DNA from: Faecalibacterium langellae
GTDB lineage: Bacteria > Bacillota > Clostridia > Oscillospirales > Ruminococcaceae
Direction: 5' to 3'
Length of the DNA: 64,000 nt
NCBI RefSeq assembly: GCF_002549775.1
Contig: NZ_NMTR01000021.1
Coordinates: 310,001-374,000 of the forward strand
The translations under genes and the position numbers were made by a program. The notes below the pieces were generated by a model. It did not search any database, was not told the DNA's origin, and saw only the letters and a list, made by a program, of their open reading frames with translations. Below, piece by piece: positions 1 to 64,000 of this stretch (position 1 is its first letter; every line of letters starts with the position of its first letter).

Positions 1-1
1 T

Positions 2-1126
2 TCCACCCGGATGGGCTTTGATAAGCTCAGCTTTGATCTGGGCGGTGAGACGGTGCTGCGCTGCAGCATCCGTGCGTTTGAGCAGTGCCCGCTGGTGACG
101 GAGATCGTTCTGGTGGCGGGCAAAAACCGTGCGTTTGTGGAGCAGCAGGCTGCGGACTGCACAAAGCCCGTGCAGATCGTGCCCGGCGGTGCCACCCGCG
201 CCGAGAGCGCGAAAAATGGCGTTCTGGCGGCAAAAGGGGACATCGTGGCGGTGCACGACGCGGCCCGGCCCTTCGTGAGCCAGCCGGTCATCACGGCGGC
301 ATTGGAAGCTGCCGCCCGCAGCGGGGCCGCTGCCCCTGCCGTGCCGGTGAAGGATACCATCAAAACGGCGGTGCGCGGTGACGGCAAGACCGTGCCGGAG
401 GCCTGCCTTGTGCAGACCACGCCCGACCGCAGCACCCTGTATGCGGTGCAGACGCCCCAGTGCTTTGACCGCGCCGAATATCTGGCAGCACTGGGGGAGC
501 TGGACGCTGAGAAGGCCCGGCGCGTCACCGATGATTGCAGCCTGTTCGAGCTGACCGGCCGCGCCGTGCAGCTGACCCAGGGCGATTACGCCAACCTGAA
601 GATCACCACCCGGGAGGACCTGCCCCGCCCGGCACAGAAAGAGGAACCGAAAATGCGCATTGGACACGGTTATGATGTACATCGCCTGGTGGAGGGCCGC
701 AGGCTCATTCTGGGCGGCGTGGACGTCCCGTTTGAGAAGGGGCTGCTGGGCCACTCCGACGCCGATGTGCTGACCCACGCGGTGATGGATGCCGTGCTGG
801 GCGCGGCGGCGCTGGGGGATATCGGCCAGCATTTCCCGGACAATGACCCGGCTTACTCCGGTGCCGACAGCCTCAAGCTGGCCCGCCGCGTGGCCGAAAT
901 TTTAAAGGAGCACGGCTGGCGCATTGAAAACATCGACGCAACGCTGCTGTGCCAGCGCCCGAAGCTGGCGCCCCACATCCCGGCTATGCGCCGGAACCTG
1001 GCGGATGCCTTCGGCCTGCCGGTGGACGCCGTGAGCGTGAAGGCCACCACCGAGGAACATCTGGGCTTTACCGGCGAAGGCCTGGGCATCGCCGCCCATG
1101 CCGTTGCCCTCATCGAAACGCTGTAA
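2..1126 (+). CDS. ispDF: Bifunctional IspD-IspF (MEP cytidylyltransferase / MECDP synthase), 5' partial
   Basis: This enzyme catalyses two steps of the MEP isoprenoid pathway: CTP-dependent activation of methylerythritol phosphate (IspD) and cyclisation to methylerythritol cyclodiphosphate (IspF). The reading frame is open to the window edge and codes S-T-R-M-G-F-D-K, the end of the IspD nucleotide-binding loop, so only the first few residues are missing. IspD motifs include [12 protein letters not shown] and VQTPQCF. After a short polar linker, the IspF domain starts at the Met codon at 653 with GHGYDVH (metal-binding Asp/His) and GHSDADVL, and runs to the end. A GAGGA 7 nt before that internal ATG could also yield free IspF. 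cdaA follows 15 nt downstream. Confidence 0.95.
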
Positions 1127-1141
1127 CGGGAGTGTGCACCA

Positions 1142-2041
1142 ATGACTCTGAATGCGATCATTGCAAATTTCCAGACCTTCAAGATCGTGGATCTGCTTGA
1201 TATCATCATCATTGCGTTCCTGATCTATCAGGTGCTGGGCATCATCAACCGCACCCGCGCCGGGCAGCTGGCCAAGGGCGCGCTGATCGTGCTGGCCGTT
1301 TATCTGGTGGCCAACACTTTGAACATGCGCACCGTCACCTGGCTGCTGAACTCACTGCTGCAGGTGGGCCTGCTGACGCTGGTGGTGCTGTTCCAGCCGG
1401 AGATCCGCCGCGCGCTGGAGCGCATGGGCCAGACCGACCAGTGGACGGCAAAGCTGTTCAACGTGAAGGGCCGCTACAACGACCCCAGCCTGAAGGGCGC
1501 ATGGCGCAGCGCCATCATTGCCATCTGCGACGCGGCCGAGCGCTTCTCGGAGACCAAGACCGGCGCACTGATCGTGCTGGAACGCCACACGAACCTTTCT
1601 GAGATCGTGCGCACCGGCACCCCGGTGAACAGTGCGGTCAATCTGGAAGTGCTGGGCACCATCTTCTACGAGGGCACCCCGCTGCACGACGGCGCGGCCA
1701 TCATCGAAAACGGACGCATCAAGGCGGCAGGCTGTGTGCTGCCCCTTTCCAATAATCTTGATCTCGGCAAGGACATGGGCACCCGCCACCGCGCCTGCCT
1801 GGGCATTGCCGAAAACTCGGACGCCATCGCCATCGTGGTGAGCGAGGAGACCGGCATCATCTCCATGGCGAAGAACGGCGTGCTGATCCGCCATTTTGAC
1901 CGCCAGACCCTTTACACCCGCCTGATCGACGAGATGATCCCCAAGGAGACCGCCGCCGAGAAGACGACCGCCAGCGGCTGGAAGGGCCAGCTCAGCCGTC
2001 TGTGGAACTGGGCCAGCCAGAAGGAGGACGAGCAGCAATGA
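1142..2041 (+). CDS. cdaA: Diadenylate cyclase CdaA
   Basis: Membrane-bound synthase of the second messenger c-di-AMP from two ATP. Hydrophobic helices occupy residues 17-33, 45-58 and 67-85. The DAC/DisA_N catalytic domain follows, with the DGA motif at residues 183-185 (LHDGAAII) and the RHR motif at 213-217 (GTRHRA). At 299 residues it is slightly longer than Bacillus CdaA (about 273) because of an alanine/lysine-rich C-terminal tail. The stop codon overlaps the start of cdaR (ATGA), so the cyclase and its regulator are translationally coupled. The usual third partner, glmM, is not next to them. Confidence 0.96.
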   Translation: MTLNAIIANFQTFKIVDLLDIIIIAFLIYQVLGIINRTRAGQLAKGALIVLAVYLVANTLNMRTVTWLLNSLLQVGLLTLVVLFQPEIRRALERMGQTDQWTAKLFNVKGRYNDPSLKGAWRSAIIAICDAAERFSETKTGALIVLERHTNLSEIVRTGTPVNSAVNLEVLGTIFYEGTPLHDGAAIIENGRIKAAGCVLPLSNNLDLGKDMGTRHRACLGIAENSDAIAIVVSEETGIISMAKNGVLIRHFDRQTLYTRLIDEMIPKETAAEKTTASGWKGQLSRLWNWASQKEDEQQ

Positions 2042-3342
2042 GCAACACGCCCAACAAGGCGAACGGCACGAAGCAGGCCGTCGCACACAAGAAAAACATT
2101 CTGGATGACCGCCGCATCCGGCTGGCACTTTCGATCCTGCTGGCTGTCATTGCGTGGATGGTGGTCACCATCATCGTCCAGCCCGGCACAACCAACACCA
2201 TCTACAATGTGCCGGTGGATTATTCCTATGATTCCGCAGCCTACACTTCCCGCGGCCTGAGCATCGTCAGCGTCGAGGACAAGACCGTGAACCTGAAAAT
2301 TTCCGGCGACGGCTACACCATCGGCGGGCTGACCGCTTCGGATTTCGTGGTCTACCCGGATTTTTCCAGCGTGCGTGACAGCGGAGAGAAGAACCTGCGC
2401 CTGCTGGTGCGCGGGGCCAACGGCCTGCTGAACGGTGTCACCGTGACGATGGAAGGCAGCGACAACACGGTGGATGTGGTGTTCGACGTGGTGGAGGAGA
2501 AGACCCTGCCCGTGACCATCACCACCAACTATCTGACCATCGCGGACGGCTACATCCTTTACAGCACCGATGTCTCCAAGGAGACCGTGACCCTGTCCGG
2601 CCCCAGCAGCGAGCTGGACAAGGTGGCCACCTGCACCGCCGAGGTGACCTACACCGGCGAGCTGAACGAATCGGTCACGCTGAGCACGCCGCTGCGGTTC
2701 TACACCGCCGGAGGCAAGGAAGTGACCTTCGAGTACACCCAGCTGGAGGAAAGCAGTGTGGACGTGACCTTGCAGGTCTACAAGATGGCCACTCTGCCGG
2801 TGAATGTGAATTTCATCAATGCACCGAAGGATTTTGACGATTCTGTGCTGGTGTACGCCCTCAGCCGCAAAGAGCTCAAGGTGGCGGGCCCCACGGCAAA
2901 GATCGACCAGCTTTCCACCCTGCCCATCGGCAGCATCGACCTTTCTACCTTTGCGCTGAACAAGAGCTACGAGATGCCCATTGAGCTGCCGACGGATATC
3001 TACCTGCTGGATAACATCTCCACCATCACGGTCAGCTTCGACTGCTCGAACCTGGAGACCAAGACCATGAACCTGCCCAGCAGCTGCGTGCAGGTGGTGA
3101 ACCTGCCCTCCACCTATCAGCTCACAGTGGAGACGGACCGGCTCATGAACGTGACCCTCTGCGGCCCGAAGGGCGCGATGGAAACGCTGACGCCGGAGCA
3201 GGTCGTGGTGGAGATCGACGCCGAGGACTTCTCGGTGGCTACCGGCCAGCAGAACATCGCCTGCCGCCTGTATGTGCCCTCCAACGGCAAAATTTTCGCA
3301 CTGGGCAGCTATGTGCTGCAGTGCCGCATCGACAGCAACTGA
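2038..3342 (+). CDS. cdaR: CdaA regulatory protein CdaR (YbbR-domain protein)
   Basis: Membrane-anchored modulator of CdaA. It has a cytoplasmic N-terminus rich in Asn and Lys, one transmembrane segment (about residues 20-40, IRLALSILLAVIAWMVVTII) and a long extracellular part built of repeated YbbR domains of about 80 residues. The ATG at 2038 is preferred to an upstream in-frame ATG at 2002 because it has GAAGGAGG just before it and overlaps the cdaA stop by 4 bases. The length of 434 residues fits the family. Confidence 0.92.
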   Translation: MSNTPNKANGTKQAVAHKKNILDDRRIRLALSILLAVIAWMVVTIIVQPGTTNTIYNVPVDYSYDSAAYTSRGLSIVSVEDKTVNLKISGDGYTIGGLTASDFVVYPDFSSVRDSGEKNLRLLVRGANGLLNGVTVTMEGSDNTVDVVFDVVEEKTLPVTITTNYLTIADGYILYSTDVSKETVTLSGPSSELDKVATCTAEVTYTGELNESVTLSTPLRFYTAGGKEVTFEYTQLEESSVDVTLQVYKMATLPVNVNFINAPKDFDDSVLVYALSRKELKVAGPTAKIDQLSTLPIGSIDLSTFALNKSYEMPIELPTDIYLLDNISTITVSFDCSNLETKTMNLPSSCVQVVNLPSTYQLTVETDRLMNVTLCGPKGAMETLTPEQVVVEIDAEDFSVATGQQNIACRLYVPSNGKIFALGSYVLQCRIDSN

Positions 3343-3360
3343 AAAGGATAGCATAACAAC

Positions 3361-4956
3361 ATGATTCTGGTTCGCAACATCCGTCTGCCGCTCTCCGCCG
3401 GGGAACCGCAGGCATTTGAAAAAGCCCTGCACACCGCCCGCATCCCGCGCGGCAGGGTGCAGCACCTGGGCGTGGCAAAGCTCTCGGTGGACGCCCGCCA
3501 TGGCCAGCCCAAGCTGGTGTACACCGTGGCTGTCACCCTGAAGGACCCGGCAGACGAAGCGGCCTTTGCCGCCCGGGGCGGGGACGTGACTCTGCACGAG
3601 AAAGCTGATTTCTCGGTGCAGAACGGCACCCTGCCGCTGGGCCACCGGCCGGTGGTCTGCGGTCTGGGCCCGGCGGGCCTGTTTGCAGCGCTGCTGCTGG
3701 CCCGGCAGGGCTATAAGCCCATCGTGCTGGAACGCGGCCCTGCGCTGGACGAGCGTGTGAAGGCTGTGGAGCATTTTTCCGCCACCGGTGAGCTGGACGT
3801 GAACGCGAACATCCAGTTCGGCGAGGGCGGCGCGGGCACCTTCTCGGACGGCAAGCTGACCACCCGCATCGGCGACGAGCTGTGCGGCTTTGTCACCGAA
3901 GTGTTCCTGCAGCACGGTGCACCGGCAGAGATCGCCTGGAAGCAGAAGCCCCATGTGGGCACCGACCTGCTGCGGGGCGTCATCACCTCCATCCGCAGGG
4001 AGATCGAGGCTTTGGGCGGCGAGGTGCACTTCAACACGGCCCTGACCGGCTTTGAACAGAAAAACGGACAGCTGACCGGAATTTTTACCACAAATGGCAC
4101 CTTCCCCTGTGAAGCGCTGGTGTTCGCGGTGGGCCACTCGGCCCGGGACACCTTCGGGATGCTGATGGACAGCGGCCTGCAGCTGGAGTGCAAGCCCTTC
4201 AGCGTGGGCTTCCGTGCCGAGCACCTGCAGAGCGAGATCGAAAAGAGCCTGTACCACGAGGCGGCAGGCCACCCGGCTCTGCCCCGGGGCGAATACCAGC
4301 TCTCCCAGCATGTGGGTGAGCGGTGCGTCTATACCTTCTGCATGTGCCCCGGCGGGCAGGTGGTGGCTTCGGCCAGCGAAGAAGGGCGCGTGGTCACCAA
4401 CGGCATGAGCTACCACGCCCGCAACGGCAAAAACGCCAACGCGGCGGTTGTGGTGAGCGTAGGTGCGTCTGATTTTGCAAACGACCCGCGCCGGGCCATC
4501 GCGTTCCAGCGGGAGCTGGAAGCCAAAGCCTATGCGGCAGGCCATGCCGCCGGGCCCTATGCCGCCCCGGCCGAGAACATCCAGAGCTTTCTGGAAGGAC
4601 GCGGCCAGCTGCGCATCGGCAGCGTGCAGCCTACCTATGACCGCGGCGTGACGGCGGCCGACCTGGGGGCCCTGCTGCCCGGGGAGCTGGCCGACACCCT
4701 GCGGGCGGGCCTGCGCGCCTACGAGCGCAAAATCGCAGGCTACACCGCGCCGGACGCCATCCTCACCGGCCTTGAGACCCGCACCAGCAGCCCGGTGCGG
4801 CTGAAGCGGGAGGAGAATTTTGAGTGTTCCCAGCTGGCAGGGCTGTACCCCTGCGGCGAGGGCGCAGGGTATGCGGGCGGCATCATGAGCGCCGCCGTGG
4901 ATGGCCTGCGGGTGGCCCGCGCCATCATCAGCCGGTATGCACCGGCAGAAGGGTGA
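3361..4956 (+). CDS. FAD-dependent oxidoreductase of the COG2509 type
   Basis: A putative cytoplasmic FAD-dependent dehydrogenase of unknown substrate. The N-terminal 90 residues form a small alpha/beta domain. They are followed by a dinucleotide-binding loop (VVCGLGPAGLFAALLLA, near residue 100) and later motifs typical of this family: NIQFGEGGAGTFSDGKL and, near the C-terminus, YPCGEGAGYAGGIMSAAVDG. The length (531) is usual for the family. It follows cdaR after 18 nt and has its own weak SD (AAAGGATA). In my recollection this family often neighbours cdaA/cdaR in clostridia. The physiological reaction is not known. Confidence 0.85.
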   Translation: MILVRNIRLPLSAGEPQAFEKALHTARIPRGRVQHLGVAKLSVDARHGQPKLVYTVAVTLKDPADEAAFAARGGDVTLHEKADFSVQNGTLPLGHRPVVCGLGPAGLFAALLLARQGYKPIVLERGPALDERVKAVEHFSATGELDVNANIQFGEGGAGTFSDGKLTTRIGDELCGFVTEVFLQHGAPAEIAWKQKPHVGTDLLRGVITSIRREIEALGGEVHFNTALTGFEQKNGQLTGIFTTNGTFPCEALVFAVGHSARDTFGMLMDSGLQLECKPFSVGFRAEHLQSEIEKSLYHEAAGHPALPRGEYQLSQHVGERCVYTFCMCPGGQVVASASEEGRVVTNGMSYHARNGKNANAAVVVSVGASDFANDPRRAIAFQRELEAKAYAAGHAAGPYAAPAENIQSFLEGRGQLRIGSVQPTYDRGVTAADLGALLPGELADTLRAGLRAYERKIAGYTAPDAILTGLETRTSSPVRLKREENFECSQLAGLYPCGEGAGYAGGIMSAAVDGLRVARAIISRYAPAEG

Positions 4957-4962
4957 GAAAAA

Positions 4963-6303
4963 TTGATGAACGATCGTGAAAACGATACAATGCAGGAAAA
5001 CGAGGGCCGCCGGGTGCAGCAGGAGCTGGAAAGCCAGCTGCGCGCCTTTGGCGACACCGTATCGGACGCTTTTGCCCACGGCTTTGAGGGCCGCGGCATG
5101 GACATTGGCGACCGGGCCTACGGTGTGGGCAAGGCAGCGGTGCACGCGGCCAATTATGGCATCGGCGAAGCAGCCAAGGCTTTCCGCAGCGGCCGCGACG
5201 CCTACTATAAAAACCAGCAGGAGGCCCGCCGGAATGCGGCGGACGGCACTGCTGCGGCAGGCAGCACCGGCATGCCCCAGTGGGCGCGCCAGATGTTCGG
5301 CTTCCCGGAGCCGACCCCGGTGGAAAACGTCCGCAGCAGCGCAAAAAAGTACAGAGGTACGGGCATTGCGCTGCTGGCCACCGGCATCACCTTTGCGGTC
5401 ATCTTCGGCACTGCCGGCATCAGCTGCCTGGCGGTGGCGGAGGCGGCAACGCCGCTGGCAGCGGCTGTGGGAGACGGCGTGGTCTATGCGCTGGGCAGCG
5501 GGCTGCTTAGCAGTGCGGGCATGACCGCGCTGGAGATCTGCGGCAATGTGTTTACCGTTGTGGCTCTCGGCTTCTGCTGGATGATCGCCGCCGGGGCCAG
5601 CCGCATGAAGGCAGGCAAGAATATGGACCTGTATGCCGACATGGCCGAAGGCATGGACTACAAACAGGGCCTTTCGGTGCAGATGCTGGCCGATCTTGCC
5701 CATCAGAAAAAGAAAAAAACGCTGAAACAGCTGCAAAAGTATATCCGCAAGGGCTGGCTGCGCGCCTGGCTGGACGAAAAGACCCAGAAGCTTTACCTGA
5801 CGGCCGAAGATTACCGCGCCGCGCAGGAAGCTGCTGCCGCACCCAAGGCAGAGCCGCAGCCGGAAAAGCCGGAAGCGGACGAAACACCGCTGAATCTGGA
5901 AACCGCCCGCCGCTTTGCCGCCGTGCTGGCGCAGGAAAAGCAGGTCATGCAGGATGCCCAGGGCCGCGAAGAACTGGAGCATATGCAGAAGACCACCACC
6001 GCCATCTGCGACTGGCTGGAAGCCCACCCGGAGAGCCTGCCCAAGGCCCGCCGCTTTGCGGAATATTATATCCCCACCACCCTCAAGCTGCTGCACACCT
6101 ACAACGATGTGCAGGGTCAGAAGGGCGAGAATGCCGAGACCATCCGCCGGGATATCGCGGGCATCCTGCACACCCTCAACCAGGCGTATGACACCCTTTA
6201 CAACACACTGCTCTCGGATATGGCCATGGATGTCTCCTCGGAGATCGCGGCGCTGCAGGGGATGCTGGCCAACGACGGCCTGACGGGAGGGGACTTTCAA
6301 TGA
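4963..6303 (+). CDS. XpaC-like (5-bromo-4-chloroindolyl phosphate hydrolysis family) membrane protein
   Basis: 446-residue protein of the XpaC/TelA-related family. The polar N-terminal region (1-120) is rich in Ala, Gly and Arg. Two hydrophobic segments follow at about residues 130-150 and 185-210, then a small basic domain (QKKKKTLKQLQKYIRKGW), a proline/glutamate linker, and the C-terminal helical domain with the family hallmark FAEYYIPTTLKLLHTYNDV. The family name comes from a Bacillus phenotype and the true function is unclear. The start is TTG at 4963 or ATG at 4966, 6-9 nt after the preceding stop. The stop overlaps recJ by 4 bases. Confidence 0.8.
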   Translation: MMNDRENDTMQENEGRRVQQELESQLRAFGDTVSDAFAHGFEGRGMDIGDRAYGVGKAAVHAANYGIGEAAKAFRSGRDAYYKNQQEARRNAADGTAAAGSTGMPQWARQMFGFPEPTPVENVRSSAKKYRGTGIALLATGITFAVIFGTAGISCLAVAEAATPLAAAVGDGVVYALGSGLLSSAGMTALEICGNVFTVVALGFCWMIAAGASRMKAGKNMDLYADMAEGMDYKQGLSVQMLADLAHQKKKKTLKQLQKYIRKGWLRAWLDEKTQKLYLTAEDYRAAQEAAAAPKAEPQPEKPEADETPLNLETARRFAAVLAQEKQVMQDAQGREELEHMQKTTTAICDWLEAHPESLPKARRFAEYYIPTTLKLLHTYNDVQGQKGENAETIRRDIAGILHTLNQAYDTLYNTLLSDMAMDVSSEIAALQGMLANDGLTGGDFQ

Positions 6304-8432
6304 CCTACCGTGCATGGGAGCTCAAGCCGCTGGACCGCGCGGCCCTGAAGGAGCTGACGCAGGCCATCGCCGAGCAGGCCGTGGAAGAACTGGAACAGCA
6401 GGCTATGGAAGAAGAACCCTGGTCTGACGCAAAATACAGCAGCGTGCTTTCCGCCCAGCAGAAGGAGAACGCCCTGCTGGCGGGCATCCTGACCGCCCGG
6501 GGCATCACCGACCCTGCCGAAGCCCTCACCCTGCTGGCCGGGGAGGAAGATCTCAGCGACCCGTTTTTGCTGACGGATATGCAAAAAGCCTGCGAGCGCA
6601 TCTGGCAGGCCATTGATAACGGCGAGACCATCGTGGTCTTTGGCGATTACGACGTGGACGGCGTGACCGCCACGGCCCTGCTCTACCAGCACCTCAAGGG
6701 TATGGGGGCCACGGTGAAATGCATGCTGCCCAGCCGCGAGGGCGACGGCTACGGCCTTTCCCGCAACGCCATCCAGTCCATCCACGACAAGGGCTATCAG
6801 CTCATCGTGACCGTGGACAACGGCATCTCTGCTGTGGAAGAAGCGGAGTTTGCCGCAGAACTGGGCATCGACCTCATCATCACCGACCACCATCTGCCGC
6901 CGGAAACGCTGCCCAAAGCCGTTGCTGTGGTGGACCCCCGCCGGCTGGACGACACCAGCCCCTTCAAGGGCCTGTGCGGCGCGGGTGTGGCTTTTAAGCT
7001 GTGCGCCGCACTGGACGGCTGCCCGCCGGAAGAAATGCTGGATTATTGCGGCGACCTTGCCGCCGTGGGCACTGTGGCCGACGTGATGCCGCTGACCGGC
7101 GAGAACCGCACGCTGGTAAAATCCGGCCTGCGCCAGCTGCAGAACACCGACCGCCCGGGCCTGGAAGCCCTGCTGGAAGAAGTGGGCCTTGCGGGCCGCC
7201 CCATCACGGCCGAGAACATCAGCTATGCCATCGCGCCCCGCATCAATGCGGCGGGCCGCATGGACAGCGCTGTCACGGCCCTGCAGCTGGTGCTGTGCGA
7301 GGACCCGGACCGGGCCGAAGAACTGGCCCACAAGCTGAACGAGATCAACGTCAAGCGGCAGGAAACGGAACTGGAGATCTTCAAGGCCGCGCAGGTGCTG
7401 CTGGAACAACAGCCCGAACGGCTGGAAGACCGGGTGATGCTGCTGTGGGGCCGCGACTGGCACCCCGGCGTCATCGGCATCGTGGCGTCCCGCCTTGTGG
7501 AGCGCACCGGTCGCCCGGTGATCGTGGTCACAGTGGACGAGCATGGCGAGTGCAAGGGCAGCGGCCGCAGCGTGCCGGGCTTCAACCTGCACGCCTGCAT
7601 CGGCTCCTGCGCCGACCTGCTCATCCGCTATGGCGGCCACGCCATGGCAGCGGGCCTTTCGGTGCGGGAAGAAAATCTGCCCGAGCTGCGCCGCCGCCTG
7701 AACGAGTGGGCCGCCCGGGAATGCCCGGTGCTGCACACCGCCCCGCTGGAATGCGACCTGCCCATCCATCTGGACCGGGTCACGGTGGACAGCGTGCGCC
7801 GCATCGACGCGCTGGCCCCCTTCGGGGCCGAGAACCCGACGCCGGTGTTCCTGCTGCAGAGCGCCGTGGTGGATGGAGTCTATCCGGTGTCCGAGGGCAG
7901 GCACAGCCGCCTGCGCCTGCGGCAGGGCAATGCCAGCGTATATGCGGTCTGGTTCGGTATGCCGCCGGAACAGCTGCCCTACACCATGGGCGACGTGGTG
8001 GATGCCGCGCTGAACCTCTCGGTCTACGAGTCGGCCCGGGGCGCACAGCTTTCCGGACGCATTTTGGACCTGCACCCGGCGGGCCTTGGCACCAAACTGT
8101 CCGAACAGGCAGCCCTTGTGGCCGCCCTGCGCCGCGGCACGCCCCTGACGGCTGAACAGAAAACGCTGATCACGCCTGATCGCAGCCACATTATCACGGT
8201 GTACCGTGAGCTGCAGGCCCGCCGCTGGCACGCAGAAGACCTGCAGCCGCTGTGCGCGAAGCTGGGCGAAGAAAATACAGGCAAAACGCTGGTGGCGGTC
8301 ACGGCCCTGGAACAGGTGGGCCTCATTGCCACAGTGGAAAAGGGCGGGGCAAAGTATCTGGAGCTTGTGCCCGCACAGGGCAAGAAAAACCTTGCCGATG
8401 CCCCGATCCTGAAATGTTTGGAGGGAATGTAA
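6300..8432 (+). CDS. recJ: Single-stranded-DNA-specific exonuclease RecJ
   Basis: 5'-3' ssDNA exonuclease of recombination and mismatch repair. It has a DHH phosphoesterase domain with motif I VFGDYDVDGVTATALL, motif II TVDNGISAVEEAE and motif III IITDHHLPPE, and a DHHA1 domain with the glycine-rich GGHAMAAGL. An OB-like C-terminal domain follows and the tail after it resembles a winged-helix extension. The length of 710 residues is within the Firmicute range. The ATGA overlap with the XpaC-like gene and the immediate junction with rel (stop at 8430-8432, next ATG at 8433) indicate one operon. Confidence 0.95.
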   Translation: MTYRAWELKPLDRAALKELTQAIAEQAVEELEQQAMEEEPWSDAKYSSVLSAQQKENALLAGILTARGITDPAEALTLLAGEEDLSDPFLLTDMQKACERIWQAIDNGETIVVFGDYDVDGVTATALLYQHLKGMGATVKCMLPSREGDGYGLSRNAIQSIHDKGYQLIVTVDNGISAVEEAEFAAELGIDLIITDHHLPPETLPKAVAVVDPRRLDDTSPFKGLCGAGVAFKLCAALDGCPPEEMLDYCGDLAAVGTVADVMPLTGENRTLVKSGLRQLQNTDRPGLEALLEEVGLAGRPITAENISYAIAPRINAAGRMDSAVTALQLVLCEDPDRAEELAHKLNEINVKRQETELEIFKAAQVLLEQQPERLEDRVMLLWGRDWHPGVIGIVASRLVERTGRPVIVVTVDEHGECKGSGRSVPGFNLHACIGSCADLLIRYGGHAMAAGLSVREENLPELRRRLNEWAARECPVLHTAPLECDLPIHLDRVTVDSVRRIDALAPFGAENPTPVFLLQSAVVDGVYPVSEGRHSRLRLRQGNASVYAVWFGMPPEQLPYTMGDVVDAALNLSVYESARGAQLSGRILDLHPAGLGTKLSEQAALVAALRRGTPLTAEQKTLITPDRSHIITVYRELQARRWHAEDLQPLCAKLGEENTGKTLVAVTALEQVGLIATVEKGGAKYLELVPAQGKKNLADAPILKCLEGM

Positions 8433-10772
8433 ATGCCAGAGGGAAAGAAAAACGCAGTCCCGGCCCCCGTCCCGGTGCGGGACGAGGACTCCTACTCGGC
8501 GAAGACCCATCTGCACCAGCCTGTGCCGGTGCAGGAGACGGCCACCGTCTCGGCCACAGCCCAGCTGGCCGATGCCCCGGAGGGCGCACTGCCTTCTGAG
8601 GTGCGGCCCGAGATCGTCACCTGGGACAAGCTGTGCGAGGCCATCAAGGCCAGCGGCCGCTCCTACAATATGGAGATGATCGAAAAGGCCTACAACCTTG
8701 CCAACGACGCCCACAAGGGCGTGTGCCGCCGCAGCGGCGAGCCTTATATCTGCCACCCGCTGGCCGTGGCACGGCTGGTGCTGGACCTCGGCATGGACAC
8801 CGAGAGCATCGCCGCCGCCCTGCTGCATGACGTGGTGGAGGACACCCCCACCACCCTGGCCGACCTGACCGCCGCATTTGGCGAGGAAGTGGCCCTGCTG
8901 GTGGACGGTGTGACCAAGCTGACCAAGATCGAATTCTCCAACATCGAAGAACTGCAGGCCGAAAACCTGCGCAAGATGCTGCTGGCCATGAGCCGCGATG
9001 TGCGCGTGATGATCATCAAGCTGTGCGACCGGCTGCACAATATGCGCACCGGCGATGCCTGGCCGGAGCAGAAGCGCCGCGACAAGGCCCGCGAGACGAT
9101 GGAAGTGTATGCACCCATCGCCAACCGCCTGGGCATTTTGAACGTGAAGGAAGAACTGGAAGACCGCAGCCTGCATTACCTCGACCCCGTGGGCTACGAG
9201 GAGATCAGCCGGATGCTCAGCGAGCGTGCGGGCGAGGAGTTTTTGACCAAGGTCTCCGGTGTCATCGAGCAGCGTCTGGTGGAAAGCGGCATCGAAGGCG
9301 CCACCATCAAGCGCCGGGTCAAGAGCATCTACGGCATCTACCGCAAGACCATCATGCAGAACAAGTCCTTCGATGAAATTTATGATATCTATGCGGTGCG
9401 CGTCATTCTGGATACGCTGGCTGAGTGCTACAGCACCCTGGGCCTCATCCATGATATGTACCATCCGCTGCCCAACCGCTTCAAGGATTATATCTCCACC
9501 CCCAAGCCCAACGGCTACCAGAGCCTGCACACCACGGTCATCGGCCACGAGGGCATCCCCTTCGAGGTGCAGATCCGCACCCGCAAAATGGACGAGATGG
9601 CCGAGTACGGCGTGGCCGCCCACTGGAAGTACAAGGAGGGTCTGGACGGCCACGACAAGCTGGACGAGCGTCTGGCTTGGGTGAGCCAGCTGCTGGAAAA
9701 TCAGCGCGTCAGCGAGGATTCCGGCAACCTTCTGCACGACCTCAAGAGCGACCTGCTGCCCGAGGAAGTGTTCGCCTTCACCCCCAAGGGCGACGTCATC
9801 AACCTGCCCACCGGTGCCACCTGCATCGACTTTGCCTACGCCATCCATTCGGCGGTGGGCAACCGCATGGTGGGCTGCAAGGTGAACAACCGCATGGTGC
9901 CCATCGACCATGTGGTCTCCACCGGCGAGATCATCGAGGTCATCCTCGGCCCGGCGGACAAGGGCCCCAGCCGCGACTGGCTAAAGATCGTGCGCACCAG
10001 CGAGGCCAAGAGCAAAATTCGCAACTGGTTCAAGAAGATGCGCCGCGAGGAAAATATCACGCAGGGACGTGACGCGTTGGCGCGTGAGCTGCGGCGGGAG
10101 ATGATCCTCGTTCCGGACGACCAGCTGGATGATTTCATCAACAGCTGCTGCCGCCGTCTGCGCCAGAACAACGCCGAAGAACTGTATGCCGCCATCGGCT
10201 ACGGCGGCATGACCATCGCCAACTGCCTGCCCAAGCTCAAGGAGGAGTGGCAGAAGCTGAAGGCTGCCGAGGACAAGACCGAAGACGACCTGCCCAAGGT
10301 GGACCTGAGCCGGGTGCACGCCACCGACGGCGTGGTGGTGGAAGGCTTCGACAACACCCCCATCAAGTTTGCCAAGTGCTGCAGCCCGCTGCCCGGAGAC
10401 CCCATCGTGGGCTTCATCACCCGGGGCTTCGGCGTGTCCATCCACAAGCAGAGCTGCGTGAACGCCATCTCCAGCATGAAGGACCCCACCAATGCCCCCC
10501 GCTGGGTCAAGGCCTACTGGGCCGACAGCGTCAAGGACAGCTACAAGGCAGGCCTTGAGATCATCGCCCTGAACCGCAACGAGCTGCTGCAGGACGTTCT
10601 GGCGGCACTGGCAGATATCCGTGTGCCCATCTATGCCGTGAACGCCCGTCAGGTGGAGAACGGCTGCGCCATGGTCAGCCTGACCATCGGCATCAACAAT
10701 ACCGAGCACCTCAACCGGGTGGTCGCAAGACTTTCCAAGGTGAAGGATGTGCTCAAGGTGACAAGGAGCTAA
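8433..10772 (+). CDS. rel: Bifunctional (p)ppGpp synthetase/hydrolase Rel
   Basis: Makes and degrades the stringent-response alarmone. Order of domains: HD hydrolase with the intact motif LLHDVVEDT, synthetase domain with KPNGYQSLHTTVIG and EVQIRTRKMDEMAEYGVAAH, TGS domain (VFAFTPKGDVINLPTGAT), zinc-finger/helical region (KCCSPLPGD) and a C-terminal ACT domain. Both catalytic motifs look intact, so it should be bifunctional. The N-terminus carries about 65 extra low-complexity residues rich in Pro, Ala and Val before the HD domain. It starts directly after the recJ stop and is followed by dtd after 3 nt, the usual rel-dtd pair. Confidence 0.96.
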   Translation: MPEGKKNAVPAPVPVRDEDSYSAKTHLHQPVPVQETATVSATAQLADAPEGALPSEVRPEIVTWDKLCEAIKASGRSYNMEMIEKAYNLANDAHKGVCRRSGEPYICHPLAVARLVLDLGMDTESIAAALLHDVVEDTPTTLADLTAAFGEEVALLVDGVTKLTKIEFSNIEELQAENLRKMLLAMSRDVRVMIIKLCDRLHNMRTGDAWPEQKRRDKARETMEVYAPIANRLGILNVKEELEDRSLHYLDPVGYEEISRMLSERAGEEFLTKVSGVIEQRLVESGIEGATIKRRVKSIYGIYRKTIMQNKSFDEIYDIYAVRVILDTLAECYSTLGLIHDMYHPLPNRFKDYISTPKPNGYQSLHTTVIGHEGIPFEVQIRTRKMDEMAEYGVAAHWKYKEGLDGHDKLDERLAWVSQLLENQRVSEDSGNLLHDLKSDLLPEEVFAFTPKGDVINLPTGATCIDFAYAIHSAVGNRMVGCKVNNRMVPIDHVVSTGEIIEVILGPADKGPSRDWLKIVRTSEAKSKIRNWFKKMRREENITQGRDALARELRREMILVPDDQLDDFINSCCRRLRQNNAEELYAAIGYGGMTIANCLPKLKEEWQKLKAAEDKTEDDLPKVDLSRVHATDGVVVEGFDNTPIKFAKCCSPLPGDPIVGFITRGFGVSIHKQSCVNAISSMKDPTNAPRWVKAYWADSVKDSYKAGLEIIALNRNELLQDVLAALADIRVPIYAVNARQVENGCAMVSLTIGINNTEHLNRVVARLSKVKDVLKVTRS

Positions 10773-10775
10773 TAT

Positions 10776-11237
10776 ATGCGTGCAGTCATTCAGGCCGTTT
10801 CTTCGGCCAGTGTGCGGGTGGAAGGCGGCGAACCCCGCGCCATCGGCCCGGGGCTGATGATTTTACTGGGCGTCAGGGACACCGACAGTCTGGACATCGT
10901 GCCGAAGCTTGCCGACAAATGTGCGGGCCTGCGCATTTTCCCGGACAGCGAGGGCAAGCTGAACCTCAGCGCCCGCGACCTGGGTTATTCGGCGCTGGTG
11001 GTGAGCCAGTTCACCCTGTACGGTGACACGAAAAAGGGCTACCGGCCCAGCTTCATCAAGGCCGCCAAGCCGCCGCTCTCCGTAGACGCCTACGAGCTGT
11101 TCCTTGCCGAGATGAACCGGCAGGGCCTCAAAGACGTGCAGCACGGTGAGTTCGGCGCAGACATGCAGGTGTCGCTGGTGAACGAAGGCCCCTGCACCAT
11201 CATCATCGACACCGACGAGTGGAAGAAAAAGGAGTGA
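10776..11237 (+). CDS. dtd: D-aminoacyl-tRNA deacylase
   Basis: Removes D-amino acids mischarged on tRNA. The 153-residue protein starts MRAVIQAVSSASV and contains the two cross-dimer active-site motifs: SQFTLYGD and, later, NEGPCTIIID in place of the usual NxGPVT. The Val-to-Cys change at the motif (GPCT) is a mild deviation. It is coupled to rel by a 3-nt gap and its 3' end contains the SD (AAAGGAG) of the following MBL hydrolase. Confidence 0.93.
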   Translation: MRAVIQAVSSASVRVEGGEPRAIGPGLMILLGVRDTDSLDIVPKLADKCAGLRIFPDSEGKLNLSARDLGYSALVVSQFTLYGDTKKGYRPSFIKAAKPPLSVDAYELFLAEMNRQGLKDVQHGEFGADMQVSLVNEGPCTIIIDTDEWKKKE

Positions 11238-11242
11238 GTTCC

Positions 11243-11860
11243 ATGCAGGCTTTTCATATCCCGGGCGCGGCACCGCTGTACACCAACACCTTTCTGCTCA
11301 TCTCGGATGCAGGCCATGCTGTGGTCATCGACCCGGCGGCAGATGCGCAGACCTATGATAAAATTTTGAAGGAGCACCATGTGCCCCTCACCGCCATCCT
11401 GTGCACCCACGGCCACTACGACCACGTGGGCAGTGCCAAAGCCCTGCAGGCCGAGTGGAACGCGAAGCTCTACTGCGAAAAGGCCGATCTGGCAGGTGAC
11501 CGCATGTATCCGCTTTCCGCTGCCGACTGTGGCTATGCGGAAGGGGAGAGCATCGCGGTGGATGAGCTGACCTTCACGGTCTGGCACACGCCCGGCCACA
11601 CGCCCGGCAGCGTGGTGCTGCTGTGCGGGGAATATCTGTTCTGCGGCGACACCCTGTTCGCGGGCAGCATTGGCCGCACCGACCTCGAGGGCGGCAGCAG
11701 TGCCCAGATGGCCGAAAGCCTGCGCAAGCTGGCAAAGCTGCCCATCCCGCGCGAGACGCAGGTGCTGCCCGGCCACGGCGAGTTTTCCACCTTTGGCGAC
11801 GAGCTGGACAACAATTACTTCATCCGCAGCGCTGTGCGCGGCAACAATGATTTATTTTAA
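11243..11860 (+). CDS. Metallo-beta-lactamase-fold hydrolase (glyoxalase II-like)
   Basis: Zinc hydrolase of 205 residues. Metal ligands are visible in CTHGHYDHVG (HxHxDH), in WHTPGHTPGS and in the C-terminal LPGHGE. FCGDTLFAGSIGRTD supplies the bridging Asp. Short single-domain members of this family, common in Firmicutes, act on thioesters such as S-lactoylglutathione analogues, but the substrate here is unknown. ATG 11243 is chosen over an in-frame GTG at 11219 because AAAGGAG lies 8 nt upstream of it and homologues start at this point. It sits between dtd and hemZ in the same operon. Confidence 0.85.
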   Translation: MQAFHIPGAAPLYTNTFLLISDAGHAVVIDPAADAQTYDKILKEHHVPLTAILCTHGHYDHVGSAKALQAEWNAKLYCEKADLAGDRMYPLSAADCGYAEGESIAVDELTFTVWHTPGHTPGSVVLLCGEYLFCGDTLFAGSIGRTDLEGGSSAQMAESLRKLAKLPIPRETQVLPGHGEFSTFGDELDNNYFIRSAVRGNNDLF

Positions 11861-11872
11861 AGAGTGAACAAC

Positions 11873-13342
11873 ATGAAGATTTATATTACCGGCCTGCCTT
11901 CCGGCTACGAGGTGGAGCATCTGGTGCGCCTGTTTTACCCCATGGCACCGCTCACCCTTACCCCGCCGGAAGACACCGAAGACTGCGTCTGGGCCGAAAA
12001 AACGCCGGACGGCCTGCACGCACTGGTGCGGCAGGGCGGCAAGAGCGCCGAAAAGTATGCTCCGCTGCCTGCGCCTGTGGAGCAGGGCGGCGAAACGCCG
12101 GAATTTTCTCTTGCCAGCCTGACCTACGACCTGTTGCGCCAGTGGACCGGCATCCGCCCGCCCTGGGGCAAGATGACCGGCGTGCGCCCGGTGCGGCTCA
12201 TCCACGACAAACGTGCCGCAGGCTGGACCGAAGCGGAGATCGACCGCTTTTTCCTCGACCGCTTCGATTGCTCCCAGCAGAAATACCAGATGGCCAAGGC
12301 CATTGCCGACCTGCAGGAGCCTATTTTGAAAGTGGGCAGCGAGCCGAAGACCTACAGCCTGTACATCGGCATCCCGTTCTGCCCGTCCCGGTGCAGCTAC
12401 TGCAGCTTCGTCAACTGCAACCTGGACCGCGACCGCAAGATGGTGCAGCCCTATGTGGACTGCCTGTGCCGGGAAGTGGAGGAAATTCGAATCCAGGCCG
12501 AAAAGGCAGGGCTTTCCCTTTGCAGCATCTACATCGGCGGCGGCACGCCCACCAGCCTTTCAGCAGACCAGCTGCGCCAGCTGATGGGCACCGTCCGGGC
12601 GAATTTTGACCTTTCCAAGGTCGTAGAATATACGGTGGAAGCAGGCCGCCCGGACTGCACCGACGCCGAAAAGCTGGCGGTCATCAAGGAATACGGCGCC
12701 ACCCGCATCTCCATCAACCCCCAGACCTTCTCGGATGAAGTATTGGCCGGTATTGGCCGCAAGCACTCGGCGCAGGACATTCTGGACTGCTATGCCGAGG
12801 CCCGCAAGGCCGGCCACGACGACATCAACATGGACCTCATCGCGGGCCTGCCCGGTGACACGGTGGAGAGCTTCGAGCGCAGCCTGCGGCAGGCCATCGC
12901 CCTTGACCCGGAAAACATCACCGTCCACACCTTGACCCTCAAGCGGGCTTCCCGCATCGTCATTGAGGACCAGAAGGAGAACGACTACGCCGATGTCGCC
13001 GCCATGCTGGAAAAGTGCCATCTACTGGCCGAAGCGGGCTACCGGCCCTATTACCTCTACCGCCAGAAGAACACCCTGCAGAACCTGGAAAACGTGGGCT
13101 GGTGCAAGCCGGGCCACGAGGGATATTACAACATCTATATTATGGAGGAAGTCCAAACCATCCTGTCCGCAGGCGCGGGCGGCAGCACCAAGCTGGTGGC
13201 CGACGGCGGCAGGCGGATGCAGCGCATCTTCAATTTCAAGTATCCGAACGAGTATATCCAGCGGTTTGCGGAGGTGCTGGAACGGAAAAAAGGAGTGGCT
13301 GATTTTTATGATCACGATCTGGGTCCCGAAACGATTGGTTGA
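11873..13342 (+). CDS. hemZ: HemZ-type coproporphyrinogen dehydrogenase (radical SAM)
   Basis: Oxygen-independent coproporphyrinogen III oxidase-like radical-SAM enzyme of the HemZ subgroup. The first 150 residues form the HemZ-specific N-terminal domain. The [4Fe-4S]/SAM motif is GIPFCPSRCSYCSFV (CxxxCxxC), followed by YIGGGTPTSL and the HemN-like C-terminal part. The length of 489 fits HemZ. Because no other haem-synthesis gene is visible, its substrate in this organism is uncertain. ATG 11873 (AAAGAG 9 nt upstream) is preferred to GTG 11864. The 3' end overlaps the next gene by 35 bases. Confidence 0.88.
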   Translation: MKIYITGLPSGYEVEHLVRLFYPMAPLTLTPPEDTEDCVWAEKTPDGLHALVRQGGKSAEKYAPLPAPVEQGGETPEFSLASLTYDLLRQWTGIRPPWGKMTGVRPVRLIHDKRAAGWTEAEIDRFFLDRFDCSQQKYQMAKAIADLQEPILKVGSEPKTYSLYIGIPFCPSRCSYCSFVNCNLDRDRKMVQPYVDCLCREVEEIRIQAEKAGLSLCSIYIGGGTPTSLSADQLRQLMGTVRANFDLSKVVEYTVEAGRPDCTDAEKLAVIKEYGATRISINPQTFSDEVLAGIGRKHSAQDILDCYAEARKAGHDDINMDLIAGLPGDTVESFERSLRQAIALDPENITVHTLTLKRASRIVIEDQKENDYADVAAMLEKCHLLAEAGYRPYYLYRQKNTLQNLENVGWCKPGHEGYYNIYIMEEVQTILSAGAGGSTKLVADGGRRMQRIFNFKYPNEYIQRFAEVLERKKGVADFYDHDLGPETIG

Positions 13343-14246
13343 GATCGACCTTTACAATGTGGCGGCCAGAAGCCCCCAGGCGCTGGCAGACCTGAGCGAG
13401 CGCAGCTATGCCCAGCGGGTGGATTATGCCGCCCAGAAGATCCAGCTTTCCGGCGCGAAGATCGTCATGCTCACCGGCCCATCGGCCAGCGGCAAGACCA
13501 CCAGCGCCCACTGCATCGCCAAAGCATTGGAAAAGCGCGGCACCCCGGCCCACGTCATCAGTCTGGACAATTTTTTCAAGGGCGCAGAGTTCTACCCCCG
13601 CCTGCCGGACGGCACGCTGGACTACGAAAACCCCGACACGCTGGACCTGCCCCTCATCAAGCAGTGCCTGAAGGAGCTCAGCGAGACCGGCAAGACCGTG
13701 CTGCCAATCTACGATTTCGCCGCCGAGAAGCGCTCGGCCGAGGTGGAGCCGGTGGACCTGCAGGGCGGTGTGTGCATCGTGGAGGGCATCCACGCGCTGA
13801 ACCCCGATTTGACCGGCCTTGTGAAGGGCGACGACATCTACCGGGTGTACGCGGGCCTGCGGGAGGAATACTGCATCGACGGCCGCCGGGTCATCAACAC
13901 CCAGGACATCCGCCTGTGCCGCCGCACCCTGCGCGACGCCGCCACCCGCGGCCGCAGCCCGGAAAAGACCCTGGCCATGTGGGAGCGTGTGCTGGACGGC
14001 GAGACGCGGTATATCAAGGGCTTCAAGACCACGGCGGATTTTTTGCTGGACACTTCCTTCACCTATGAGCTGGGCCTCATCGCAAAGCTGCTGGGCCAGG
14101 TGCGCCAGCAGTTCACACTGGAAGGCCACAATGCTGAGCTGTGGGACGAGACGGCCCGCCGCTTTGAGCATGTGATGCCGCTGGAGCTGGCTCTGCTGCC
14201 GGAAGACAGTATGCTGCGGGAATTCTACGGCGGCGCGGTGAAGTGA
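13308..14246 (+). CDS. Uridine kinase-like nucleoside kinase
   Basis: P-loop kinase of the uridine kinase/phosphoribulokinase family, 312 residues. Walker A is LTGPSASGKTTSA near residue 50. The family Asp/substrate region is HVISLDNFFKGAEFYPR, and IVEGIHALNP forms the Walker B-like segment. A short N-terminal region precedes the P-loop, as in clostridial 'nucleoside kinase' proteins that carry a reduced TGS-like leader. The start ATG lies inside hemZ, 13 nt after AAGGAG, so translational coupling is likely. The substrate (uridine, cytidine or other) cannot be told from sequence alone. Confidence 0.85.
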   Translation: MITIWVPKRLVEIDLYNVAARSPQALADLSERSYAQRVDYAAQKIQLSGAKIVMLTGPSASGKTTSAHCIAKALEKRGTPAHVISLDNFFKGAEFYPRLPDGTLDYENPDTLDLPLIKQCLKELSETGKTVLPIYDFAAEKRSAEVEPVDLQGGVCIVEGIHALNPDLTGLVKGDDIYRVYAGLREEYCIDGRRVINTQDIRLCRRTLRDAATRGRSPEKTLAMWERVLDGETRYIKGFKTTADFLLDTSFTYELGLIAKLLGQVRQQFTLEGHNAELWDETARRFEHVMPLELALLPEDSMLREFYGGAVK

Positions 14247-14320
14247 CCGGCCAACGTGTGAAAAATGCGAAAAATCTGTTTCCAAATGGGCACGAATCTG
14301 TAAAAAGTGCGGCCCGTTCG

Positions 14321-14349
14321 TTGCAAAGCTGCGCCCTGTGCGCTATAAT
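14321..14349 (+). promoter_or_regulatory. SigA-type promoter of the zinc-ribbon gene
   Basis: TTGCAA, 17-bp spacer, perfect TATAAT (14344-14349). It lies in the noncoding stretch after the nucleoside kinase gene and about 100 nt before the next start. The -35 hexamer departs from TTGACA but recurs at several other promoters in this window. Confidence 0.8.
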
Positions 14350-14386
14350 GAAAACAGCATCCACGGAACACTCGTAAGGAGCACAC

Positions 14387-14420
14387 CGCAGGCGTGCTGC
14401 TTTGCAAAGCGCGGCCTGCG
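14387..14420 (+). other. Leader hairpin before the zinc-ribbon gene
   Basis: CGCAGGC at 14387-14393 pairs with GCCTGCG at 14414-14420, and the loop holds a second self-complementary element (GCTTT-GC-AAAGC). An orphan AAGGAG (14376-14381) sits just upstream. It has no T-run, so it is not a terminator. A role in translation control is only a possibility. Confidence 0.45.
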
Positions 14421-14447
14421 AAGATCGCAATAAGAGAGGTGTCTTTT

Positions 14448-14870
14448 ATGGATTTCAACAAGATCAAGGAAATGGGTCTGGAATACGCCGAAAAGGGCAA
14501 GAACGCTGCGCTGGATCTGGCGGAGAAGGGCAAGACCCAGGCGCTGATCGTCAGCGAACAGGGCAAGCTGCTCAAGGCACAGCGTCAGCTGGGCGCACTG
14601 GTGTACAGCCTGGCCAAGGGCAAGGAAGAAAACCAGCCGCTGGTGGATAAATACATCGAAATGATCGACAGCATCGAGCAGGAGATCGCCCGCCTGAAGG
14701 CAAGCCTGACCCCGGCCGAAGCTGCTGAGGTGGACTATGTCGTCCACGAGGATGTGCCCGCCGAGGAGCCGGAGGCCCCTGCCGCCGAGGCACACAAGAG
14801 CTGCCCGCAGTGCGGTGCGCCCGTCTCGGACGATGCGCTGTTCTGCAACAAGTGCGGCGCGCAGCTGTAA
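14448..14870 (+). CDS. Zinc-ribbon protein with helical N-terminus
   Basis: 140-residue protein of unknown function. Residues 1-90 are charged and alpha-helical/coiled-coil-like with near-repeats (YAEKGKNAALDLAEKGKTQA). An acidic Ala/Pro/Glu linker follows, then a C-terminal zinc ribbon (CPQCGAPVSDDALFCNKCG, two CxxC pairs). Such proteins are common in Ruminococcaceae. ATG 14448 with GAGAGGTG 6 nt upstream is preferred. An in-frame GTG at 14394 behind AAGGAG would add 18 residues. It is a single-gene unit, with its own promoter upstream and a terminator downstream. Confidence 0.75.
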   Translation: MDFNKIKEMGLEYAEKGKNAALDLAEKGKTQALIVSEQGKLLKAQRQLGALVYSLAKGKEENQPLVDKYIEMIDSIEQEIARLKASLTPAEAAEVDYVVHEDVPAEEPEAPAAEAHKSCPQCGAPVSDDALFCNKCGAQL

Positions 14871-14901
14871 GCAGCAGCCGGCACGAAGCAAATGCCCGCA
14901 G

Positions 14902-14939
14902 CAGGGCGGCGTCCCGCCAAAGGATGCCGTCCTGTTTTT
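14902..14939 (+). terminator. Rho-independent terminator of the zinc-ribbon gene
   Basis: A 13-bp stem with G-T wobbles, 14902-14914 pairing with 14922-14934, 7-nt loop, followed by TTTTT. Confidence 0.8.
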
Positions 14940-14989
14940 GTGGAAAGCGCAGAAAACCTTGAAAAATGCGGGAAAATTGCGGCTTTTGC

Positions 14990-15018
14990 TTGCAAATCCG
15001 CAGAAGGTGCGGTACAAT
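14990..15018 (+). promoter_or_regulatory. Promoter of the mazG-led operon
   Basis: TTGCAA (14990-14995), 17-bp spacer, TACAAT (15013-15018). The predicted transcript starts about 25 nt before the mazG start codon. Confidence 0.78.
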
Positions 15019-15050
15019 TTACAGTATCTTTTGCAAGGGAGATGAAGTCT

Positions 15051-15791
15051 GTGCTGGACTGGGAACCGCAGCCGCCTTATACGGCTGAGCAGCTGGTGGA
15101 AGTGCTCCGCATCCTGCGGGACCCGGAAAACGGCTGCCCCTGGGACAAGGTACAGACCCACGCTTCCATCCGCAAAAACTTTCTGGAGGAGACCTGCGAA
15201 GTGCTGGAAGCCATCGACGCCGACGACCCGGACATGATGCGGGAAGAACTGGGCGATGTGCTGATGCAGGTGGCATTCCATGCCGTCATGGAGGAAGAAC
15301 GCGGCCGCTTCACCTTTGAGGACGTGTGCCGCGCCGTGTGTGAAAAGCTGGTGTTCCGCCACCCGAACATCTTTGCCTCCTCTGCGGCGGAAAATGCCGG
15401 TATAAACGGCTGGGATGCGCTCAAAAATAAGGAAAAGGGCCGCACCACTCTGGCCGACGAGCTGGACACAGTGCCCGCCACCCTGCCTGCTTTGATGCGC
15501 GCCCAGAAGCTGCAGAAGCGTGCAGCCCGCAGCGGCGGTGCCCGGCCGGATAAGGCCGAGGCACAGCAGGCTTTGCAGACGGCAGTGGCGCACTGGAACG
15601 AAACGTCCAGCGCCGAGGCGGCAGGCCGGCTGCTGTTTGCGGCGGCGGATGCCATGCGCCTGGCCGGTGTGGACGCAGAAGAAGCACTGACCTTTGCTTC
15701 CAAGCGTTTCTGCGCCGAACAGAAGACCCAAAGCGGTACTCAGGTCCAGGGACCTGCTCCGATAGAGAAACAAACTGTGAGAGAAAATTGA
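15051..15791 (+). CDS. mazG: MazG-family nucleoside triphosphate pyrophosphohydrolase
   Basis: Hydrolyses NTPs or dNTPs to the monophosphate and PPi. The first MazG domain carries CPWDKVQTHASIRKNFLEE followed by the metal-binding EExxE and EExxD pattern (LEETCEVLEAID, MREELGDVLMQVAFH). A weaker second helical domain follows. Unlike Bacillus YabN it lacks the N-terminal methyltransferase-like domain (246 residues versus about 480). GTG 15051 is chosen because AAGGGAGATG lies about 6 nt upstream, whereas ATG 15042 touches the SD. It heads the block mazG-hup-rqcP-yabP-yabQ-divIC-yabR. Confidence 0.9.
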   Translation: MLDWEPQPPYTAEQLVEVLRILRDPENGCPWDKVQTHASIRKNFLEETCEVLEAIDADDPDMMREELGDVLMQVAFHAVMEEERGRFTFEDVCRAVCEKLVFRHPNIFASSAAENAGINGWDALKNKEKGRTTLADELDTVPATLPALMRAQKLQKRAARSGGARPDKAEAQQALQTAVAHWNETSSAEAAGRLLFAAADAMRLAGVDAEEALTFASKRFCAEQKTQSGTQVQGPAPIEKQTVREN

Positions 15792-15816
15792 ATCAAAAAA
15801 TCTGGAGGGTATTCTT

Positions 15817-16086
15817 ATGACGAAAACTGATCTGATCGCGCAGGTTGCTGCAAACACCGAAATGAGCAAGAAGGACGCCGAGCGTGCCGTGGGCGCAATG
15901 TTCGAGGCACTGGGCAAGGCCATGGCCGATGGCGAGAAGATCACCATCTCCGGCTTCGGCACCTTCGAGGTCCGCGAGCGCGCCGAGCGCCAGGGCATCA
16001 ACCCTCGCACCCGTGAGCCCATCACCATCGCTGCTTCCCGCAGCATCGTGTTCAAGCCCGGCAAGTCCCTGAAGGACACTCTGTAA
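15817..16086 (+). CDS. hup: HU-family nucleoid DNA-binding protein
   Basis: 89-residue histone-like protein that bends and compacts DNA. It has the helical dimerisation region (residues 1-45) and the beta-arm signature GFGTFEVRERAERQGINPRT, ending FKPGKSLKD. SD GGAGGGT is 9 nt upstream of the ATG. It is followed directly by a strong terminator, which suggests that hup defines much of the upstream transcript. No separate promoter was recognised in the 25 nt after mazG. Confidence 0.97.
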   Translation: MTKTDLIAQVAANTEMSKKDAERAVGAMFEALGKAMADGEKITISGFGTFEVRERAERQGINPRTREPITIAASRSIVFKPGKSLKDTL

Positions 16087-16099
16087 GCTGTACTCATTT

Positions 16100-16138
16100 T
16101 GCCGCCGCTGCCTGCAAGAGGGTGCGGCGGCATTTTTT
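16100..16138 (+). terminator. Terminator after hup
   Basis: GCCGCCGC at 16101-16108 pairs with GCGGCGGC at 16124-16131 (closed by T-A), then TTTTTTG. Read-through or an unseen promoter must feed rqcP. Confidence 0.85.
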
Positions 16139-16174
16139 GTGAGACATTTTCTTGGAAAGAAAGGAAAAAAGACG

Positions 16175-16453
16175 ATGCGTCTGGATAAATATCTGAAGGT
16201 GTCGCGCCTGATCAAGCGCCGCACCGTCGCCAACGAGGTGGCCGATGCAGGCCGCATCCTCATCAACGGCAAGACCGCCAAGGCCAGTCAGGCCGTCAAG
16301 GCCGGGGACATCATCGAGGTGACCTTCGGCAACCGGCCCATCAAGGTGCGGGTGCTCTCGGACGTGGAGCCCCGCACGAAGGATGTGGCCCGCGAGATGT
16401 ACGAGATCATGGAGCAGCCCGCCGTGCTGGCGGAAAACCCGCCCCGGGAATAA
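16175..16453 (+). CDS. rqcP: S4-domain RNA-binding protein RqcP (YabO)
   Basis: Small S4 RNA-binding protein of the RqcP/Hsp15 type, expected to assist RqcH in C-terminal Ala-tailing of stalled nascent chains on 50S subunits. The S4 core is MRLDKYLKVSRLIKRRTVA with ILINGKTAKAS. The ATG at 16175 follows AAGGAAAAAAG; a GTG at 16139 in frame would add a non-conserved leader and is rejected. Its position directly before yabP matches Bacillus yabO-yabP-yabQ-divIC-yabR. Confidence 0.9.
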   Translation: MRLDKYLKVSRLIKRRTVANEVADAGRILINGKTAKASQAVKAGDIIEVTFGNRPIKVRVLSDVEPRTKDVAREMYEIMEQPAVLAENPPRE

Positions 16454-16507
16454 ATCCGGTCCGGTTCTGCATAGGATGCAGCAAACCACCCCAAAGGAGC
16501 TGCGCCT

Positions 16508-16789
16508 ATGCCGGAAAAAACAACGAACGCCCCCGCCGCGCCCCACGACCTGATTTTGGAGAGCCGCACCCGCCTGACCATCACCGGCGTGCAGAAGGTG
16601 CTGCACTGCAGCGCCGAAAGTGCCGCCATCGAGACGGGCAAGGGCACGCTGCACCTTGCCGGCGCGCAGCTGAACATGACCGAGCTGGATCTGGAAGCCG
16701 GGCAGGCAAAGTTCACCGGCCGCATCGACGGGCTGGAGTATACGTCCGGTGCCCCGGCGGGTGGCTTCTGGCATCGGCTGCTGCGATGA
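16508..16789 (+). CDS. yabP: Sporulation protein YabP
   Basis: 93-residue YabP family protein: an N-terminal LILESRTRLTITGVQKVLH strand block, then TGKGTLHLAGAQLNMTELDL and ending GRIDGLEYTS, all typical of YabP. In Bacillus YabP is needed for spore cortex/coat formation. A clear SD (AAAGGAGC) precedes the ATG, and an ATGA overlap joins it to yabQ. The reading frame is intact, which is notable because the inferred host lineage is not known to sporulate. Confidence 0.88.
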   Translation: MPEKTTNAPAAPHDLILESRTRLTITGVQKVLHCSAESAAIETGKGTLHLAGAQLNMTELDLEAGQAKFTGRIDGLEYTSGAPAGGFWHRLLR

Positions 16790-17259
16790 TCCCGGTGCTG
16801 CCGCCCCCGGCGCTGGGGCAGGAGATCGCGGCCTGCGCGGTGCTGGGCGGGTGCACCGGCGCGGTGCGGGCGTTTTTCCCGGTGAAAAGCCGCGCCGCCA
16901 TCCTGCCGGATGTGCTGTGGGTGGGCGCGGTGCTCACCGCCGTGCAGAGCTATGCGGCCGGGGAAAGCTATGCCGGGGTGCTGCGCTGGTACATGGCAGC
17001 CGCCGCCTTTGCGGGCGCAGGCGCTGCCGCCTTTGTGCTGGGGGTGCCGCTGCGGGCCGTGGGCCGGGCGGTGCGGCACGCCGCGCGCTGGCCGGGGCAT
17101 TTTGTCCGGGTGCGGCTGCTGCGGCCCGCCCTTGACCGCCACAAAGAAAACAGACAGGCCCGCAAACGACGCCGGAACGCAAAAAGAACCGCAAAAAATC
17201 CCAAAAAGAACTTGCCAAACCGGCAGCGTATGTTGTATAATTCAAACGTATCAAAGTAA
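16786..17259 (+). CDS. yabQ: Spore cortex biosynthesis protein YabQ
   Basis: 157-residue membrane protein. Hydrophobic helices lie at about residues 10-30, 42-58 and 68-92, followed by a strongly basic C-terminal tail (KRRRNAKRTAKNPKKN). The assignment rests on topology plus position between yabP and divIC, exactly as in Bacillus; sequence identity itself is weak. The start overlaps the yabP stop (ATGA). The divIC promoter lies inside its 3' end. Confidence 0.75.
   Translation: MIPVLPPPALGQEIAACAVLGGCTGAVRAFFPVKSRAAILPDVLWVGAVLTAVQSYAAGESYAGVLRWYMAAAAFAGAGAAAFVLGVPLRAVGRAVRHAARWPGHFVRVRLLRPALDRHKENRQARKRRRNAKRTAKNPKKNLPNRQRMLYNSNVSK
17212..17241 (+). promoter_or_regulatory. Promoter of divIC-yabR inside the yabQ 3' end
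   Basis: TTGCCA (17212-17217), 18-bp spacer, perfect TATAAT (17236-17241), about 50 nt before the divIC start. Confidence 0.7.
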
Positions 17260-17290
17260 GAGTCAAAATGCAATGGGGGCAGAGAGTACG

Positions 17291-17596
17291 ATGGCAGCGC
17301 GAGACCGCAGAAAACGCAAGAAGAACGTGGTCTGGAGAACGTTTGTGCGCTTGTTTTTTGTATTGCTGCTGCTGAGCATGCTGGCCGCTTATATCTCCAA
17401 CCAGGTCACCATCAGCTCCAAACGTGCAGAGCTGGACACGCTGAACGAGCAGATCGCCCAGCAGAAGACCGAGAACGAGGAGATGCAGCGCATCCTCAGC
17501 GGCAACGCAGACCAGATCACCGAGTGGGTCGCGCGGGATTCTTACAACTATGCCGCGCCCAATGAGCGCATCTTTGTGGATGTGACCGGCAACTGA
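17291..17596 (+). CDS. divIC: Septum formation initiator DivIC
   Basis: 101-residue bitopic division protein of the DivIC/FtsB family. A short basic cytoplasmic tail (RDRRKRKKN) is followed by one transmembrane helix at about residues 17-36 and an extracellular coiled coil (ELDTLNEQIAQQKTENEEMQ), then a short terminal domain. It would act with FtsL and DivIB at the septum. ATG 17291 is chosen over ATG 17273 because GGGGGCAGAG lies at the proper distance. Synteny (yabQ before, yabR after) supports the call. Confidence 0.92.
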   Translation: MAARDRRKRKKNVVWRTFVRLFFVLLLLSMLAAYISNQVTISSKRAELDTLNEQIAQQKTENEEMQRILSGNADQITEWVARDSYNYAAPNERIFVDVTGN

Positions 17597-17634
17597 GCGG
17601 CAAGCATTATTTCGAAAACAAGGAGTATTGAGTT

Positions 17635-18201
17635 TTGGCAATTGAGGTAGGGAACGTATTTGAAGGCCGCGTTACCGGTGTGAAACCGTTCGGCGCATTT
17701 GTGGCGCTGCCGGAGGGCCGCGTGGGCATGGTCCATATTTCCGAAGTATCCAACGAGTTCGTGCAGGACATTGCAGCGGTTCTGCATGATGGCGATATCG
17801 TCAAGGTGCAGGTCATCAACATTGCACCGGACGGCAAGATCGCGCTTTCCATGAAGCGTCTGCTGCCGCCGCCCCCGCGCCCCGCACGGGAAGGCCGCGG
17901 CCCGGCAGGCGGCCCCCGCCCCGGCGGCCCGCGTCAGGGCGGCCCCCGCGAGGGTGGTCACTTTGGTGCCGGACGCGGCGGCAGCGGCCGTCCCCCGCGG
18001 GAAGGCGGACGCCCCCCGCGCGACAGTGCACCCCGTGTGTGGCAGCCCAAGGCTCCCGTCCGGTCCGACAACATGAGCTTTGAGGACATGATGAGCCGCT
18101 TCAAGAGCCAGAGCGAGGAAAAAATGGCCGATCTCGACCACGAGACCAACAACCGCCGCGGCGGCGGTTATGCACCCCGCGGACGCGGCGGCCGCCGTTG
18201 A
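17635..18201 (+). CDS. yabR: S1-domain RNA-binding protein (YabR-like) with Gly/Arg-rich tail
   Basis: 188-residue protein. Residues 1-73 form one S1 RNA-binding domain (VGNVFEGRVTGVKPFGAFVA, MVHISEVSNEFV). The rest is low complexity: a proline run, about 55 residues rich in Gly, Arg and Pro with several RGG/RGP units, a short helical segment (MSFEDMMSRFKS) and a closing Arg/Gly patch. The start codon is TTG, with AAGGAG 9 nt upstream. In Bacillus spoIIE comes next; here a terminator and an rRNA methyltransferase follow instead. Confidence 0.88.
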   Translation: MAIEVGNVFEGRVTGVKPFGAFVALPEGRVGMVHISEVSNEFVQDIAAVLHDGDIVKVQVINIAPDGKIALSMKRLLPPPPRPAREGRGPAGGPRPGGPRQGGPREGGHFGAGRGGSGRPPREGGRPPRDSAPRVWQPKAPVRSDNMSFEDMMSRFKSQSEEKMADLDHETNNRRGGGYAPRGRGGRR

Positions 18202-18235
18202 GCTTCGCCAGCGCGCACCCGATCTGAATAACAGA

Positions 18236-18270
18236 ACAGACCTGTCTTTGATCGGGCAGGTCTGTTTTTT
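18236..18270 (+). terminator. Terminator after yabR
   Basis: ACAGACCTG (18236-18244) pairs with CAGGTCTGT (18257-18265), followed by TTTTTT. Confidence 0.88.
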
Positions 18271-18299
18271 CGCCAGGACAAAACAAGAAAGGAACTGCA

Positions 18300-19508
18300 A
18301 TGCCTGCAAAATTTGAACTGATCGCGCCCTGCTTCTTCGGGTGCGAGTCCACTGCAAAATTCGAGCTGACCCGCATCGGTGCCGAGAACATCCGGGTGGA
18401 TGACGGCCGCCTGAGCTTTGCCGGCGGTGCCGAGATGATCGCGGCGGCCAACCTCAACCTGCGCACCGTCGAGCGCGTCATGCTGCTGCTGGCCCGCTAC
18501 AAGGCCGCCACCTTCGACGACCTGTTTGACGGCGTCTACGATATCCCCTGGGAAGAACTGCTGCCCGCCGACGCGGCCTTCCCGGTCACCGGTTCTTCGC
18601 TGAACAGCCAGCTGTCCAGTGTGCCCGCCTGCCAGAGCATCATCAAAAAGGCTGTGGTCAAGCGCCTGATGGCCAAGCACCACACTTCGGTGCTGCCCGA
18701 GACCGGCGCGGAGTACAAGATCCGCTTCATGCTGCGCAAAGACCAGTGCGAGATCATGCTGGACACCACCGGCGAGGGCCTGCACAAGCGCGGCTACCGC
18801 CGCAACGCTATGGAGGCACCCATCCGCGAGACGCTGGCCGCCACCATCGCCGACCTGGGTCGTGTGCGCCGCGACAGTCTGGTAGAGGACCCCTTCTGCG
18901 GCAGCGGCACTTTGCTGATCGAAGCCGCCCAGAAAGCCATGAACATCGCACCCGGCCTGAAACGCCGCTTTGCTGCCGAGCGCTACGGCTTCGTGCCCGC
19001 TTCCATCTGGGCGGAGCAGCGCCAGAAGGCCCTGGCTGAGTCCAAGCTGGATGTGGGCTTTGAAGCCTTCGGCTATGATATCGACCCTGCCGCCGTGGCA
19101 CTGGCCAACGCCAACGCCAAGCTGGCCGGTGTGGAAAAGCGCTGCCACTTTGAAGTGGCCGATGTGGCCGATTTTGCCGCGAAGCAGGAGGCCATCGTGC
19201 TGACCAACCCGCCCTATGGCGAGCGCATGAGCACCATCGAGGGTGCTGCCAAACTGGCCCGCACCCTGGGCCGCCAGATGGAAGCGCATCCCTGCGCGGG
19301 CGTGTATGCCATCACCGCCGACATGGATTTTGAGAGCCACTACGGCAAGCGTGCCAACAAGCGCCGCAAGATGTACAACGGCATGATCCCCTGCCAGCTG
19401 TACATGTACTACAGCGCACCCAAGTTCGAGCACACCGCAAAGCCCATGCCGAAGTCCGGCTTTGACGGCAAGCGCACCGCGCCGAACCGCTTTGAGAAAA
19501 ACAAATAA
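18300..19508 (+). CDS. RlmL-like class I SAM-dependent RNA methyltransferase (THUMP domain)
   Basis: 402-residue putative N2-guanine rRNA methyltransferase of the RlmL/YpsC family. The N-terminal region (about 1-160) contains a ferredoxin-like plus THUMP RNA-binding module. The C-terminal Rossmann domain carries EDPFCGSGTLLIEAA (SAM binding) and the catalytic TNPPYGERM. It probably methylates 23S rRNA, but the exact position cannot be read from sequence. Its ATG follows AAGAAAGGAA, and a perfect terminator ends the unit. No convincing promoter was seen after the yabR terminator. Confidence 0.9.
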   Translation: MPAKFELIAPCFFGCESTAKFELTRIGAENIRVDDGRLSFAGGAEMIAAANLNLRTVERVMLLLARYKAATFDDLFDGVYDIPWEELLPADAAFPVTGSSLNSQLSSVPACQSIIKKAVVKRLMAKHHTSVLPETGAEYKIRFMLRKDQCEIMLDTTGEGLHKRGYRRNAMEAPIRETLAATIADLGRVRRDSLVEDPFCGSGTLLIEAAQKAMNIAPGLKRRFAAERYGFVPASIWAEQRQKALAESKLDVGFEAFGYDIDPAAVALANANAKLAGVEKRCHFEVADVADFAAKQEAIVLTNPPYGERMSTIEGAAKLARTLGRQMEAHPCAGVYAITADMDFESHYGKRANKRRKMYNGMIPCQLYMYYSAPKFEHTAKPMPKSGFDGKRTAPNRFEKNK

Positions 19509-19524
19509 TTCACAATTGTTACCT

Positions 19525-19556
19525 GCCGCACCGGGCTGCACCGGTGCGGCTTTTTT
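19525..19556 (+). terminator. Terminator of the rRNA methyltransferase gene
   Basis: Perfect 10-bp stem, 19525-19534 with 19541-19550, 6-nt loop, then TTTTTT. Confidence 0.92.
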
Positions 19557-19706
19557 CGTCCGGCCTGAAAAGTACCGGGAAAAGTTAGGACAAACAGGAA
19601 TGCATCCTGACAGGGAAATGGACGCATGGACAGGAAGTTTTTGCACTTGTGCGGGAAACAAAACGGCAAAGATGAGACAAATTCATCGGGATTTTACACC
19701 GGACGG

Positions 19707-19735
19707 TTGCACCGGAAGGCAAAATGGATTATACT
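19707..19735 (+). promoter_or_regulatory. Promoter of the DUF5685-like gene
   Basis: TTGCAC (19707-19712), 17-bp spacer, TATACT (19730-19735). This is the same pair of hexamers as the promoter at 58834. The 150 bases upstream, back to the terminator, hold no recognisable gene. Confidence 0.72.
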
Positions 19736-19784
19736 AGCCTTATTATAAACGTCCAGCGGTGCGCCGCAGAAAGGAATCGTGCGT

Positions 19785-20654
19785 ATGGAGGGAAGGATGC
19801 GGCCCTATCTGCCCGAACTGACCATCCGGGATTACAACATCTACCTGCAGTATCTGCGGGGCGTGCGGCGGCAGCTCTATGAGGAATACGGCCTTTACGC
19901 CTGCCACCTGCTGCGCACCAACGGGGTGCTGTTTGCCATCCTTTCGGACAGTCTGGCCGGGCGTGCAGCCACCTGCCAGCGCAAGCGGGTGCCCGGCACG
20001 CTGGTCTGGCGCAGGCTCATGTGCCAGACCCAGGGCATCCGGCAGGCGGCGCAGGTGGAGGTGCTGCTGGGGTGGCACAGCCTGCAGGACCGCAGGTACG
20101 ACGAGCTGCGGCCCCTCAAGCGCCTGCGCCGCGCAATGGACCGGCTGCTGCTGCGCCGTGCCTACGAGCGCACCGTGCAGGAGAACCCGGCGCTGGAACG
20201 GCTGTTCGGCCAGGAGCGGGAGCAGGCTGTGGTGCAGATGAACCTTAGCGCCAAGAACTACAGCCTGGCCGCCGAGCCCATGAGCAACATCTACGGCGCG
20301 CTGTACTCCACCCTTGCCACCGACGACCCCAGCCAGCGCAAGAGCATGCGCTACATCGGCAGCAGCATCGGACGTATCTTTTATCTGCTGGACAAGGCCG
20401 AGCGGTTTGAGAAGGATAAGCGCAGCGGCCGCTACAACGTGTTCGTGGTCAACGACCTGAAGGGCCAGACCGCCGCCGTGGAGAACGCCCGCCGCCAGGC
20501 GCTGGCAGCCGCAAACGACCTGATGCGGGTGTACAGCATGCTGGACATCAAGCTCAACCGCAGTCTGCTGGATAACATCATGCTGCTGGGCCTGCACCAC
20601 GCGGTGGACCCGCTGGAAGCCGGTGCCGAGCAGGAAAACTGGGAGATCCCATGA
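19785..20654 (+). CDS. DUF5685-like protein of unknown function
   Basis: 289-residue, Arg-rich, alpha-helical protein. The N-terminus (RPYLPELTIRDYNIYLQYLRG) resembles DUF5685 proteins as I recall them, but the usual YCGxC cysteine pair of that family reads YLRGVR here, so a metal-binding role may be lost. The ending DLMRVYSMLDIKLNRSLLDNI also fits the family. ATG 19785 with GAAAGGA 9 nt upstream is preferred to GTG 19779. It overlaps the following membrane-protein gene by ATGA. No function can be assigned. Confidence 0.6.
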   Translation: MEGRMRPYLPELTIRDYNIYLQYLRGVRRQLYEEYGLYACHLLRTNGVLFAILSDSLAGRAATCQRKRVPGTLVWRRLMCQTQGIRQAAQVEVLLGWHSLQDRRYDELRPLKRLRRAMDRLLLRRAYERTVQENPALERLFGQEREQAVVQMNLSAKNYSLAAEPMSNIYGALYSTLATDDPSQRKSMRYIGSSIGRIFYLLDKAERFEKDKRSGRYNVFVVNDLKGQTAAVENARRQALAAANDLMRVYSMLDIKLNRSLLDNIMLLGLHHAVDPLEAGAEQENWEIP

Positions 20655-21208
20655 AAAAGCAACAACGAAAAAGCTGGGCCATGGCCTACTGCGGCATCGT
20701 GGCGGCGCTGTGCGTCGCGCTGATGCTGCTGGGCGCTGTGATCCCCATTGCCATGTTCATCGCGCCCGCCGTTGCGGGCTTTCTCATTGCCACGGTCTGC
20801 GTGGAGTGCGGCCGTACCATGGCCCTCACGGCCTATGCGGCGGTGGGCCTGCTGGCGGTGCTCTTTGTGCCGGATAAGGAAGTGGCGCTCATCTTCGTGT
20901 TCCTGCTGGGGTATTACCCGCTGGCAAAGCCGTGGTTCGAGCGCATCCGCCCGGCCGCGCTGCGGGGGCTGGCAAAGCTGGCGCTGTGCAACGGCGCGGT
21001 GCTGGCTATGTACGGGCTGGTGTTTTTGCTGGTGCCTGCGGGCAGCATCTCGCAGGAGCTGCGGGCCACGGCCACAGCCGCTGCGCTGGCCACGCTGGCC
21101 ATGGGCAACGTGGCCTTTCTGCTCTACGACCGGGCGCTGCACAACATGCTGCTGATGTACAAACTGGTCTGGCAGCCGAAGCTTCATAAAACATTGGGCT
21201 GGCATTGA
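20651..21208 (+). CDS. Small multi-pass membrane protein, unknown function
   Basis: 185-residue hydrophobic protein with about five membrane segments: 14-36, 38-56, 57-76, 80-92 and 110-130, plus a further hydrophobic stretch at 135-155. The short, compact layout resembles small S-component-like or DUF2232-like membrane proteins, but I recognise no diagnostic motif. It is translationally coupled to the DUF5685-like gene. An inverted repeat (21198-21214, GGCTGGC/GCCAGCC) overlaps its stop codon. Confidence 0.6.
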   Translation: MKKQQRKSWAMAYCGIVAALCVALMLLGAVIPIAMFIAPAVAGFLIATVCVECGRTMALTAYAAVGLLAVLFVPDKEVALIFVFLLGYYPLAKPWFERIRPAALRGLAKLALCNGAVLAMYGLVFLLVPAGSISQELRATATAAALATLAMGNVAFLLYDRALHNMLLMYKLVWQPKLHKTLGWH

Positions 21209-21228
21209 GCCAGCCTTTGTGCTATAAT
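21200..21228 (+). promoter_or_regulatory. Promoter of the glmS ribozyme-glmS transcript
   Basis: Perfect TATAAT at 21223-21228 with a weak TGGCAT 17 bp upstream. Transcription would start near 21235, leaving about 36 nt before the ribozyme cleavage site. Confidence 0.6.
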
Positions 21229-21261
21229 AAGGCCTCGAAAGGTGGAATGTGGACAATACGG

Positions 21262-21450
21262 GTGACGCAAAGCGCCGGGCCACGCGGGTGACAGCCGCGA
21301 GGGTGACGAGGAGAGGAATCATCGAAAGATTCGGCGGATGTTTCTCCGGCTGAGGGCTAGACCAGCCGCAGAGAAGGGCAAAAAACGGCAGCGATACCGC
21401 AACAGATCCCTTCAAAGAAAGCCATACAAGAACATAAACTAATGACAAGA
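21262..21450 (+). ncRNA. glmS ribozyme: glmS ribozyme (glucosamine-6-phosphate-activated riboswitch)
   Basis: The conserved glmS ribozyme core is visible: AGCGCC with the expected cleavage site between A21271 and G21272, a P1 stem CCaCGCGG/CCGCGaGG around 21280-21304, then GACGAGG, ATCGA and TTCGGCGGATG in the P2 region, closed by TCTCCGGC (near 21350). Binding of GlcN6P would trigger self-cleavage and mRNA decay, so the downstream glmS is repressed by its own product. The core to about 21360 is well supported. The 3' boundary, with the variable P3/P4 helices, is approximate. Confidence 0.92.
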
Positions 21451-21454
21451 AGCT

Positions 21455-21493
21455 GGCCGTGGGGCACTGCGCGTTTTGGCGCGGGGCACGGCC
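21455..21493 (+). other. Hairpin just upstream of the glmS SD
   Basis: GGCCGTG (21455-21461) pairs with CACGGCC (21487-21493), and GCGC/GCGC pairs further inside. It ends 6 nt before the GGAGG at 21499-21503 and has no T-run. It is distinct from the ribozyme core. Confidence 0.5.
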
Positions 21494-21511
21494 GGTATGG
21501 AGGTGTTTTGT

Positions 21512-23332
21512 ATGTGCGGCATTGTTGGTTATGTCGGGAAGCGCAGCGCACAGGATGTGCTGCTGGATGGCCTGGAAAAACTGGAATATCGCGGCTATGA
21601 CTCCGCCGGTGTGGCGCTTGCGCTGGACGGCGGCATCCGAGTGGTGAAGGCGAAAGGCCGCCTGACCGCCCTGCGGGAGCGCTTGGCAGCACAGCAGCTG
21701 GCCCAGAGCTTCTGCGGCATCGGCCACACCCGCTGGGCCACCCATGGCGAACCCAGCGATGTGAACAGCCACCCGCATTCCACGCCCCGCGTGAGCATCG
21801 TTCACAACGGCATCATTGAAAATTATGGCCTGCTCAAGGAGCGCCTGATCGCAAAAGGCTACACCTTCCAGAGCGAGACCGACACCGAAGTGCTGGTGAA
21901 GCTGATCGACAGCTGCTACACCGGCGACCCGCTGCGTGCGCTGCAGCAGGCCCTTGCAAAGGTGCGCGGCAGCTATGCGCTGGCCGTGCTGTTCCGGGAC
22001 TACCCGGACACCGTGTTCGCCGTCAAGCGCGAGAGCCCGCTGATCGTGGGCTGGGGCGAGGGCGAGAACTTTGTGGCTTCGGATATTCCGGCCCTGCTCA
22101 AGTACACCCGCAAGTACAGCGTGCTGGAAGAAGGCGACATGGCTGTCTGCACCGCAGAAGGCATCCGGTTCTACAATGAGTTCGGCGAGCCGGTGGAGCG
22201 CGAAGTGCTGACCGCCGACTGGGATATGGAAGCGGCCGAGAAGGGCGGCTACCCGCACTTCATGCTCAAGGAGATCAACGAGCAGCCCGCAGCCATCACG
22301 GCCACGGTCAGCCCCCGTGTGGAGGACGGCCTGCCGGTGCTGCGCATCCCGGAGCTGACGGATGAGGTGCTGCGGAACATCGGCACGGTGCATCTGGTGG
22401 CCTGCGGCACGGCCATGCACGCGGGCATGGTGGGCAAGACTGCCATTGAAGCGCTGGCCCGGGTGCCCGCCGAGGTGGACATTGCCAGCGAGTTCCGCTA
22501 CCGCGACCCCATCCTGCGGCCCAACGATCTGGTCATCATTATCAGCCAGTCCGGCGAGACCAGCGACACGCTGGCAGCGCTCAAGCTGGCCAAGAGCCGG
22601 GGCGTGCCGGTGCTGGCCATCGTGAATGTGGTGGGCAGCTCCATTGCCCGGGCGGCAGATTACGTCATGTACACCTATGCCGGGCCGGAGATCGCTGTGG
22701 CGTCCACCAAGGCCTATATGGTGCAGATGTGCGTGCTGTACCTCTTTGCACTGCGTCTGGCCTATGCGCGCGGGGAGCTGAGCGAGGCCGATACCCGCCG
22801 CTACACCGCCGAGCTGCTGCGTGCCCCGGAGGTCATCAAGCCCCGCCTGGCAGACTGCGAACAGATCAAGTACCTCGCCAGCCGCTATGTGAATACCCAG
22901 AGCTGCTTCTTCATCGGGCGCGGGTTCGACTACGCCCTCTCGCTGGAGGGCAGCCTGAAGCTGAAGGAGATCAGCTATGTGCACTCGGACGCCTACGCGG
23001 CCGGTGAGCTGAAGCACGGCACCATCAGCCTGATCACCGACGGTGTGCCGGTCATCGCGCTGGCCACCCAGAAAAAGGTCTATGAGAAGACCATCTCCAA
23101 CGCCAAAGAGACCCGCAGCCGCGGGGCGCGGGTGCTGCTGTTCACCACGAAGGACGCTGTGGTGCCGGAAGGCGTGGCCGATGCCGTGGTGCGGCTGGAT
23201 GAATATGAGGACATCTTCATGCCGCTGCAGCTCATCGTGCCGCTGCAGCTGTTTGCCTACTATATGGCGGTTCTGCGCGGCTGTGACGTGGATAAACCCC
23301 GCAACCTGGCAAAGAGCGTGACGGTGGAATAA
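21512..23332 (+). CDS. glmS: Glutamine-fructose-6-phosphate aminotransferase (isomerizing)
   Basis: Makes glucosamine-6-phosphate from fructose-6-phosphate and glutamine, the first committed step to UDP-GlcNAc and cell wall. The N-terminal glutaminase domain begins MCGIVGYVG with catalytic Cys2 exposed after Met removal, and includes GIGHTRWATHG. Two SIS sugar isomerase domains follow (ISQSGETSDTLAALK; later GRGFDYALSLEGSLKLKE), and the end PRNLAKSVTVE is the family's. The 606-residue length is normal. GGAGG lies 8 nt before the ATG. Expression is controlled by the ribozyme in its leader. Confidence 0.98.
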   Translation: MCGIVGYVGKRSAQDVLLDGLEKLEYRGYDSAGVALALDGGIRVVKAKGRLTALRERLAAQQLAQSFCGIGHTRWATHGEPSDVNSHPHSTPRVSIVHNGIIENYGLLKERLIAKGYTFQSETDTEVLVKLIDSCYTGDPLRALQQALAKVRGSYALAVLFRDYPDTVFAVKRESPLIVGWGEGENFVASDIPALLKYTRKYSVLEEGDMAVCTAEGIRFYNEFGEPVEREVLTADWDMEAAEKGGYPHFMLKEINEQPAAITATVSPRVEDGLPVLRIPELTDEVLRNIGTVHLVACGTAMHAGMVGKTAIEALARVPAEVDIASEFRYRDPILRPNDLVIIISQSGETSDTLAALKLAKSRGVPVLAIVNVVGSSIARAADYVMYTYAGPEIAVASTKAYMVQMCVLYLFALRLAYARGELSEADTRRYTAELLRAPEVIKPRLADCEQIKYLASRYVNTQSCFFIGRGFDYALSLEGSLKLKEISYVHSDAYAAGELKHGTISLITDGVPVIALATQKKVYEKTISNAKETRSRGARVLLFTTKDAVVPEGVADAVVRLDEYEDIFMPLQLIVPLQLFAYYMAVLRGCDVDKPRNLAKSVTVE

Positions 23333-23375
23333 ACCCGTTGAAACGCTCCGCAGGCGGCATAGAACGGAAAAACAA

Positions 23376-23414
23376 AAAGAGGACATCTTCTGAAGTTCAG
23401 AAGATGTCCTCTTT
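23376..23414. terminator. Bidirectional terminator between glmS and the export locus
   Basis: Perfect 19-bp inverted repeat, 23376-23394 with 23396-23414, flanked by an A-run on the left and CTTTG on the right. It serves both converging units. Confidence 0.9.
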
Positions 23415-23444
23415 GTATGTCAGGGGAAGATCCGCGGGAAAGGC

Positions 23445-24953
23445 TTACCAGAACCAGTACCGCTTCTTGAACGCGATGTAGGCCACGCCGATGATCACGA
23501 CCACCACGCCGCCTGCGATGAAGAAGGTCCAGTTGACGTTGGCGAACTTCAGGTTCTGGTTGGTCAGCAGGTAGCGGCCGGCTGTGTCTGCGGTGATGAT
23601 GCCGTCGGTGTAGCTGTTCAGGTACTGCCACTTGCCGGAGACCGTGTTGTACAGGTACAGGCGGGAGTAGGTGCTCACGTCCAGATCAATGCGCACCGAG
23701 CAGGGGAGGGCGTGGCCCTTGTCCAGCTCAAACTCAATGCCCTGATCGGTCTCGGTGAGGGTGAGCATGGTGTCCAGCTCACTGGTGGTGCTCTTGACGC
23801 CGCTGCCTGCGATCTGCATGGTGTAGCCGTCGCCCACGACGCACAGGGTCTTGCCGGTGGTGCGCAGCGCGTTGAGGATGTCACCGGTCACGGTGGGGAC
23901 CTCAGCCTGGGTGAAGACGATCTCGTTGTCCTCGCTGTCCTGGATGGCCTGGACCACCGGGTCCAGCGTGACGGAATTGTCGTCGTCGGTCGGCTCGCTG
24001 CTGCCATCCTCCGAGGAAGAAGACGCGGAGCGGTTGACGATGACCGTCACCATGGCGGACGCCGTGCCGTTGGAAACCGTGATGGAGGTGGCACCGGTGC
24101 CCACCGCTGTGATCACGCCGGACGGGCTGACCGTGGCGATGCTGCTGTTGGCAGACTTATAGGTGAACTTCTGGGAAGCCGAGGAAGGCGTTGCCTTGGC
24201 CGTCAGAGTGCGGGTGGCACCGGGCTTCAGCACCACATAAGAGGGGTCTACGGTAACGACCTGACCGCTGTTGGAACTGGTCGAGGTGGAACCCGTCTCC
24301 GTGCTGGGGATGCTGATGACGGTGACCTTCGTGGTGGCCGTCACCGAGCCGCAGGTGGCGGTGATGGTGGCGGTGCCGGGCGCAATGCCGGTGACGCGGC
24401 CAAAGTTGTTCACGGTGGCCACCTTTTCATTGGAGGAGGTCAGGGTGACGGTGGCATAGCTGGAAGCGGAGGAAGGCCGCACCTGCAGCTGTGCCGAGAC
24501 CGAGTTGCCAACATAAATGGTGTTGGAGGAGAGGGAAAGGTCCATCTCGGTGACGATCATGGAAGAATCCATGGAAACGGCGATGGTGTAGGCACAGATC
24601 TGGTTGCCGGCGGCTGCGGTGATGCGGGTGGTGCCCACGCCCACAGCCTGCACGACGCCGCTGTTGCTGACCGTCAGGATGGAAGTATCATCCGAAATGT
24701 AGACCACCGTGTCCGTGGTATTGCGGGGGCGCACCGTCGGGGACAGCTGCTGCGAAGAACCCAGCAGCATGTTGGCGGTGTAGCTGCCCGCGTCGATGCT
24801 TTCAGCGGGCACATCCTGATTCCACGGCAGGGTGACATTGCTCAGGGCAAGGCCCGTCAGCGGGGAGGCCGCCGAAGCGGAAACGGCGGTGCCGCCCACC
24901 AGCAGGCAGAGCACTGCGGCGCAGACTGCCAGTTTTTTTGCGGTTGATTTCAT
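23445..24953 (-). CDS. Secreted, membrane-anchored BIG2 (Ig-like) domain protein
   Basis: 502-residue surface protein. It has a Sec signal peptide (LAVCAAVLCLLVGG, ending near VSASA-A), then three or so BIG2 Ig-like domains at about 60-130, 135-215 and 225-310, each with the closing pattern V-x-G-x-G-T-x-x-I-T. A Ser/Glu/Asp linker follows (near 310-330), then a second globular region (about 340-465), a transmembrane helix (about 476-494) and a short basic/aromatic tail. No LPxTG motif is present. Last gene of the minus-strand export operon, 61 nt after hlyD, with SD AAAGAGGT. Its link with the exporter is inferred from position only. Confidence 0.82.
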   Translation of the reverse strand: MKSTAKKLAVCAAVLCLLVGGTAVSASAASPLTGLALSNVTLPWNQDVPAESIDAGSYTANMLLGSSQQLSPTVRPRNTTDTVVYISDDTSILTVSNSGVVQAVGVGTTRITAAAGNQICAYTIAVSMDSSMIVTEMDLSLSSNTIYVGNSVSAQLQVRPSSASSYATVTLTSSNEKVATVNNFGRVTGIAPGTATITATCGSVTATTKVTVISIPSTETGSTSTSSNSGQVVTVDPSYVVLKPGATRTLTAKATPSSASQKFTYKSANSSIATVSPSGVITAVGTGATSITVSNGTASAMVTVIVNRSASSSSEDGSSEPTDDDNSVTLDPVVQAIQDSEDNEIVFTQAEVPTVTGDILNALRTTGKTLCVVGDGYTMQIAGSGVKSTTSELDTMLTLTETDQGIEFELDKGHALPCSVRIDLDVSTYSRLYLYNTVSGKWQYLNSYTDGIITADTAGRYLLTNQNLKFANVNWTFFIAGGVVVVIIGVAYIAFKKRYWFW

Positions 24954-25014
24954 GTTTTGTATACCTCTTTGGGTGGTTTGAAACGGGCTGACAGCGCAGC
25001 ACCGGGGAAACGCC

Positions 25015-26127
25015 TTAGCGGAACAGGACGCCCAGAGCTTCCATCGCGTATTCGAAGTAAGTGACCTGGTCGTACTCCACGCGGGCGGTGACGCTCATAC
25101 CGTTGGAAAGGTCCACCTTGTCGCCGCTCTTGCTCACCACATAGGTGGTGTCGGGCTTGATGGTCATCTTGTAGTAGGAGCCGCTGGTGCTGGAGGTCAC
25201 GTCGCTGTCAATGGAAGTGACCGTACCGGTCAGGGTGCCGTAGGAATACTCGGAAAGGCCGGTGATGGCGATCTTGCACGGGTCGCCCACATGCAGCAGG
25301 GGGCGGTCGCTCACGGTGACCATGGCCACGATCTCCAGATCGTTGTTCTCGCTGGCGACGGTGGCCAGTGCGGAGCCGGCGCTGAGCACCATGCCCTCTT
25401 TATAAGGGCTGTCCATGTGGATGGTGCCGGAGGTGGGGGCATAGATGTAGTAATCGTTGGCACCGTTGTTCAGCGAGTCGATCTGCGCCTGGATGTTGTC
25501 CACATTGGTCTGTGCGCTGGTGATATTCTGGGAGATGGTCTGCATGGTGGAGTAATACAGCGCTTCCAGCTCGCTCTGGCTCTGCTCCATCAGGGTCTTG
25601 ATCTGGGTGTCGGAGTAACCGGCAGCCTGGTAGGCCGAAGCATCAAAGGTCTTCTGGGCCACCTGGCTCTTGTAGGTCTCATACTGGTAGTAGTAGGGCT
25701 GATCTTCGGGATCGGTCTCGCTGAAGTAGTTGGTGTCGTCCTGCACGCACTGCAAGAGCTTTGTGTACTGGTCCAGCTGGGTCTGGTAGATCTTTTTCTG
25801 GCTCTCCAGGTTTTCCTGCTGCATATCCAGGTCGGTGCTCTTGATGTGGGCCACGAGGTCGCCCTCGTTCACATAGCTGCCCTCGGAGATATACAGCTCG
25901 GTGATGGAGCCGGAATAGCTGGACATGATATAGGTCTTGTTGCTGGCCTGCACAGTGCCGGAGTTCTGGCTCACATAGATGCGGTTGGTCTTGGTGCTCC
26001 ACACCACCAGAAACGCCATGAACACGCCCACCAGGATGAGAAAAGCGTAGCCGAAGGGCGGCAGCTTTTTCTCCATCATGATGCGGCGATCCTGCAGGTC
26101 AGACAGGTTCTGAACATTCATCGTCAT
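25015..26127 (-). CDS. HlyD-family membrane fusion protein
   Basis: 370-residue periplasmic-adaptor-type protein of the kind that pairs with peptide-exporting ABC transporters in Gram-positives. A short cytoplasmic N-terminus is followed by one membrane helix (about 24-45), the first lipoyl half (SSYSGSITELYISEGSYVNE), a coiled-coil hairpin (about 95-225, with an acidic Tyr-rich stretch FSETDPEDQPYYYQ), the second lipoyl half (YAPTSGTI) and a beta-barrel domain. It starts only 2 nt after the stop of the upstream 149-residue gene, which implies coupling. It lacks the bacteriocin-specific ComB/LagE features I would recognise. Confidence 0.85.
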   Translation of the reverse strand: MTMNVQNLSDLQDRRIMMEKKLPPFGYAFLILVGVFMAFLVVWSTKTNRIYVSQNSGTVQASNKTYIMSSYSGSITELYISEGSYVNEGDLVAHIKSTDLDMQQENLESQKKIYQTQLDQYTKLLQCVQDDTNYFSETDPEDQPYYYQYETYKSQVAQKTFDASAYQAAGYSDTQIKTLMEQSQSELEALYYSTMQTISQNITSAQTNVDNIQAQIDSLNNGANDYYIYAPTSGTIHMDSPYKEGMVLSAGSALATVASENNDLEIVAMVTVSDRPLLHVGDPCKIAITGLSEYSYGTLTGTVTSIDSDVTSSTSGSYYKMTIKPDTTYVVSKSGDKVDLSNGMSVTARVEYDQVTYFEYAMEALGVLFR

Positions 26128-26129
26128 AA

Positions 26130-26579
26130 TTACTTGATCTCCATAAAGACATCCACAACGGCGTCATCATCGTCCTGGCGGACAAAGATGGTGTAAGTGT
26201 CGCCGGTGAGGGTCTGCTCGTTTTCAAATGCATGGATCTGCAGTTTGGAAGCTGCCAGCTGGCTCTGGCTCATGGGGCCGCAGTAATGGGCGTAGAGGCA
26301 GTTCTTCACGCGCAGCACAGCGTCCATGTGGTAGCCCTGCTCCATCTGGGGGATGAACTGGGTGGCCTGCTGCATGAGGATGAGCTTCATCTGGTGGTCC
26401 GGGGTAAAGGTGATGGCCTGCACCAGCGGGCCGATGGGCTGTGCGCCGTTGCTTTTCATGAAGTTCTGCATCTGGGTCAGCACCAGCTGCATGTTGCCCA
26501 TCTCCGTGGGCTGGACTTCGTGAGACAGAACATTGGTGAGCTTGAGCGTCTTGTTTTCAGCAACTTTGATCTCGTTCAT
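26130..26579 (-). CDS. Stand-alone GyrI-like/effector-binding-fold protein
   Basis: 149-residue protein without signal peptide or HTH. Two half-repeats fit the GyrI-like (SOUL/effector-binding) fold: one around residues 20-75 and one around 80-149, where AHYCGPMSQSQLAASKLQIH resembles the YRGPY...A...L segment and the end (YTIFVRQDDDDAVVDVFMEI) resembles the family's closing strands. Such domains bind small amphipathic or hydrophobic ligands, often in drug-responsive regulators. It is sandwiched between the C39 ABC transporter and hlyD. It could be a ligand sensor, a chaperone for the cargo or, less likely, the cargo itself. The family call is by eye and tentative. Confidence 0.55.
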   Translation of the reverse strand: MNEIKVAENKTLKLTNVLSHEVQPTEMGNMQLVLTQMQNFMKSNGAQPIGPLVQAITFTPDHQMKLILMQQATQFIPQMEQGYHMDAVLRVKNCLYAHYCGPMSQSQLAASKLQIHAFENEQTLTGDTYTIFVRQDDDDAVVDVFMEIK

Positions 26580-26655
26580 GATAGATACCCCTGTTTCTCA
26601 AATTTATTTTTTCGTTGGATATACAAAAGGAAAGCGGCGGCCCTGCCCAATAAAA

Positions 26656-26686
26656 TGTGCCCGGAGGCGGAACGCCCCCGGGCACA
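26656..26686 (-). terminator. Intrinsic terminator-like hairpin after the C39 ABC transporter
   Basis: TGTGCCCGGAGGCG and its near-perfect complement (one mismatch, 4-nt loop) occupy 26656-26686. On the minus strand the stem is followed by TTTTATT. It would split the export operon or attenuate its distal three genes. Confidence 0.7.
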
Positions 26687-26794
26687 CCATAGCGAGGCAT
26701 TGTCACCTGATTTGGCAAGTGCCCTTCCGATGAACATTCCGATCGGATCCGTGTGCTGCCCCTCAGCAGGGAAGCACCGGGGAGCGGGAATGCA

Positions 26795-29122
26795 TCAGTA
26801 GGTCATCGACTCGCCGTCGTCGTCTTCTTCCACGACTGCAGCCGCCACCGGCTTGGGGGCCTCTGCCTTCTTGCGGAAGATACCCTGCTGCATGTTCCAC
26901 AGCTCGTAATACTTGCCTTCCTTGGCCAGCAGCTCGTCGTGGGTGCCGCGCTCCACGATCTTGCCGTGATCCATCACCAGGATCAGGTCACAGTCACGGA
27001 CGGTGGACAGGCGGTGCGCCACGATCAGCATGGAACGATCTGCAAGCTCGTTGTAGATCATGTTGAAGATCAGGTTTTCGGTCGCGAAGTCCAGATTGCT
27101 GGTGGACTCATCCAGAATGTAGAGGTTGGAGTTCTTCAGGAAAGCGCGTGCCAGCGCGATGCGCTGCTTCTCGCCGCCGGAAAGGCCGTTGCCTGCTTCC
27201 TCCAGATAGGTATTGTACTGCAGGGGCAGGTGGCGGATGAAGTCGTGAGCGTCCGCTTTCTTGGCGGCCTCCTTCACTTCGTCCAGCGTTGCGTCCATGC
27301 GGGAAACGCGGATGTTGTCGTAGATGGTCTTGCTGAACAGCTCAATGTTCTGCGGCACATAGGAGATGGCGCGGCGCACCGAAGCGTTGGTATACTCGGC
27401 CAGGTTCACGCCGTTGATGTCGATCTCGCCATCCTCCGGCTCGTAGTACTTGAGCAGAAGCTTGGTGATGGTGGACTTGCCGCTGCCGCTGCTGCCCACC
27501 AGCGCGACCTTCTTGCCGGCCGGGATGGTGAAGCTGATGTGATCCAGCGCCGGGGCGCGGTTGCCGTAGCGGAAGGTGACGTCCTTGAACTCAATGTCGC
27601 CCTCGACCTTCGGCAGGTCGGTGCGGTCTTCATCGCCTGCCTGCTCGGAGGGGTAATCCATGATCTCGGTCAGACGCTTCATGGAGATACTGGCCTCCTG
27701 GATCTGCATCTGCAGACCGATCAGGTTGCTCAGCGGGGAAGTGAAGTAAGAGGAAAGGGTGCTGAAGGCCATGAAGCCGCCCAGCGTCATCTCGCCGTTC
27801 AGCACCTGGCTGATGCCCACATAGGTGGTCAGCATGCTGAAGCCGGTGGAGATAAAGGAGGAGATCAGGCCCTGGGTGCTGCTGATCTTGCTGGACCGCA
27901 GGCTGATCTTCAGGCTCTTGATGTACTCACGCTCGAGGTTGTCCATTTCGGTGTCCTCGTTGGCGTTGCACTTGACGGTCTCGATGCCGCGCAGGCTCTC
28001 GATCATCTGACTGTTCAGCGCAGCGGACTGCACCATGGTCTCCTCGTTGATCTTCTTGTAGGGCTGCTTGTAGATCAGCACCAGCAGGATGCTGACCAGC
28101 GCCATGAACAGGGAGATGGAGAACAGGGTGGAGTTCATGCGGAACAGGATGACGCCGGTGATGATGGCCATCGAGATATCCATGACCAGGCTCAGCGCGA
28201 TGCTGGTGAAGATGGATTTGATGGTGTTCGCATCCGAATAACGGGTGGTGATATCACCGGTCTTGCGGGTAGCGAAGAACTTCATGGGCAGCTTGAAGAT
28301 GTGCCCGAAGTAGCCCAGCATCAGCGGGATGTCGATCTTGATGGACAGATAGATCAGCACCCACTGCCGGACGAAGCCCACCAGCGTGTTCGTGATGCTC
28401 ACCAGACTGAACACGACGATCAATGTCACCAACAGGTTGCTTAGTCCGTATGGCAGCACTTCATCCATCAGGATCTTATTGAACATGGACGACGCGATGC
28501 CCAGGATCGTGACGATCAGCGAACCCAGGATGGCATACACAAAGAGCTTTTTCTGCGGCAGAAGCAGGTCGATGTACCGCTTCATCATGCCGCCCTTTTC
28601 GATCTTGCCGCCCTTGAACTCCGAGGTGGGGTTCAGCAGCAGCAGCACGCCGGTGAAGTTCTTGTAGAACTCGTCCAGGCTGATCTTTTTCAGCTCCGAG
28701 GCGGGGTCGCCAATGACGACGTAATCCTTGCACTTGTGCTTTTTGCCGTTCTTTTCGTCTTCCTTGACGGACTCGGCTTCTTTCAGCATGTGCTTGCGGC
28801 GCTCGGCGTCATCTTTGATCGTGGTCTTTTTGAAGACGACGACAAAGTGCGCCAGGCCCTGGTCGGTGATGACCTGGGCGATGCAGGGCAGGGAGAAGTC
28901 GCTCAGAAAATTCTCGCGGTCCACGCGGACGGCTGCTGTGGTGAAGCCCAGCTCATTCGCGGCCTTCTGCAAACCGACAAGGTTCGTGCCTTTCAGGTCA
29001 GTGCCCATCATGTCGCGCAGGCGGGTGATGGTAACTTCCTTTTTGTAATGGAGGCACACCATTGCGAGGCAGGCCGCCGCACAGTCGGTGGCGTCGTGCT
29101 GCCGGACGTAGGTATAACGCAT
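26795..29122 (-). CDS. Peptidase C39-containing ABC transporter (PCAT)
   Basis: 775-residue exporter that should cleave a double-glycine-type leader and export the peptide. The C39 domain carries Q8 and catalytic C14 in QHDATDCAAACLAM, H92 in AHFVVVF and D139 in GDPA. The His-Asp spacing of 47 residues is far above the roughly 16 known for this family, owing to a Lys/Glu-rich insertion at about 99-131. A six-helix ABC membrane domain follows (about 190-470). The ATPase has Walker A GSSGSGKST (543-551), signature LSGGE (647-651), Walker B LYILDE (667-672) and His703. The C-terminus is acidic. SD AAAGGAAG lies 8 nt upstream. No precursor gene was found nearby. Confidence 0.93.
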   Translation of the reverse strand: MRYTYVRQHDATDCAAACLAMVCLHYKKEVTITRLRDMMGTDLKGTNLVGLQKAANELGFTTAAVRVDRENFLSDFSLPCIAQVITDQGLAHFVVVFKKTTIKDDAERRKHMLKEAESVKEDEKNGKKHKCKDYVVIGDPASELKKISLDEFYKNFTGVLLLLNPTSEFKGGKIEKGGMMKRYIDLLLPQKKLFVYAILGSLIVTILGIASSMFNKILMDEVLPYGLSNLLVTLIVVFSLVSITNTLVGFVRQWVLIYLSIKIDIPLMLGYFGHIFKLPMKFFATRKTGDITTRYSDANTIKSIFTSIALSLVMDISMAIITGVILFRMNSTLFSISLFMALVSILLVLIYKQPYKKINEETMVQSAALNSQMIESLRGIETVKCNANEDTEMDNLEREYIKSLKISLRSSKISSTQGLISSFISTGFSMLTTYVGISQVLNGEMTLGGFMAFSTLSSYFTSPLSNLIGLQMQIQEASISMKRLTEIMDYPSEQAGDEDRTDLPKVEGDIEFKDVTFRYGNRAPALDHISFTIPAGKKVALVGSSGSGKSTITKLLLKYYEPEDGEIDINGVNLAEYTNASVRRAISYVPQNIELFSKTIYDNIRVSRMDATLDEVKEAAKKADAHDFIRHLPLQYNTYLEEAGNGLSGGEKQRIALARAFLKNSNLYILDESTSNLDFATENLIFNMIYNELADRSMLIVAHRLSTVRDCDLILVMDHGKIVERGTHDELLAKEGKYYELWNMQQGIFRKKAEAPKPVAAAVVEEDDDGESMTY

Positions 29123-29235
29123 AGATGCTTCCTTTGACTATATACAAATTTATTCAAACACAGCAGCTCCGCCGCCCGGGACCGGACAGCGAAAACTGCG
29201 GATCTGACCAAGAGAAAATGAGCCGCGCCGTTTTG

Positions 29236-29300
29236 ACAGCAAGAGACCGGTGCCTGTGCTCCGGCCTGCAAAGAACCAGAGCATAGCACCGGTCTGCTGT
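29236..29300 (-). other. Long hairpin in the 5' leader of the PCAT operon
   Basis: AGACCGGTGC (29244-29253) pairs with GCACCGGTCT (29286-29295). The stem extends inwards (TGTGCT/AGCATA) and outwards (ACAGC/GCTGT) with small bulges, about 20 pairs in all. There is no T-run on either strand. It sits about midway in the predicted 250-nt leader between the promoter at 29383-29411 and the start codon at 29122. The rest of 29123-29520 holds no gene I can support. Confidence 0.65.
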
Positions 29301-29382
29301 GATCAAAAGAAGGGAGCGCCTGCCCTTTGATTCCTGTGCAGACTTTTGGAAAAGTGTACACAAATCCCAAAAGCTCATAGGC

Positions 29383-29411
29383 AGTATACCACAATATGAC
29401 AGTATCTTCAA
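29383..29411 (-). promoter_or_regulatory. Promoter of the PCAT export operon
   Basis: On the minus strand TTGAAG (29411-29406), 17-bp spacer, TATACT (29388-29383) with the extended TGG before it. It predicts a transcript starting near 29376. Confidence 0.72.
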
Positions 29412-29524
29412 GTGGTCAAATTTTAAGAAATCATTAATGTGTGTCTCTTTTGCCGCGCCGGGCCTTGCTTTTGAGGGAACAGAGATATCGCACTGCGGCA
29501 GAACGCAAGATGCCGGGTAAAACA

Positions 29525-29557
29525 AAAGGAGCAATGTCCACAAAGAACATTGCTCCG
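29525..29557 (-). terminator. Terminator after tRNA-Asn
   Basis: GGAGCAATGT (29528-29537) pairs with ACATTGCTCC (29548-29557). On the minus strand the stem is followed by TTTTGTTTT. Confidence 0.88.
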
Positions 29558-29558
29558 A

Positions 29559-29635
29559 TGGCGCCTCTTGCCTGACTCGAACAGGCGACACCCTGATTAA
29601 CAGTCAGGTGCTCTAACCGACTGAGCTAAAGAGGC
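29559..29635 (-). tRNA. trnN: tRNA-Asn (anticodon GTT)
   Basis: Full cloverleaf on the minus strand: acceptor GCCTCTT/AAGAGGC, D-arm AGCTCAGTCGGTTAGAGC, anticodon stem CCTGA/TCAGG with loop CTGTTAA (GTT), T-loop GTTCGAGTC and an encoded CCA. 77 nt. It stands alone between its own promoter and terminator. Confidence 0.97.
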
Positions 29636-29661
29636 AGATCACAATTGTGACTGCGAGAGAT

Positions 29662-29690
29662 ATTATACCGCAGAACAGGGCCTTTTGCAA
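29662..29690 (-). promoter_or_regulatory. Promoter of tRNA-Asn
   Basis: On the minus strand TTGCAA (29690-29685), 17-bp spacer, perfect TATAAT (29667-29662), about 27 nt before the tRNA 5' end. Confidence 0.85.
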
Positions 29691-29729
29691 GCTTTTTTGC
29701 AAAAAAGATGCAGGAAATTGCGGCACAAA

Positions 29730-29765
29730 CAAAAACACCCTGCAGAACGTGGATTCTGCAGGGTG
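29730..29765 (-). terminator. Terminator of typA
   Basis: CACCCTGCAGA (29736-29746) pairs with TCTGCAGGGTG (29754-29764). On the minus strand the stem is followed by TTTTTG. Confidence 0.9.
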
Positions 29766-29814
29766 CAAATGCATTTATTTATAAGGTAAGAACGGAAAGG
29801 CTTGCGTCAGCTTG

Positions 29815-31638
<1,824 letters not shown>

Positions 31639-31700
31639 AAAATTCAACCTCTCTATTATTAAAACTCATAAAATACGAACGAACGTCATACAATCCTAAG

Positions 31701-31728
31701 TTTATAACAGAACGGGGTGGTTTGTCAA
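31701..31728 (-). promoter_or_regulatory. Promoter of typA
   Basis: On the minus strand consensus TTGACA (31728-31723), 16-bp spacer, TATAAA (31706-31701) with an extended TGT. The leader to the ATG is about 55 nt. Confidence 0.78.
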
Positions 31729-31810
31729 GATTGTATAAAAATTTTTTCACGCTTTCGGCAAAATGCCTGAGAAAAGCCCCGCGATTTGTGCGGCGTGTAC
31801 CTTTAAAATA

Positions 31811-31819
31811 TGCTATACT
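31811..31819 (+). promoter_or_regulatory. Extended -10 promoter of the beta-CASP RNase gene
   Basis: TGCTATACT at 31811-31819. No good -35 hexamer is present at 17 bp. The SD CGGAGGTG follows at 31838-31845. Confidence 0.55.
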
Positions 31820-31850
31820 AAAAGCAGAAACCAGACCGGAGGTGTTTTGC

Positions 31851-33458
31851 ATGAAGATCACGTTTTTGGGCGCGAACCATGAGGTCACCGGCAGCTGTAC
31901 CATGATCGAAGCCGCCGGGCGGCGCTTTCTGATCGACTGCGGCATGGAGCAGGGCAAGAATGTCTACGAGAACCAGCCTATCCCGGTGGCACCGGGCGAG
32001 ATCGACTGGGTGTTGGTCACCCACGCCCACATCGACCACACCGGTATGCTGCCGCTGCTGGTGCGCAACGGCTTCCGGGGCAAAATTTATGCCACCAACC
32101 CCACCGTGGAACTGTGCGGCATCATGCTGCGGGACTCCGCCCACATTCAGGAATTTGAAGCCGAGTGGAAGAACCGCAAGGGCAAGCGCTCCGGCGCGGA
32201 ACCGGTGGAGCCCATGTACACCGTGCAGGACGCCGAAGCGGCCATGAAGCTGTTCACGGGCGTTGCGTATGAGCGACGGGTGGAGCTTGCCCCGGGCATC
32301 GAGATCCGGTTCGTGGATGTGGGCCACCTGCTGGGCTCGGCCAGCATCGAGCTGTGGATCACCGAGGGCGACACCACCACGAAGCTGGTCTTCTCCGGCG
32401 ATATCGGCAACCTGCACCAGCCCATCATCAAGGACCCGACCTACATTCAGGAAGCGGACTATGTGTTCATGGAGTCTACCTACGGCGACCGCAGCCACGG
32501 CCCGCGCCCGGACTATGTGAACGAGCTGGCCAAAATTCTGCAGCGCACCTTCGACCGGGGCGGCAATGTGGTCATCCCCAGCTTTGCGGTGGGCCGCACG
32601 CAGGAGATGCTCTACTTCATCCGCGAGATCAAAGAAAAAGGCCTTGTCAAGGGGCACGGCAACTTCCCGGTGTACATTGACAGCCCGCTGGCCATCGAAG
32701 CAACGCGCATTTTTAAAGATACCGACCCGGACTGCTTTGACGAGGAGACCCTTGCGCTGCTGCAGCAGGGCATCGACCCCATCACTTTCCCGGGGCTGCG
32801 GGTCAGCGTGACCAGCGAGGAATCCCGCATGATCAACTCGGACCGCGTGCCGAAGGTCATCCTCTCGGCCAGCGGCATGTGCGAGGCGGGCCGCATCCGC
32901 CACCACCTCAAGCACAACCTCTGGCGGCCGGAGTGCACCATCCTGTTCGTGGGCTATCAGGCCGTGGGCACGCTGGGCCGCACTCTGCTGGACGGTGCCA
33001 CGACGGTCAAGCTGTTCGGCGAGCCCATCGAGGTGCAGGCCGAGCTGTGCCAGCTCACCGGCATGTCCGGCCATGCGGATAAAGAGGGCCTGCTGCGCTG
33101 GGTGAACGCCTTTGAACAGAAGCCGAAGCGGGTGTTCGTCATCCACGGCGAGGACGAGGTGGAGAACATTTTCGTGGATACCCTGACCGGCGAGGGCTTC
33201 ACCGCCTGTGCACCCTACAACGGCGCGCAGTGGGCCATCGGGGCCGAAGGGGCCGTCTGCCTGCAGGAGGGCACGAAAGTCCGCATCGAGCACAAGGTGT
33301 CCGAGGGCCAAAGCCGCGCCGCCAGCGTGTTCCAGCGGCTGGTCAGCGCCGGCAAGCGGCTGCTGCGGGTCATCGAGCACAACGAGGGTGGTGCTAACAA
33401 GGACCTGGCAAAGTTTGCCGACCAGATCAACGCCCTGTGCGACAAGTGGGACCGATAA
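31851..33458 (+). CDS. MBL-fold beta-CASP ribonuclease
   Basis: 535-residue metallo-beta-lactamase/beta-CASP protein, expected to process RNA. Metal ligands: THAHIDHTG (HxHxDH), then the Asp in FSGDIGN. beta-CASP motifs follow: the region ESTYGDR, motif C SASGMCEAGRI, and the C-terminal RNA-specificity segment (QLTGMSGHADKEGLLRW, VFVIHGE). It resembles YSH1-like bacterial RNases rather than RNase J, which has a different C-terminal domain. Target RNAs are unknown. Starts at ATG 31851 after CGGAGGTG. Confidence 0.88.
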   Translation: MKITFLGANHEVTGSCTMIEAAGRRFLIDCGMEQGKNVYENQPIPVAPGEIDWVLVTHAHIDHTGMLPLLVRNGFRGKIYATNPTVELCGIMLRDSAHIQEFEAEWKNRKGKRSGAEPVEPMYTVQDAEAAMKLFTGVAYERRVELAPGIEIRFVDVGHLLGSASIELWITEGDTTTKLVFSGDIGNLHQPIIKDPTYIQEADYVFMESTYGDRSHGPRPDYVNELAKILQRTFDRGGNVVIPSFAVGRTQEMLYFIREIKEKGLVKGHGNFPVYIDSPLAIEATRIFKDTDPDCFDEETLALLQQGIDPITFPGLRVSVTSEESRMINSDRVPKVILSASGMCEAGRIRHHLKHNLWRPECTILFVGYQAVGTLGRTLLDGATTVKLFGEPIEVQAELCQLTGMSGHADKEGLLRWVNAFEQKPKRVFVIHGEDEVENIFVDTLTGEGFTACAPYNGAQWAIGAEGAVCLQEGTKVRIEHKVSEGQSRAASVFQRLVSAGKRLLRVIEHNEGGANKDLAKFADQINALCDKWDR

Positions 33459-33467
33459 AGCAAAACA

Positions 33468-33501
33468 AAAGAGCCGCAGTTCCAAAGAACTGCGGCTCTT
33501 T
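33468..33501. terminator. Bidirectional terminator between the beta-CASP gene and tRNA-Gly
   Basis: Perfect 15-bp inverted repeat 33468-33482 / 33487-33501 with a 4-nt loop, T-rich to the right and A-rich to the left. It serves the RNase gene and the converging tRNA-Gly. Confidence 0.9.
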
Positions 33502-33511
33502 CTGCGCAAAA

Positions 33512-33586
33512 TGGAGCGGGCAATGGGAATCGAACCCACCTCCTCAGCTTGGAAGGCTGATATACTAGCCGATGTACGATGCCCGC
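33512..33586 (-). tRNA. trnG: tRNA-Gly (anticodon TCC)
   Basis: Cloverleaf on the minus strand: acceptor GCGGGCA/TGCCCGC, anticodon loop CTTCCAA giving TCC, T-loop GTTCGATTC, encoded CCA. 75 nt, transcribed alone. Confidence 0.97.
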
Positions 33587-33599
33587 ATTCACAAGCGGT

Positions 33600-33628
33600 A
33601 TTATAGCATGTTCCGGCACAAATGTCCA
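33600..33628 (-). promoter_or_regulatory. Promoter of tRNA-Gly
   Basis: On the minus strand TGGACA (33628-33623), 17-bp spacer, TATAAT (33605-33600) with extended TGC. The TSS would lie near the tRNA 5' end. Confidence 0.85.
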
Positions 33629-33679
33629 GCCCGAATTTTGCCGCGCGGCAAAGCGGCGGAAAAACCGGGCAAAACCGCT

Positions 33680-33707
33680 TTGCTTTTGCGGCGGTGTCTG
33701 GTACAAT
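33680..33707 (+). promoter_or_regulatory. Promoter of the alkD-like gene
   Basis: TTGCTT (33680-33685), 16-bp spacer, TACAAT (33702-33707) with extended TGG. It lies 30 nt before the start codon. Confidence 0.65.
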
Positions 33708-33736
33708 AAGGCGAGATGCAAAAGGAGGGGGACGTG

Positions 33737-34432
33737 ATGGAGACAGAAGTTCAGGCCGTCCGGGCGCAGCTGTTCGGCCTGCAGGATGAGACATACCGGG
33801 ACTTTCAAAGCGCGCTGATGCCCACCGTGCCGAAAGAAAAAGTCATCGGTGTGCGGACACCGGCCCTGCGCAAGCTGGCAAAGCAGCTGGCAGGCACCCC
33901 GCAGGCGGAAGCGTTCCTGCAGGCACTGCCGCACGACTACTATGAAGAAAACAACCTTCATGCCTTCCTGATCGAAGCCATCCGGGATTACGGCACAGCG
34001 CTGGCCGAGACCGAAAAATTCCTGCCCTATATCGACAACTGGGCCACCTGCGACTGCTTCTGCCCGAAAGTGTTTGCAAAGCACAAGGCTGAACTGCTCC
34101 CGCACATCCGCCGCTGGCTGGACTCCGGCGAGACCTACACCATGCGCTATGCCATGGGGATGCTGATGCGGTATTACCTCGACGCGGACTTCCGGCCGGA
34201 GTATCTTGTCTGGGTGGCCGGGGTGCACAGGGAGGAATACTACATCAATATGATGCGGGCGTGGTATTTTGCCACCGCACTGGCAAAGCAGCCGGAAGCA
34301 ACTCTGCCGTGGCTCACGGAAAAGCGGCTGGACGTCTGGACCCACAACAAGACCATCCAGAAAGCCGTGGAAAGCTACCGCATCCCGGACGAAAGGAAGC
34401 GGCTGCTGCGGGGCCTGCGCATCCGTTCATAA
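33737..34432 (+). CDS. AlkD-like DNA alkylation repair protein (HEAT-repeat glycosylase)
   Basis: 231-residue all-helical HEAT-like repeat protein of the AlkD family, which excises alkylated purines. Hallmarks are GVRTPALRKLAKQL at about residue 36, the EENNLHAFLIE helix, and the active-site segment IDNWATCDCF with the conserved Trp and Asp. The end, W(L)THNKTIQKAVES, is also family-typical. The strong SD AAAGGAGGGG favours ATG 33737 over the adjacent GTG 33734. It has its own promoter and precedes pyrH without an obvious terminator. Confidence 0.88.
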   Translation: METEVQAVRAQLFGLQDETYRDFQSALMPTVPKEKVIGVRTPALRKLAKQLAGTPQAEAFLQALPHDYYEENNLHAFLIEAIRDYGTALAETEKFLPYIDNWATCDCFCPKVFAKHKAELLPHIRRWLDSGETYTMRYAMGMLMRYYLDADFRPEYLVWVAGVHREEYYINMMRAWYFATALAKQPEATLPWLTEKRLDVWTHNKTIQKAVESYRIPDERKRLLRGLRIRS

Positions 34433-34553
34433 AAGCTTTGGAATTTCCGCGCAGATTTCCTGTTTACTTTGGACGCGTTTTATTGTAAAATAAGCTATAG
34501 TAAAAATGCCGGGGTGTGCCCCGACGGAAGATAAAACAGGTGGTGTTTGGATT

Positions 34554-35264
34554 ATGGCATTGAAATATCAGCGTATTCTGCTTAAGATCAGCGGCGAGGC
34601 CCTGGGCGGCGAAAAGGGCATGGGCTTTGACGAGCCCACCATGGATGCGATCTGCGGCGGCGTGAAGAAAGCCCACGATCTGGGCGTGCAGATCGGCATT
34701 GTGGTCGGCGGCGGCAACTTCTGGCGCGGCCGTTCCAGCGGCAAGATGGAGCGCACCCTGGCCGACAAGATCGGTATGCTGGCAACCGTGATGAACGCAC
34801 TGGCTGTCTCCGACAAGCTGGAGCAGCTGGGCGTGCCCACCGAGGTGTTCACCTCCATCACCATGCCGCAGGTGGCACAGCCTTTCACCCGCAAGGACGC
34901 CCTGCGCGCCATGGACGAGGGCAAGATCGCCGTGTTCGGCGGCGGCACCGGCAACCCCTTCTTCTCCACCGACACGGCCACAGCCCTGCGTGCGGTCGAG
35001 GTGAGCGCCGATGTGATGTTCAAGGCCACCATGGTGGACGGCGTTTATGATAAGGACCCCCACAAGTATCCCGACGCAAAGAAGTACGACACCCTCACCT
35101 TTACCAAGGTGCTGGAAGATCAGCTGGCCGTCATGGACGGCACCGCAGCCACCCTGTGCCGCGACAACAAGCTGCCCATCCTTGTGTTCGACCTGGCTGA
35201 CCCGGACAACATTGCCCGTGCCGTGCAGGGCGAGAACGTGGGCACGCTGGTCTACGAGGGCTAA
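34554..35264 (+). CDS. pyrH: UMP kinase
   Basis: Phosphorylates UMP to UDP; first gene of the pyrH-frr-uppS-cdsA-dxr-rseP-ispG-polC block. Motifs: ILLKISGEALGG (phosphate loop), GIVVGGGNFWRG, and DGVYDKDPHKYPDAKKYD. 236 residues, as usual. ATG 34554 follows CAGGTGG; an in-frame ATG at 34506 would add a non-conserved leader. Two AT-rich -10-like elements (TAAAAT at 34486 and TATAGT at 34496) probably provide a promoter, but no good -35 is seen. rpsB and tsf, commonly upstream of pyrH, are not in the window. Confidence 0.97.
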   Translation: MALKYQRILLKISGEALGGEKGMGFDEPTMDAICGGVKKAHDLGVQIGIVVGGGNFWRGRSSGKMERTLADKIGMLATVMNALAVSDKLEQLGVPTEVFTSITMPQVAQPFTRKDALRAMDEGKIAVFGGGTGNPFFSTDTATALRAVEVSADVMFKATMVDGVYDKDPHKYPDAKKYDTLTFTKVLEDQLAVMDGTAATLCRDNKLPILVFDLADPDNIARAVQGENVGTLVYEG

Positions 35265-35340
35265 GCGGACCGCAGCAGACATACATTTTATAGGGCGGCA
35301 TTCGCAGCCCTGAGATAAAAAGGAACAGGAGACTACCGCA

Positions 35341-35895
35341 ATGAGCAGCAACACCAAGGTTTACGAAGACAAGATGAAAAGCTCCGTCGAGCATCTGGGC
35401 CGCGAGCTGGGCGCTGTGCGCGCAGGCCGTGCAAACCCCGCCGTGCTGGATAAGGTGAGCGTGGATTACTACGGTGCCCCCACTCCCATCCAGCAGGTGG
35501 CATCCGTGGCCGTTGCCGAGGCCCGCACTCTGACCATCACCCCCTGGGACCGCACCCTGCTGCGCCCCATCAGCAAGGCCATCATGGCCAGCGATGTGGG
35601 CATCACCCCCATTGATGACGGCTCCACCATCCGCCTGAACTTCCCGGCTCCCACCGAGGAGCGCCGCAAGCAGCTGGCAAAGGAAGTCTCCAAGCTGGGC
35701 GAGGAGGCCAAGGTGGCTGTGCGCAACATCCGCCGCGAGGCCATGGACAAGGCCAAGGCCATGAAGAAGGCCGGCGAGCTCACCGAGGACAGCCAGAAGA
35801 CCATGGAAGAAGATGTCCAGAAGCTGACCGATAAGTATATCAAGAACATTGACGCTGCCGTGGAAGAAAAACAGAAGGAGATCATGTCCGTCTGA
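35341..35895 (+). CDS. frr: Ribosome recycling factor
   Basis: Splits post-termination ribosomes together with EF-G. The sequence begins with the usual tRNA-mimic helix (YEDKMKSSVEHLGRELGAVR AGRANPAVLD split over residues 8-37) and ends with the KLTDKYIKNID helix. 184 residues, typical. SD AGGAACAGGAG lies upstream of the ATG. It is followed by a strong terminator-like hairpin before uppS. Confidence 0.97.
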   Translation: MSSNTKVYEDKMKSSVEHLGRELGAVRAGRANPAVLDKVSVDYYGAPTPIQQVASVAVAEARTLTITPWDRTLLRPISKAIMASDVGITPIDDGSTIRLNFPAPTEERRKQLAKEVSKLGEEAKVAVRNIRREAMDKAKAMKKAGELTEDSQKTMEEDVQKLTDKYIKNIDAAVEEKQKEIMSV

Positions 35896-35925
35896 TCGGC
35901 TGCGGAAAGCTGAAAAGAACGCAAG

Positions 35926-35976
35926 GTGCCGTGCGCTGGTGGAGGAGTCAAGACTTCTATGGTGCGCGGCACTTTT
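35926..35976 (+). terminator. Terminator/attenuator-like hairpin between frr and uppS
   Basis: An 11-bp stem with wobbles, GTGCCGTGCGC (35926-35936) with GTGCGCGGCAC (35962-35972), capped by a second 7-bp stem (AGGAGTC/GACTTCT), then TTTTG. It ends 34 nt before the uppS ATG, in the middle of what should be one operon. Confidence 0.6.
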
Positions 35977-36009
35977 GTTGAAGGCGGCTGCGGCTGCCGG
36001 GAGGAAACA

Positions 36010-36723
36010 ATGGCTCACCCGAAAGAATTTGCCGAGGGGCTTTCCATTGGCATCATCATGGACGGCAACGGCCGCTGGGCGAAGAACCGCGGCCTGCCCC
36101 GCACCGCGGGCCACAAACGGGGCGCGGAGGTGTTCAGCGACATCGCGGATTACTGCGATGAGCTGGGCGTTGCGTCGGTGTACTTCTATGCCTTCTCCAC
36201 CGAGAACTGGAAGCGCCCGCTGGAAGAAGTGAACGCCATCATGCGGCTGTTCGGCGAATATCTGCTGAAAGGCTTTGACTACAAGAACCGCAACATCCGC
36301 ATCAAGTTTCTGGGCGACCGCACCGTGCTGGACCCGAAGCTGCAGGAACTGATGAATAAGCTGGAAGCGGAGTCTTCGGTCAAGACCGGCATGACCCTGA
36401 ACATTGCCATCAACTACGGCGGCCGCCCGGAGATCGTGCGGGCCGCGCAGCAGCTGGCGGCAAAGGCCGCGGCAGGGGAGCTGAAGCCGGAGGACATCAC
36501 CGAGCAGATGCTCAGCGACGCCATGTACACCGCAGGCCAGAAGGACCCGGATTTCATCCTGCGGCCCAGCGGAGAAAAGCGGCTCTCCAACTTCATGCTG
36601 TGGCAGGCGGCCTACTCGGAACTGGTGGAAATGGACGTTTTGTGGCCGGATTTCACCCGTGACGACCTGGACGCCGCCATTGAGGAATTCAATCATCGCT
36701 CCCGCCGGTTTGGCGGATTGTAA
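36010..36723 (+). CDS. uppS: Undecaprenyl diphosphate synthase (isoprenyl transferase)
   Basis: cis-prenyltransferase that makes the C55 carrier lipid for peptidoglycan. Conserved region I GIIMDGNGRWAKNRGLPRT with the catalytic Asp, then FSTENWKRP and the C-terminal RPSGEKRLSNFMLWQ, in which the usual GE-x-R-x-SNF is intact. 237 residues. ATG 36010 with GGGAGGAAAC upstream is preferred to an upstream in-frame ATG at 35926 inside the hairpin. Uses IPP made by Dxr, IspDF and IspG, which are encoded in the same window. Confidence 0.96.
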   Translation: MAHPKEFAEGLSIGIIMDGNGRWAKNRGLPRTAGHKRGAEVFSDIADYCDELGVASVYFYAFSTENWKRPLEEVNAIMRLFGEYLLKGFDYKNRNIRIKFLGDRTVLDPKLQELMNKLEAESSVKTGMTLNIAINYGGRPEIVRAAQQLAAKAAAGELKPEDITEQMLSDAMYTAGQKDPDFILRPSGEKRLSNFMLWQAAYSELVEMDVLWPDFTRDDLDAAIEEFNHRSRRFGGL

Positions 36724-36836
36724 TCACCCATTCACTCCTGCGCACGGCGCAGGGACCGGAATGCCCGACTGTTCCTCGGGCTGCGGGACACCGATAGAGG
36801 GGCGGCCCTCCGGCAGAGCAAAGGAGAACAAAACCT

Positions 36837-37697
36837 ATGAAAACTCGTATTATTACTGCAATCGTGGGCATCATCGTCCTGATCGGCGTGATGTTCACCT
36901 TTGACACCATGATCTTCAATCTGGTCATCGCGGCCATCACCCTGATCGCCATCCACGAAATTTACAATGCCCTCGGCTTTGAAAAGAAGGACTGGCTCAT
37001 GTATGCGGCCATGGTGCCCTACACGTTGCTGGTCATGTTTTCCAACTACAGCGTCATGCGGCGGCTGGTCATGCCGGTGTCGTTTGTGCTGGTGACCTTC
37101 TATGCCATCTATCTGGTGGTGCGCAACGGCACCATCAGCTACCAGAAGGCCAGCGGCCTGCTGGTGTTCTCGGGCATCGTGATCTTCTGTTTCTACTCCT
37201 TTATCCTGCTCAAAGAGCGCCTTCCGGTAGAACAGTATGGCTACGACGCCATGTTCTTCATCCTGCTCATCCTGTGCTTTGCCTGGGGCGGCGACACCTG
37301 CGCTTATTTTGCAGGCCGCGCCTTCGGCAAGCATAAGCTGTGCCCGGTGGTCAGCCCCAAAAAGACCGTGGAGGGTGCCATTGGCGGCGTGCTGGGCACC
37401 ATGGTGTTCGGTGTGGTCGCAACGCTGGTTTACTCGGTGGCGGCCGACCGCATGGAGGAGTTCACCCGCACCAACATCGGCGTTTCGCTGTATGTCGTCA
37501 TTGCGCTGCTGGGCTGTGTGGCGGCGGTGCTGGGCATCTATGGTGACCTGTTTGCCAGCGTGGTCAAGCGCCAGTGCGGCATCAAGGATTACGGCACCAT
37601 CTTCCCGGGCCACGGCGGCGTGCTGGACCGGTTTGACAGCGTGATGTTCATTGCACCGTTCGTCACCATGGTGATCACGGCGGTGTTCTATTCCTAA
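36837..37697 (+). CDS. cdsA: Phosphatidate cytidylyltransferase
   Basis: Integral membrane enzyme forming CDP-diacylglycerol, precursor of phosphatidylglycerol and cardiolipin. 286 residues with about seven membrane helices. The C-terminal family signature is intact in the segment VKRQCGIKDYGTIFPGHGG followed by LDRFDS. A 113-nt gap separates it from uppS, with SD AAAGGAG 10 nt before the ATG. Confidence 0.96.
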   Translation: MKTRIITAIVGIIVLIGVMFTFDTMIFNLVIAAITLIAIHEIYNALGFEKKDWLMYAAMVPYTLLVMFSNYSVMRRLVMPVSFVLVTFYAIYLVVRNGTISYQKASGLLVFSGIVIFCFYSFILLKERLPVEQYGYDAMFFILLILCFAWGGDTCAYFAGRAFGKHKLCPVVSPKKTVEGAIGGVLGTMVFGVVATLVYSVAADRMEEFTRTNIGVSLYVVIALLGCVAAVLGIYGDLFASVVKRQCGIKDYGTIFPGHGGVLDRFDSVMFIAPFVTMVITAVFYS

Positions 37698-37712
37698 AAG
37701 GGGGCGCGTGTG

Positions 37713-38864
37713 ATGTCGAAAAAGATCACTCTGCTGGGCTCCACCGGCTCCATCGGCACCCAGAGCCTGGATGTCATCCGGGCCCAGGGGTTTGAGGTGT
37801 TCGGTCTGTCGGCCCACAGCCATGTGGAGAAAATTTTGCAGCAGATCGAGGAGTTCCACCCGAAGTATGTCTGTATGACCGACCCGGATGCTGCCCGCAG
37901 ACTGGACGCAGAGCTGGCCGGCCGCGCCGATGCACCCCGGCTGCTGATCGGGCCGGAAGGTCTCAAGCAGCTGGCCGCACTGGACGGCCCGGATGTGGTG
38001 CTGAACAGCGTGGTGGGCATCGCGGGCCTCGGTGCCAGCCTGTGCGCCATCGAGAACGGCCACGACCTGGCCCTGGCCAACAAGGAGAGCCTTGTCACCG
38101 GCGGCCATCTGGTCACCCAGGCTGTGGCGAAGCATGGCGTGCAGCTGCTGCCCGTGGACAGCGAGCACTCGGCCATCTTCCAGTGCCTGCAGGATAAGGA
38201 GAGCGCCCCCAGCCTGACCAAAATTCTGCTGACGGCATCCGGCGGCCCCTTCTTTGGCATGAAGACGGAGGAGCTGCGCGGCAAGACCAAGGCCGACGCC
38301 CTCAAGCACCCCAACTGGAACATGGGCGCGAAGATCACCATCGACTCCGCTACCCTCATGAACAAGGGTCTGGAGCTCATCGAAGCGGTGTGGCTGTTCG
38401 GTCTGCCGCCGGAAAAAATTCAGATCGTGGTGCAGCGCCAGAGCATCGTGCACTCGGCGGTGCAGTTCAGCGACAACTCGGTCATTGCCCAGCTGGGCGT
38501 GCCGGATATGCGCATTCCCATCCAGTACGCGCTGACCTACCCCAAGCGGGTGCCGGGCGTGGTGCCGGAGCTGGACTTTGCCGCGCTGAAGGTGCTCACC
38601 TTCGACGTGGCCGACGACGAGACCTTCCGCTGCCTGGCCGCCTGCAAAAAGGCCATCCAAAAGGGCGGTCTCGGCCCCTGCGCTGCCAATGGTGCCAACG
38701 AAGAAGCCGTCAAGCTGTTCCTCGAGGATAAGATCGGTTTTCTCGATATCGGTCGTCTGGTGGAAGCCGTCGTGGACAGCGACAGCTTTGGCGGCGACTA
38801 CACCCTCAGCGATGTGTACGAATGCGACCGCATGGCACGGGAATTTGTGAGAGCACATCTGTAA
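37713..38864 (+). CDS. dxr: 1-deoxy-D-xylulose 5-phosphate reductoisomerase
   Basis: Second step of the MEP pathway, NADPH-dependent. Motifs: LLGSTGSIGTQSLDVI (NADPH), LANKESLVTGG, the metal/substrate-binding SEHSAIFQ and SGGPFF, and NMGAKITIDSATLMNKGLE. 383 residues. Start is ATG 37713 or the adjacent GTG 37710 after AAGGGGGCG. It sits between cdsA and rseP, the usual Firmicute order. Confidence 0.97.
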   Translation: MSKKITLLGSTGSIGTQSLDVIRAQGFEVFGLSAHSHVEKILQQIEEFHPKYVCMTDPDAARRLDAELAGRADAPRLLIGPEGLKQLAALDGPDVVLNSVVGIAGLGASLCAIENGHDLALANKESLVTGGHLVTQAVAKHGVQLLPVDSEHSAIFQCLQDKESAPSLTKILLTASGGPFFGMKTEELRGKTKADALKHPNWNMGAKITIDSATLMNKGLELIEAVWLFGLPPEKIQIVVQRQSIVHSAVQFSDNSVIAQLGVPDMRIPIQYALTYPKRVPGVVPELDFAALKVLTFDVADDETFRCLAACKKAIQKGGLGPCAANGANEEAVKLFLEDKIGFLDIGRLVEAVVDSDSFGGDYTLSDVYECDRMAREFVRAHL

Positions 38865-38879
38865 ACTTTAGGAGACGCA

Positions 38880-39992
38880 ATGTCAGTTTTTATCACCCTG
38901 ATCGCGGCGTTGGTGGTGTTCAGCGCGGTGATCGCCATCCATGAGTTCGGGCATTTTGCGGTGGCAAAGCTCTGCGGCATTCAGGTCAACGAGTTTTCCA
39001 TCGGCATGGGCCCCACGCTGTGGAAGAAGGTCCACAAGGGCACCCAGTACAGCCTGCGCGCTCTGCCGGTGGGCGGTTTTGTGGCGCTGGAAGGGGAGGA
39101 GAGCCCCGAGAGCCGGCAGGCTGAGGATGCCCGCGGCGAGCGGGAAGCGGAAGATGTGAACCCCATCCCGCCCGAGCAGCGCACCGGCATCCCTCTGCCC
39201 GAAGCGCCGGTATGGCAGCGGGCACTGGTGATGGCCGCCGGTGCCTTCATGAACTTTGTGCTGGGCTTTGTGGTGCTCATCATTCTGGTGGCGGCGCAGG
39301 ACGGTGCCATCACCAGCAAGACGGTCTATGCCGTGCAGGACGGTGCCCTCTGCGGCCAGACCGGCCTGCAGGCAGGCGACGAAATTTTAGCTGTGAACGG
39401 TCGGCACTGCTTTGTGGCCAACGACATCCTGTATGAGCTGGTGCGCACCGAAGCCTACCGTGCCGACTTCACCGTGAAGCGGGACGGCCAGAAGGTGGAG
39501 CTGCCGGATGTGCAGTTCGATACCTGGCAGGACGAAAATGGTGAAACGCACATGACCCTCGGCTTCAGCGTGTACGGCATCGAAAAAACACCGCTCAGCG
39601 TGTTAAAGGAAGCCTGGAACAGCACCCTGTACTATGGGCGCATCGTGTTCACCTCGCTGGCCGACCTTCTGCGGGGCCGCGAGAGCATCAACAACCTTTC
39701 CGGCCCGGTGGGCATCGTGACGGCCATCGGCCAGGCCGCCAGCTATGGCTGGCAGGACCTGCTGGAACTGCTGGCCCTCATCACCATCAATCTGGGCATC
39801 TTCAACCTGCTGCCCTTCCCGGCACTGGACGGCGGCAAGGTGGTCTTTCTCATCATTGAGGGCATCACGGGCCGCGCGGTGCCCGAAAAGCTGCAGAGCG
39901 CGTTGACCGTTGCGGCGTTCGGGCTGCTGTTCGCGCTGATGCTCTTTGCAACCTACAATGATATCATCCGGCTCGTGACCGGAGCCATGTAA
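38880..39992 (+). CDS. rseP: Site-2 intramembrane metalloprotease RseP
   Basis: Zinc protease acting within the membrane on anti-sigma factors or signal-peptide remnants. The active-site HEFGH is at residues 21-25 in the first membrane helix, a PDZ domain lies around 155-235 (SLTGLQAGDEILAVNG-like core), and the second metal site LLPFPALDGGKV is near residue 310. The N-terminal cytoplasmic insert holds an acidic stretch (EESPESRQAEDAR). 370 residues, slightly shorter than Bacillus RasP. Confidence 0.95.
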   Translation: MSVFITLIAALVVFSAVIAIHEFGHFAVAKLCGIQVNEFSIGMGPTLWKKVHKGTQYSLRALPVGGFVALEGEESPESRQAEDARGEREAEDVNPIPPEQRTGIPLPEAPVWQRALVMAAGAFMNFVLGFVVLIILVAAQDGAITSKTVYAVQDGALCGQTGLQAGDEILAVNGRHCFVANDILYELVRTEAYRADFTVKRDGQKVELPDVQFDTWQDENGETHMTLGFSVYGIEKTPLSVLKEAWNSTLYYGRIVFTSLADLLRGRESINNLSGPVGIVTAIGQAASYGWQDLLELLALITINLGIFNLLPFPALDGGKVVFLIIEGITGRAVPEKLQSALTVAAFGLLFALMLFATYNDIIRLVTGAM

Positions 39993-40008
39993 CAGAAAGG
40001 GGAGCCTT

Positions 40009-41055
40009 ATGCGGCAGAAAAAGCGGGAAGTCAAAATTGGAAACGTGACCATTGGCGGCAGCAACCCCATTGCGGTGCAGACCATGCTGAATGTTCCGGT
40101 GGAGGACATCGAGGGCAATGTGGCACAGGCAAAGCGCTGCGAGGCAGCGGGCTGCCAGATTTTGCGCGTGACCTGTCCCAGCCCGGCGGACGCCAGGTGC
40201 ATCGAAGCGGTCAAGAACGCCGTGAGCATCCCCATCGTGGCGGACATCCACTTTGACTACAAGGCTGCATTAGCCTGCGCGGATGTGGGTGTGGACAAAA
40301 TTCGCATCAACCCCGGCAATATTGGCGACGACAGCCGCGTGAAGGCAGTGGTGGACGCCTGCCAGCGCAAGAACATCCCCATCCGCATCGGCGTGAACGG
40401 CGGCAGCCTGGAAAAGCACATCCTTGCCAAATATGGCGCACCCACGCCGGAAGCCATGGTGGAGAGTGCGCTGTATCATGTGCGCTTGCTGGAAAAGTTC
40501 GATTTCAATAATATCGTCATCTCCATCAAGAACTCCAACGTGCCCCGCATGATGGAAGCCTACCGCCAGCTCAGCGCCGTCACGGACTACCCGCTGCATG
40601 TGGGCGTGACCGAAGCCGGCACCTACCAGATGGGCCTGCTCAAGAGCGGCATGGGCATTGGCGGCATGCTGCTGGAAGGCATCGGCGATACCATCCGTGT
40701 TTCGCTGGCCGCCGAACCGGAAAAGGAAGTGGAAGCCGGTTACAACATCCTGCGTGCCGTGGGCTTCCCGGTGGCAGGGCCGGAGGTCATCACCTGCCCC
40801 ACCTGCGGCCGCACCCAGTACCCCTGCACCGCCATCGCCAACGAGGTGGAAAAGCGGCTGCAGGGCTACAAAAAATCCATCAAGGTGGCCGTGATGGGCT
40901 GCGTGGTCAACGGCCCCGGCGAAGCCCGCGAAGCCGACATCGGCATTGCCGGCGGTAAGGGTGAAGCGGTGCTGTTCCTCCATGGCAAGCCCATCAAAAA
41001 GCTGACCGGGGACAATATCCTCGACCAGTTCATGGACGAGATCTATAAACTGTAA
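40009..41055 (+). CDS. ispG: 4-hydroxy-3-methylbut-2-enyl diphosphate synthase (IspG/GcpE)
   Basis: Penultimate MEP-pathway step, an iron-sulfur reductase. It opens with the TIM-barrel part (VKIGNVTIGGSNPIAVQTM) and carries the cluster ligands in TCPTCGRTQYPC and later in VMGCVVNGPGEA, ending before GGKGEAVLF. 348 residues, the short Firmicute form. SD AAAGGGGAG precedes the ATG. With dxr and ispDF, three loci of the pathway fall in this window; ispE, ispH and dxs are not seen. Confidence 0.97.
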   Translation: MRQKKREVKIGNVTIGGSNPIAVQTMLNVPVEDIEGNVAQAKRCEAAGCQILRVTCPSPADARCIEAVKNAVSIPIVADIHFDYKAALACADVGVDKIRINPGNIGDDSRVKAVVDACQRKNIPIRIGVNGGSLEKHILAKYGAPTPEAMVESALYHVRLLEKFDFNNIVISIKNSNVPRMMEAYRQLSAVTDYPLHVGVTEAGTYQMGLLKSGMGIGGMLLEGIGDTIRVSLAAEPEKEVEAGYNILRAVGFPVAGPEVITCPTCGRTQYPCTAIANEVEKRLQGYKKSIKVAVMGCVVNGPGEAREADIGIAGGKGEAVLFLHGKPIKKLTGDNILDQFMDEIYKL

Positions 41056-41136
41056 ACACTGTATTTTCTCTGCTGCCACGCCTGCGGACACAGGTGCGGC
41101 AGTTTGTGCTGTAAACCATAAAAAGGAGTACCATTT

Positions 41137-44100
41137 GTGACACCACTCGTTTCCCAGCTCTGGCCGCAGTTCATGGTGGACCCGGCCTTTGCGTCCTGCT
41201 TCGGGCAGGTGATCGTGGAGCATGCCCGGATGCTGCGGCAGAGCCAGCAGGTCATCTTCACGCTGCGCAGCGCCGCCCCGCTGGATAAGGGCCTGTGCGC
41301 CCGTCTGCTGGCTTCCCTGCAGCCGGACTATGAAGGCTTTGAGCTAAAAATTGAAAACCTGTTCGGCTATGCCATGCTGGACGAAGCTGCCCTGCGGGAC
41401 CTGATGGAGGAGATGAAGCGGGACGGTGTGCCCATCAACGGTTTTCTGGACCGGTGCACCATCGGCATCACCGGCCAGAAGATCACCATCGGGGTGTGCC
41501 ACGGCACGAAGTTTCTGCAGGAGATGGGCTTTGAAAAACTGCTGGCTGAGCGCATTGCGGCCCATACCGGCGTCAAGCCGCAGGTGACGCTGCAAAGCGC
41601 GGTGAGTGAAGCCGAGCAGCACCAGATGGAAGAAAAGCTGGAGCGCAAGATCGCGCCGCCGGTGGTCAAGTTCGAGAAGAAGAACACCGCCCCGTCCATC
41701 AAGGTGGAGGGCCTCGACCTGACCGACAAGCCCGTGACCATTTTCCACGGCAAGATGTTCACCCCCAAGAACCTCACCCCGCTCAAGGACCTGGGCGGCG
41801 AGGGCGGCAAGTGCACCATCTGGGGTGATGTGTTCTTCTCCGAGGTGAAGGGCAACTACCGCAAAATTTACACCGTTTCCATCACCGACTATCAGGGCTC
41901 CATCAACCTGAAAATTCGCGCGCAGGAAGGCGAGGACTGCTCCAAGTGGGAGTCTCTCGGCAAGGGCACCACCCTCATCGTGCGCGGTGACTGCTCCTAC
42001 GATAAATACGAGCACGATTATATCGTTTACCCCTACGATGTGCTCATCGTAGAGCGCAAAAAGCGGGAGGATACTGCCCCGGTCAAGCGGGTGGAGCTGC
42101 ACCTGCACACCAAGCTTTCCAGCATGGACGGCTTCTGCGACCCCGGCGGCATCGTCAAGCTGGCCCACCGCATGGGGCACCCGGCCATTGCCATCACCGA
42201 CCACGGCGTGTGTCAGGGCTACCCGGAAGCCATGCTGGCGGCGGACGACATCCACAAGACCGACCCGGATTTCAAGCTGATCTACGGGTGCGAAGCCTAC
42301 TTTGTGGACGACATGGTGCCCTGCGTCTACGGCGTGAAAGACCAGCCGCTGGACGGCGAGTTCTGCGTGTTCGATACTGAGACGACGGGCCTTGACCCCG
42401 GCGTGGAGTATATGACCGAGATCGGTGCGGTCATCGTGAAGAACGGGGAAGTGGTGGACGAGTTCGACACCTTTGTCAAGCCCGGCAAGCCCATCACGCC
42501 CAAGATCACCGAGCTGACCGGCATCACCAACGAGATGGTGGCCAACGCCCCCAGCGAAAAGGAAGCACTGGAAGCTTTCCTGCAGTTTGCGGGTGACCGC
42601 ATCCTTGTGGGCCACAATGTCCACTCCTTTGATATGCGTTTTCTGCGGGCCGCCGCGAAGCGCAGCGGCATCTCGCTGGAAGGCACGACCTATATTGACA
42701 CCCTGACCATGGCACAGGCCATGTACCCCGGCCTGCACAACTACAAGCAGGGCACCATCAACAAGCACCTGGAGCTGCCCGCCTACGAAGCCCACCGCGC
42801 CTGTGAGGACTCGGCGGCGCTGGGCCGCATCTTCGGCGTGATGCTGAACGATCTGGCCGAAAAGCAGGTGACGAAGGTCAGCGAGATCAACACGGGTCTC
42901 GGCGGCAACCGCGAAGTGCTGAAAAAGAAGTATTACCACCTCATCATTCTGGTCAAGAACCAGATGGGCCTGAAGAACCTGTACAAGATCGTCAGCGAAG
43001 CCCACGTGAATTACTTCTTCAAAAAGCCCCGCGTGCCCCGCAGCCTGCTGAACAAGTACCGCGACGGCCTGCTGCTCACCTCGGCCTGCGAAGCAGGTGA
43101 GCTGTACCGCGCCATCGTGGACGGCACCAGCTACGACGAACTGAAAAAGATCGCATCCTACTACGATATCCTGGAAATTCAGCCGCTGGGCAACAATGCC
43201 TACATGGTGCGCGAGGGCAAGGTGGACAGCGAGGAGGACATCAAGAACTTCAACCGCACGGTTATTAAACTGGGCGAAGACCTGCACAAGCCGGTCATTG
43301 CTACCGGCGACGTGCACTTCACCGAGCCGGAAGATGCGGCCTACCGTGCCGTGCTGCAGGCAGGCAACGGCTTCAAGGACGCCGACAACCAGCCGCCGCT
43401 GTTCTTCCGCACCACGCAGGACATGCTGGCGCAGTTCTACTACCTGCCCAAGGAAAAAGCCTACGAGGTGGTGGTAAAGAACCCCCGCAAGATCGCTGCC
43501 ATGATCGACAACACGGTGCGCGCCATCCCGCGCGGCACCTACCCGCCCAGCATCGAGGGCGCAGAGCAGCAATTGCGCGATGCAACGTGGGAACACGCCA
43601 AGCGCGACTACGGCGACCCGCTGCCAGAGATCGTGGAAAAGCGTCTGCAGAAAGAGTTGGATTCCATCTGCGGCCACGGCTACGCGGTGCTGTATGTTAT
43701 TGCGGTCAAGCTGGTGGCCTACTCCAACGCGGGCGGCTATCAGGTGGGCAGCCGTGGTTCGGTCGGCTCGTCGGCTGTGGCCCATTTCTCCGGCATCTCG
43801 GAGGTGAACAGCCTGCCGCCGCACTACCGCTGCCCCAAGTGCAAGCACAGCGAGTTCATCACCGACGGCAGCGTGGATGACGGCTTTGACCTGCCGGACA
43901 AGAACTGCCCCAACTGCGGCACCCGGATGCTGGTGGACGGCCACGACATCCCCTTCGAGACCTTCTTGGGCTTCTACGGCGACAAGGAGCCCGATATCGA
44001 CCTGAACTTCTCGGGCGAATATCAGTCCAACGTCCACCGCTACACCGAGGAACTGTTCGGTAAAGCCAACGTGTTCAAGGCCGGTACGGTGTCCGGTATT

Positions 44101-45429
44101 CAGGACAAAACGGCCTATGGCTACGTCAAAAAGTATCTGGACGAGCGCGGCCGCACCGTGAATCACGCTGAGGAGAACCGCCTGACGCTGGGCTGCACCG
44201 GCGTCAAGCGCACCACCGGCCAGCACCCCGGCGGCATGGTCGTCGTGCCGGACACCTACGAAATTTACGATTTCTGCCCCATCCAGCACCCGGCAGACGA
44301 TGTGGCAGGCGGCCTGCTGACCACCCACTTCGAGTTCAAGTATCTGCATGATACGCTGCTCAAGCTGGACGAGCTGGGCCACGATATGCCCACCTTCTAC
44401 AAATATTTTGAGGAGTACACGGGCATCCCCATCGACAGCATCCCCATGAACGACCCCAAGGTGTACAGTCTGCTCACCAGCCCGGAAGCGCTGGGCGTGA
44501 CCCCGGAACAGATCGACAGCCAGACCGGTACCTTCGGCATCCCGGAAATGGGCACGAACTTCGTGCGCGGTATGCTGGTGGAAGCCCGGCCTAAGAACTT
44601 CTCCGAGCTGATCCAGATCTCGGGCCTGTCCCACGGCACCGACGTGTGGACTGGCAACGCGGATGAGCTGATCCGCAGCGGCACCTGCACCATCGCGGAA
44701 GTCATCGGCTGCCGTGACAGCATTATGCTGTACCTGCTGCGCAAGGGTCTGGAACCCAAGATGGCCTTCGACATCATGGAGGCCGTGCGTAAAGGCAAGG
44801 TGGCCAAGGGCGGCTTCAAGGACGGCTGGGAAGAAGCCATGCGGGAACACGATGTGCCGGACTGGTACATTGAGAGCTGCCGCAAGATCAAGTATATGTT
44901 CCCCAAGGCCCACGCCGTGGCCTACCTGATGTCGGCCATCCGCCTGATGTGGTTCAAAATCTACCGCCCGCCCGAGTTCTACGCGGTGTACTTCACCGTG
45001 CGCGGCGACGACATTGACTACGAGGCCGCTGTGGGCGGTGCAGCGGTGGCCCGCGCCCACATGGAGGAGGTCAAGCGCCGCCTGAAGGAAGAAAAGAACG
45101 CCAAGGACGAAGATGTGCTGGTCAGCCTGCAGCTGGTCAACGAAATGCTGGCCCGCGGGTTCGAATTCCTGCCCATCGAGCTGGGCAAGAGCCGCGGCTC
45201 CAAGTATATCGTGGAGGACGGCAAGGTGCGCCTGCCCTTCTGCGCGCTGAAAGGCCTGGGCGGTGCGGCCGCCGATGCGCTGGAAAAGGCCACCATCCAC
45301 GGCGAGGAGTATATCTCGGTGGAGGAGCTGCAGCAGGCCTCCGGCGTCGGCAGCAGCATCCTGGACCGCCTGCGCCAGGTGGGCGCTCTGGGCGACCTGC
45401 CCGAGAGCAGCCAGGTGAGCTTTTTCTGA
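41137..45429 (+). CDS. polC: DNA polymerase III subunit alpha, Gram-positive type PolC
   Basis: Main replicative polymerase of low-GC Gram-positive type, 1430 residues. Order: N-terminal domains, OB-fold (around 215-300), PHP domain part one (VELHLHTKLSSMDGF), an inserted DEDDh 3'-5' exonuclease (CVFDTETTGLDPG, near residue 410), PHP part two (TGDVHFTEPED), the palm with PDIDLNFSGEYQ, an embedded zinc finger (CPKCKHSEF and CPNCGTR), the fingers and the C-terminal HhH region. Start codon GTG at 41137 with AAAAGGAG 9 nt upstream. Last gene of the pyrH block, with a terminator directly after. Confidence 0.98.
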   Translation: MTPLVSQLWPQFMVDPAFASCFGQVIVEHARMLRQSQQVIFTLRSAAPLDKGLCARLLASLQPDYEGFELKIENLFGYAMLDEAALRDLMEEMKRDGVPINGFLDRCTIGITGQKITIGVCHGTKFLQEMGFEKLLAERIAAHTGVKPQVTLQSAVSEAEQHQMEEKLERKIAPPVVKFEKKNTAPSIKVEGLDLTDKPVTIFHGKMFTPKNLTPLKDLGGEGGKCTIWGDVFFSEVKGNYRKIYTVSITDYQGSINLKIRAQEGEDCSKWESLGKGTTLIVRGDCSYDKYEHDYIVYPYDVLIVERKKREDTAPVKRVELHLHTKLSSMDGFCDPGGIVKLAHRMGHPAIAITDHGVCQGYPEAMLAADDIHKTDPDFKLIYGCEAYFVDDMVPCVYGVKDQPLDGEFCVFDTETTGLDPGVEYMTEIGAVIVKNGEVVDEFDTFVKPGKPITPKITELTGITNEMVANAPSEKEALEAFLQFAGDRILVGHNVHSFDMRFLRAAAKRSGISLEGTTYIDTLTMAQAMYPGLHNYKQGTINKHLELPAYEAHRACEDSAALGRIFGVMLNDLAEKQVTKVSEINTGLGGNREVLKKKYYHLIILVKNQMGLKNLYKIVSEAHVNYFFKKPRVPRSLLNKYRDGLLLTSACEAGELYRAIVDGTSYDELKKIASYYDILEIQPLGNNAYMVREGKVDSEEDIKNFNRTVIKLGEDLHKPVIATGDVHFTEPEDAAYRAVLQAGNGFKDADNQPPLFFRTTQDMLAQFYYLPKEKAYEVVVKNPRKIAAMIDNTVRAIPRGTYPPSIEGAEQQLRDATWEHAKRDYGDPLPEIVEKRLQKELDSICGHGYAVLYVIAVKLVAYSNAGGYQVGSRGSVGSSAVAHFSGISEVNSLPPHYRCPKCKHSEFITDGSVDDGFDLPDKNCPNCGTRMLVDGHDIPFETFLGFYGDKEPDIDLNFSGEYQSNVHRYTEELFGKANVFKAGTVSGIQDKTAYGYVKKYLDERGRTVNHAEENRLTLGCTGVKRTTGQHPGGMVVVPDTYEIYDFCPIQHPADDVAGGLLTTHFEFKYLHDTLLKLDELGHDMPTFYKYFEEYTGIPIDSIPMNDPKVYSLLTSPEALGVTPEQIDSQTGTFGIPEMGTNFVRGMLVEARPKNFSELIQISGLSHGTDVWTGNADELIRSGTCTIAEVIGCRDSIMLYLLRKGLEPKMAFDIMEAVRKGKVAKGGFKDGWEEAMREHDVPDWYIESCRKIKYMFPKAHAVAYLMSAIRLMWFKIYRPPEFYAVYFTVRGDDIDYEAAVGGAAVARAHMEEVKRRLKEEKNAKDEDVLVSLQLVNEMLARGFEFLPIELGKSRGSKYIVEDGKVRLPFCALKGLGGAAADALEKATIHGEEYISVEELQQASGVGSSILDRLRQVGALGDLPESSQVSFF

Positions 45430-45434
45430 GAAAT

Positions 45435-45472
45435 AAAGGCCGTTGCACAGATTTTGTGCAGCGGCCTTTTGT
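45435..45472 (+). terminator. Terminator of polC
   Basis: AAAGGCCGTTGCAC (45435-45448) pairs with GTGCAGCGGCCTTT (45456-45469), followed by a short T-run. Confidence 0.9.
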
Positions 45473-45546
45473 CAGGTCTGGACGATTTTGAATGCCCGCC
45501 GCGTGTGCTTTGGGCATTTTCAGCGGAAAGGTATTTTATAATTTCC

Positions 45547-45586
45547 AAGGCTGGAAGTTCTGCGGAACTTCCAGCCTTGCTTTTTT
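45547..45586 (+). terminator. Orphan terminator hairpin between polC and fakA
   Basis: Perfect 14-bp stem AAGGCTGGAAGTTC (45547-45560) with its complement (45565-45578), loop TGCG, then GCTTTTTT. It lies 75 nt after the polC terminator with no gene between them. A TATAAT at 45537-45542 sits just upstream. Confidence 0.75.
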
Positions 45587-45593
45587 ACTAGAA

Positions 45594-45633
45594 AAAGAGG
45601 CTGCCGCACGGAATACCATGCAGCAGCCTCTTT
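45594..45633 (-). terminator. Terminator of the asp23-fakA unit
   Basis: AAAGAGGCTGC (45594-45604) pairs with GCAGCCTCTTT (45623-45633). On the minus strand a T-run follows. Confidence 0.85.
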
Positions 45634-45671
45634 ATAGTTTGCGATAATGCCAGATCAGGGCAGGGGAGTGC

Positions 45672-47366
45672 TTACTCCACGCTGATCATATAATAATACA
45701 CGGGCTGGCCGCCGCGGATGTGGCTGACCTCGACGTGGTTCGGGCACTTTGCCTTGACGATCTCGGTCACCTTCTCGGCGTCCTCGTCGCTGACGTCGCA
45801 GCCGGAGATGATGGTGACGAAGCTGGAGTCCTTCTTGCACATGCCGCGGGCCAGACGGTAGGTGGCCTTGGTGATGTCGTTGGAGGTGGAGACGATCTTG
45901 CCGTTCTCCAGCGCCATGATCTCGCCCTTCTTGATGCGCTTGCCGTCGTACTCGCTGTCGCGGGCAGCGTAGGTGATCAGGCCGGTGGACACCTTATCGG
46001 CCGCTGCCATCATGTTGATGGTGTTGGTCTCGGCGTTCACGGAAGGATCAAAGTTCAGCAGAGCGGTGATGCCCATGGGCACGGTGCGGGTGGGCAGCAC
46101 GATCACCTGACGGTCGGCCAGCTTCTCGGCCTGCTCGGCAGCCATGATGATGTTCTTGTTGTTGGGCAGCACGAACACGGTCTTGGCGGGCACGCTCTGG
46201 ATGGCGGCGAGGATGTCCTCGGTGGCGGGGTTCATGGTCTGGCCGCCGGAAACGACAGCGTCGGCTGCCAGATCGGTGAACACGGCTTTCAGGCCTTCGC
46301 CTGCTGCCACGGCCACAAAGCCGTAGTCACGGCTGGGGTCCACAGCGGCGTAGACGAACTCGCTGGCCTGTGCGGGAGCCTTCTCGGCAGAAGCCTGCTT
46401 TTCCAGGCTCTTGCCCTGGCGCTGGCGGGCCAGGAACTGCTCGTGCATGTTCTCGATCTTGAAGTTGGTCAGGTAGCCGTACTTGATGGCCTCGCTCAGG
46501 ATCTTGCCGGGGTCGGCGGTGTGCACGTGCAGGTTGATGACGTCGTCATCCTCGATGCACACCACGCTGTCGCCGTTGGATTCGGCGAAGGCACGCATCT
46601 TTGCGGCGCTGGCGCCCTCGTTCTTGTTGATGAGGAACTGGGTGCAGTAGCCGTTCTTGATGTCCTCCACCTTCATCAGGTCGTCGGTGAAGACGCCCTT
46701 GCCGGCGTTCTCGGTGGAGAGCTTGGCCTTGTTGGGGGCGGGCTCGCCGCCTGCCACGATGGGCTCACCATGGAACACCTTGCCCATGCCCTCGAAGATG
46801 ATCAGGATACCCTGACCGCCTGCGTCCACGACGCCGGCCTTCTTCAGAACAGGCAGCAGGTTCGGGGTGTCGTCCAGGGCCTTCTGGCCCGCGGTCATCA
46901 CCACGTCCCACAGGGCGGGCACATCGGCGGCACCGCAGGCGGCAGCTTCCTCGCTGGCCACACGGGCCACGGTGAGGATGGTGCCCTCGGTGGGCTTCAT
47001 GACGGCCTTGTAAGCACCCTCGACACCCTTCTTCAGGGCCTCGACGATGTCGGCAGCGTCGGCTTCCTTCTTGCCTTCCAGAGCCTTGGAGAAGCCGCGG
47101 AACAGCAGGCTGGTGATAACGCCGGAGTTGCCGCGTGCGCCGCGCAGCATGGCGGAGGCAGCGGTCTTGGCGGCCTCGCCCACGGTGCAGCTGTCGTCCA
47201 GGGCTTCCAGCTCACGCACGGAAGCACCCACGGTCATGCCCATGTTGGTGCCGGTGTCGCCGTCCGGGACGGGGAAGACGTTCAGCTCGTCCACGCGGGA
47301 GCGCTGATTGTTGATGTTGTTGGCGCCGGAAATAATGGCGTCGCGCAGGATCTTACCAGAAATCAT
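45672..47366 (-). CDS. fakA: Fatty acid kinase catalytic subunit FakA (DAK2/DhaL plus C-terminal domain)
   Basis: YloV-type protein, 564 residues. The N-terminal DhaL/DAK2 kinase domain (about 1-200) has the metal-binding FPVPDGDTGTNMG and GARGNSGVI. A middle domain and a C-terminal DegV-related region (about 330-564, HVEVSHIRGGQPVYYY near the end) follow. With a separate FakB lipid-binding partner, not encoded here, it phosphorylates exogenous fatty acids for phospholipid synthesis. SD AAGGAG lies upstream of the ATG. It follows asp23, the yloU-yloV order of Bacillus. Confidence 0.93.
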   Translation of the reverse strand: MISGKILRDAIISGANNINNQRSRVDELNVFPVPDGDTGTNMGMTVGASVRELEALDDSCTVGEAAKTAASAMLRGARGNSGVITSLLFRGFSKALEGKKEADAADIVEALKKGVEGAYKAVMKPTEGTILTVARVASEEAAACGAADVPALWDVVMTAGQKALDDTPNLLPVLKKAGVVDAGGQGILIIFEGMGKVFHGEPIVAGGEPAPNKAKLSTENAGKGVFTDDLMKVEDIKNGYCTQFLINKNEGASAAKMRAFAESNGDSVVCIEDDDVINLHVHTADPGKILSEAIKYGYLTNFKIENMHEQFLARQRQGKSLEKQASAEKAPAQASEFVYAAVDPSRDYGFVAVAAGEGLKAVFTDLAADAVVSGGQTMNPATEDILAAIQSVPAKTVFVLPNNKNIIMAAEQAEKLADRQVIVLPTRTVPMGITALLNFDPSVNAETNTINMMAAADKVSTGLITYAARDSEYDGKRIKKGEIMALENGKIVSTSNDITKATYRLARGMCKKDSSFVTIISGCDVSDEDAEKVTEIVKAKCPNHVEVSHIRGGQPVYYYMISVE

Positions 47367-47429
47367 TCTTTATTACTCCTTGTATCTCGCCGGGGAAAAG
47401 CGCCCCGGCACTGGGATGAAACGTCAGGC

Positions 47430-47780
47430 TCAGCCGATCACATCGTCCACCGAGACCACCACGCGGGCGACCTTCAGGCCGGTGGCCTGCTCCACCTCGT
47501 CCTTGACGCGGTGGGAGATGCTGCGGGCAGCAGTGGAGATGTTCAGGCCGTAGCTCACGGCGATGTGCAGCTCGATCACCAGACGCCCATCTTCCTGCGT
47601 GACACGGACACCTTTTTCCGGGTAATCGGAACCGTGCACCATGCTTCTGACGGCATCGGTCATATCGCGGGGTGCCATTGCGGCAACACCGTAACACTGC
47701 TTGGCTGCTTCACCCACCAGGGTCGCAAAGTACCCGGAGGTAAAGCTGACATCCCCCAGAGGGAAACGGGAAGTGATCAT
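47430..47780 (-). CDS. Asp23/Gls24 family envelope stress protein
   Basis: 116-residue YloU-like protein with the Asp23 core: VSFTSGYFATLVGEAAKQC at the start, VRVTQEDGRLVIELHIAVSYG in the middle, and a helical end. Asp23 proteins associate with membrane and envelope homeostasis, and the link to fakA is conserved across Firmicutes. SD AAAGGAG, 10-nt spacing. It heads the two-gene minus-strand unit. Confidence 0.93.
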   Translation of the reverse strand: MITSRFPLGDVSFTSGYFATLVGEAAKQCYGVAAMAPRDMTDAVRSMVHGSDYPEKGVRVTQEDGRLVIELHIAVSYGLNISTAARSISHRVKDEVEQATGLKVARVVVSVDDVIG

Positions 47781-47881
47781 AGTCGCTCTGCTCCTTTATG
47801 TTAGTTTCGTAAAACACATGCAAGGTCTGGGGTGCCCGGCCGGGCGCGAAAGCACGGCGCTCACCGAGAAATACCCATTCC

Positions 47882-47910
47882 ATTATACAACTTCAAAGCC
47901 CGGTTGTACA
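47882..47910 (-). promoter_or_regulatory. Promoter of asp23-fakA
   Basis: On the minus strand TGTACA (47910-47905), 17-bp spacer, perfect TATAAT (47887-47882). It predicts a leader of about 95 nt. Confidence 0.7.
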
Positions 47911-48110
47911 GTTCTAATTGCTGGCATCGCAGTTTTTTGCGGCATTTTTTGTGCGCGGCGCGGCTTTCGGGCCGTTTCGCGCCGCAAAAGCGGTAAGATA
48001 CCGGACGCGAGTCGATTTTATCAAACCCGAAAGTATGACGAAAGAAAGCAAACAATCTGTTAAAAAATTATAAAAGGTGGGTGAGAACGCTTTATCTGTC
48101 TATGGAAAAG

Positions 48111-48119
48111 TGCTAAAAT
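48111..48119 (+). promoter_or_regulatory. Extended -10 promoter of the CBS-domain gene
   Basis: TGCTAAAAT at 48111-48119, with TTTATC 17 bp further upstream as a weak -35. The transcript would carry a GC-rich leader of about 90 nt (48127-48218) with GGGAC/GTCCC and other short inverted repeats. The rest of the gap 47911-48110 shows nothing I can name. Confidence 0.45.
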
Positions 48120-48218
48120 GGAACCAAGGATAGGGACTGCGGCGCAGGGTCCCGCTGTGCGGAAAGACTGCGCTGTTTTTTGCGCTGCAAGATCATCACA
48201 TTTTTAGGAGCTGTTGTC

Positions 48219-48671
48219 ATGAACATTCTGTTTTTCCTTTCTCCCAAGCAGGATCTGATGTACGTTTACGATGATTTCACCCTTCGTCAGACGCTGGAAA
48301 AGTGGGAGAACAACCGTTATGCATCCATCCCGGTGCTGAACCGGCAGGGCAAGTATGTGGGCACCCTGACCGAGGGCGATATCCTCTGGGGGCTGAAAAA
48401 GTTCCACGGGCTGGACCTGGAGGCCGCTGAGGACGTGCCCATCTCGGCCTTCCCGCATAAGCGCGACTATAAGGCCGTCACGGTCACCACCAGCATGGAC
48501 CAGCTGATCGAAGCCGCCATGAACCAGAACTTTGTGCCGGTGGTGGACGACCGGGGCAGCTTCATCGGCATCGTGCGGCGGCAGGCCATCATCCGCTACT
48601 GCTACGAAAAGGCCCGCACCGAGCAAAAGCCGCAGAGCCAGCGCCTGCCGGAGTATGCGGCGGTGCACTGA
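48219..48671 (+). CDS. Tandem CBS-domain protein
   Basis: 150-residue protein made of a CBS pair: the first at about residues 14-65 (RYASIPVLNRQGKYVGTLTE) and the second around 85-135 (QNFVPVVDDRGSFIGIVRR). CBS pairs bind adenine nucleotides, including AMP, ATP and c-di-AMP in some Firmicutes (CbpA/DarB type), and regulate partner proteins. With cdaA in the same window, c-di-AMP binding is an appealing but unproven idea. ATG 48219 follows TAGGAG; an in-frame start at 48180 has no SD. Monocistronic, with a terminator downstream. Confidence 0.85.
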   Translation: MNILFFLSPKQDLMYVYDDFTLRQTLEKWENNRYASIPVLNRQGKYVGTLTEGDILWGLKKFHGLDLEAAEDVPISAFPHKRDYKAVTVTTSMDQLIEAAMNQNFVPVVDDRGSFIGIVRRQAIIRYCYEKARTEQKPQSQRLPEYAAVH

Positions 48672-48701
48672 AACGGTATATATTATCATAAATAGGTAAC
48701 G

Positions 48702-48743
48702 GGAGCTGCCCTGCACGAAAAACGGTGCGGGGCAGCTTTTTTG
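48702..48743 (+). terminator. Terminator of the CBS-domain gene
   Basis: AGCTGCCCTGCAC (48704-48716) pairs with GTGCGGGGCAGCT (48725-48737), followed by TTTTTT. Confidence 0.88.
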
Positions 48744-48784
48744 CGCAAAACAGCCTGAAAGTCCGTTTTATGGGATGGCTTCTG

Positions 48785-48793
48785 TGCGATAAT
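48785..48793 (+). promoter_or_regulatory. Extended -10 promoter of the 38-residue gene
   Basis: TGCGATAAT at 48785-48793, after the CBS-gene terminator and about 60 nt before the small gene. No strong -35 was seen. Confidence 0.45.
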
Positions 48794-48853
48794 ACGGCCA
48801 TGGAACGAAAACGCTCCAAAAACTAACACAAAACAGCACAGGAGGGAACAGGA

Positions 48854-48970
48854 ATGAAAGAGTATGAACTGCGTTATGTGGGGAGCCATGTGGAGGTATA
48901 CACCGGCAATGGGGTGTTCCTGTTCTCGGCGGATACGGTGCGCGAGGCCATGGAAGAACTGGCGGGGTAA
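48854..48970 (+). CDS. 38-residue conserved-looking mini-protein
   Basis: A short gene that falls below common length cut-offs. ATG at 48854 is preceded by AGGAGGGAACAGGA. The product begins MKEYELRYVGSHVEVYTGNG and ends SADTVREAMEELAG. The pattern of a beta-strand pair followed by a short helix, and the phrase FLFSADTVREAMEEL, looks like a genuine folded mini-domain and resembles small uncharacterised proteins I recall from clostridia. It sits between a terminator with a likely -10 and the Na/Pi transporter promoter. Function unknown. Confidence 0.65.
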   Translation: MKEYELRYVGSHVEVYTGNGVFLFSADTVREAMEELAG

Positions 48971-49100
48971 GCGCCGCTTAACTGCGGTCGCGTTTGGTGC
49001 GTTTGTAAAATCAATGTAAAATAATTGAAAAGAAGCCGTCTGCGAAAAGCTCAGAAGCGGAAAAATGTGTAGAAAAAGTGGTTTTCATGTAAAATAAACC

Positions 49101-49130
49101 TTGTTGTTGCAGGGGAAAAGATGATATAAT
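49101..49130 (+). promoter_or_regulatory. Promoter of the Na/Pi cotransporter gene
   Basis: TTGTTG (49101-49106), 18-bp spacer, perfect TATAAT (49125-49130) with extended TGA. It predicts a GC-rich leader of about 155 nt (49137-49291) with several inverted repeats that I cannot match to a known riboswitch. Confidence 0.72.
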
Positions 49131-49291
49131 AACAGCAAGCGCGGCCGCGGCACAAAAACTGTGCACTCCGCCCGGAAGGATGGGCGGGCGGCCCGAACGG
49201 CTGCCGGGACAAACCGATGCAAGGCGTGCCCCGGCGGCTGTGTGCTGTCAAAAAAGCGTTAAACGGAAGATCATCTGCTAGGAGTATCGTT

Positions 49292-51070
49292 ATGGATATC
49301 ACTCACATCACCTCTTTGCTGGGCGGCATCGCGCTGTTCCTGTACGGCATGTCCATCATGGGTGCCGGTCTGGAAAAGCTGGCGGGCGGCAAAATGCAGG
49401 GCGTGCTGCAAAAGCTGACCTCCTCCACCATCAAAGGCGTTATCTTCGGCACCCTTATCACGGGTGTCATTCAGTCCTCGGCTGGCACCGTCGTCATCTG
49501 TGTCGGCCTGGTCAACTCCGGAATCATGACCCTGACGCAGTCGGTAGGCGTCATCATGGGTGCAAACATTGGTACCACTGTCACCGGCCAGCTCATCCGC
49601 ATGGCGGATATCTCCGGCGACAGCCTCTGGCTGACCCTCATTCAGCCCAAGACCTTTGCGCCTGTGGTGGCGTTCATCGGCTGCATTTTTTATGTGTTCC
49701 TGCGCAACGCCAAGAAAAAGAACATCGGTCAGATCATGCTGGGCTTCGGCATCCTGTTCACCGGCATGAGCCTGATGGACACCGGCGTGGCCCCCCTGCG
49801 GGAAAGTGCGGTGTTCCAGAACCTGTTCGTCACCATGACCAACCCCATCCTGGGCGTTCTGGTGGGCGTGGTGGTCACCGTCATCATCCAGTCTTCTTCG
49901 GCTTCGGTGGGCATCCTGCAGGCGCTGTCCAGCACCGGCCTTGTCACCTTCAGCTCGGCCATCCCCATCATTCTGGGTGCCCACATCGGCACGGCTTTTA
50001 CTCCGCTGCTGACCATCGGCGGCTCCTCCAAGGACGGCAAGCGCGCCGCCCTCATCCACCTGTATTTCAACGTCATCGGCAGCGTGATCTTGCTGGCGCT
50101 GGTGTATGCGGTGCAGTTCACCATTGGCATCCCCATGTGGCATGACGTGATGAACAAGAGCTCCATCGCAAACATCCACACCCTGTCCAGCATCTGCGCC
50201 ATGCTGCTGTTCCTGCCCTGCAGCGGCGTGCTGTCCAAGCTGGCCATGCTCACCGTGCCGGACAACGCCGAGGAAGCCCAGGAGCTGAGCATGCCCGTGC
50301 TGGACGAACGCCTGTTCAAGAGCCCGGCCGTGGCCCTGCAGCAGGCCAAGAACGCGGTGGTGAAGATGTCCCGCCGCGCCGCCCGCAACGTGAACCTTGC
50401 CGCGCCCATGCTGCTGAAGCTGGACGAAGACACCGTCAGCGCCATCAAGGTGCGCGAGAACCTGATCGACCGCATGGAAGTGGCCATCTCCAACTACCTT
50501 ATTAAGATGACCGACCAGGAGCTGGGCGACGACGAGAGCCACGAGGTGACCGAACTGCTGAACTTCGTCACCGAGTTCGAGCGCATCGGCGACTATGCCG
50601 TGAACATTATGGAAAAGGCCGAGGAGCTGAACGAGAAGGAAGCTTCCTTCAGCGAGAGTGCCCAGAAGGAGCTCAAGCTGCTGGAGCAGGCGCTGGAGCG
50701 CATCCTGAACCTGACCAACGACGCCTTTGAAAACGACGACATGCACAAGGCGGCTCAGGTGGAGCCGCTGGAGGAGATCATCGACGTGATGGTGGAACGC
50801 CTGCGCGACCAGCACATCCGCCGCCTGAAGGACGGTGTGTGCTCCATCGACACCGGCGTGGTGTTCCTGGACGTGCTGAACAACGCCGAGCGCATCTCGG
50901 ACCACTGCTCCAACATCGCAGCCCGGCTCATCGGCATGGATGCGGGCGAAGACTACGACTCCCACACCCTCAAGAGCATCATGCACCACAACCCCACCAA
51001 AGACTACATGCTGGAGTATGAGGAGTGCCGCAAGGCCTACCTCATCCCGCTGGAATCCATGGAAGCATAA
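49292..51070 (+). CDS. Na+/Pi cotransporter family protein with C-terminal PhoU domain
   Basis: 592-residue secondary phosphate transporter (NptA/PF02690 type). Two inverted QSS repeats are visible: GVIQSSAGTVVICVGLVNSG and VIIQSSSASVGILQAL. About eight membrane helices fill residues 1-340. The C-terminal 230 residues form a helical PhoU-like domain (FERIGDYAVNIMEKAEEL; later NAERISDHCSNIA) that probably senses or gates. ATG 49292 follows TAGGAG; an in-frame ATG at 49217 lies in the leader and is rejected. A strong bidirectional terminator ends the gene. Confidence 0.92.
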   Translation: MDITHITSLLGGIALFLYGMSIMGAGLEKLAGGKMQGVLQKLTSSTIKGVIFGTLITGVIQSSAGTVVICVGLVNSGIMTLTQSVGVIMGANIGTTVTGQLIRMADISGDSLWLTLIQPKTFAPVVAFIGCIFYVFLRNAKKKNIGQIMLGFGILFTGMSLMDTGVAPLRESAVFQNLFVTMTNPILGVLVGVVVTVIIQSSSASVGILQALSSTGLVTFSSAIPIILGAHIGTAFTPLLTIGGSSKDGKRAALIHLYFNVIGSVILLALVYAVQFTIGIPMWHDVMNKSSIANIHTLSSICAMLLFLPCSGVLSKLAMLTVPDNAEEAQELSMPVLDERLFKSPAVALQQAKNAVVKMSRRAARNVNLAAPMLLKLDEDTVSAIKVRENLIDRMEVAISNYLIKMTDQELGDDESHEVTELLNFVTEFERIGDYAVNIMEKAEELNEKEASFSESAQKELKLLEQALERILNLTNDAFENDDMHKAAQVEPLEEIIDVMVERLRDQHIRRLKDGVCSIDTGVVFLDVLNNAERISDHCSNIAARLIGMDAGEDYDSHTLKSIMHHNPTKDYMLEYEECRKAYLIPLESMEA

Positions 51071-51091
51071 AAAGGTAAATCGACAAAAAAA

Positions 51092-51131
51092 GCAAAACCC
51101 TCCGGCGTGCGTCGGAGGGTTTTGTTTTTTG
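51092..51131. terminator. Bidirectional terminator after the Na/Pi cotransporter
   Basis: GCAAAACCCTCCG (51092-51104) pairs with CGGAGGGTTTTG (51113-51124), flanked by A- and T-runs. It can also end the minus-strand mini-gene. Confidence 0.9.
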
Positions 51132-51162
51132 AAAAAGTATGAGGCAGACAAAATGAGAATAC

Positions 51163-51336
51163 TCAGCGCTGAGCGGCACGCTGCGGGATGATGACCCACT
51201 TGTGGTGGGTGTGGAAACCATCCACTTTGGGCGATTTGTTGCACACGCCGGGGTTGGGCGGGCCGCTTTGCAGATCCTTGCTGGTCTGCATCCCGCAGAA
51301 ATGGCACTGGTAATGGAGCCGGATCGGTTCGGACAT
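51163..51336 (-). CDS. 57-residue CxxC mini-protein with consensus promoter
   Basis: Small basic protein starting MSEPIRLHYQCHFCGMQTSK, with a CHFCG knuckle, a further Cys about 20 residues later, and a His-rich segment (FHTHHKWVII). The pattern suggests a small zinc-binding fold or one half of a zinc ribbon. ATG 51336 is preferred (AGAAGGAAG about 11 nt upstream); an in-frame GTG at 51345 is possible. A perfect TTGACA-17-TATAAT promoter lies upstream and a terminator downstream, so it looks like a real, well-expressed single-gene unit of unknown function. Confidence 0.75.
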   Translation of the reverse strand: MSEPIRLHYQCHFCGMQTSKDLQSGPPNPGVCNKSPKVDGFHTHHKWVIIPQRAAQR

Positions 51337-51391
51337 GGGGACCACACTTCCTTCTTCTCACACTGGCTAAGAAACTTTACTCTCTTTAATT

Positions 51392-51420
51392 ATTATACAA
51401 TTACATCATTGCGATGTCAA
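51392..51420 (-). promoter_or_regulatory. Perfect consensus SigA promoter of the 57-residue gene
   Basis: On the minus strand TTGACA (51420-51415), exactly 17 bp, TATAAT (51397-51392). The only fully consensus promoter I found in the window. Confidence 0.88.
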
Positions 51421-51460
51421 TAAAAAATGACAGATTTGACATATAAAGTTAAGGCGCGGC

Positions 51461-51835
51461 TTACTCCCCCAGGTCTTCCAGCAGCTGGTCCAGCTCCAGC
51501 TCGCTGTGCACCCGGATGCCCTGCTTGATGCGCAGCGCGTCGTTTTCCGGCAGCAGGTTCGTGTAGATGCCGGTCACGGTCAGAAGGGCCCCGGCGGTGC
51601 CGTCTGCATCGCAGCGATACACGGCCACCCGGCCGCCCTTGTCCTGCAGCAGATACCCCTGGGCCGAAAGCTCCGGCAGGGCCTGCGCAGCAAGGCTTTC
51701 TTCTGCCGAGGAGGGCGGCGTTTCGCTCCCGGCAGGGGAGGGCAGAGTGAGGCGCGGCAGGGCCATCCAGAACAGGCTGAATGCAATGGTGAACACGCAC
51801 AGCCCGTAGAACAGGCAGGTGTACAGCTTGCGCAT
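51461..51835 (-). CDS. BofC C-terminal-domain-like secreted/membrane protein
   Basis: 124-residue protein with an N-terminal membrane anchor or signal (LYTCLFYGLCVFTIAFSLFW), a Ser/Pro/Glu linker, and a small C-terminal domain (about 60-124): GYLLQDKGGRVAVYRC, then LLPENDALRIKQGIRVHSE and ELDQLLEDL. This pattern matches the BofC C-terminal domain. In Bacillus BofC restrains a sporulation checkpoint protease, but stand-alone copies of this domain are widespread in clostridia without known function. SD AAAGGAG, 12-nt spacing. No partner gene is adjacent in the same direction. Confidence 0.65.
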   Translation of the reverse strand: MRKLYTCLFYGLCVFTIAFSLFWMALPRLTLPSPAGSETPPSSAEESLAAQALPELSAQGYLLQDKGGRVAVYRCDADGTAGALLTVTGIYTNLLPENDALRIKQGIRVHSELELDQLLEDLGE

Positions 51836-51934
51836 GGGGAAAACACGCTCCTTTCAGGAAAAAGTATGGCCGGAAAAGGGGAATGGTAAACATTTTTCAC
51901 ATCCGAATGCTGTACTTTGACCGGCAGAATGTGA

Positions 51935-51940
51935 TATACT
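51935..51940 (+). promoter_or_regulatory. Possible upstream promoter of pbp1A
   Basis: TATACT with extended TGA before it. A TGTACT 18 bp upstream is a weak -35. It would form a tandem with the stronger promoter at 51978-52006. Confidence 0.4.
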
Positions 51941-51977
51941 AACCATAACTGGGACCGTTCCGGACGAAGATTGGTCC

Positions 51978-52006
51978 TTGCCCGTGTCCGGCGGGCGTGC
52001 TATAAT
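51978..52006 (+). promoter_or_regulatory. Promoter of pbp1A
   Basis: TTGCCC (51978-51983), 17-bp spacer, perfect TATAAT (52001-52006) with extended TGC. Confidence 0.75.
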
Positions 52007-52114
52007 ATGGTATTGCGTGCAGCAGTGTGCACGCCGCAAACAAACATTCCCAGCGCGTGGCGCTGGATCATCAGCCTGTAATGATAGGAGGCGATTTCTA
52101 TCTCCGACAATGAG

Positions 52115-54649
52115 ATGAGAAAGATCCGCCGCAGCGGCGAAGAACATTCGGCCGCACCGGCGGGCCGTAGGGTGAACGTGAACAACAGCCGCCGGGAACA
52201 GCCCGCGCGGGAACCGGGCGGTGCCAAGCCGCCGAAGGAACCGAAGGAGAAAAAGAACCATCCCATCCTGCGGTTCATCGGCCGCACCATCGCCACCCTG
52301 ATCTGCCTGGGCGTCATGCTCGGCAGCCTGGTGGCCGTGGGCATGGTGTACTATGTGGTGCAGGCCACCGCCAACGACGGCGACCTGCTGGACCTGGACA
52401 ACATCCAGCTGAGCCAGTCCAGTGTGGTCATGGCCACCGACCCGGACACCGGTGCCCAGGTGGAGTATGCCACCCTGCGCTCCTCCAACAGCCACCGCGT
52501 GTGGGCAGACCTGGAGCAGATCCCCACGAACCTGCAGTATGCGTTCATCTGCACCGAGGACAAGGACTTCTACAATGAGCCCGGCGTCAACTTCAAGCGC
52601 ACCATCGGTGCCATGGTCAACGAATATCTGCTGCCCATCTACAGCTCGAAGCAGGGCGCTTCCACGCTGGAGCAGCAGCTGATCAAGAACCTGACCGAGG
52701 ATGACAGCGCCAGCGGCATCGAGGGTGCCCTGCGCAAGCTGCGCGAGATCTACCGCGCCCTGTGCCTGAGCAAGAGCTACTCCAAGGAGACCATCCTGGA
52801 AGCTTACCTGAACACCATCAGCTTCACCGGCACCATCCAGGGTGTGCAGACGGCGGCGAACGAGTACTTCAACAAGGATGTCAGCCAGCTGACTCTGTGG
52901 GAGTGCGCCACCATCGCCTCCATCACCAAGAACCCCACCAACTATAACCCTTATACGAACCCGGAAAACCTGATCAACCGCCGCAACTTCCTCATGTACA
53001 ACATGTGGCAGCAGGGCGTCATCAGTGAGGACGAGTACCGCAATGCGGCCGCGCAGCCGCTGGTGCTGGCCGAGGAGGAGGACACCAAGAAGACTTCCTC
53101 CGTCACCTCTTACTTCACCGATGCATTGTTCACCGAAGTGGTGCAGGACATCATGGCGAAGGAGAACATCACCGAGTCGGAAGCGCAGAAGCTGCTGTAC
53201 ACCGGCGGTTTCACCATCGAGGCTACCGTCAACACCAAGGTGCAGTCCGCCATGGAGAACCTGATGCTGAACACCGACGATGCCTACTTCCCGGCCGGCT
53301 GGCATGATGAAGAAGTCACCTCCATCTCGGACGACGACATCCAGGTGATGAACGACGACGGCACCCCCAAGACCCGCACCGGCGACGACGGCACGGTCTA
53401 CTATTACCGCAACGTCCGCACCCAGGCGGCCATGGTCACGCTGGACTATGACGGCAACGTCATCGCCATCGTGGGCGGTCTGGGCGAAAAGACCAAGAGC
53501 CTCTCGCTGAACCGCGCCTATAGTGTCACCCGGCAGACCGGCTCCACCATCAAGCCCATCGGTGCCTATGCACTGGGCATTGAATATGGTCTGGTGAACT
53601 GGTCCACCATGCTCAACAACTCGCCCCTGTACCAGAAGCAGGACATGGTCATCCGCGATGAGGACTACTGCCGCAAGAACGGCCTGATGGGCCTGACCGA
53701 CAAGCAGCTGCGTGCTTACCCCAACGCATGGCGCAGCTGGCCCCGCAACTACGGCGGCAGCTATGGCGACAACAGCGATGTGCCGCTGTGGAACGGTCTG
53801 GCCCGCTCGCTGAACACCATTGCCGTCCGCGTGGGCGACCTGGTGGGCGCAAGCAATATCTTCAATTTTGTTTACAACACCCTGCAGCTGGATACGCTGG
53901 ACCCCACCAACGATGTGGGTCTGGCCCAGATGGTCATGGGCAGCCAGACCCACGGCGTTACCCCGACGGCGCTGGCGGCCGCCTTCCAGATCTTCTATGA
54001 CGGCGAATACACCACCCCGCACCTGTACACCCGTGTGCTGGACCGCGATGGCAACATCTATCTGGAGAACAACGCCACCAGCTATCAGGCACTGACGCCG
54101 GATACCGCCTACGTCATGAACCGCCTGCTGAAGAACGTGCTGTACTCCAGCGTGGGTACTGCCAGCGGCCGCTACCCCAACTCCAACGGCATGGAAGCCT
54201 TTGGTAAGACCGGTACCGCCAGCGACGAAAAGGACCTGTGGTTCGTGGGCGGCACGCCGTACTACGTCACCGCTGTGTGGTGGGGCTACGACGCACCCTA
54301 TGATATGACCAAGACCCTGGGCAAGCAGCAGGCCAAGACCCGCACCTGCGTCAACGCCTGGAAGGCACTGATGGAGCAGGTGCAGGCAGACCTGCCCTAT
54401 AAGGCATTCCCCACGTCCGATGGCGTAGTGGAGCGCCGCTACTGCACCCAGAGCGGTCTGCTGGCCGGTGCCTCCTGCCCGAGCACGGCAGTGGGCTACT
54501 ACCGCGCCGATGATCTGCCCGATACCTGCAACTACTCTCACGCCAGTGCGGCAGCCGAGACCCCGGCCGACACCGCCGCCCCGGCAGGTGATGCGGCCCC
54601 GGAGCAGACTGTCATCCCGTCGGATACAAGTGCCCTGGATACCGAGTGA
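52115..54649 (+). CDS. Class A penicillin-binding protein (PBP1A-type)
   Basis: Bifunctional peptidoglycan glycosyltransferase/transpeptidase, 844 residues from ATG 52115. A basic, Pro-rich cytoplasmic tail (about 1-55) is followed by one membrane helix (about 56-80), the GT51 domain (AFICTEDKDFYNEPG with the catalytic Glu, GASTLEQQLIKNL), and a transpeptidase domain with TGSTIKP (Ser nucleophile) and KTGTAS. The C-terminus has an Ala/Pro/Thr-rich tail. The perfect SD AGGAGG (52086-52091) is 23 nt from this ATG but 8 nt from an in-frame ATC at 52100, so translation may begin there with a rare codon. Confidence 0.95.
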   Translation: MRKIRRSGEEHSAAPAGRRVNVNNSRREQPAREPGGAKPPKEPKEKKNHPILRFIGRTIATLICLGVMLGSLVAVGMVYYVVQATANDGDLLDLDNIQLSQSSVVMATDPDTGAQVEYATLRSSNSHRVWADLEQIPTNLQYAFICTEDKDFYNEPGVNFKRTIGAMVNEYLLPIYSSKQGASTLEQQLIKNLTEDDSASGIEGALRKLREIYRALCLSKSYSKETILEAYLNTISFTGTIQGVQTAANEYFNKDVSQLTLWECATIASITKNPTNYNPYTNPENLINRRNFLMYNMWQQGVISEDEYRNAAAQPLVLAEEEDTKKTSSVTSYFTDALFTEVVQDIMAKENITESEAQKLLYTGGFTIEATVNTKVQSAMENLMLNTDDAYFPAGWHDEEVTSISDDDIQVMNDDGTPKTRTGDDGTVYYYRNVRTQAAMVTLDYDGNVIAIVGGLGEKTKSLSLNRAYSVTRQTGSTIKPIGAYALGIEYGLVNWSTMLNNSPLYQKQDMVIRDEDYCRKNGLMGLTDKQLRAYPNAWRSWPRNYGGSYGDNSDVPLWNGLARSLNTIAVRVGDLVGASNIFNFVYNTLQLDTLDPTNDVGLAQMVMGSQTHGVTPTALAAAFQIFYDGEYTTPHLYTRVLDRDGNIYLENNATSYQALTPDTAYVMNRLLKNVLYSSVGTASGRYPNSNGMEAFGKTGTASDEKDLWFVGGTPYYVTAVWWGYDAPYDMTKTLGKQQAKTRTCVNAWKALMEQVQADLPYKAFPTSDGVVERRYCTQSGLLAGASCPSTAVGYYRADDLPDTCNYSHASAAAETPADTAAPAGDAAPEQTVIPSDTSALDTE

Positions 54650-54779
54650 TTCTGTAGCCCGCGCGCGGACAAAACGGGCAAAAGTCGTACAACTTCGGCT
54701 TCTGCCCATAATTCCGGCAAGGAAACACCGCACTTCACAAGCCAAAACTGGATAATCTGCCAAAAACGCATCCGGCCTC

Positions 54780-54808
54780 TTGCAAAGCAGGGGACCGGAT
54801 GTTATTAT
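54780..54808 (+). promoter_or_regulatory. Promoter of the ACT-hom-thrB operon
   Basis: TTGCAA (54780-54785), 17-bp spacer, TATTAT (54803-54808). The leader is about 30 nt, so no T-box or other riboswitch can fit. Confidence 0.72.
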
Positions 54809-54847
54809 ATTCACTGCAAGAACACTTGTGTTTGTGAGGTGAACAAG

Positions 54848-55279
54848 TTGGAACGCCGCTTTTATCTGGTCGATGCGCAGGTCCTGCCCGAAGTTTTCCT
54901 GAAGGTGGTCCGTGCCAAAGAACTGCTGGCCAGCGGGGAAGCACGCAGCATTTCCGCTGCCACCCGCGCCGTGGACCTTTCGCGCAGCGCCTTCTATAAG
55001 TATAAGGACTGCATCTTTGATTCCGAGAACGGCCGCGAGGTCATCACCGTCATGGCCACCCTGCGGGACGAGACGGGCGCTTTGCAGAGCCTGCTGGCCG
55101 GCATCAGCGCCGCCGGTGCAAGTATCGTCACCATCAATCAGTCCACGCCGGAGAACGGTGCCGCACTGGTGGCTGTCACCATCCGCACCGATACCATGCA
55201 GATGACCCCGGAGGAACTCACGGAAAAGCTTTCGCGCCAGCACATGGTGGTGGGCGTGCACTGCGGATACAATCTCTGA
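54848..55279 (+). CDS. ACT-domain protein (PheB/UPF0735-like)
   Basis: 143-residue regulatory-type protein. Residues 1-65 form a helical N-terminal region with an HTH-like segment (ISAATRAVDLSRSAFYKYKD), followed by one ACT domain (EVITVMATLRDETGALQSLL to the end). ACT domains bind amino acids; homologues next to hom are common in Firmicutes and may sense threonine or methionine. The start is probably TTG 54848 (GTGAGGTG 6 nt upstream) rather than GTG 54839, which lies inside the SD. hom follows after 32 nt. Confidence 0.85.
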   Translation: MERRFYLVDAQVLPEVFLKVVRAKELLASGEARSISAATRAVDLSRSAFYKYKDCIFDSENGREVITVMATLRDETGALQSLLAGISAAGASIVTINQSTPENGAALVAVTIRTDTMQMTPEELTEKLSRQHMVVGVHCGYNL

Positions 55280-55311
55280 TCGCAGAAATAGGGAAACGAG
55301 GGAGAACAACA

Positions 55312-56547
55312 ATGGCTAAAATTGCAATTCTGGGCTTTGGCACGGTGGGCAGCGGTGTCTACGAAGTGCTGTGCCGCAACGCCGCGGGCGTCTCCCGCCG
55401 CGCAGGCGAACCGGTGGAGGTCAAGTATATCCTGGACCCGAAGGATTTTTCGAACCACCCGGCAGCCCATCTGTTCGTCAAGAACTTTGACACCATTCTG
55501 GAAGACCCGGAGATCAAGGTCGTGGTCGAGACCATCGGCGGCACCCGCTTCGCCTACCCGTATGTGAAGGCCTGCCTGGAGAGTGGCCGCAGTGTGTGCA
55601 CCTCCAACAAGGAGATGGTGGCCACCTACGGTGCCGAGCTGCTGGCTCTGGCCAAGGAGCATGGCTGCGCTTTCCTGTTCGAGGCTTCGGTGGGCGGCGG
55701 CACGCCCATCATCACGCCGATGCACCAGTGCCTGGCGGCCAATGTCATCACCGAGGTGCAGGGCATCGTGAACGGCACCACCAACTTCATGCTCACCAAG
55801 ATGGTGCGCGAGGGTCTGGGCTTTGACGACGCGCTGAAGATCGCACAGGAGCTGGGCTACGCCGAGACCAAGGACCCCAGCGACGACGTGGACGGCCGCG
55901 ACGCCTGCCGCAAGATCGCCATCCTGTCCTCGCTGGTCTGCGGCCACCAGATCTACCCTCAGAACATCCCCACCCGCGGCATCCGCGATATCACCACGGC
56001 GGACGTGGAAGCGGCCGAGAAGCTGGGCTGCGTGATCAAGCTGATCGCATGGATGAAGCGCGGCAAGGATGGCAGCGTGGCTGCCGGTGTGGAGCCGTGT
56101 CTGGTGCCCAAGGCAAACCAGCTGGCCAGCGTGGACGATGTGTTCAATGCAGTGCTGGTCAAGGGCGATATGCTGGGCGACGTGGTGTTCTACGGCAAGG
56201 GCGCAGGCAAGCTGCCCACCGCCAGCGCTGTGGTGGCCGACGTGGTGGATGCCCTCAAGCATGGCTCCAAGGTGCACGACAGCCTGTACTGGCAGCCCGC
56301 CGAGCCGGTGGAAGGCATGCTCACCGACCCGGCACCCGCCGCATATTATGTGCGTGTAGCGGGCATTGCTCCGGCGGTGGTGGAAGCCATCTACGGTTAC
56401 GGCAAGGTGGTGGATGAGCGCTACGACGGCTGCGCCTACTTCGTGGAGCGCGCCGACGAGAAGGCGCTGACCGAAGCAGCCCGCAAGGTGGAGGCCGTGG
56501 GCGGCAGCGTGAAGCTGGTGCTCAAGCGTCTGCCGGAAGAAAACTGA
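55312..56547 (+). CDS. hom: Homoserine dehydrogenase
   Basis: NAD(P)H-dependent reduction of aspartate semialdehyde to homoserine. The Rossmann loop is ILGFGTVGSGVYE, the catalytic core holds FEASVGGGTPIITP and VNGTTNFMLT, and a C-terminal ACT domain (about 345-411, AAYYVRVAGIAPAVVEAI) provides feedback control. 411 residues, as usual for Gram-positives. Forms with thrB, lysC and the ACT gene an aspartate-family cluster. Confidence 0.97.
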   Translation: MAKIAILGFGTVGSGVYEVLCRNAAGVSRRAGEPVEVKYILDPKDFSNHPAAHLFVKNFDTILEDPEIKVVVETIGGTRFAYPYVKACLESGRSVCTSNKEMVATYGAELLALAKEHGCAFLFEASVGGGTPIITPMHQCLAANVITEVQGIVNGTTNFMLTKMVREGLGFDDALKIAQELGYAETKDPSDDVDGRDACRKIAILSSLVCGHQIYPQNIPTRGIRDITTADVEAAEKLGCVIKLIAWMKRGKDGSVAAGVEPCLVPKANQLASVDDVFNAVLVKGDMLGDVVFYGKGAGKLPTASAVVADVVDALKHGSKVHDSLYWQPAEPVEGMLTDPAPAAYYVRVAGIAPAVVEAIYGYGKVVDERYDGCAYFVERADEKALTEAARKVEAVGGSVKLVLKRLPEEN

Positions 56548-56575
56548 TAACGGAACAAAGAAAGGTGCGGCGGCT

Positions 56576-57481
56576 ATGAAGATCAAGGTTTCTGTCCCGG
56601 CCACCAGTGCGAACATCGGCTCCGGCTTCGATGCACTGGGTCTGGCGGTGACGCTGTATAATACGGTCACCTTTGAGGAAAGCGAAGTGCTGGACATCTC
56701 GTCCGCAGACGGCACCCGCATCCCGCGCGGCGAGTCGAACCTCGTGTACCGCTCGGCAAAGGGCCTGTTCGAGAAGGTGGGCAAGCAGATCCCGCCCCTG
56801 AAGATCACCCAGACGAACCCCATCCCCATGGCGCGCGGCCTGGGTTCTTCCTCGGCCTGCATCATCGCGGGATTGCTTGGCGCGAACCGGATGCTGGGCG
56901 ATGTGCTCAACACCCAGGAGCTGCTCACGCTGGCTACTTCCATCGAGGGCCACCCGGATAACGTGGCCCCGGCCCTGCTGGGCGGCCTGACCAGCAGCGT
57001 CTTTGAGGATGGCAAGGTCTACTCGGTCAAGCGCAACGTGGACGAAACGCTGTGCTTTGCCGCCATCGTGCCGGACTACAAGCTGCTGACCGAAGCGGCT
57101 CGTGCAGCCCTGCCGAAGGAAGTCTCGCACCGGGATGCGGTGTATAACCTGTCCCGCGCAGCGCTGGTGCCCGCCGCGTTCTGCGAGGGCCGCCACGACC
57201 TGCTGGCCATTGCCACCGAGGATAAGCTGCACCAGCCCTACCGTATGCCGCTGATGCCGGGCTCCAAAGAGGTGTTCGACATGGCGCGGCTGTGCGGCGC
57301 AAAGGCTGTCTATGTTTCCGGCGCAGGCAGCACCGTGATGGCGGTGGCCGAGAAGGCCGACGCCGAAAAGTTCTATTCCAAGCTGGAAAAAGGTCTGGAG
57401 CTGCTGGAAGGTCTGGACGGATGTGAAGCATTTACACTGCTGCGACTGGATGCCGATAACACCGGCGCGACTGTGGAATGA
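56576..57481 (+). CDS. thrB: Homoserine kinase
   Basis: GHMP-family kinase that phosphorylates homoserine for threonine synthesis. Begins VPATSANIGSGFDALGLAV, has the ATP-binding PMARGLGSSSACIIAG (near residue 83), and ends with a GAGSTVMAV glycine-rich segment. 301 residues. ATG after AAAGGTGCGG, 28 nt after hom. Confidence 0.97.
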   Translation: MKIKVSVPATSANIGSGFDALGLAVTLYNTVTFEESEVLDISSADGTRIPRGESNLVYRSAKGLFEKVGKQIPPLKITQTNPIPMARGLGSSSACIIAGLLGANRMLGDVLNTQELLTLATSIEGHPDNVAPALLGGLTSSVFEDGKVYSVKRNVDETLCFAAIVPDYKLLTEAARAALPKEVSHRDAVYNLSRAALVPAAFCEGRHDLLAIATEDKLHQPYRMPLMPGSKEVFDMARLCGAKAVYVSGAGSTVMAVAEKADAEKFYSKLEKGLELLEGLDGCEAFTLLRLDADNTGATVE

Positions 57482-57573
57482 TAAACGGGTAAGGGAAGTG
57501 CAAGGCTGTGCCAACCGCTTCCGCCCGGTGAGACCCCGTGTGTACGGGGGCAAAAAGAGGAGAGTGACAAGAT

Positions 57574-58773
57574 ATGGCGTTGATCGTACAGAAGTTCGGC
57601 GGTTCTTCGGTGAAGGACCGTGACCGTATCTTCAACGTGGCGCGCATTGTGGCCAACACCCACAACGCGGGCAATGACGTAGTTGTGGTGGTGTCTGCTC
57701 AGGGCGACACCACCGATGACCTGATCGCCAAGGCAGGGGAGATCACCCACAACCCTTCGGCGCGTGAAATGGATATGCTGCTGGCCACCGGCGAGCAGAT
57801 CAGCATTTCGCTGCTGGCCATGGCCCTGAACGAGCTGGGCTGCCATGCCATCAGCCTGACCGGCTGGCAGGCAGGCTTCCGCACCGACCGCGCCTACACT
57901 AAGGCACGCATCACCCGCCTGGAGACCGAGCGTATCTCCTCCGAGCTGGAGCGCAACCGTGTGGTGGTGGTGGCAGGCTTCCAGGGTCTGAACAAGCTGG
58001 ACGATATCACCACCCTGGGCCGCGGCGGCTCCGACACCAGCGCAGTTGCCATTGCGGCCGCCCTGCACGCAGACCGCTGCCAGATCTTCACCGATGTGGA
58101 AGGCGTTTACACCGCCGACCCGCGCAAGGTGCGCAACACCCGCAAGCTGGAGGAGATCACCTTCGACGAGATGCTGGAGCTGGCATCTCTGGGCGCACAG
58201 GTGCTGAACAACCGCAGCGTTGAGCTGGCAAAGAAGTATAACGTGGAGCTGGAGGTGCTCTCCAGCCTGAATCCCGTCCCCGGTACGGTGGTCAAGGAGG
58301 TTACGAAAGACATGGAAGGTATGCTGATCAAGGGCGTCGCAAAGGACACCGATGTTGCTGTTATCACGATTCTGAACGTTCCCGATGAGCCGGGCATGAG
58401 CTTCAAGATCTTCGGCCTGCTGGCCCAGAAGAACATCAACGTGGACATCATCCTGCAGTCCACCGGCCGCGACGGCAAGAAGGACATCAGCTTCACCTGC
58501 TCTGAGGGTGAAGCCGACCTGGCCATGCGCGTGCTGAAGGAGAGCGCACACTTCAAGGATGTCAGTGTGGACACCACCTGCGCCAAGGTCTCCATCGTGG
58601 GTGCCGGTATGCAGAGCCACAGCGGCGTTGCTTCCAAGATGTTCGAAGCACTGTCCAACAACAACATCAACATCAAGATGATCTCCACCAGCGAGATCAA
58701 GATCTCCTGCATCATCAACCGTGAGGATGCCGACAAGGCTGTCAGCTCCATCCACGACATGCTGTTCGATTGA
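57574..58773 (+). CDS. lysC: Aspartate kinase
   Basis: First step of the aspartate family (lysine, threonine, methionine). Kinase domain begins IVQKFGGSSVKDRDRI, and TLGRGGSDTSAVAIAAAL is the second signature. Two C-terminal ACT domains (about 260-330 and 335-399) give allosteric control. 399 residues, like Bacillus LysC alpha forms. A 92-nt gap after thrB contains a small hairpin (CCCCGT/ACGGGG) with no T-run. SD AGAGGAGAG. A strong terminator follows. Confidence 0.97.
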   Translation: MALIVQKFGGSSVKDRDRIFNVARIVANTHNAGNDVVVVVSAQGDTTDDLIAKAGEITHNPSAREMDMLLATGEQISISLLAMALNELGCHAISLTGWQAGFRTDRAYTKARITRLETERISSELERNRVVVVAGFQGLNKLDDITTLGRGGSDTSAVAIAAALHADRCQIFTDVEGVYTADPRKVRNTRKLEEITFDEMLELASLGAQVLNNRSVELAKKYNVELEVLSSLNPVPGTVVKEVTKDMEGMLIKGVAKDTDVAVITILNVPDEPGMSFKIFGLLAQKNINVDIILQSTGRDGKKDISFTCSEGEADLAMRVLKESAHFKDVSVDTTCAKVSIVGAGMQSHSGVASKMFEALSNNNINIKMISTSEIKISCIINREDADKAVSSIHDMLFD

Positions 58774-58795
58774 TCTTAAAATAGCCTGAACTGCC

Positions 58796-58833
58796 GCCGC
58801 ACTGTTTCTTTTGGAAACGGTGCGGCTTTTTTG
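58796..58833 (+). terminator. Terminator of lysC
   Basis: 13-bp stem, 58796-58808 with 58814-58826, loop TTTTG, then TTTTTT. Confidence 0.9.
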
Positions 58834-58862
58834 TTGCACTTTTTGCGGAAAATTATTATACT
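58834..58862 (+). promoter_or_regulatory. Promoter of the two-component system
   Basis: TTGCAC (58834-58839), 17-bp spacer, TATACT (58857-58862), directly after the lysC terminator T-run. Hexamers identical to those at 19707. Confidence 0.78.
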
Positions 58863-58896
58863 GATAGAAAACGGACGAACAGGGCGGGGGAGCAGC

Positions 58897-60381
58897 ATGG
58901 AACAGCAGACGACGGCACAAAAACAGATGTCACTGCGCGCAAAGGCCACCGGGTGGCTTGCGGCCATTTTGCTGGTGACCCTGATCTCTATCGGCATTGC
59001 CACGGCGGTGGGTCAGTGGACCGTGAAGGCCTTCGACACCCTGCTGGAGGATAACGCTGCCTGCTATGCCGTGCAGGATGCCATCAAAGAGGAGACCCGC
59101 GCCTTCGAGCACTATGTGCGGGAGCCCTCGCAGGAGAGCAGTCAGACCTTTGCCGATGCCTGCGCGGCGGCGGAAGAAAGTCTTGCCGCTTTGCCCTTCG
59201 ACTACGCCAAGATCGGCGAGGACCGCTATGCCCGCACCTGGAGCCTGCGGCAGGGCTATGCGGGCTACCAGAAGGCGCGGGACGCCTTCCTGCAGCTGGC
59301 CCCCTCGGCGGAAGACTATGTGGAGCGGATGTACGCCGTGATGGACCAGCAGGATTATCTGGCCGAGTATGCCCTGCGGCTGACCCAGGCCACCCTGGAG
59401 CAGGAGAACACCACCTACAGCAGCCAGGCCACCCGGCTGCAGCGGCTGCCGTGGCTCTACTTTGGGCTGCTGGCGGCGGCAGTGGCACTGATGCTTCTGC
59501 TCATCCGGGTGCTGAACCGGGCCGTGGTGCAGCCGCTGCTGCGGCTGGCGCAGGCGTCCCGCAGCATTGCGGGCGGCGACTACACCGGCGCGGACCTGCC
59601 GGTGCACAGCGGCGACGAGGTGGGCCAGCTCACCGGCACCTTCAACCGCATGAAGCACGCCATGGCGGAACACCTCTCCACCCTGAACGCCCTGCACCGG
59701 GAGGAGGTGCGGAATCTGGCGCTGGAAAAGGACCTGGAACACACCCGGCTGGAAGTGCTGAAAAGCCAGGTGAACCCGCATTTTCTGTTCAACACCCTGA
59801 ACATGATCTCCTGTATGGCCCGGCTGGAAGATGCGTCCACTACCGACCAGATGATCGTGCACCTGGGCAGCCTGTTCCGGCACAACCTGCGCACCAAGCA
59901 GCAGGAAGTGACGCTGGAAGAAGAACTGGACGGGCTGGAAGACTACATCTACCTGCAGCAGATGCGCTTTGATGGGCGCATCACCGTGGAAAAGAAGATC
60001 GAAGCCGACCCGGCGGCGGTGCGGCTGCCGTCCTTCACCCTGCAGCCCATCGTGGAAAACGCCTTCTCCCACGGGCTCAAGTCCTGCGAGGAAGGCGGGC
60101 GCATCCTGCTGCGGGGCTGGATGCAGGGCCGCACCCTGATCCTCACTGTGGCAGACAACGGCAGGGGCATGACCCCGGCGGAGCTGGACGCCCTGCAGGA
60201 AAAGATCGCCCAGAGCGAGCGCACCGGCCGCAGCATCGGGCTGGGCAACATTTCCCGCCGCATTACCATGCTGTACCCGGAGGGCCGGATGCAGGTCTTC
60301 AGCCGGGAAGGGCACGGCACGGTGATCCGGTTCGAGATCCCGCAGGAGGACCGAGAGGAGGATGGTTCGCATGAAGTGTAA
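58897..60381 (+). CDS. Sensor histidine kinase, YesM/LytS type
   Basis: 494-residue membrane kinase. TM1 lies at about 16-38 and TM2 at about 190-208, with an extracellular helical-bundle sensor of about 150 residues between them. A HAMP domain follows (about 210-262, QPLLRLAQASRSIAGGDY), then the His_kinase motif SQVNPHFLFNTLNMISCM with the phospho-accepting His near residue 297, and the HATPase boxes QPIVENAFSHGL, ADNGRGM and GLGNISRRI. It is paired with the overlapping AraC-type response regulator and lies upstream of a TRAP transporter, so a carboxylate or sugar-acid signal is plausible. Confidence 0.93.
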   Translation: MEQQTTAQKQMSLRAKATGWLAAILLVTLISIGIATAVGQWTVKAFDTLLEDNAACYAVQDAIKEETRAFEHYVREPSQESSQTFADACAAAEESLAALPFDYAKIGEDRYARTWSLRQGYAGYQKARDAFLQLAPSAEDYVERMYAVMDQQDYLAEYALRLTQATLEQENTTYSSQATRLQRLPWLYFGLLAAAVALMLLLIRVLNRAVVQPLLRLAQASRSIAGGDYTGADLPVHSGDEVGQLTGTFNRMKHAMAEHLSTLNALHREEVRNLALEKDLEHTRLEVLKSQVNPHFLFNTLNMISCMARLEDASTTDQMIVHLGSLFRHNLRTKQQEVTLEEELDGLEDYIYLQQMRFDGRITVEKKIEADPAAVRLPSFTLQPIVENAFSHGLKSCEEGGRILLRGWMQGRTLILTVADNGRGMTPAELDALQEKIAQSERTGRSIGLGNISRRITMLYPEGRMQVFSREGHGTVIRFEIPQEDREEDGSHEV

Positions 60382-61162
60382 GCTGCTGGTGGCGGAAGAT
60401 GAGCTGATCGAGCGCAAGGTGCTGTGCAAGACGCTGCAGAAGTATCTGGGCGACCTTATCACCCTGTATGAAGCGAAGAACGGCCGGGAAGCCATCGAAA
60501 TTTTTGAGCGGGAAGCCCCGCAGGCGGCCATTCTGGATATCGAGATGCCCGGTGCCAACGGGCTGGAAGTGGCACGCAAAATTCGTGAAACGGATAAGAA
60601 CTGTGCCATCCTGTTCCTCACCGGCTATGATAAGTTTGCCTACGCGCGGCAGGCCATCTCGGTGCGGGCGCTGGACTACCTGCTCAAGCCTTACAACGAG
60701 CAGGAGCTGGTGTTTGCGGTGGAGGAAGCCATCCATCAGGTGACGGCCCGGCCCACGCGGCCCAGCCGCCCGGCCCCGGCATCCGCCCCGGCCCCGGTGC
60801 GCCGGGAGGAAGACGAAGATGTGCGCACCACCATCATCCGGGCCGAGATCGGCAACTTTATCGAGAATCACTACCGGGAGGACATCTCCATGCAGGACGC
60901 GGCAGCAGCCCTGCGCTACTCGGACGCTTACTTCTGCAAGCTGTTCAAGCAGTGCTTCAAGGTAAATTTTTCGGCCTACCTGAACGAGTACCGGGTGAAA
61001 AAGGCCCAGCAGCTCATCCGGGATTCCCGCCTGAGCCTGAAGGACGTGGGCACGGCGGTGGGCTATGCGGACGCCAACTACTTCACCCGGGTGTTCAAGC
61101 GGCTCACCGGGCAGACGCCTTCCGAGTACCGGACGGCAGCGGCAGAGCAGAGCATCCAATAA
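60371..61162 (+). CDS. Response regulator with AraC-type HTH (YesN-like)
   Basis: 263-residue regulator. The receiver domain (about 1-118) has the acidic pair in LLVAEDELIERK, the phospho-acceptor Asp in AILDIEMPGANG and Lys in YLLKPYNE. A Pro/Ala linker (about 130-150) precedes the C-terminal double HTH of AraC type (VGYADANYFTRVFKRLTGQTPSEYR). ATG 60371 with GAGGAGG 9 nt upstream is chosen; ATG 60362 abuts the SD. It overlaps the kinase gene by 11 bases. A hairpin with T-run at 61183-61227 separates it from dctP. Confidence 0.93.
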   Translation: MKCKLLVAEDELIERKVLCKTLQKYLGDLITLYEAKNGREAIEIFEREAPQAAILDIEMPGANGLEVARKIRETDKNCAILFLTGYDKFAYARQAISVRALDYLLKPYNEQELVFAVEEAIHQVTARPTRPSRPAPASAPAPVRREEDEDVRTTIIRAEIGNFIENHYREDISMQDAAAALRYSDAYFCKLFKQCFKVNFSAYLNEYRVKKAQQLIRDSRLSLKDVGTAVGYADANYFTRVFKRLTGQTPSEYRTAAAEQSIQ

Positions 61163-61182
61163 AACTGATTTTGTGCAAAATG

Positions 61183-61227
61183 ACCGGGAACGGGCGGAGA
61201 AATCAGCCTGCTCCCGGTTTACTTTTT
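61183..61227 (+). terminator. Terminator of the two-component system operon
   Basis: ACCGGGA (61183-61189) pairs with TCCCGGT (61212-61218) and the stem continues inwards as CGGGC/GCCTG. TTTACTTTTT follows. Confidence 0.7.
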
Positions 61228-61313
61228 GCCAGTTTCTTTCGTCCGCACCGCACGAAATTTGTACTTGGATACAACAAAGACAAAATCGTGCTGGCTTTCG
61301 CAAAAAATTCCCG

Positions 61314-61342
61314 TTTCGAAAAAATTCACAGCTTGTTAAAAT
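61314..61342 (+). promoter_or_regulatory. Candidate promoter of the TRAP transporter operon
   Basis: TAAAAT (61337-61342) with extended TGT and a poor -35, TTTCGA, 17 bp upstream. A weak basal promoter fits a regulator-dependent operon; the YesN-like regulator encoded just upstream is the obvious candidate activator. Confidence 0.5.
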
Positions 61343-61388
61343 AAAAACATGAAAGAATGCGAAAAAGCGAAAAGAGAGGATGCAATTC

Positions 61389-62414
61389 ATGAAAAGAAGA
61401 ACGTTTCTGTCGCTGATGGGCGCAGCGGCACTGACAAGCGGCGCGATGCTTACCGGCTGCGGCGCCGGCTCCGATGACGACCGCAAGATCGTGCGCATCG
61501 GCCATGTGCAGTCCCAGACCCACCCGGATCACCTGGGCCTGGAAGCGTTTGCCGACCACATCAATGAAAAGCTGGGCGATAAGTACCGTGTGGAGGTCTA
61601 CCCCAGTGAGTTGCTGGGCTCCCAGACCGAAATGGTGCAGCTGACCCAGACCGGTGCTATCGATTTTGTGGTGGCGTCCACTGCCATCATGGAGACCTTC
61701 AGCGCCAAATACCAGATCTTCAACCTGCCGTACCTGTTCTCCAGCGTGGAGGCCTACCACGAGGCCATGGACGACCCCGAGGTGACGGACCCCATCTTCA
61801 AGACCACCTCCAAGGCCGGTCTGGAGACGGTGGCCTGGCTGGACGCAGGCACCCGCAATTTCTACACCATCAAGACCCCCATCAACCAGCCCTCCGACCT
61901 GAAGGGCCTGAAGATCCGCGTGCAGCAGTCGCCCACCAACGTGGAAATGATGCGTCTGCTGGGCGGCACCGCCACCCCCATGGGCTTCGGCGATGTGTAC
62001 ACCGCCCTGCAGGCCGGCATCCTGGATGGTGCCGAGAACAACGAGCTGGCCCTGACCGACAACGGCCACGGCGATATCTGCAAGTATTACTCCTACGATA
62101 TGCACCAGATGGTGCCGGACCTGCTGGTGGCGAACTATGCTTTCCTGGAGGGCCTCAGCGACGAGGAGCGCGCCATCTTCAATGAGGGCTTCGAGATCGT
62201 CAAGCAGGTCGAGCAGGGCGCCTGGGAGGACGCTGTAGCCGAGGCCAAGGATAAGGCCGAGAACGAGCAGCACGTCAACTTCATCTACCCGGACACTGCT
62301 CCGTTCCAGGAGGCAATGGCCCCCCTGCATGACTCTGTGCTGGCCGCAAACCCGGAGCTGCAGCCCATTTACGACCTGATCCAGCAGCATAACGCGGCCA
62401 ACACCGCAGACTGA
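61389..62414 (+). CDS. dctP: TRAP transporter substrate-binding lipoprotein DctP
   Basis: 341-residue extracytoplasmic solute receptor. Signal of lipoprotein type with lipobox LTGC (Cys at about 24, AMLTGCGAG), preceded by a Lys-Arg-Arg start that looks Tat-like (RRTFLSLMG). The DctP core includes YPSELLGSQTEMVQ, the conserved carboxylate-binding Arg region GLKIRVQQSPTN and the signature DVYTALQAGILDGAENN. The ligand is probably an organic or sugar acid and cannot be set from sequence. ATG 61389 (AGAGAGGA 8 nt upstream) is preferred to ATG 61380. Confidence 0.95.
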   Translation: MKRRTFLSLMGAAALTSGAMLTGCGAGSDDDRKIVRIGHVQSQTHPDHLGLEAFADHINEKLGDKYRVEVYPSELLGSQTEMVQLTQTGAIDFVVASTAIMETFSAKYQIFNLPYLFSSVEAYHEAMDDPEVTDPIFKTTSKAGLETVAWLDAGTRNFYTIKTPINQPSDLKGLKIRVQQSPTNVEMMRLLGGTATPMGFGDVYTALQAGILDGAENNELALTDNGHGDICKYYSYDMHQMVPDLLVANYAFLEGLSDEERAIFNEGFEIVKQVEQGAWEDAVAEAKDKAENEQHVNFIYPDTAPFQEAMAPLHDSVLAANPELQPIYDLIQQHNAANTAD

Positions 62415-62425
62415 GGAGGAGCATC

Positions 62426-62980
62426 ATGGAAAAACTGAGAAATACCCTGAACAAGGTGCTCAACCTGCTGGCAGGCCTGAGCATGACCGTCATGGTGGTG
62501 CTGACCACCTATCAGGTCATCGTCCGTTACATCTTCAATTCGCCCTCCACCTGGTCGGAAGAACTGGTGGGCTATCTGTTCGGCTGGAGCACCATGCTGG
62601 GTGCCACCATCGTTTCCGGCGAGCGCGGCCACATGAACATCCCCGTGCTGGTGGACCGCTTCAACCCCACCATGCGCAAGGCCTTCCACATCTTTGCCGA
62701 GGTCATCGCCTTCATCTTCTCCGCCGCCATTCTGGTGTTCGGCGGCTTCCAGGTGTCCAAGCTGGCCATGGGCCAGCAGACATCCTCGCTGGGTGTGGCC
62801 GTGGGCGTGTTCTACTGGGTCATGCCCGTCTGCGGTGTGATCATCCTGATCTACTCCATCCTCAACATCATCGGCATTGCCAACGGCTCCATCAGTCTGG
62901 ATACCCCGGAGGATGCAGACTTCGCCAAGGTGGAAGCTGAAATGGCTGCCGAAGCTGATAAAGATAACAAGGAGGACTAA
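62426..62980 (+). CDS. dctQ: TRAP transporter small permease DctQ
   Basis: 184-residue four-helix membrane subunit. Helices lie at about 14-34, 45-65, 88-108 and 128-150; the segment YIFNSPSTWSEELVGYLFGW is the family signature. The C-terminus is acidic and unusually long (DKDNKED end). Located 11 nt after dctP and 3 nt before dctM, forming the standard DctPQM operon. Confidence 0.94.
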   Translation: MEKLRNTLNKVLNLLAGLSMTVMVVLTTYQVIVRYIFNSPSTWSEELVGYLFGWSTMLGATIVSGERGHMNIPVLVDRFNPTMRKAFHIFAEVIAFIFSAAILVFGGFQVSKLAMGQQTSSLGVAVGVFYWVMPVCGVIILIYSILNIIGIANGSISLDTPEDADFAKVEAEMAAEADKDNKED

Positions 62981-62983
62981 GCT

Positions 62984-64000
62984 GTGGCAATTCAAGCATT
63001 ACTCGTTATTCTGGCAGTCCTGCTGGTGCTGCTGTTCCTCGGTGTGCCTATCTCGTACGCCATTGCGGTTTCTTCTCTGACCGCTATCCTCTCGTCCATT
63101 GATCTGAACGTTGCCGTGCTTACCGCTGCCCAGCGCACCTTTGTGGGCATGAGCAAGTTCAGCCTGACCGCCATCCCGTTCTTCATCCTGGCGGGCAACA
63201 TCATGAACCAGGGCGGCATTGCAAAGCGTCTGGTCGATTTCGTCATGGCCATTCTGGGCAAGCTGCCCGGCGCGCTGCTGGTGACCAACATCGGCACCAA
63301 TGCCCTGTTCGGTGCCATCTCCGGTTCTGCTTCCGCCGCTGCCGCTGCCGTCGGTTCCATGATCCGCGACGGTGCCGAGGAGCAGGGCTATGACCCCGCC
63401 GTCACCGCCGCCACCAACGCGGCTTCCTCCTGCTCCGGCCTGCTGATCCCGCCGTCCAACGCCCTGATCACCTACTCGCTGGCTTCCGGCGGCACGTCTG
63501 TTGCTGCCCTGTTCATGGCTGGTTACATTCCCGGCATCATCTGGGCACTGTGCTGCTGCGTGGTGGGCGTGCTGCTGGCCATCAAGCTGGGCTATAAGGG
63601 CACACCGGGCAAGTTCGACTGGAAGAACCTGGGCGTGTGCACCCTGCGCGCCCTGCCCAGCCTTTCGCTGATCATCGTGGTCATCGGCGGCATCATCGGC
63701 GGCGTGTTCTCCGCCACCGAGGGCTCGGCCATTGCCGTTGTCTATGCTCTGGTGCTGGCCTTCTGCTACCGCTCCATCAACCTCAAGAGCCTGTGGAAGA
63801 TCATTGTGGACTCTGCCAAGATGTCCGGCATGGTGGTCTTCCTGGTGGGCGTTTCCAACATTCTGGGCTGGGTCATGGCCTTCCTGCAGATCCCGGACGC
63901 TGTGGCGGCCGCTCTGCTGAGCCTGACCAGCAACAAGTACATCATCCTGCTCATCATGAACGTGATCCTGCTGGTGTCCGGCACCTTCATGGACGTGACC
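62984..64000 (+). CDS. dctM: TRAP transporter large permease DctM, 3' partial
   Basis: Open frame from GTG 62984 to the window end, 339 codons without a stop; DctM is normally about 430 residues. SD AAGGAGG lies 9 nt before the GTG. Features of the large permease: FLGVPISYAIAVSS, TAIPFFILAGNIMNQGGIAKRL, GSASAAAAAVGSM, and CSGLLIPPSNALITYS. About nine membrane helices are visible. Translocates the DctP ligand with Na+ or H+. The gene continues beyond the window. Confidence 0.95.
   Translation, partial: MAIQALLVILAVLLVLLFLGVPISYAIAVSSLTAILSSIDLNVAVLTAAQRTFVGMSKFSLTAIPFFILAGNIMNQGGIAKRLVDFVMAILGKLPGALLVTNIGTNALFGAISGSASAAAAAVGSMIRDGAEEQGYDPAVTAATNAASSCSGLLIPPSNALITYSLASGGTSVAALFMAGYIPGIIWALCCCVVGVLLAIKLGYKGTPGKFDWKNLGVCTLRALPSLSLIIVVIGGIIGGVFSATEGSAIAVVYALVLAFCYRSINLKSLWKIIVDSAKMSGMVVFLVGVSNILGWVMAFLQIPDAVAAALLSLTSNKYIILLIMNVILLVSGTFMDVT

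Follow-up and report, generated by a model that had tools for sequence, protein, structure and literature searches.

Four minus-strand ORFs lie together in the 64,000-nucleotide stretch of Faecalibacterium langellae DNA analyzed here (the window; Table 1). PCAT combines a C39 peptidase domain with ABC membrane and ATPase domains in one chain. It exceeded the Pfam cut-offs for PF03412 (112.6 bits, cut-off 22), PF00664, and PF00005, and scored 581.6 bits with the NCBIfam model TIGR01193 (cut-off 523.85); a search of this genome for a second C39 protein found only PCAT. It is followed by P149, an HlyD-type adaptor (HlyD_3, 67.4 bits, cut-off 22.2; the narrower TIGR01843 and TIGR01000 matched below their NCBIfam cut-offs), and a Big_2 protein, in which PF02368 reached 116.6 bits over three stretches (cut-off 22.8). 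On the C39 transporter, the adaptor, the BIG2 protein, and their common strand, the ORF list and the Pfam domains agree with an earlier sequence-only reading. The four-gene cluster and its likely client MAM, a known anti-inflammatory protein, have already been published for Faecalibacterium (PMC8836110, PMC12184118).

Table 1. Features of the export locus (window coordinates)
Feature	Position	Strand	Evidence
Terminator-like hairpin with T-run, downstream of the Big_2 gene	23376..23414	-	Signal scan
Big_2 protein (502 aa) with an N-terminal signal-like helix, Big_2 domains, and a C-terminal membrane helix before the tail KKRYWFW	23445..24953	-	ORF list, Pfam, hydropathy
Codons for the terminal YWFW of the Big_2 protein	23448..23459	-	C-terminus comparison
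HlyD-type adaptor, 370 aa, single N-terminal membrane helix	25015..26127	-	ORF list, Pfam, hydropathy
P149 (149 aa), lacking a signal and membrane helices; GyrI-like by predicted fold	26130..26579	-	ORF list, structure prediction, hydropathy
PCAT–P149 gap (empty cargo slot): unoccupied here, holds mam in 18 of 26 congeners	26580..26794	-	Congener comparison
Conserved hairpin, then T-rich stretch (terminator- or attenuator-like), in the PCAT–P149 gap	about 26655..26687	-	Alignment and folding
PCAT, 775 aa: C39 peptidase, ABC transmembrane, and ATPase domains	26795..29122	-	ORF list, Pfam, NCBIfam
Charged insertion in the C39 domain, about 31 residues (about 98–128)	28739..28831	-	PCAT alignment
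Promoter-like site upstream of PCAT	29383..29411	-	9 of 12 matches, TG before the second hexamer
tRNA-Asn, upstream of PCAT	29559..29635	-	Same position in 25 of the 26 cluster-bearing congeners

We compared 31 Faecalibacterium congeners, of which 26 carry the cluster (this genome among them) and 5 do not. The four genes were kept together in all 26 congeners possessing P149, and the Big_2 gene was always next after HlyD. The sequence-only reading had treated the four as a self-contained unit; their order was indeed kept, but in 18 of the 26 genomes a GG-leader gene, mam, stands among them, so that the refuting condition named in that reading comes out midway. The C39 insertion was missing from all seven outside-genus PCATs with which this PCAT was aligned. 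The C39 match was broken into two in all 26 cluster-bearing congeners, in agreement with the insertion.

Transcription from one promoter had also been proposed. The promoter-like site upstream of PCAT was conserved in eight aligned genomes of the same arrangement. The hairpin between PCAT and P149 intervenes, however. It was present in all eight genomes with an empty slot, the best 45-nt folds ranging from -23.8 to -31.3 kcal/mol. This element could terminate or dampen transcription there, which argues against one simple operon.

The absence of a visible GG-leader precursor was borne out for the window. In the leader scan, which would overlook a Thr at -4, two weak candidates came up that did not resemble the leader of the genus, and two whole-genome motif scans produced a single in-window match, midway in a long ORF. 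Inspection of the ORF list revealed no immunity-like gene between the flanking terminator-like sites. With neither a precursor nor an immunity-like gene beside the transporter in the window, the locus is not a classical class II bacteriocin cassette.

The mam gene of this genome lies outside the window, at G000:C11:409439, about 70 kb from the cluster, so that PCAT, the three-ORF cluster, and mam occur in the same genome without mam adjoining PCAT. Seven other congeners have it unlinked too, as do strains described in the cited part of PMC8836110. Of the 26 cluster-bearing congeners, 18 have mam in the slot between PCAT and P149, and the remaining 8, this genome included, have it beside spoIIGA. 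These eight form one clade in the HlyD tree (support 96/93). The distant mam gene and the five further GG-leader ORFs described below support the suggestion that the cargo is encoded elsewhere. A gene missed in the window through assembly error is a far-fetched explanation. Although this draft genome consists of 78 contigs, the slot is empty in eight genomes, five of them on one-contig assemblies (G017, G027–G030), mam was found elsewhere in all eight, and for this genome its own mam on C11 refutes the idea. A second mam copy is found upstream of PCAT in G002, G012, and G015; an origin of the relocated mam from this copy was unsupported by the MAM tree, where the second copies grouped with the slot copies, apart from the relocated ones.

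P149 and the MAM start pattern occurred together in 26 of the 31 congeners and were both missing from the other 5, a co-occurrence whose statistics are inflated by relatedness. Two matches to the pattern were not MAM, one lying inside an ABC transporter ORF of G006 and the other being a different cargo in G015; both genomes have a genuine MAM as well. One MAM of G021 carries no GG in its leader.

The genome-wide search for GG leaders, suggested in the sequence-only reading, also yielded at least five small GG-leader ORFs (77–151 aa) besides MAM, all away from the locus. Non-MAM leaders of the EEMxYxxGG type occurred in 25 of the 26 cluster-bearing genomes and in 1 of the 5 cluster-free ones; the reversed-pattern control gave none in the 31 genomes. 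The two exceptions were G024, with the cluster and MAM and no EEM-type leader (assembly 79% complete), and G025, with such a leader and no cluster (77% complete). Pro at -18 (66/66) and Tyr or Phe at -15 recurred in these non-MAM leaders. These positions are not fixed by the motif and are common to the MAM and non-MAM leaders; the comparison left out 1 of 39 MAM proteins (that of G021) and, among the outside leaders, an L264 ORF whose leader differs, and identical leaders were entered once. The non-MAM leaders also resemble the leaders of cargo located within the same module outside the genus.

On the strength of their leaders, these additional proteins may be exported by PCAT. It seems improbable that MAM is the cluster's sole client, as published, with the other ORFs being relics or exported otherwise. 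Published work argues for MAM as the client, and the presence pattern of MAM is identical to that of P149 in all 31 genomes. A cluster dedicated to MAM would nevertheless leave several results aside: the lack of a second C39 transporter among the proteins found, the positions shared with MAM beyond the motif, the near-constant presence of other leaders in cluster-bearing genomes, and the likeness to in-module cargo leaders elsewhere. Pfam and NCBIfam searches with ten proteins (MAM and nine clients) gave no family over its cut-off; client L153 came just below the lactobin A/cerein 7B model (20 vs 21.5 bits). A second pattern, E-[hydrophobic]-x-x-V-x-G-[GA], matched 31 times in this genome against 3 in the reversed control. 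The loci of 30 of these 31 matches were read, and none was a convincing leader ORF except MAM.

A search for the four-gene order beyond the genus, another check proposed from the sequence, located the module in other Oscillospiraceae, Lachnospiraceae, Acetivibrio, and one Coriobacteriales MAG, mostly with local GG-leader cargo. Among 21 outside-genus loci with a close P149, 17 had a GG-leader ORF. PCAT was upstream of P149 in 13 of 14 loci, HlyD came next in 17 of 20, and Big_2 was present in 11 of the 14 with enough sequence. The cargo of L228 was automatically scored as lying elsewhere; its coordinates place it between PCAT and P149. Three loci broke the pattern: L230 is reordered and has no Big_2 gene, and in L227 and L232 P149 is broken or short and HlyD and Big_2 were not found.

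P149 had been called a stand-alone GyrI-like domain. It passed no Pfam or NCBIfam cut-off, PF06445 (GyrI-like domain) was not listed for it at E 0.1 in Pfam, and its relative L220 reached 17.4 bits with this model (cut-off 26). DUF5085 (PF16895) was rejected as its family (16.6 bits, cut-off 30). While the description thus failed the Pfam sequence test, it held for the predicted fold. The model computed with outside relatives included had a pLDDT of 94.3, and Foldseek matched it to GyrI-like proteins with E down to 2e-7 and TM up to 0.74. Forty PDB chains were retrieved at E <= 0.001, most of those listed being GyrI-like domain proteins. This model superseded one based on genus sequences only (pLDDT 66.7), for which GyrI-like proteins already ranked first, at TM of about 0.37 and with none at E <= 0.001. 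P149 is accordingly predicted to share the GyrI-like/SOUL fold of CtR107, BmrR, EcmrR, CtaZ, and STM3175, from which it differs in being linked to an exporter and in having no DNA-binding domain.

As a tentative first choice, P149 may be a cytosolic escort that keeps hydrophobic precursors ready for export or passes them to PCAT. A GyrI-like sensor of ligands, a GyrI-like protein of the resistance type, or an immunity protein for the cargo is somewhat less probable. Such roles would suit the nearest solved structures (BmrR, EcmrR, STM3175, and CtaZ), which bind small hydrophobic molecules or confer drug self-resistance. Against them stands the lack of a DNA-binding domain in this single fold of 149 residues. 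One P149 stays before HlyD regardless of the cargo, so a helper of the machine fits better than immunity to one product.

For the Big_2 protein, a Sec-type signal and a membrane anchor had been proposed, and a signal-like helix at the N-terminus and a membrane helix at the C-terminus were indeed seen, as judged by hydropathy only. Its C-terminus ended in YWFW in all 26 congeners and in 9 outside loci, with HWFW in one more; this count leaves out L229, where the contig end cuts the gene, and L253, where the gene is in pieces and the tail was not found. In every module Big_2 protein with a complete end, the membrane helix was followed by basic residues and then by one of these two tetrapeptides. 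The idea of an unusual client was rejected for P149 and the Big_2 protein alike: a GG leader is missing from each, and each stays constant across modules with differing cargo, being kept where other GG cargo is present.

We regard a surface scaffold for the machine or its product as the best guess for the Big_2 protein, albeit a doubtful one. That it is a common surface protein exported by Sec, or a client, with no more than its position linking it to the exporter, is unlikely. Its own signal-like helix and its Big_2 domains, which are frequent in surface proteins, would be in line with that. As a client it would, however, lack a GG leader, and a chance neighbor would hardly follow HlyD in all 26 congeners, recur in 11 of 14 outside loci, and conserve its YWFW tail.

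Taken together, the locus probably (about 0.6) encodes the core of a chromosomal export machine for GG proteins, its cargo genes being unlinked; P149 may act in it as an escort and the Big_2 protein as a membrane-anchored scaffold. The gene order, the domains, the single C39 transporter, the leader family, the co-occurrence, the outside modules, and the YWFW tail are read from sequence; the P149 fold is predicted, and the cleavage and export of each client, like the roles of P149 and the Big_2 protein, are inferred. Small precursors encoded elsewhere, MAM and the at least five others, would carry leaders ending in E-[ML]-x-Y-x-x-G-G or similar. P149 would hold them export-ready in the cytosol or deliver them to PCAT, whose C39 domain may cleave them after GG, and the ABC part and the HlyD adaptor would carry the remainder out to the envelope. 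The C-terminal helix of the Big_2 protein would serve as the anchor, and its basic-YWFW tail should face the cytosol and could dock on P149 or PCAT while the protein scaffolds the machine or product at the surface. A bolder version is conceivable and clearly less secure: a dedicated machine for export and display of GG proteins, found from several Clostridia families to Coriobacteriia, with YWFW docking in the GyrI-like pocket and Faecalibacterium using it as a central exporter for unlinked clients including MAM.

The closest known system is the MAM–PCAT region of the same genus, with PCAT, HlyD, and Ig-domain genes, a GG-leader MAM, and mam at times away from PCAT, as here (PMC8836110, PMC12184118). 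In its cited part, PMC12184118 ties MAM to PCAT by modelling and proteomics and reports that no envelope protein of F. duncaniae is more abundant than MAM. The sections of the two papers considered here assign no domain to the third ORF, whereas P149 is predicted to be GyrI-like; they name no GG clients beyond MAM, against at least five here; and they describe MAM as exclusive to the genus without mention of an outside-genus module or a YWFW tail. Relative to these sections, the further clients, the outside modules, the fold prediction, and the tail are additions. If the reading is true, MAM is exported by a machine with two additional constant components, P149 and the Big_2 protein, uncharacterised in those sections, and this machine handles a broader range of proteins, of unknown activity and in some cases perhaps antibacterial.

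According to the cited part of PMC7018657, ComAB, BlpAB, and RtgAB, exporters of class II bacteriocins and pheromones, likewise pair a C39-ABC protein with one accessory protein (HlyD/ComB-type) to handle several GG peptides. The core described here has two more fixed parts than these, P149 and the Big_2-YWFW protein. The rtg locus holds its named GG peptide genes, in contrast to the unlinked cargo here, and its table lists a GyrI-like gene, rtgX. LahT of Lachnospiraceae C6A11 is similarly a single tolerant C39 peptidase that accepts many precursors sharing a conserved leader, but in the part of PMC6363468 cited here the leaders are of the Nif11 type and the cargo is grouped within a lanthipeptide operon. 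Related modules and clients can easily be traced by the leader motif and the YWFW tail.

The four-gene locus described from sequence alone proved real: the order PCAT (C39 peptidase-ABC transporter), P149 (149-residue protein), HlyD adaptor and Big_2 protein was recovered on the minus strand, with the domains expected from Pfam and NCBIfam. A leader-start scan and two motif scans gave no plausible GG-leader gene in the 64-kb window, which spans C11:310001-374000. The missing precursor is explained by genes elsewhere in the genome (2.82 Mb, 78 contigs), one of two options that the sequence-only reading had offered. These genes are mam, encoding the anti-inflammatory protein MAM, a probable GG-leader cargo, ~70 kb from PCAT and 35 kb outside the window, and several other GG-leader genes. 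The MAM part of this answer has largely been published already. The accessible part of PMC8836110 reports a PCAT and a three-ORF cluster (one HlyD, one Ig-domain) close together in many Faecalibacterium strains; mam was near the PCAT in three named strains, and the PCAT was in another region in all the other genomes compared. On the basis of modelling and proteomics, the accessible part of PMC12184118 makes the case for MAM cleavage after Gly20-Gly21 and its export through PCAT. As far as our literature search showed, the new elements are the wider set of clients (GG-leader proteins presumed exported by PCAT), the occurrence of the module beyond the genus, where cargo lies between PCAT and P149, the predicted GyrI-like fold of P149 (the third ORF), and the YWFW tail of the Big_2 protein. 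Some of these precursors may already be included in an atlas of gut class II bacteriocins (previewed in PMC12648078).

Features of the export locus, its surroundings and the unlinked mam gene
Feature	Position	Strand	Remark
glmS ribozyme/riboswitch match	21260-21424	plus	directly upstream of glmS; RF00234, 70.2 bits (gathering 37)
GlmS			past Big_2 end of cluster
Big_2 protein	23445-24953	minus	
HlyD adaptor	25015-26127	minus	
P149	26130-26579	minus	
PCAT-P149 gap (slot)	26580-26794		
PCAT	26795-29122	minus	
Additional C39 residues	28739-28831		within PCAT
Promoter-like site	29383-29411		
tRNA-Asn			upstream of PCAT
TypA			past tRNA-Asn
mam	C11:409439		outside window

Among the 31 genomes of the genus set, P149 was present in 26. 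The MAM-start DNA pattern (MMMPAN) matched exactly this set of 26 and was absent from the remaining five, three of which are below 90% complete (Fisher test, 5.9e-6, kinship ignored). Two matches to this pattern were not MAM, and both genomes carry MAM besides. The C39 family occurred in 27 genomes: the 26 cluster-bearing ones, with one protein each (matched as two stretches of one ORF in our genome and as two neighbouring stretches in the others), and G020, where the match was weak and confined to a 293-residue frame. Conservation of the four-gene order, suggested earlier as a check, held in all 26 cluster-bearing congeners. One or two mam genes fill the slot in 18 of them; in eight, including our genome, the slot is empty and mam lies elsewhere. 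The unlinked mam adjoins spoIIGA and sigE in 8/8 empty-slot genomes, and TypA is upstream of the cluster in the same eight. In filled-slot genomes, spoIIGA is upstream of the cluster in 15/18, the other three stretches (L061, L064, L065) ending near a contig end. The tRNA-Asn precedes PCAT in 25/26, and the remaining stretch stops at a contig end. Since the eight empty-slot genomes group as a single clade in the HlyD tree (support 96/93), the unlinking of mam was probably a single event.

Individual genomes showed irregularities. The mam leader of G021 (L071:7683-8021) continues without GG and the residues after it, which is either a genuine biological exception or the result of faulty assembly. 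L055 (G002) and L065 (G012) have MAM leaders four residues under the usual length (MMMPANFSAVNAEVVYGG) and a second mam copy upstream of PCAT. In G028 (L076:6563-8889), the PCAT match is split over two reading frames meeting near residue 191.

Using the P149 alignment, a pattern-based scan of GTDB species genomes yielded 34 loci, 19 titled Faecalibacterium and 15 other. The latter include Lachnospiraceae, Oscillospiraceae, Pseudoflavonifractor, Roseburia, other Clostridia, a Coriobacteriales MAG, and Acetivibrio alkalicellulosi, whose record is flagged UNVERIFIED_CONTAM. P149 is uncommon both in the family (9/297 genomes drawn, four of them Faecalibacterium and one a weak fragment) and in the class (10/391 genomes drawn, five being weak matches <60 bits). 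We examined 29 outside loci, 21 of which, including two pairs that each come from one genome, had a close P149. At these, PCAT was upstream in 13 of the 14 with enough sequence, HlyD came next in 17/20, and the Big_2 protein was found in 11/14. A GG-leader ORF was present in 17/21, and in 12 of these it stood between PCAT and P149 (the L228 cargo counted by coordinates); a typical leader reads MEMCYDGALVMPSSYAVMSEEEMTYVEGG. Given these intervening ORFs, the corresponding gap in our genome is most readily interpreted as a cargo slot that was emptied. Exceptions were L230 (Roseburia MAG), with a changed gene order and no Big_2 protein found, and L227 and L232, with a broken or short P149 and neither HlyD nor Big_2 found. 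G543 carries two module copies ~74 kb apart (L254, L253), with the Big_2 gene in pieces in one.

The remaining eight outside loci had distant or cut P149 matches. L255 retained PCAT-P149-HlyD, PCAT was on the opposite strand in L260, and L231 and L265 were contig-edge fragments. As a small control, the same script found no leader ORF at L256-L259 (one genus, distant P149), where no PCAT adjoined; the neighbours of the P149-like protein at L257 are, by eye, presumably dockerin-like.

The wider client set emerged from a genome-wide GG-leader scan. The pattern E-[hydrophobic]-x-Y-x-x-G-[GA] gave nine matches in our genome versus one for the reversed pattern. Four lay inside longer unrelated ORFs, and five were leader-like starts of small ORFs: MAM, C11:488014, C44:127280, and the tandem pair C66:86352 and C66:86783. 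A sixth leader ORF, whose leader ends in EDEQMQVSGG, adjoins the C11:488014 gene. The stricter motif EEMxYxxGG, which leaves MAM out, occurred in 25/26 cluster-bearing versus 1/5 cluster-free genomes (Fisher test for non-MAM leaders, 7.7e-4, kinship ignored) and its reverse in 0/31; leader ORFs thus co-occur with the cluster. All 66 distinct matches read lay in ORFs of 73-156 aa, and their mature parts formed BLAST groups of 35, 17, 9, 2, 2, and 1. The members scanned passed no Pfam or NCBIfam cut-off. Agreement at E, E, M, Y, G, and G is no evidence, because the motif fixes these positions. At positions left free, Pro -18 occurred in 66/66 and Tyr or Phe -15 in ~95%; both come back in 22 outside leaders (Pro 22/22) and in most MAM leaders. 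Clients of 96-99 aa at L153 (G022) and L180 (G016) are Gly/Ala-rich. Two-peptide bacteriocins may be among the clients, as L153 scores slightly below the cut-off of the lactobin A/cerein 7B model (class IIb). G025 has an EEM-type GG-leader ORF (L155), with P149 and C39 protein not found; at 77% completeness for this genome, the cluster may be absent from the assembly only.

The proposal that one promoter serves all four genes met with mixed evidence. The promoter-like site was kept in 8/8 empty-slot genomes in the alignment, but a strong hairpin followed by a T-rich stretch between PCAT and P149, likewise kept in 8/8, speaks against a simple single operon. Because this element lies between them, PCAT may be expressed at a different level from the remaining three genes. 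The C39 domain of PCAT contains ~31 additional charged residues, missing in 7/7 outside-genus PCATs aligned, which might influence the selection of leaders or form a contact with P149.

The AlphaFold2 model of P149, built with 31 diverse sequences (pLDDT 94.3, pTM 0.87), matched CtR107 (E 2e-7 to 1e-6, TM up to 0.74), BmrR, EcmrR, STM3175, and CtaZ in Foldseek, and SOUL/heme-binding proteins further down the list. P149 is thus predicted to have a GyrI-like fold, known members of which bind small hydrophobic molecules. Hydropathy indicated no membrane helix in P149. Its place before HlyD is fixed whatever the cargo, and a role as general helper is therefore likelier than one in immunity against a single product. 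The pairing of PCAT with a GyrI-like protein may have a precedent, since the pneumococcal rtg PCAT locus also lists a GyrI-like gene, rtgX (accessible part of PMC7018657).

The first helix of the Big_2 protein resembles a signal; after the last helix come basic residues and then, at the extreme C-terminus, YWFW. With this topology, the tail is expected on the cytosolic side, alongside P149 and the ATPase, where it may dock. YWFW ends the protein in 26/26 congeners and at nine outside loci (L229 being cut and the L253 gene in pieces), and the Coriobacteriales locus has HWFW instead. Our literature search found no paper on YWFW as a C-terminal motif. Class-wide, YWFW before a stop-like codon matched 85/391 genomes, and the reversed control matched several genomes too. 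Among the 30 loci returned and read from the matches in these 85 genomes, an in-frame tail with a membrane helix occurred in two only, both in genomes with P149.
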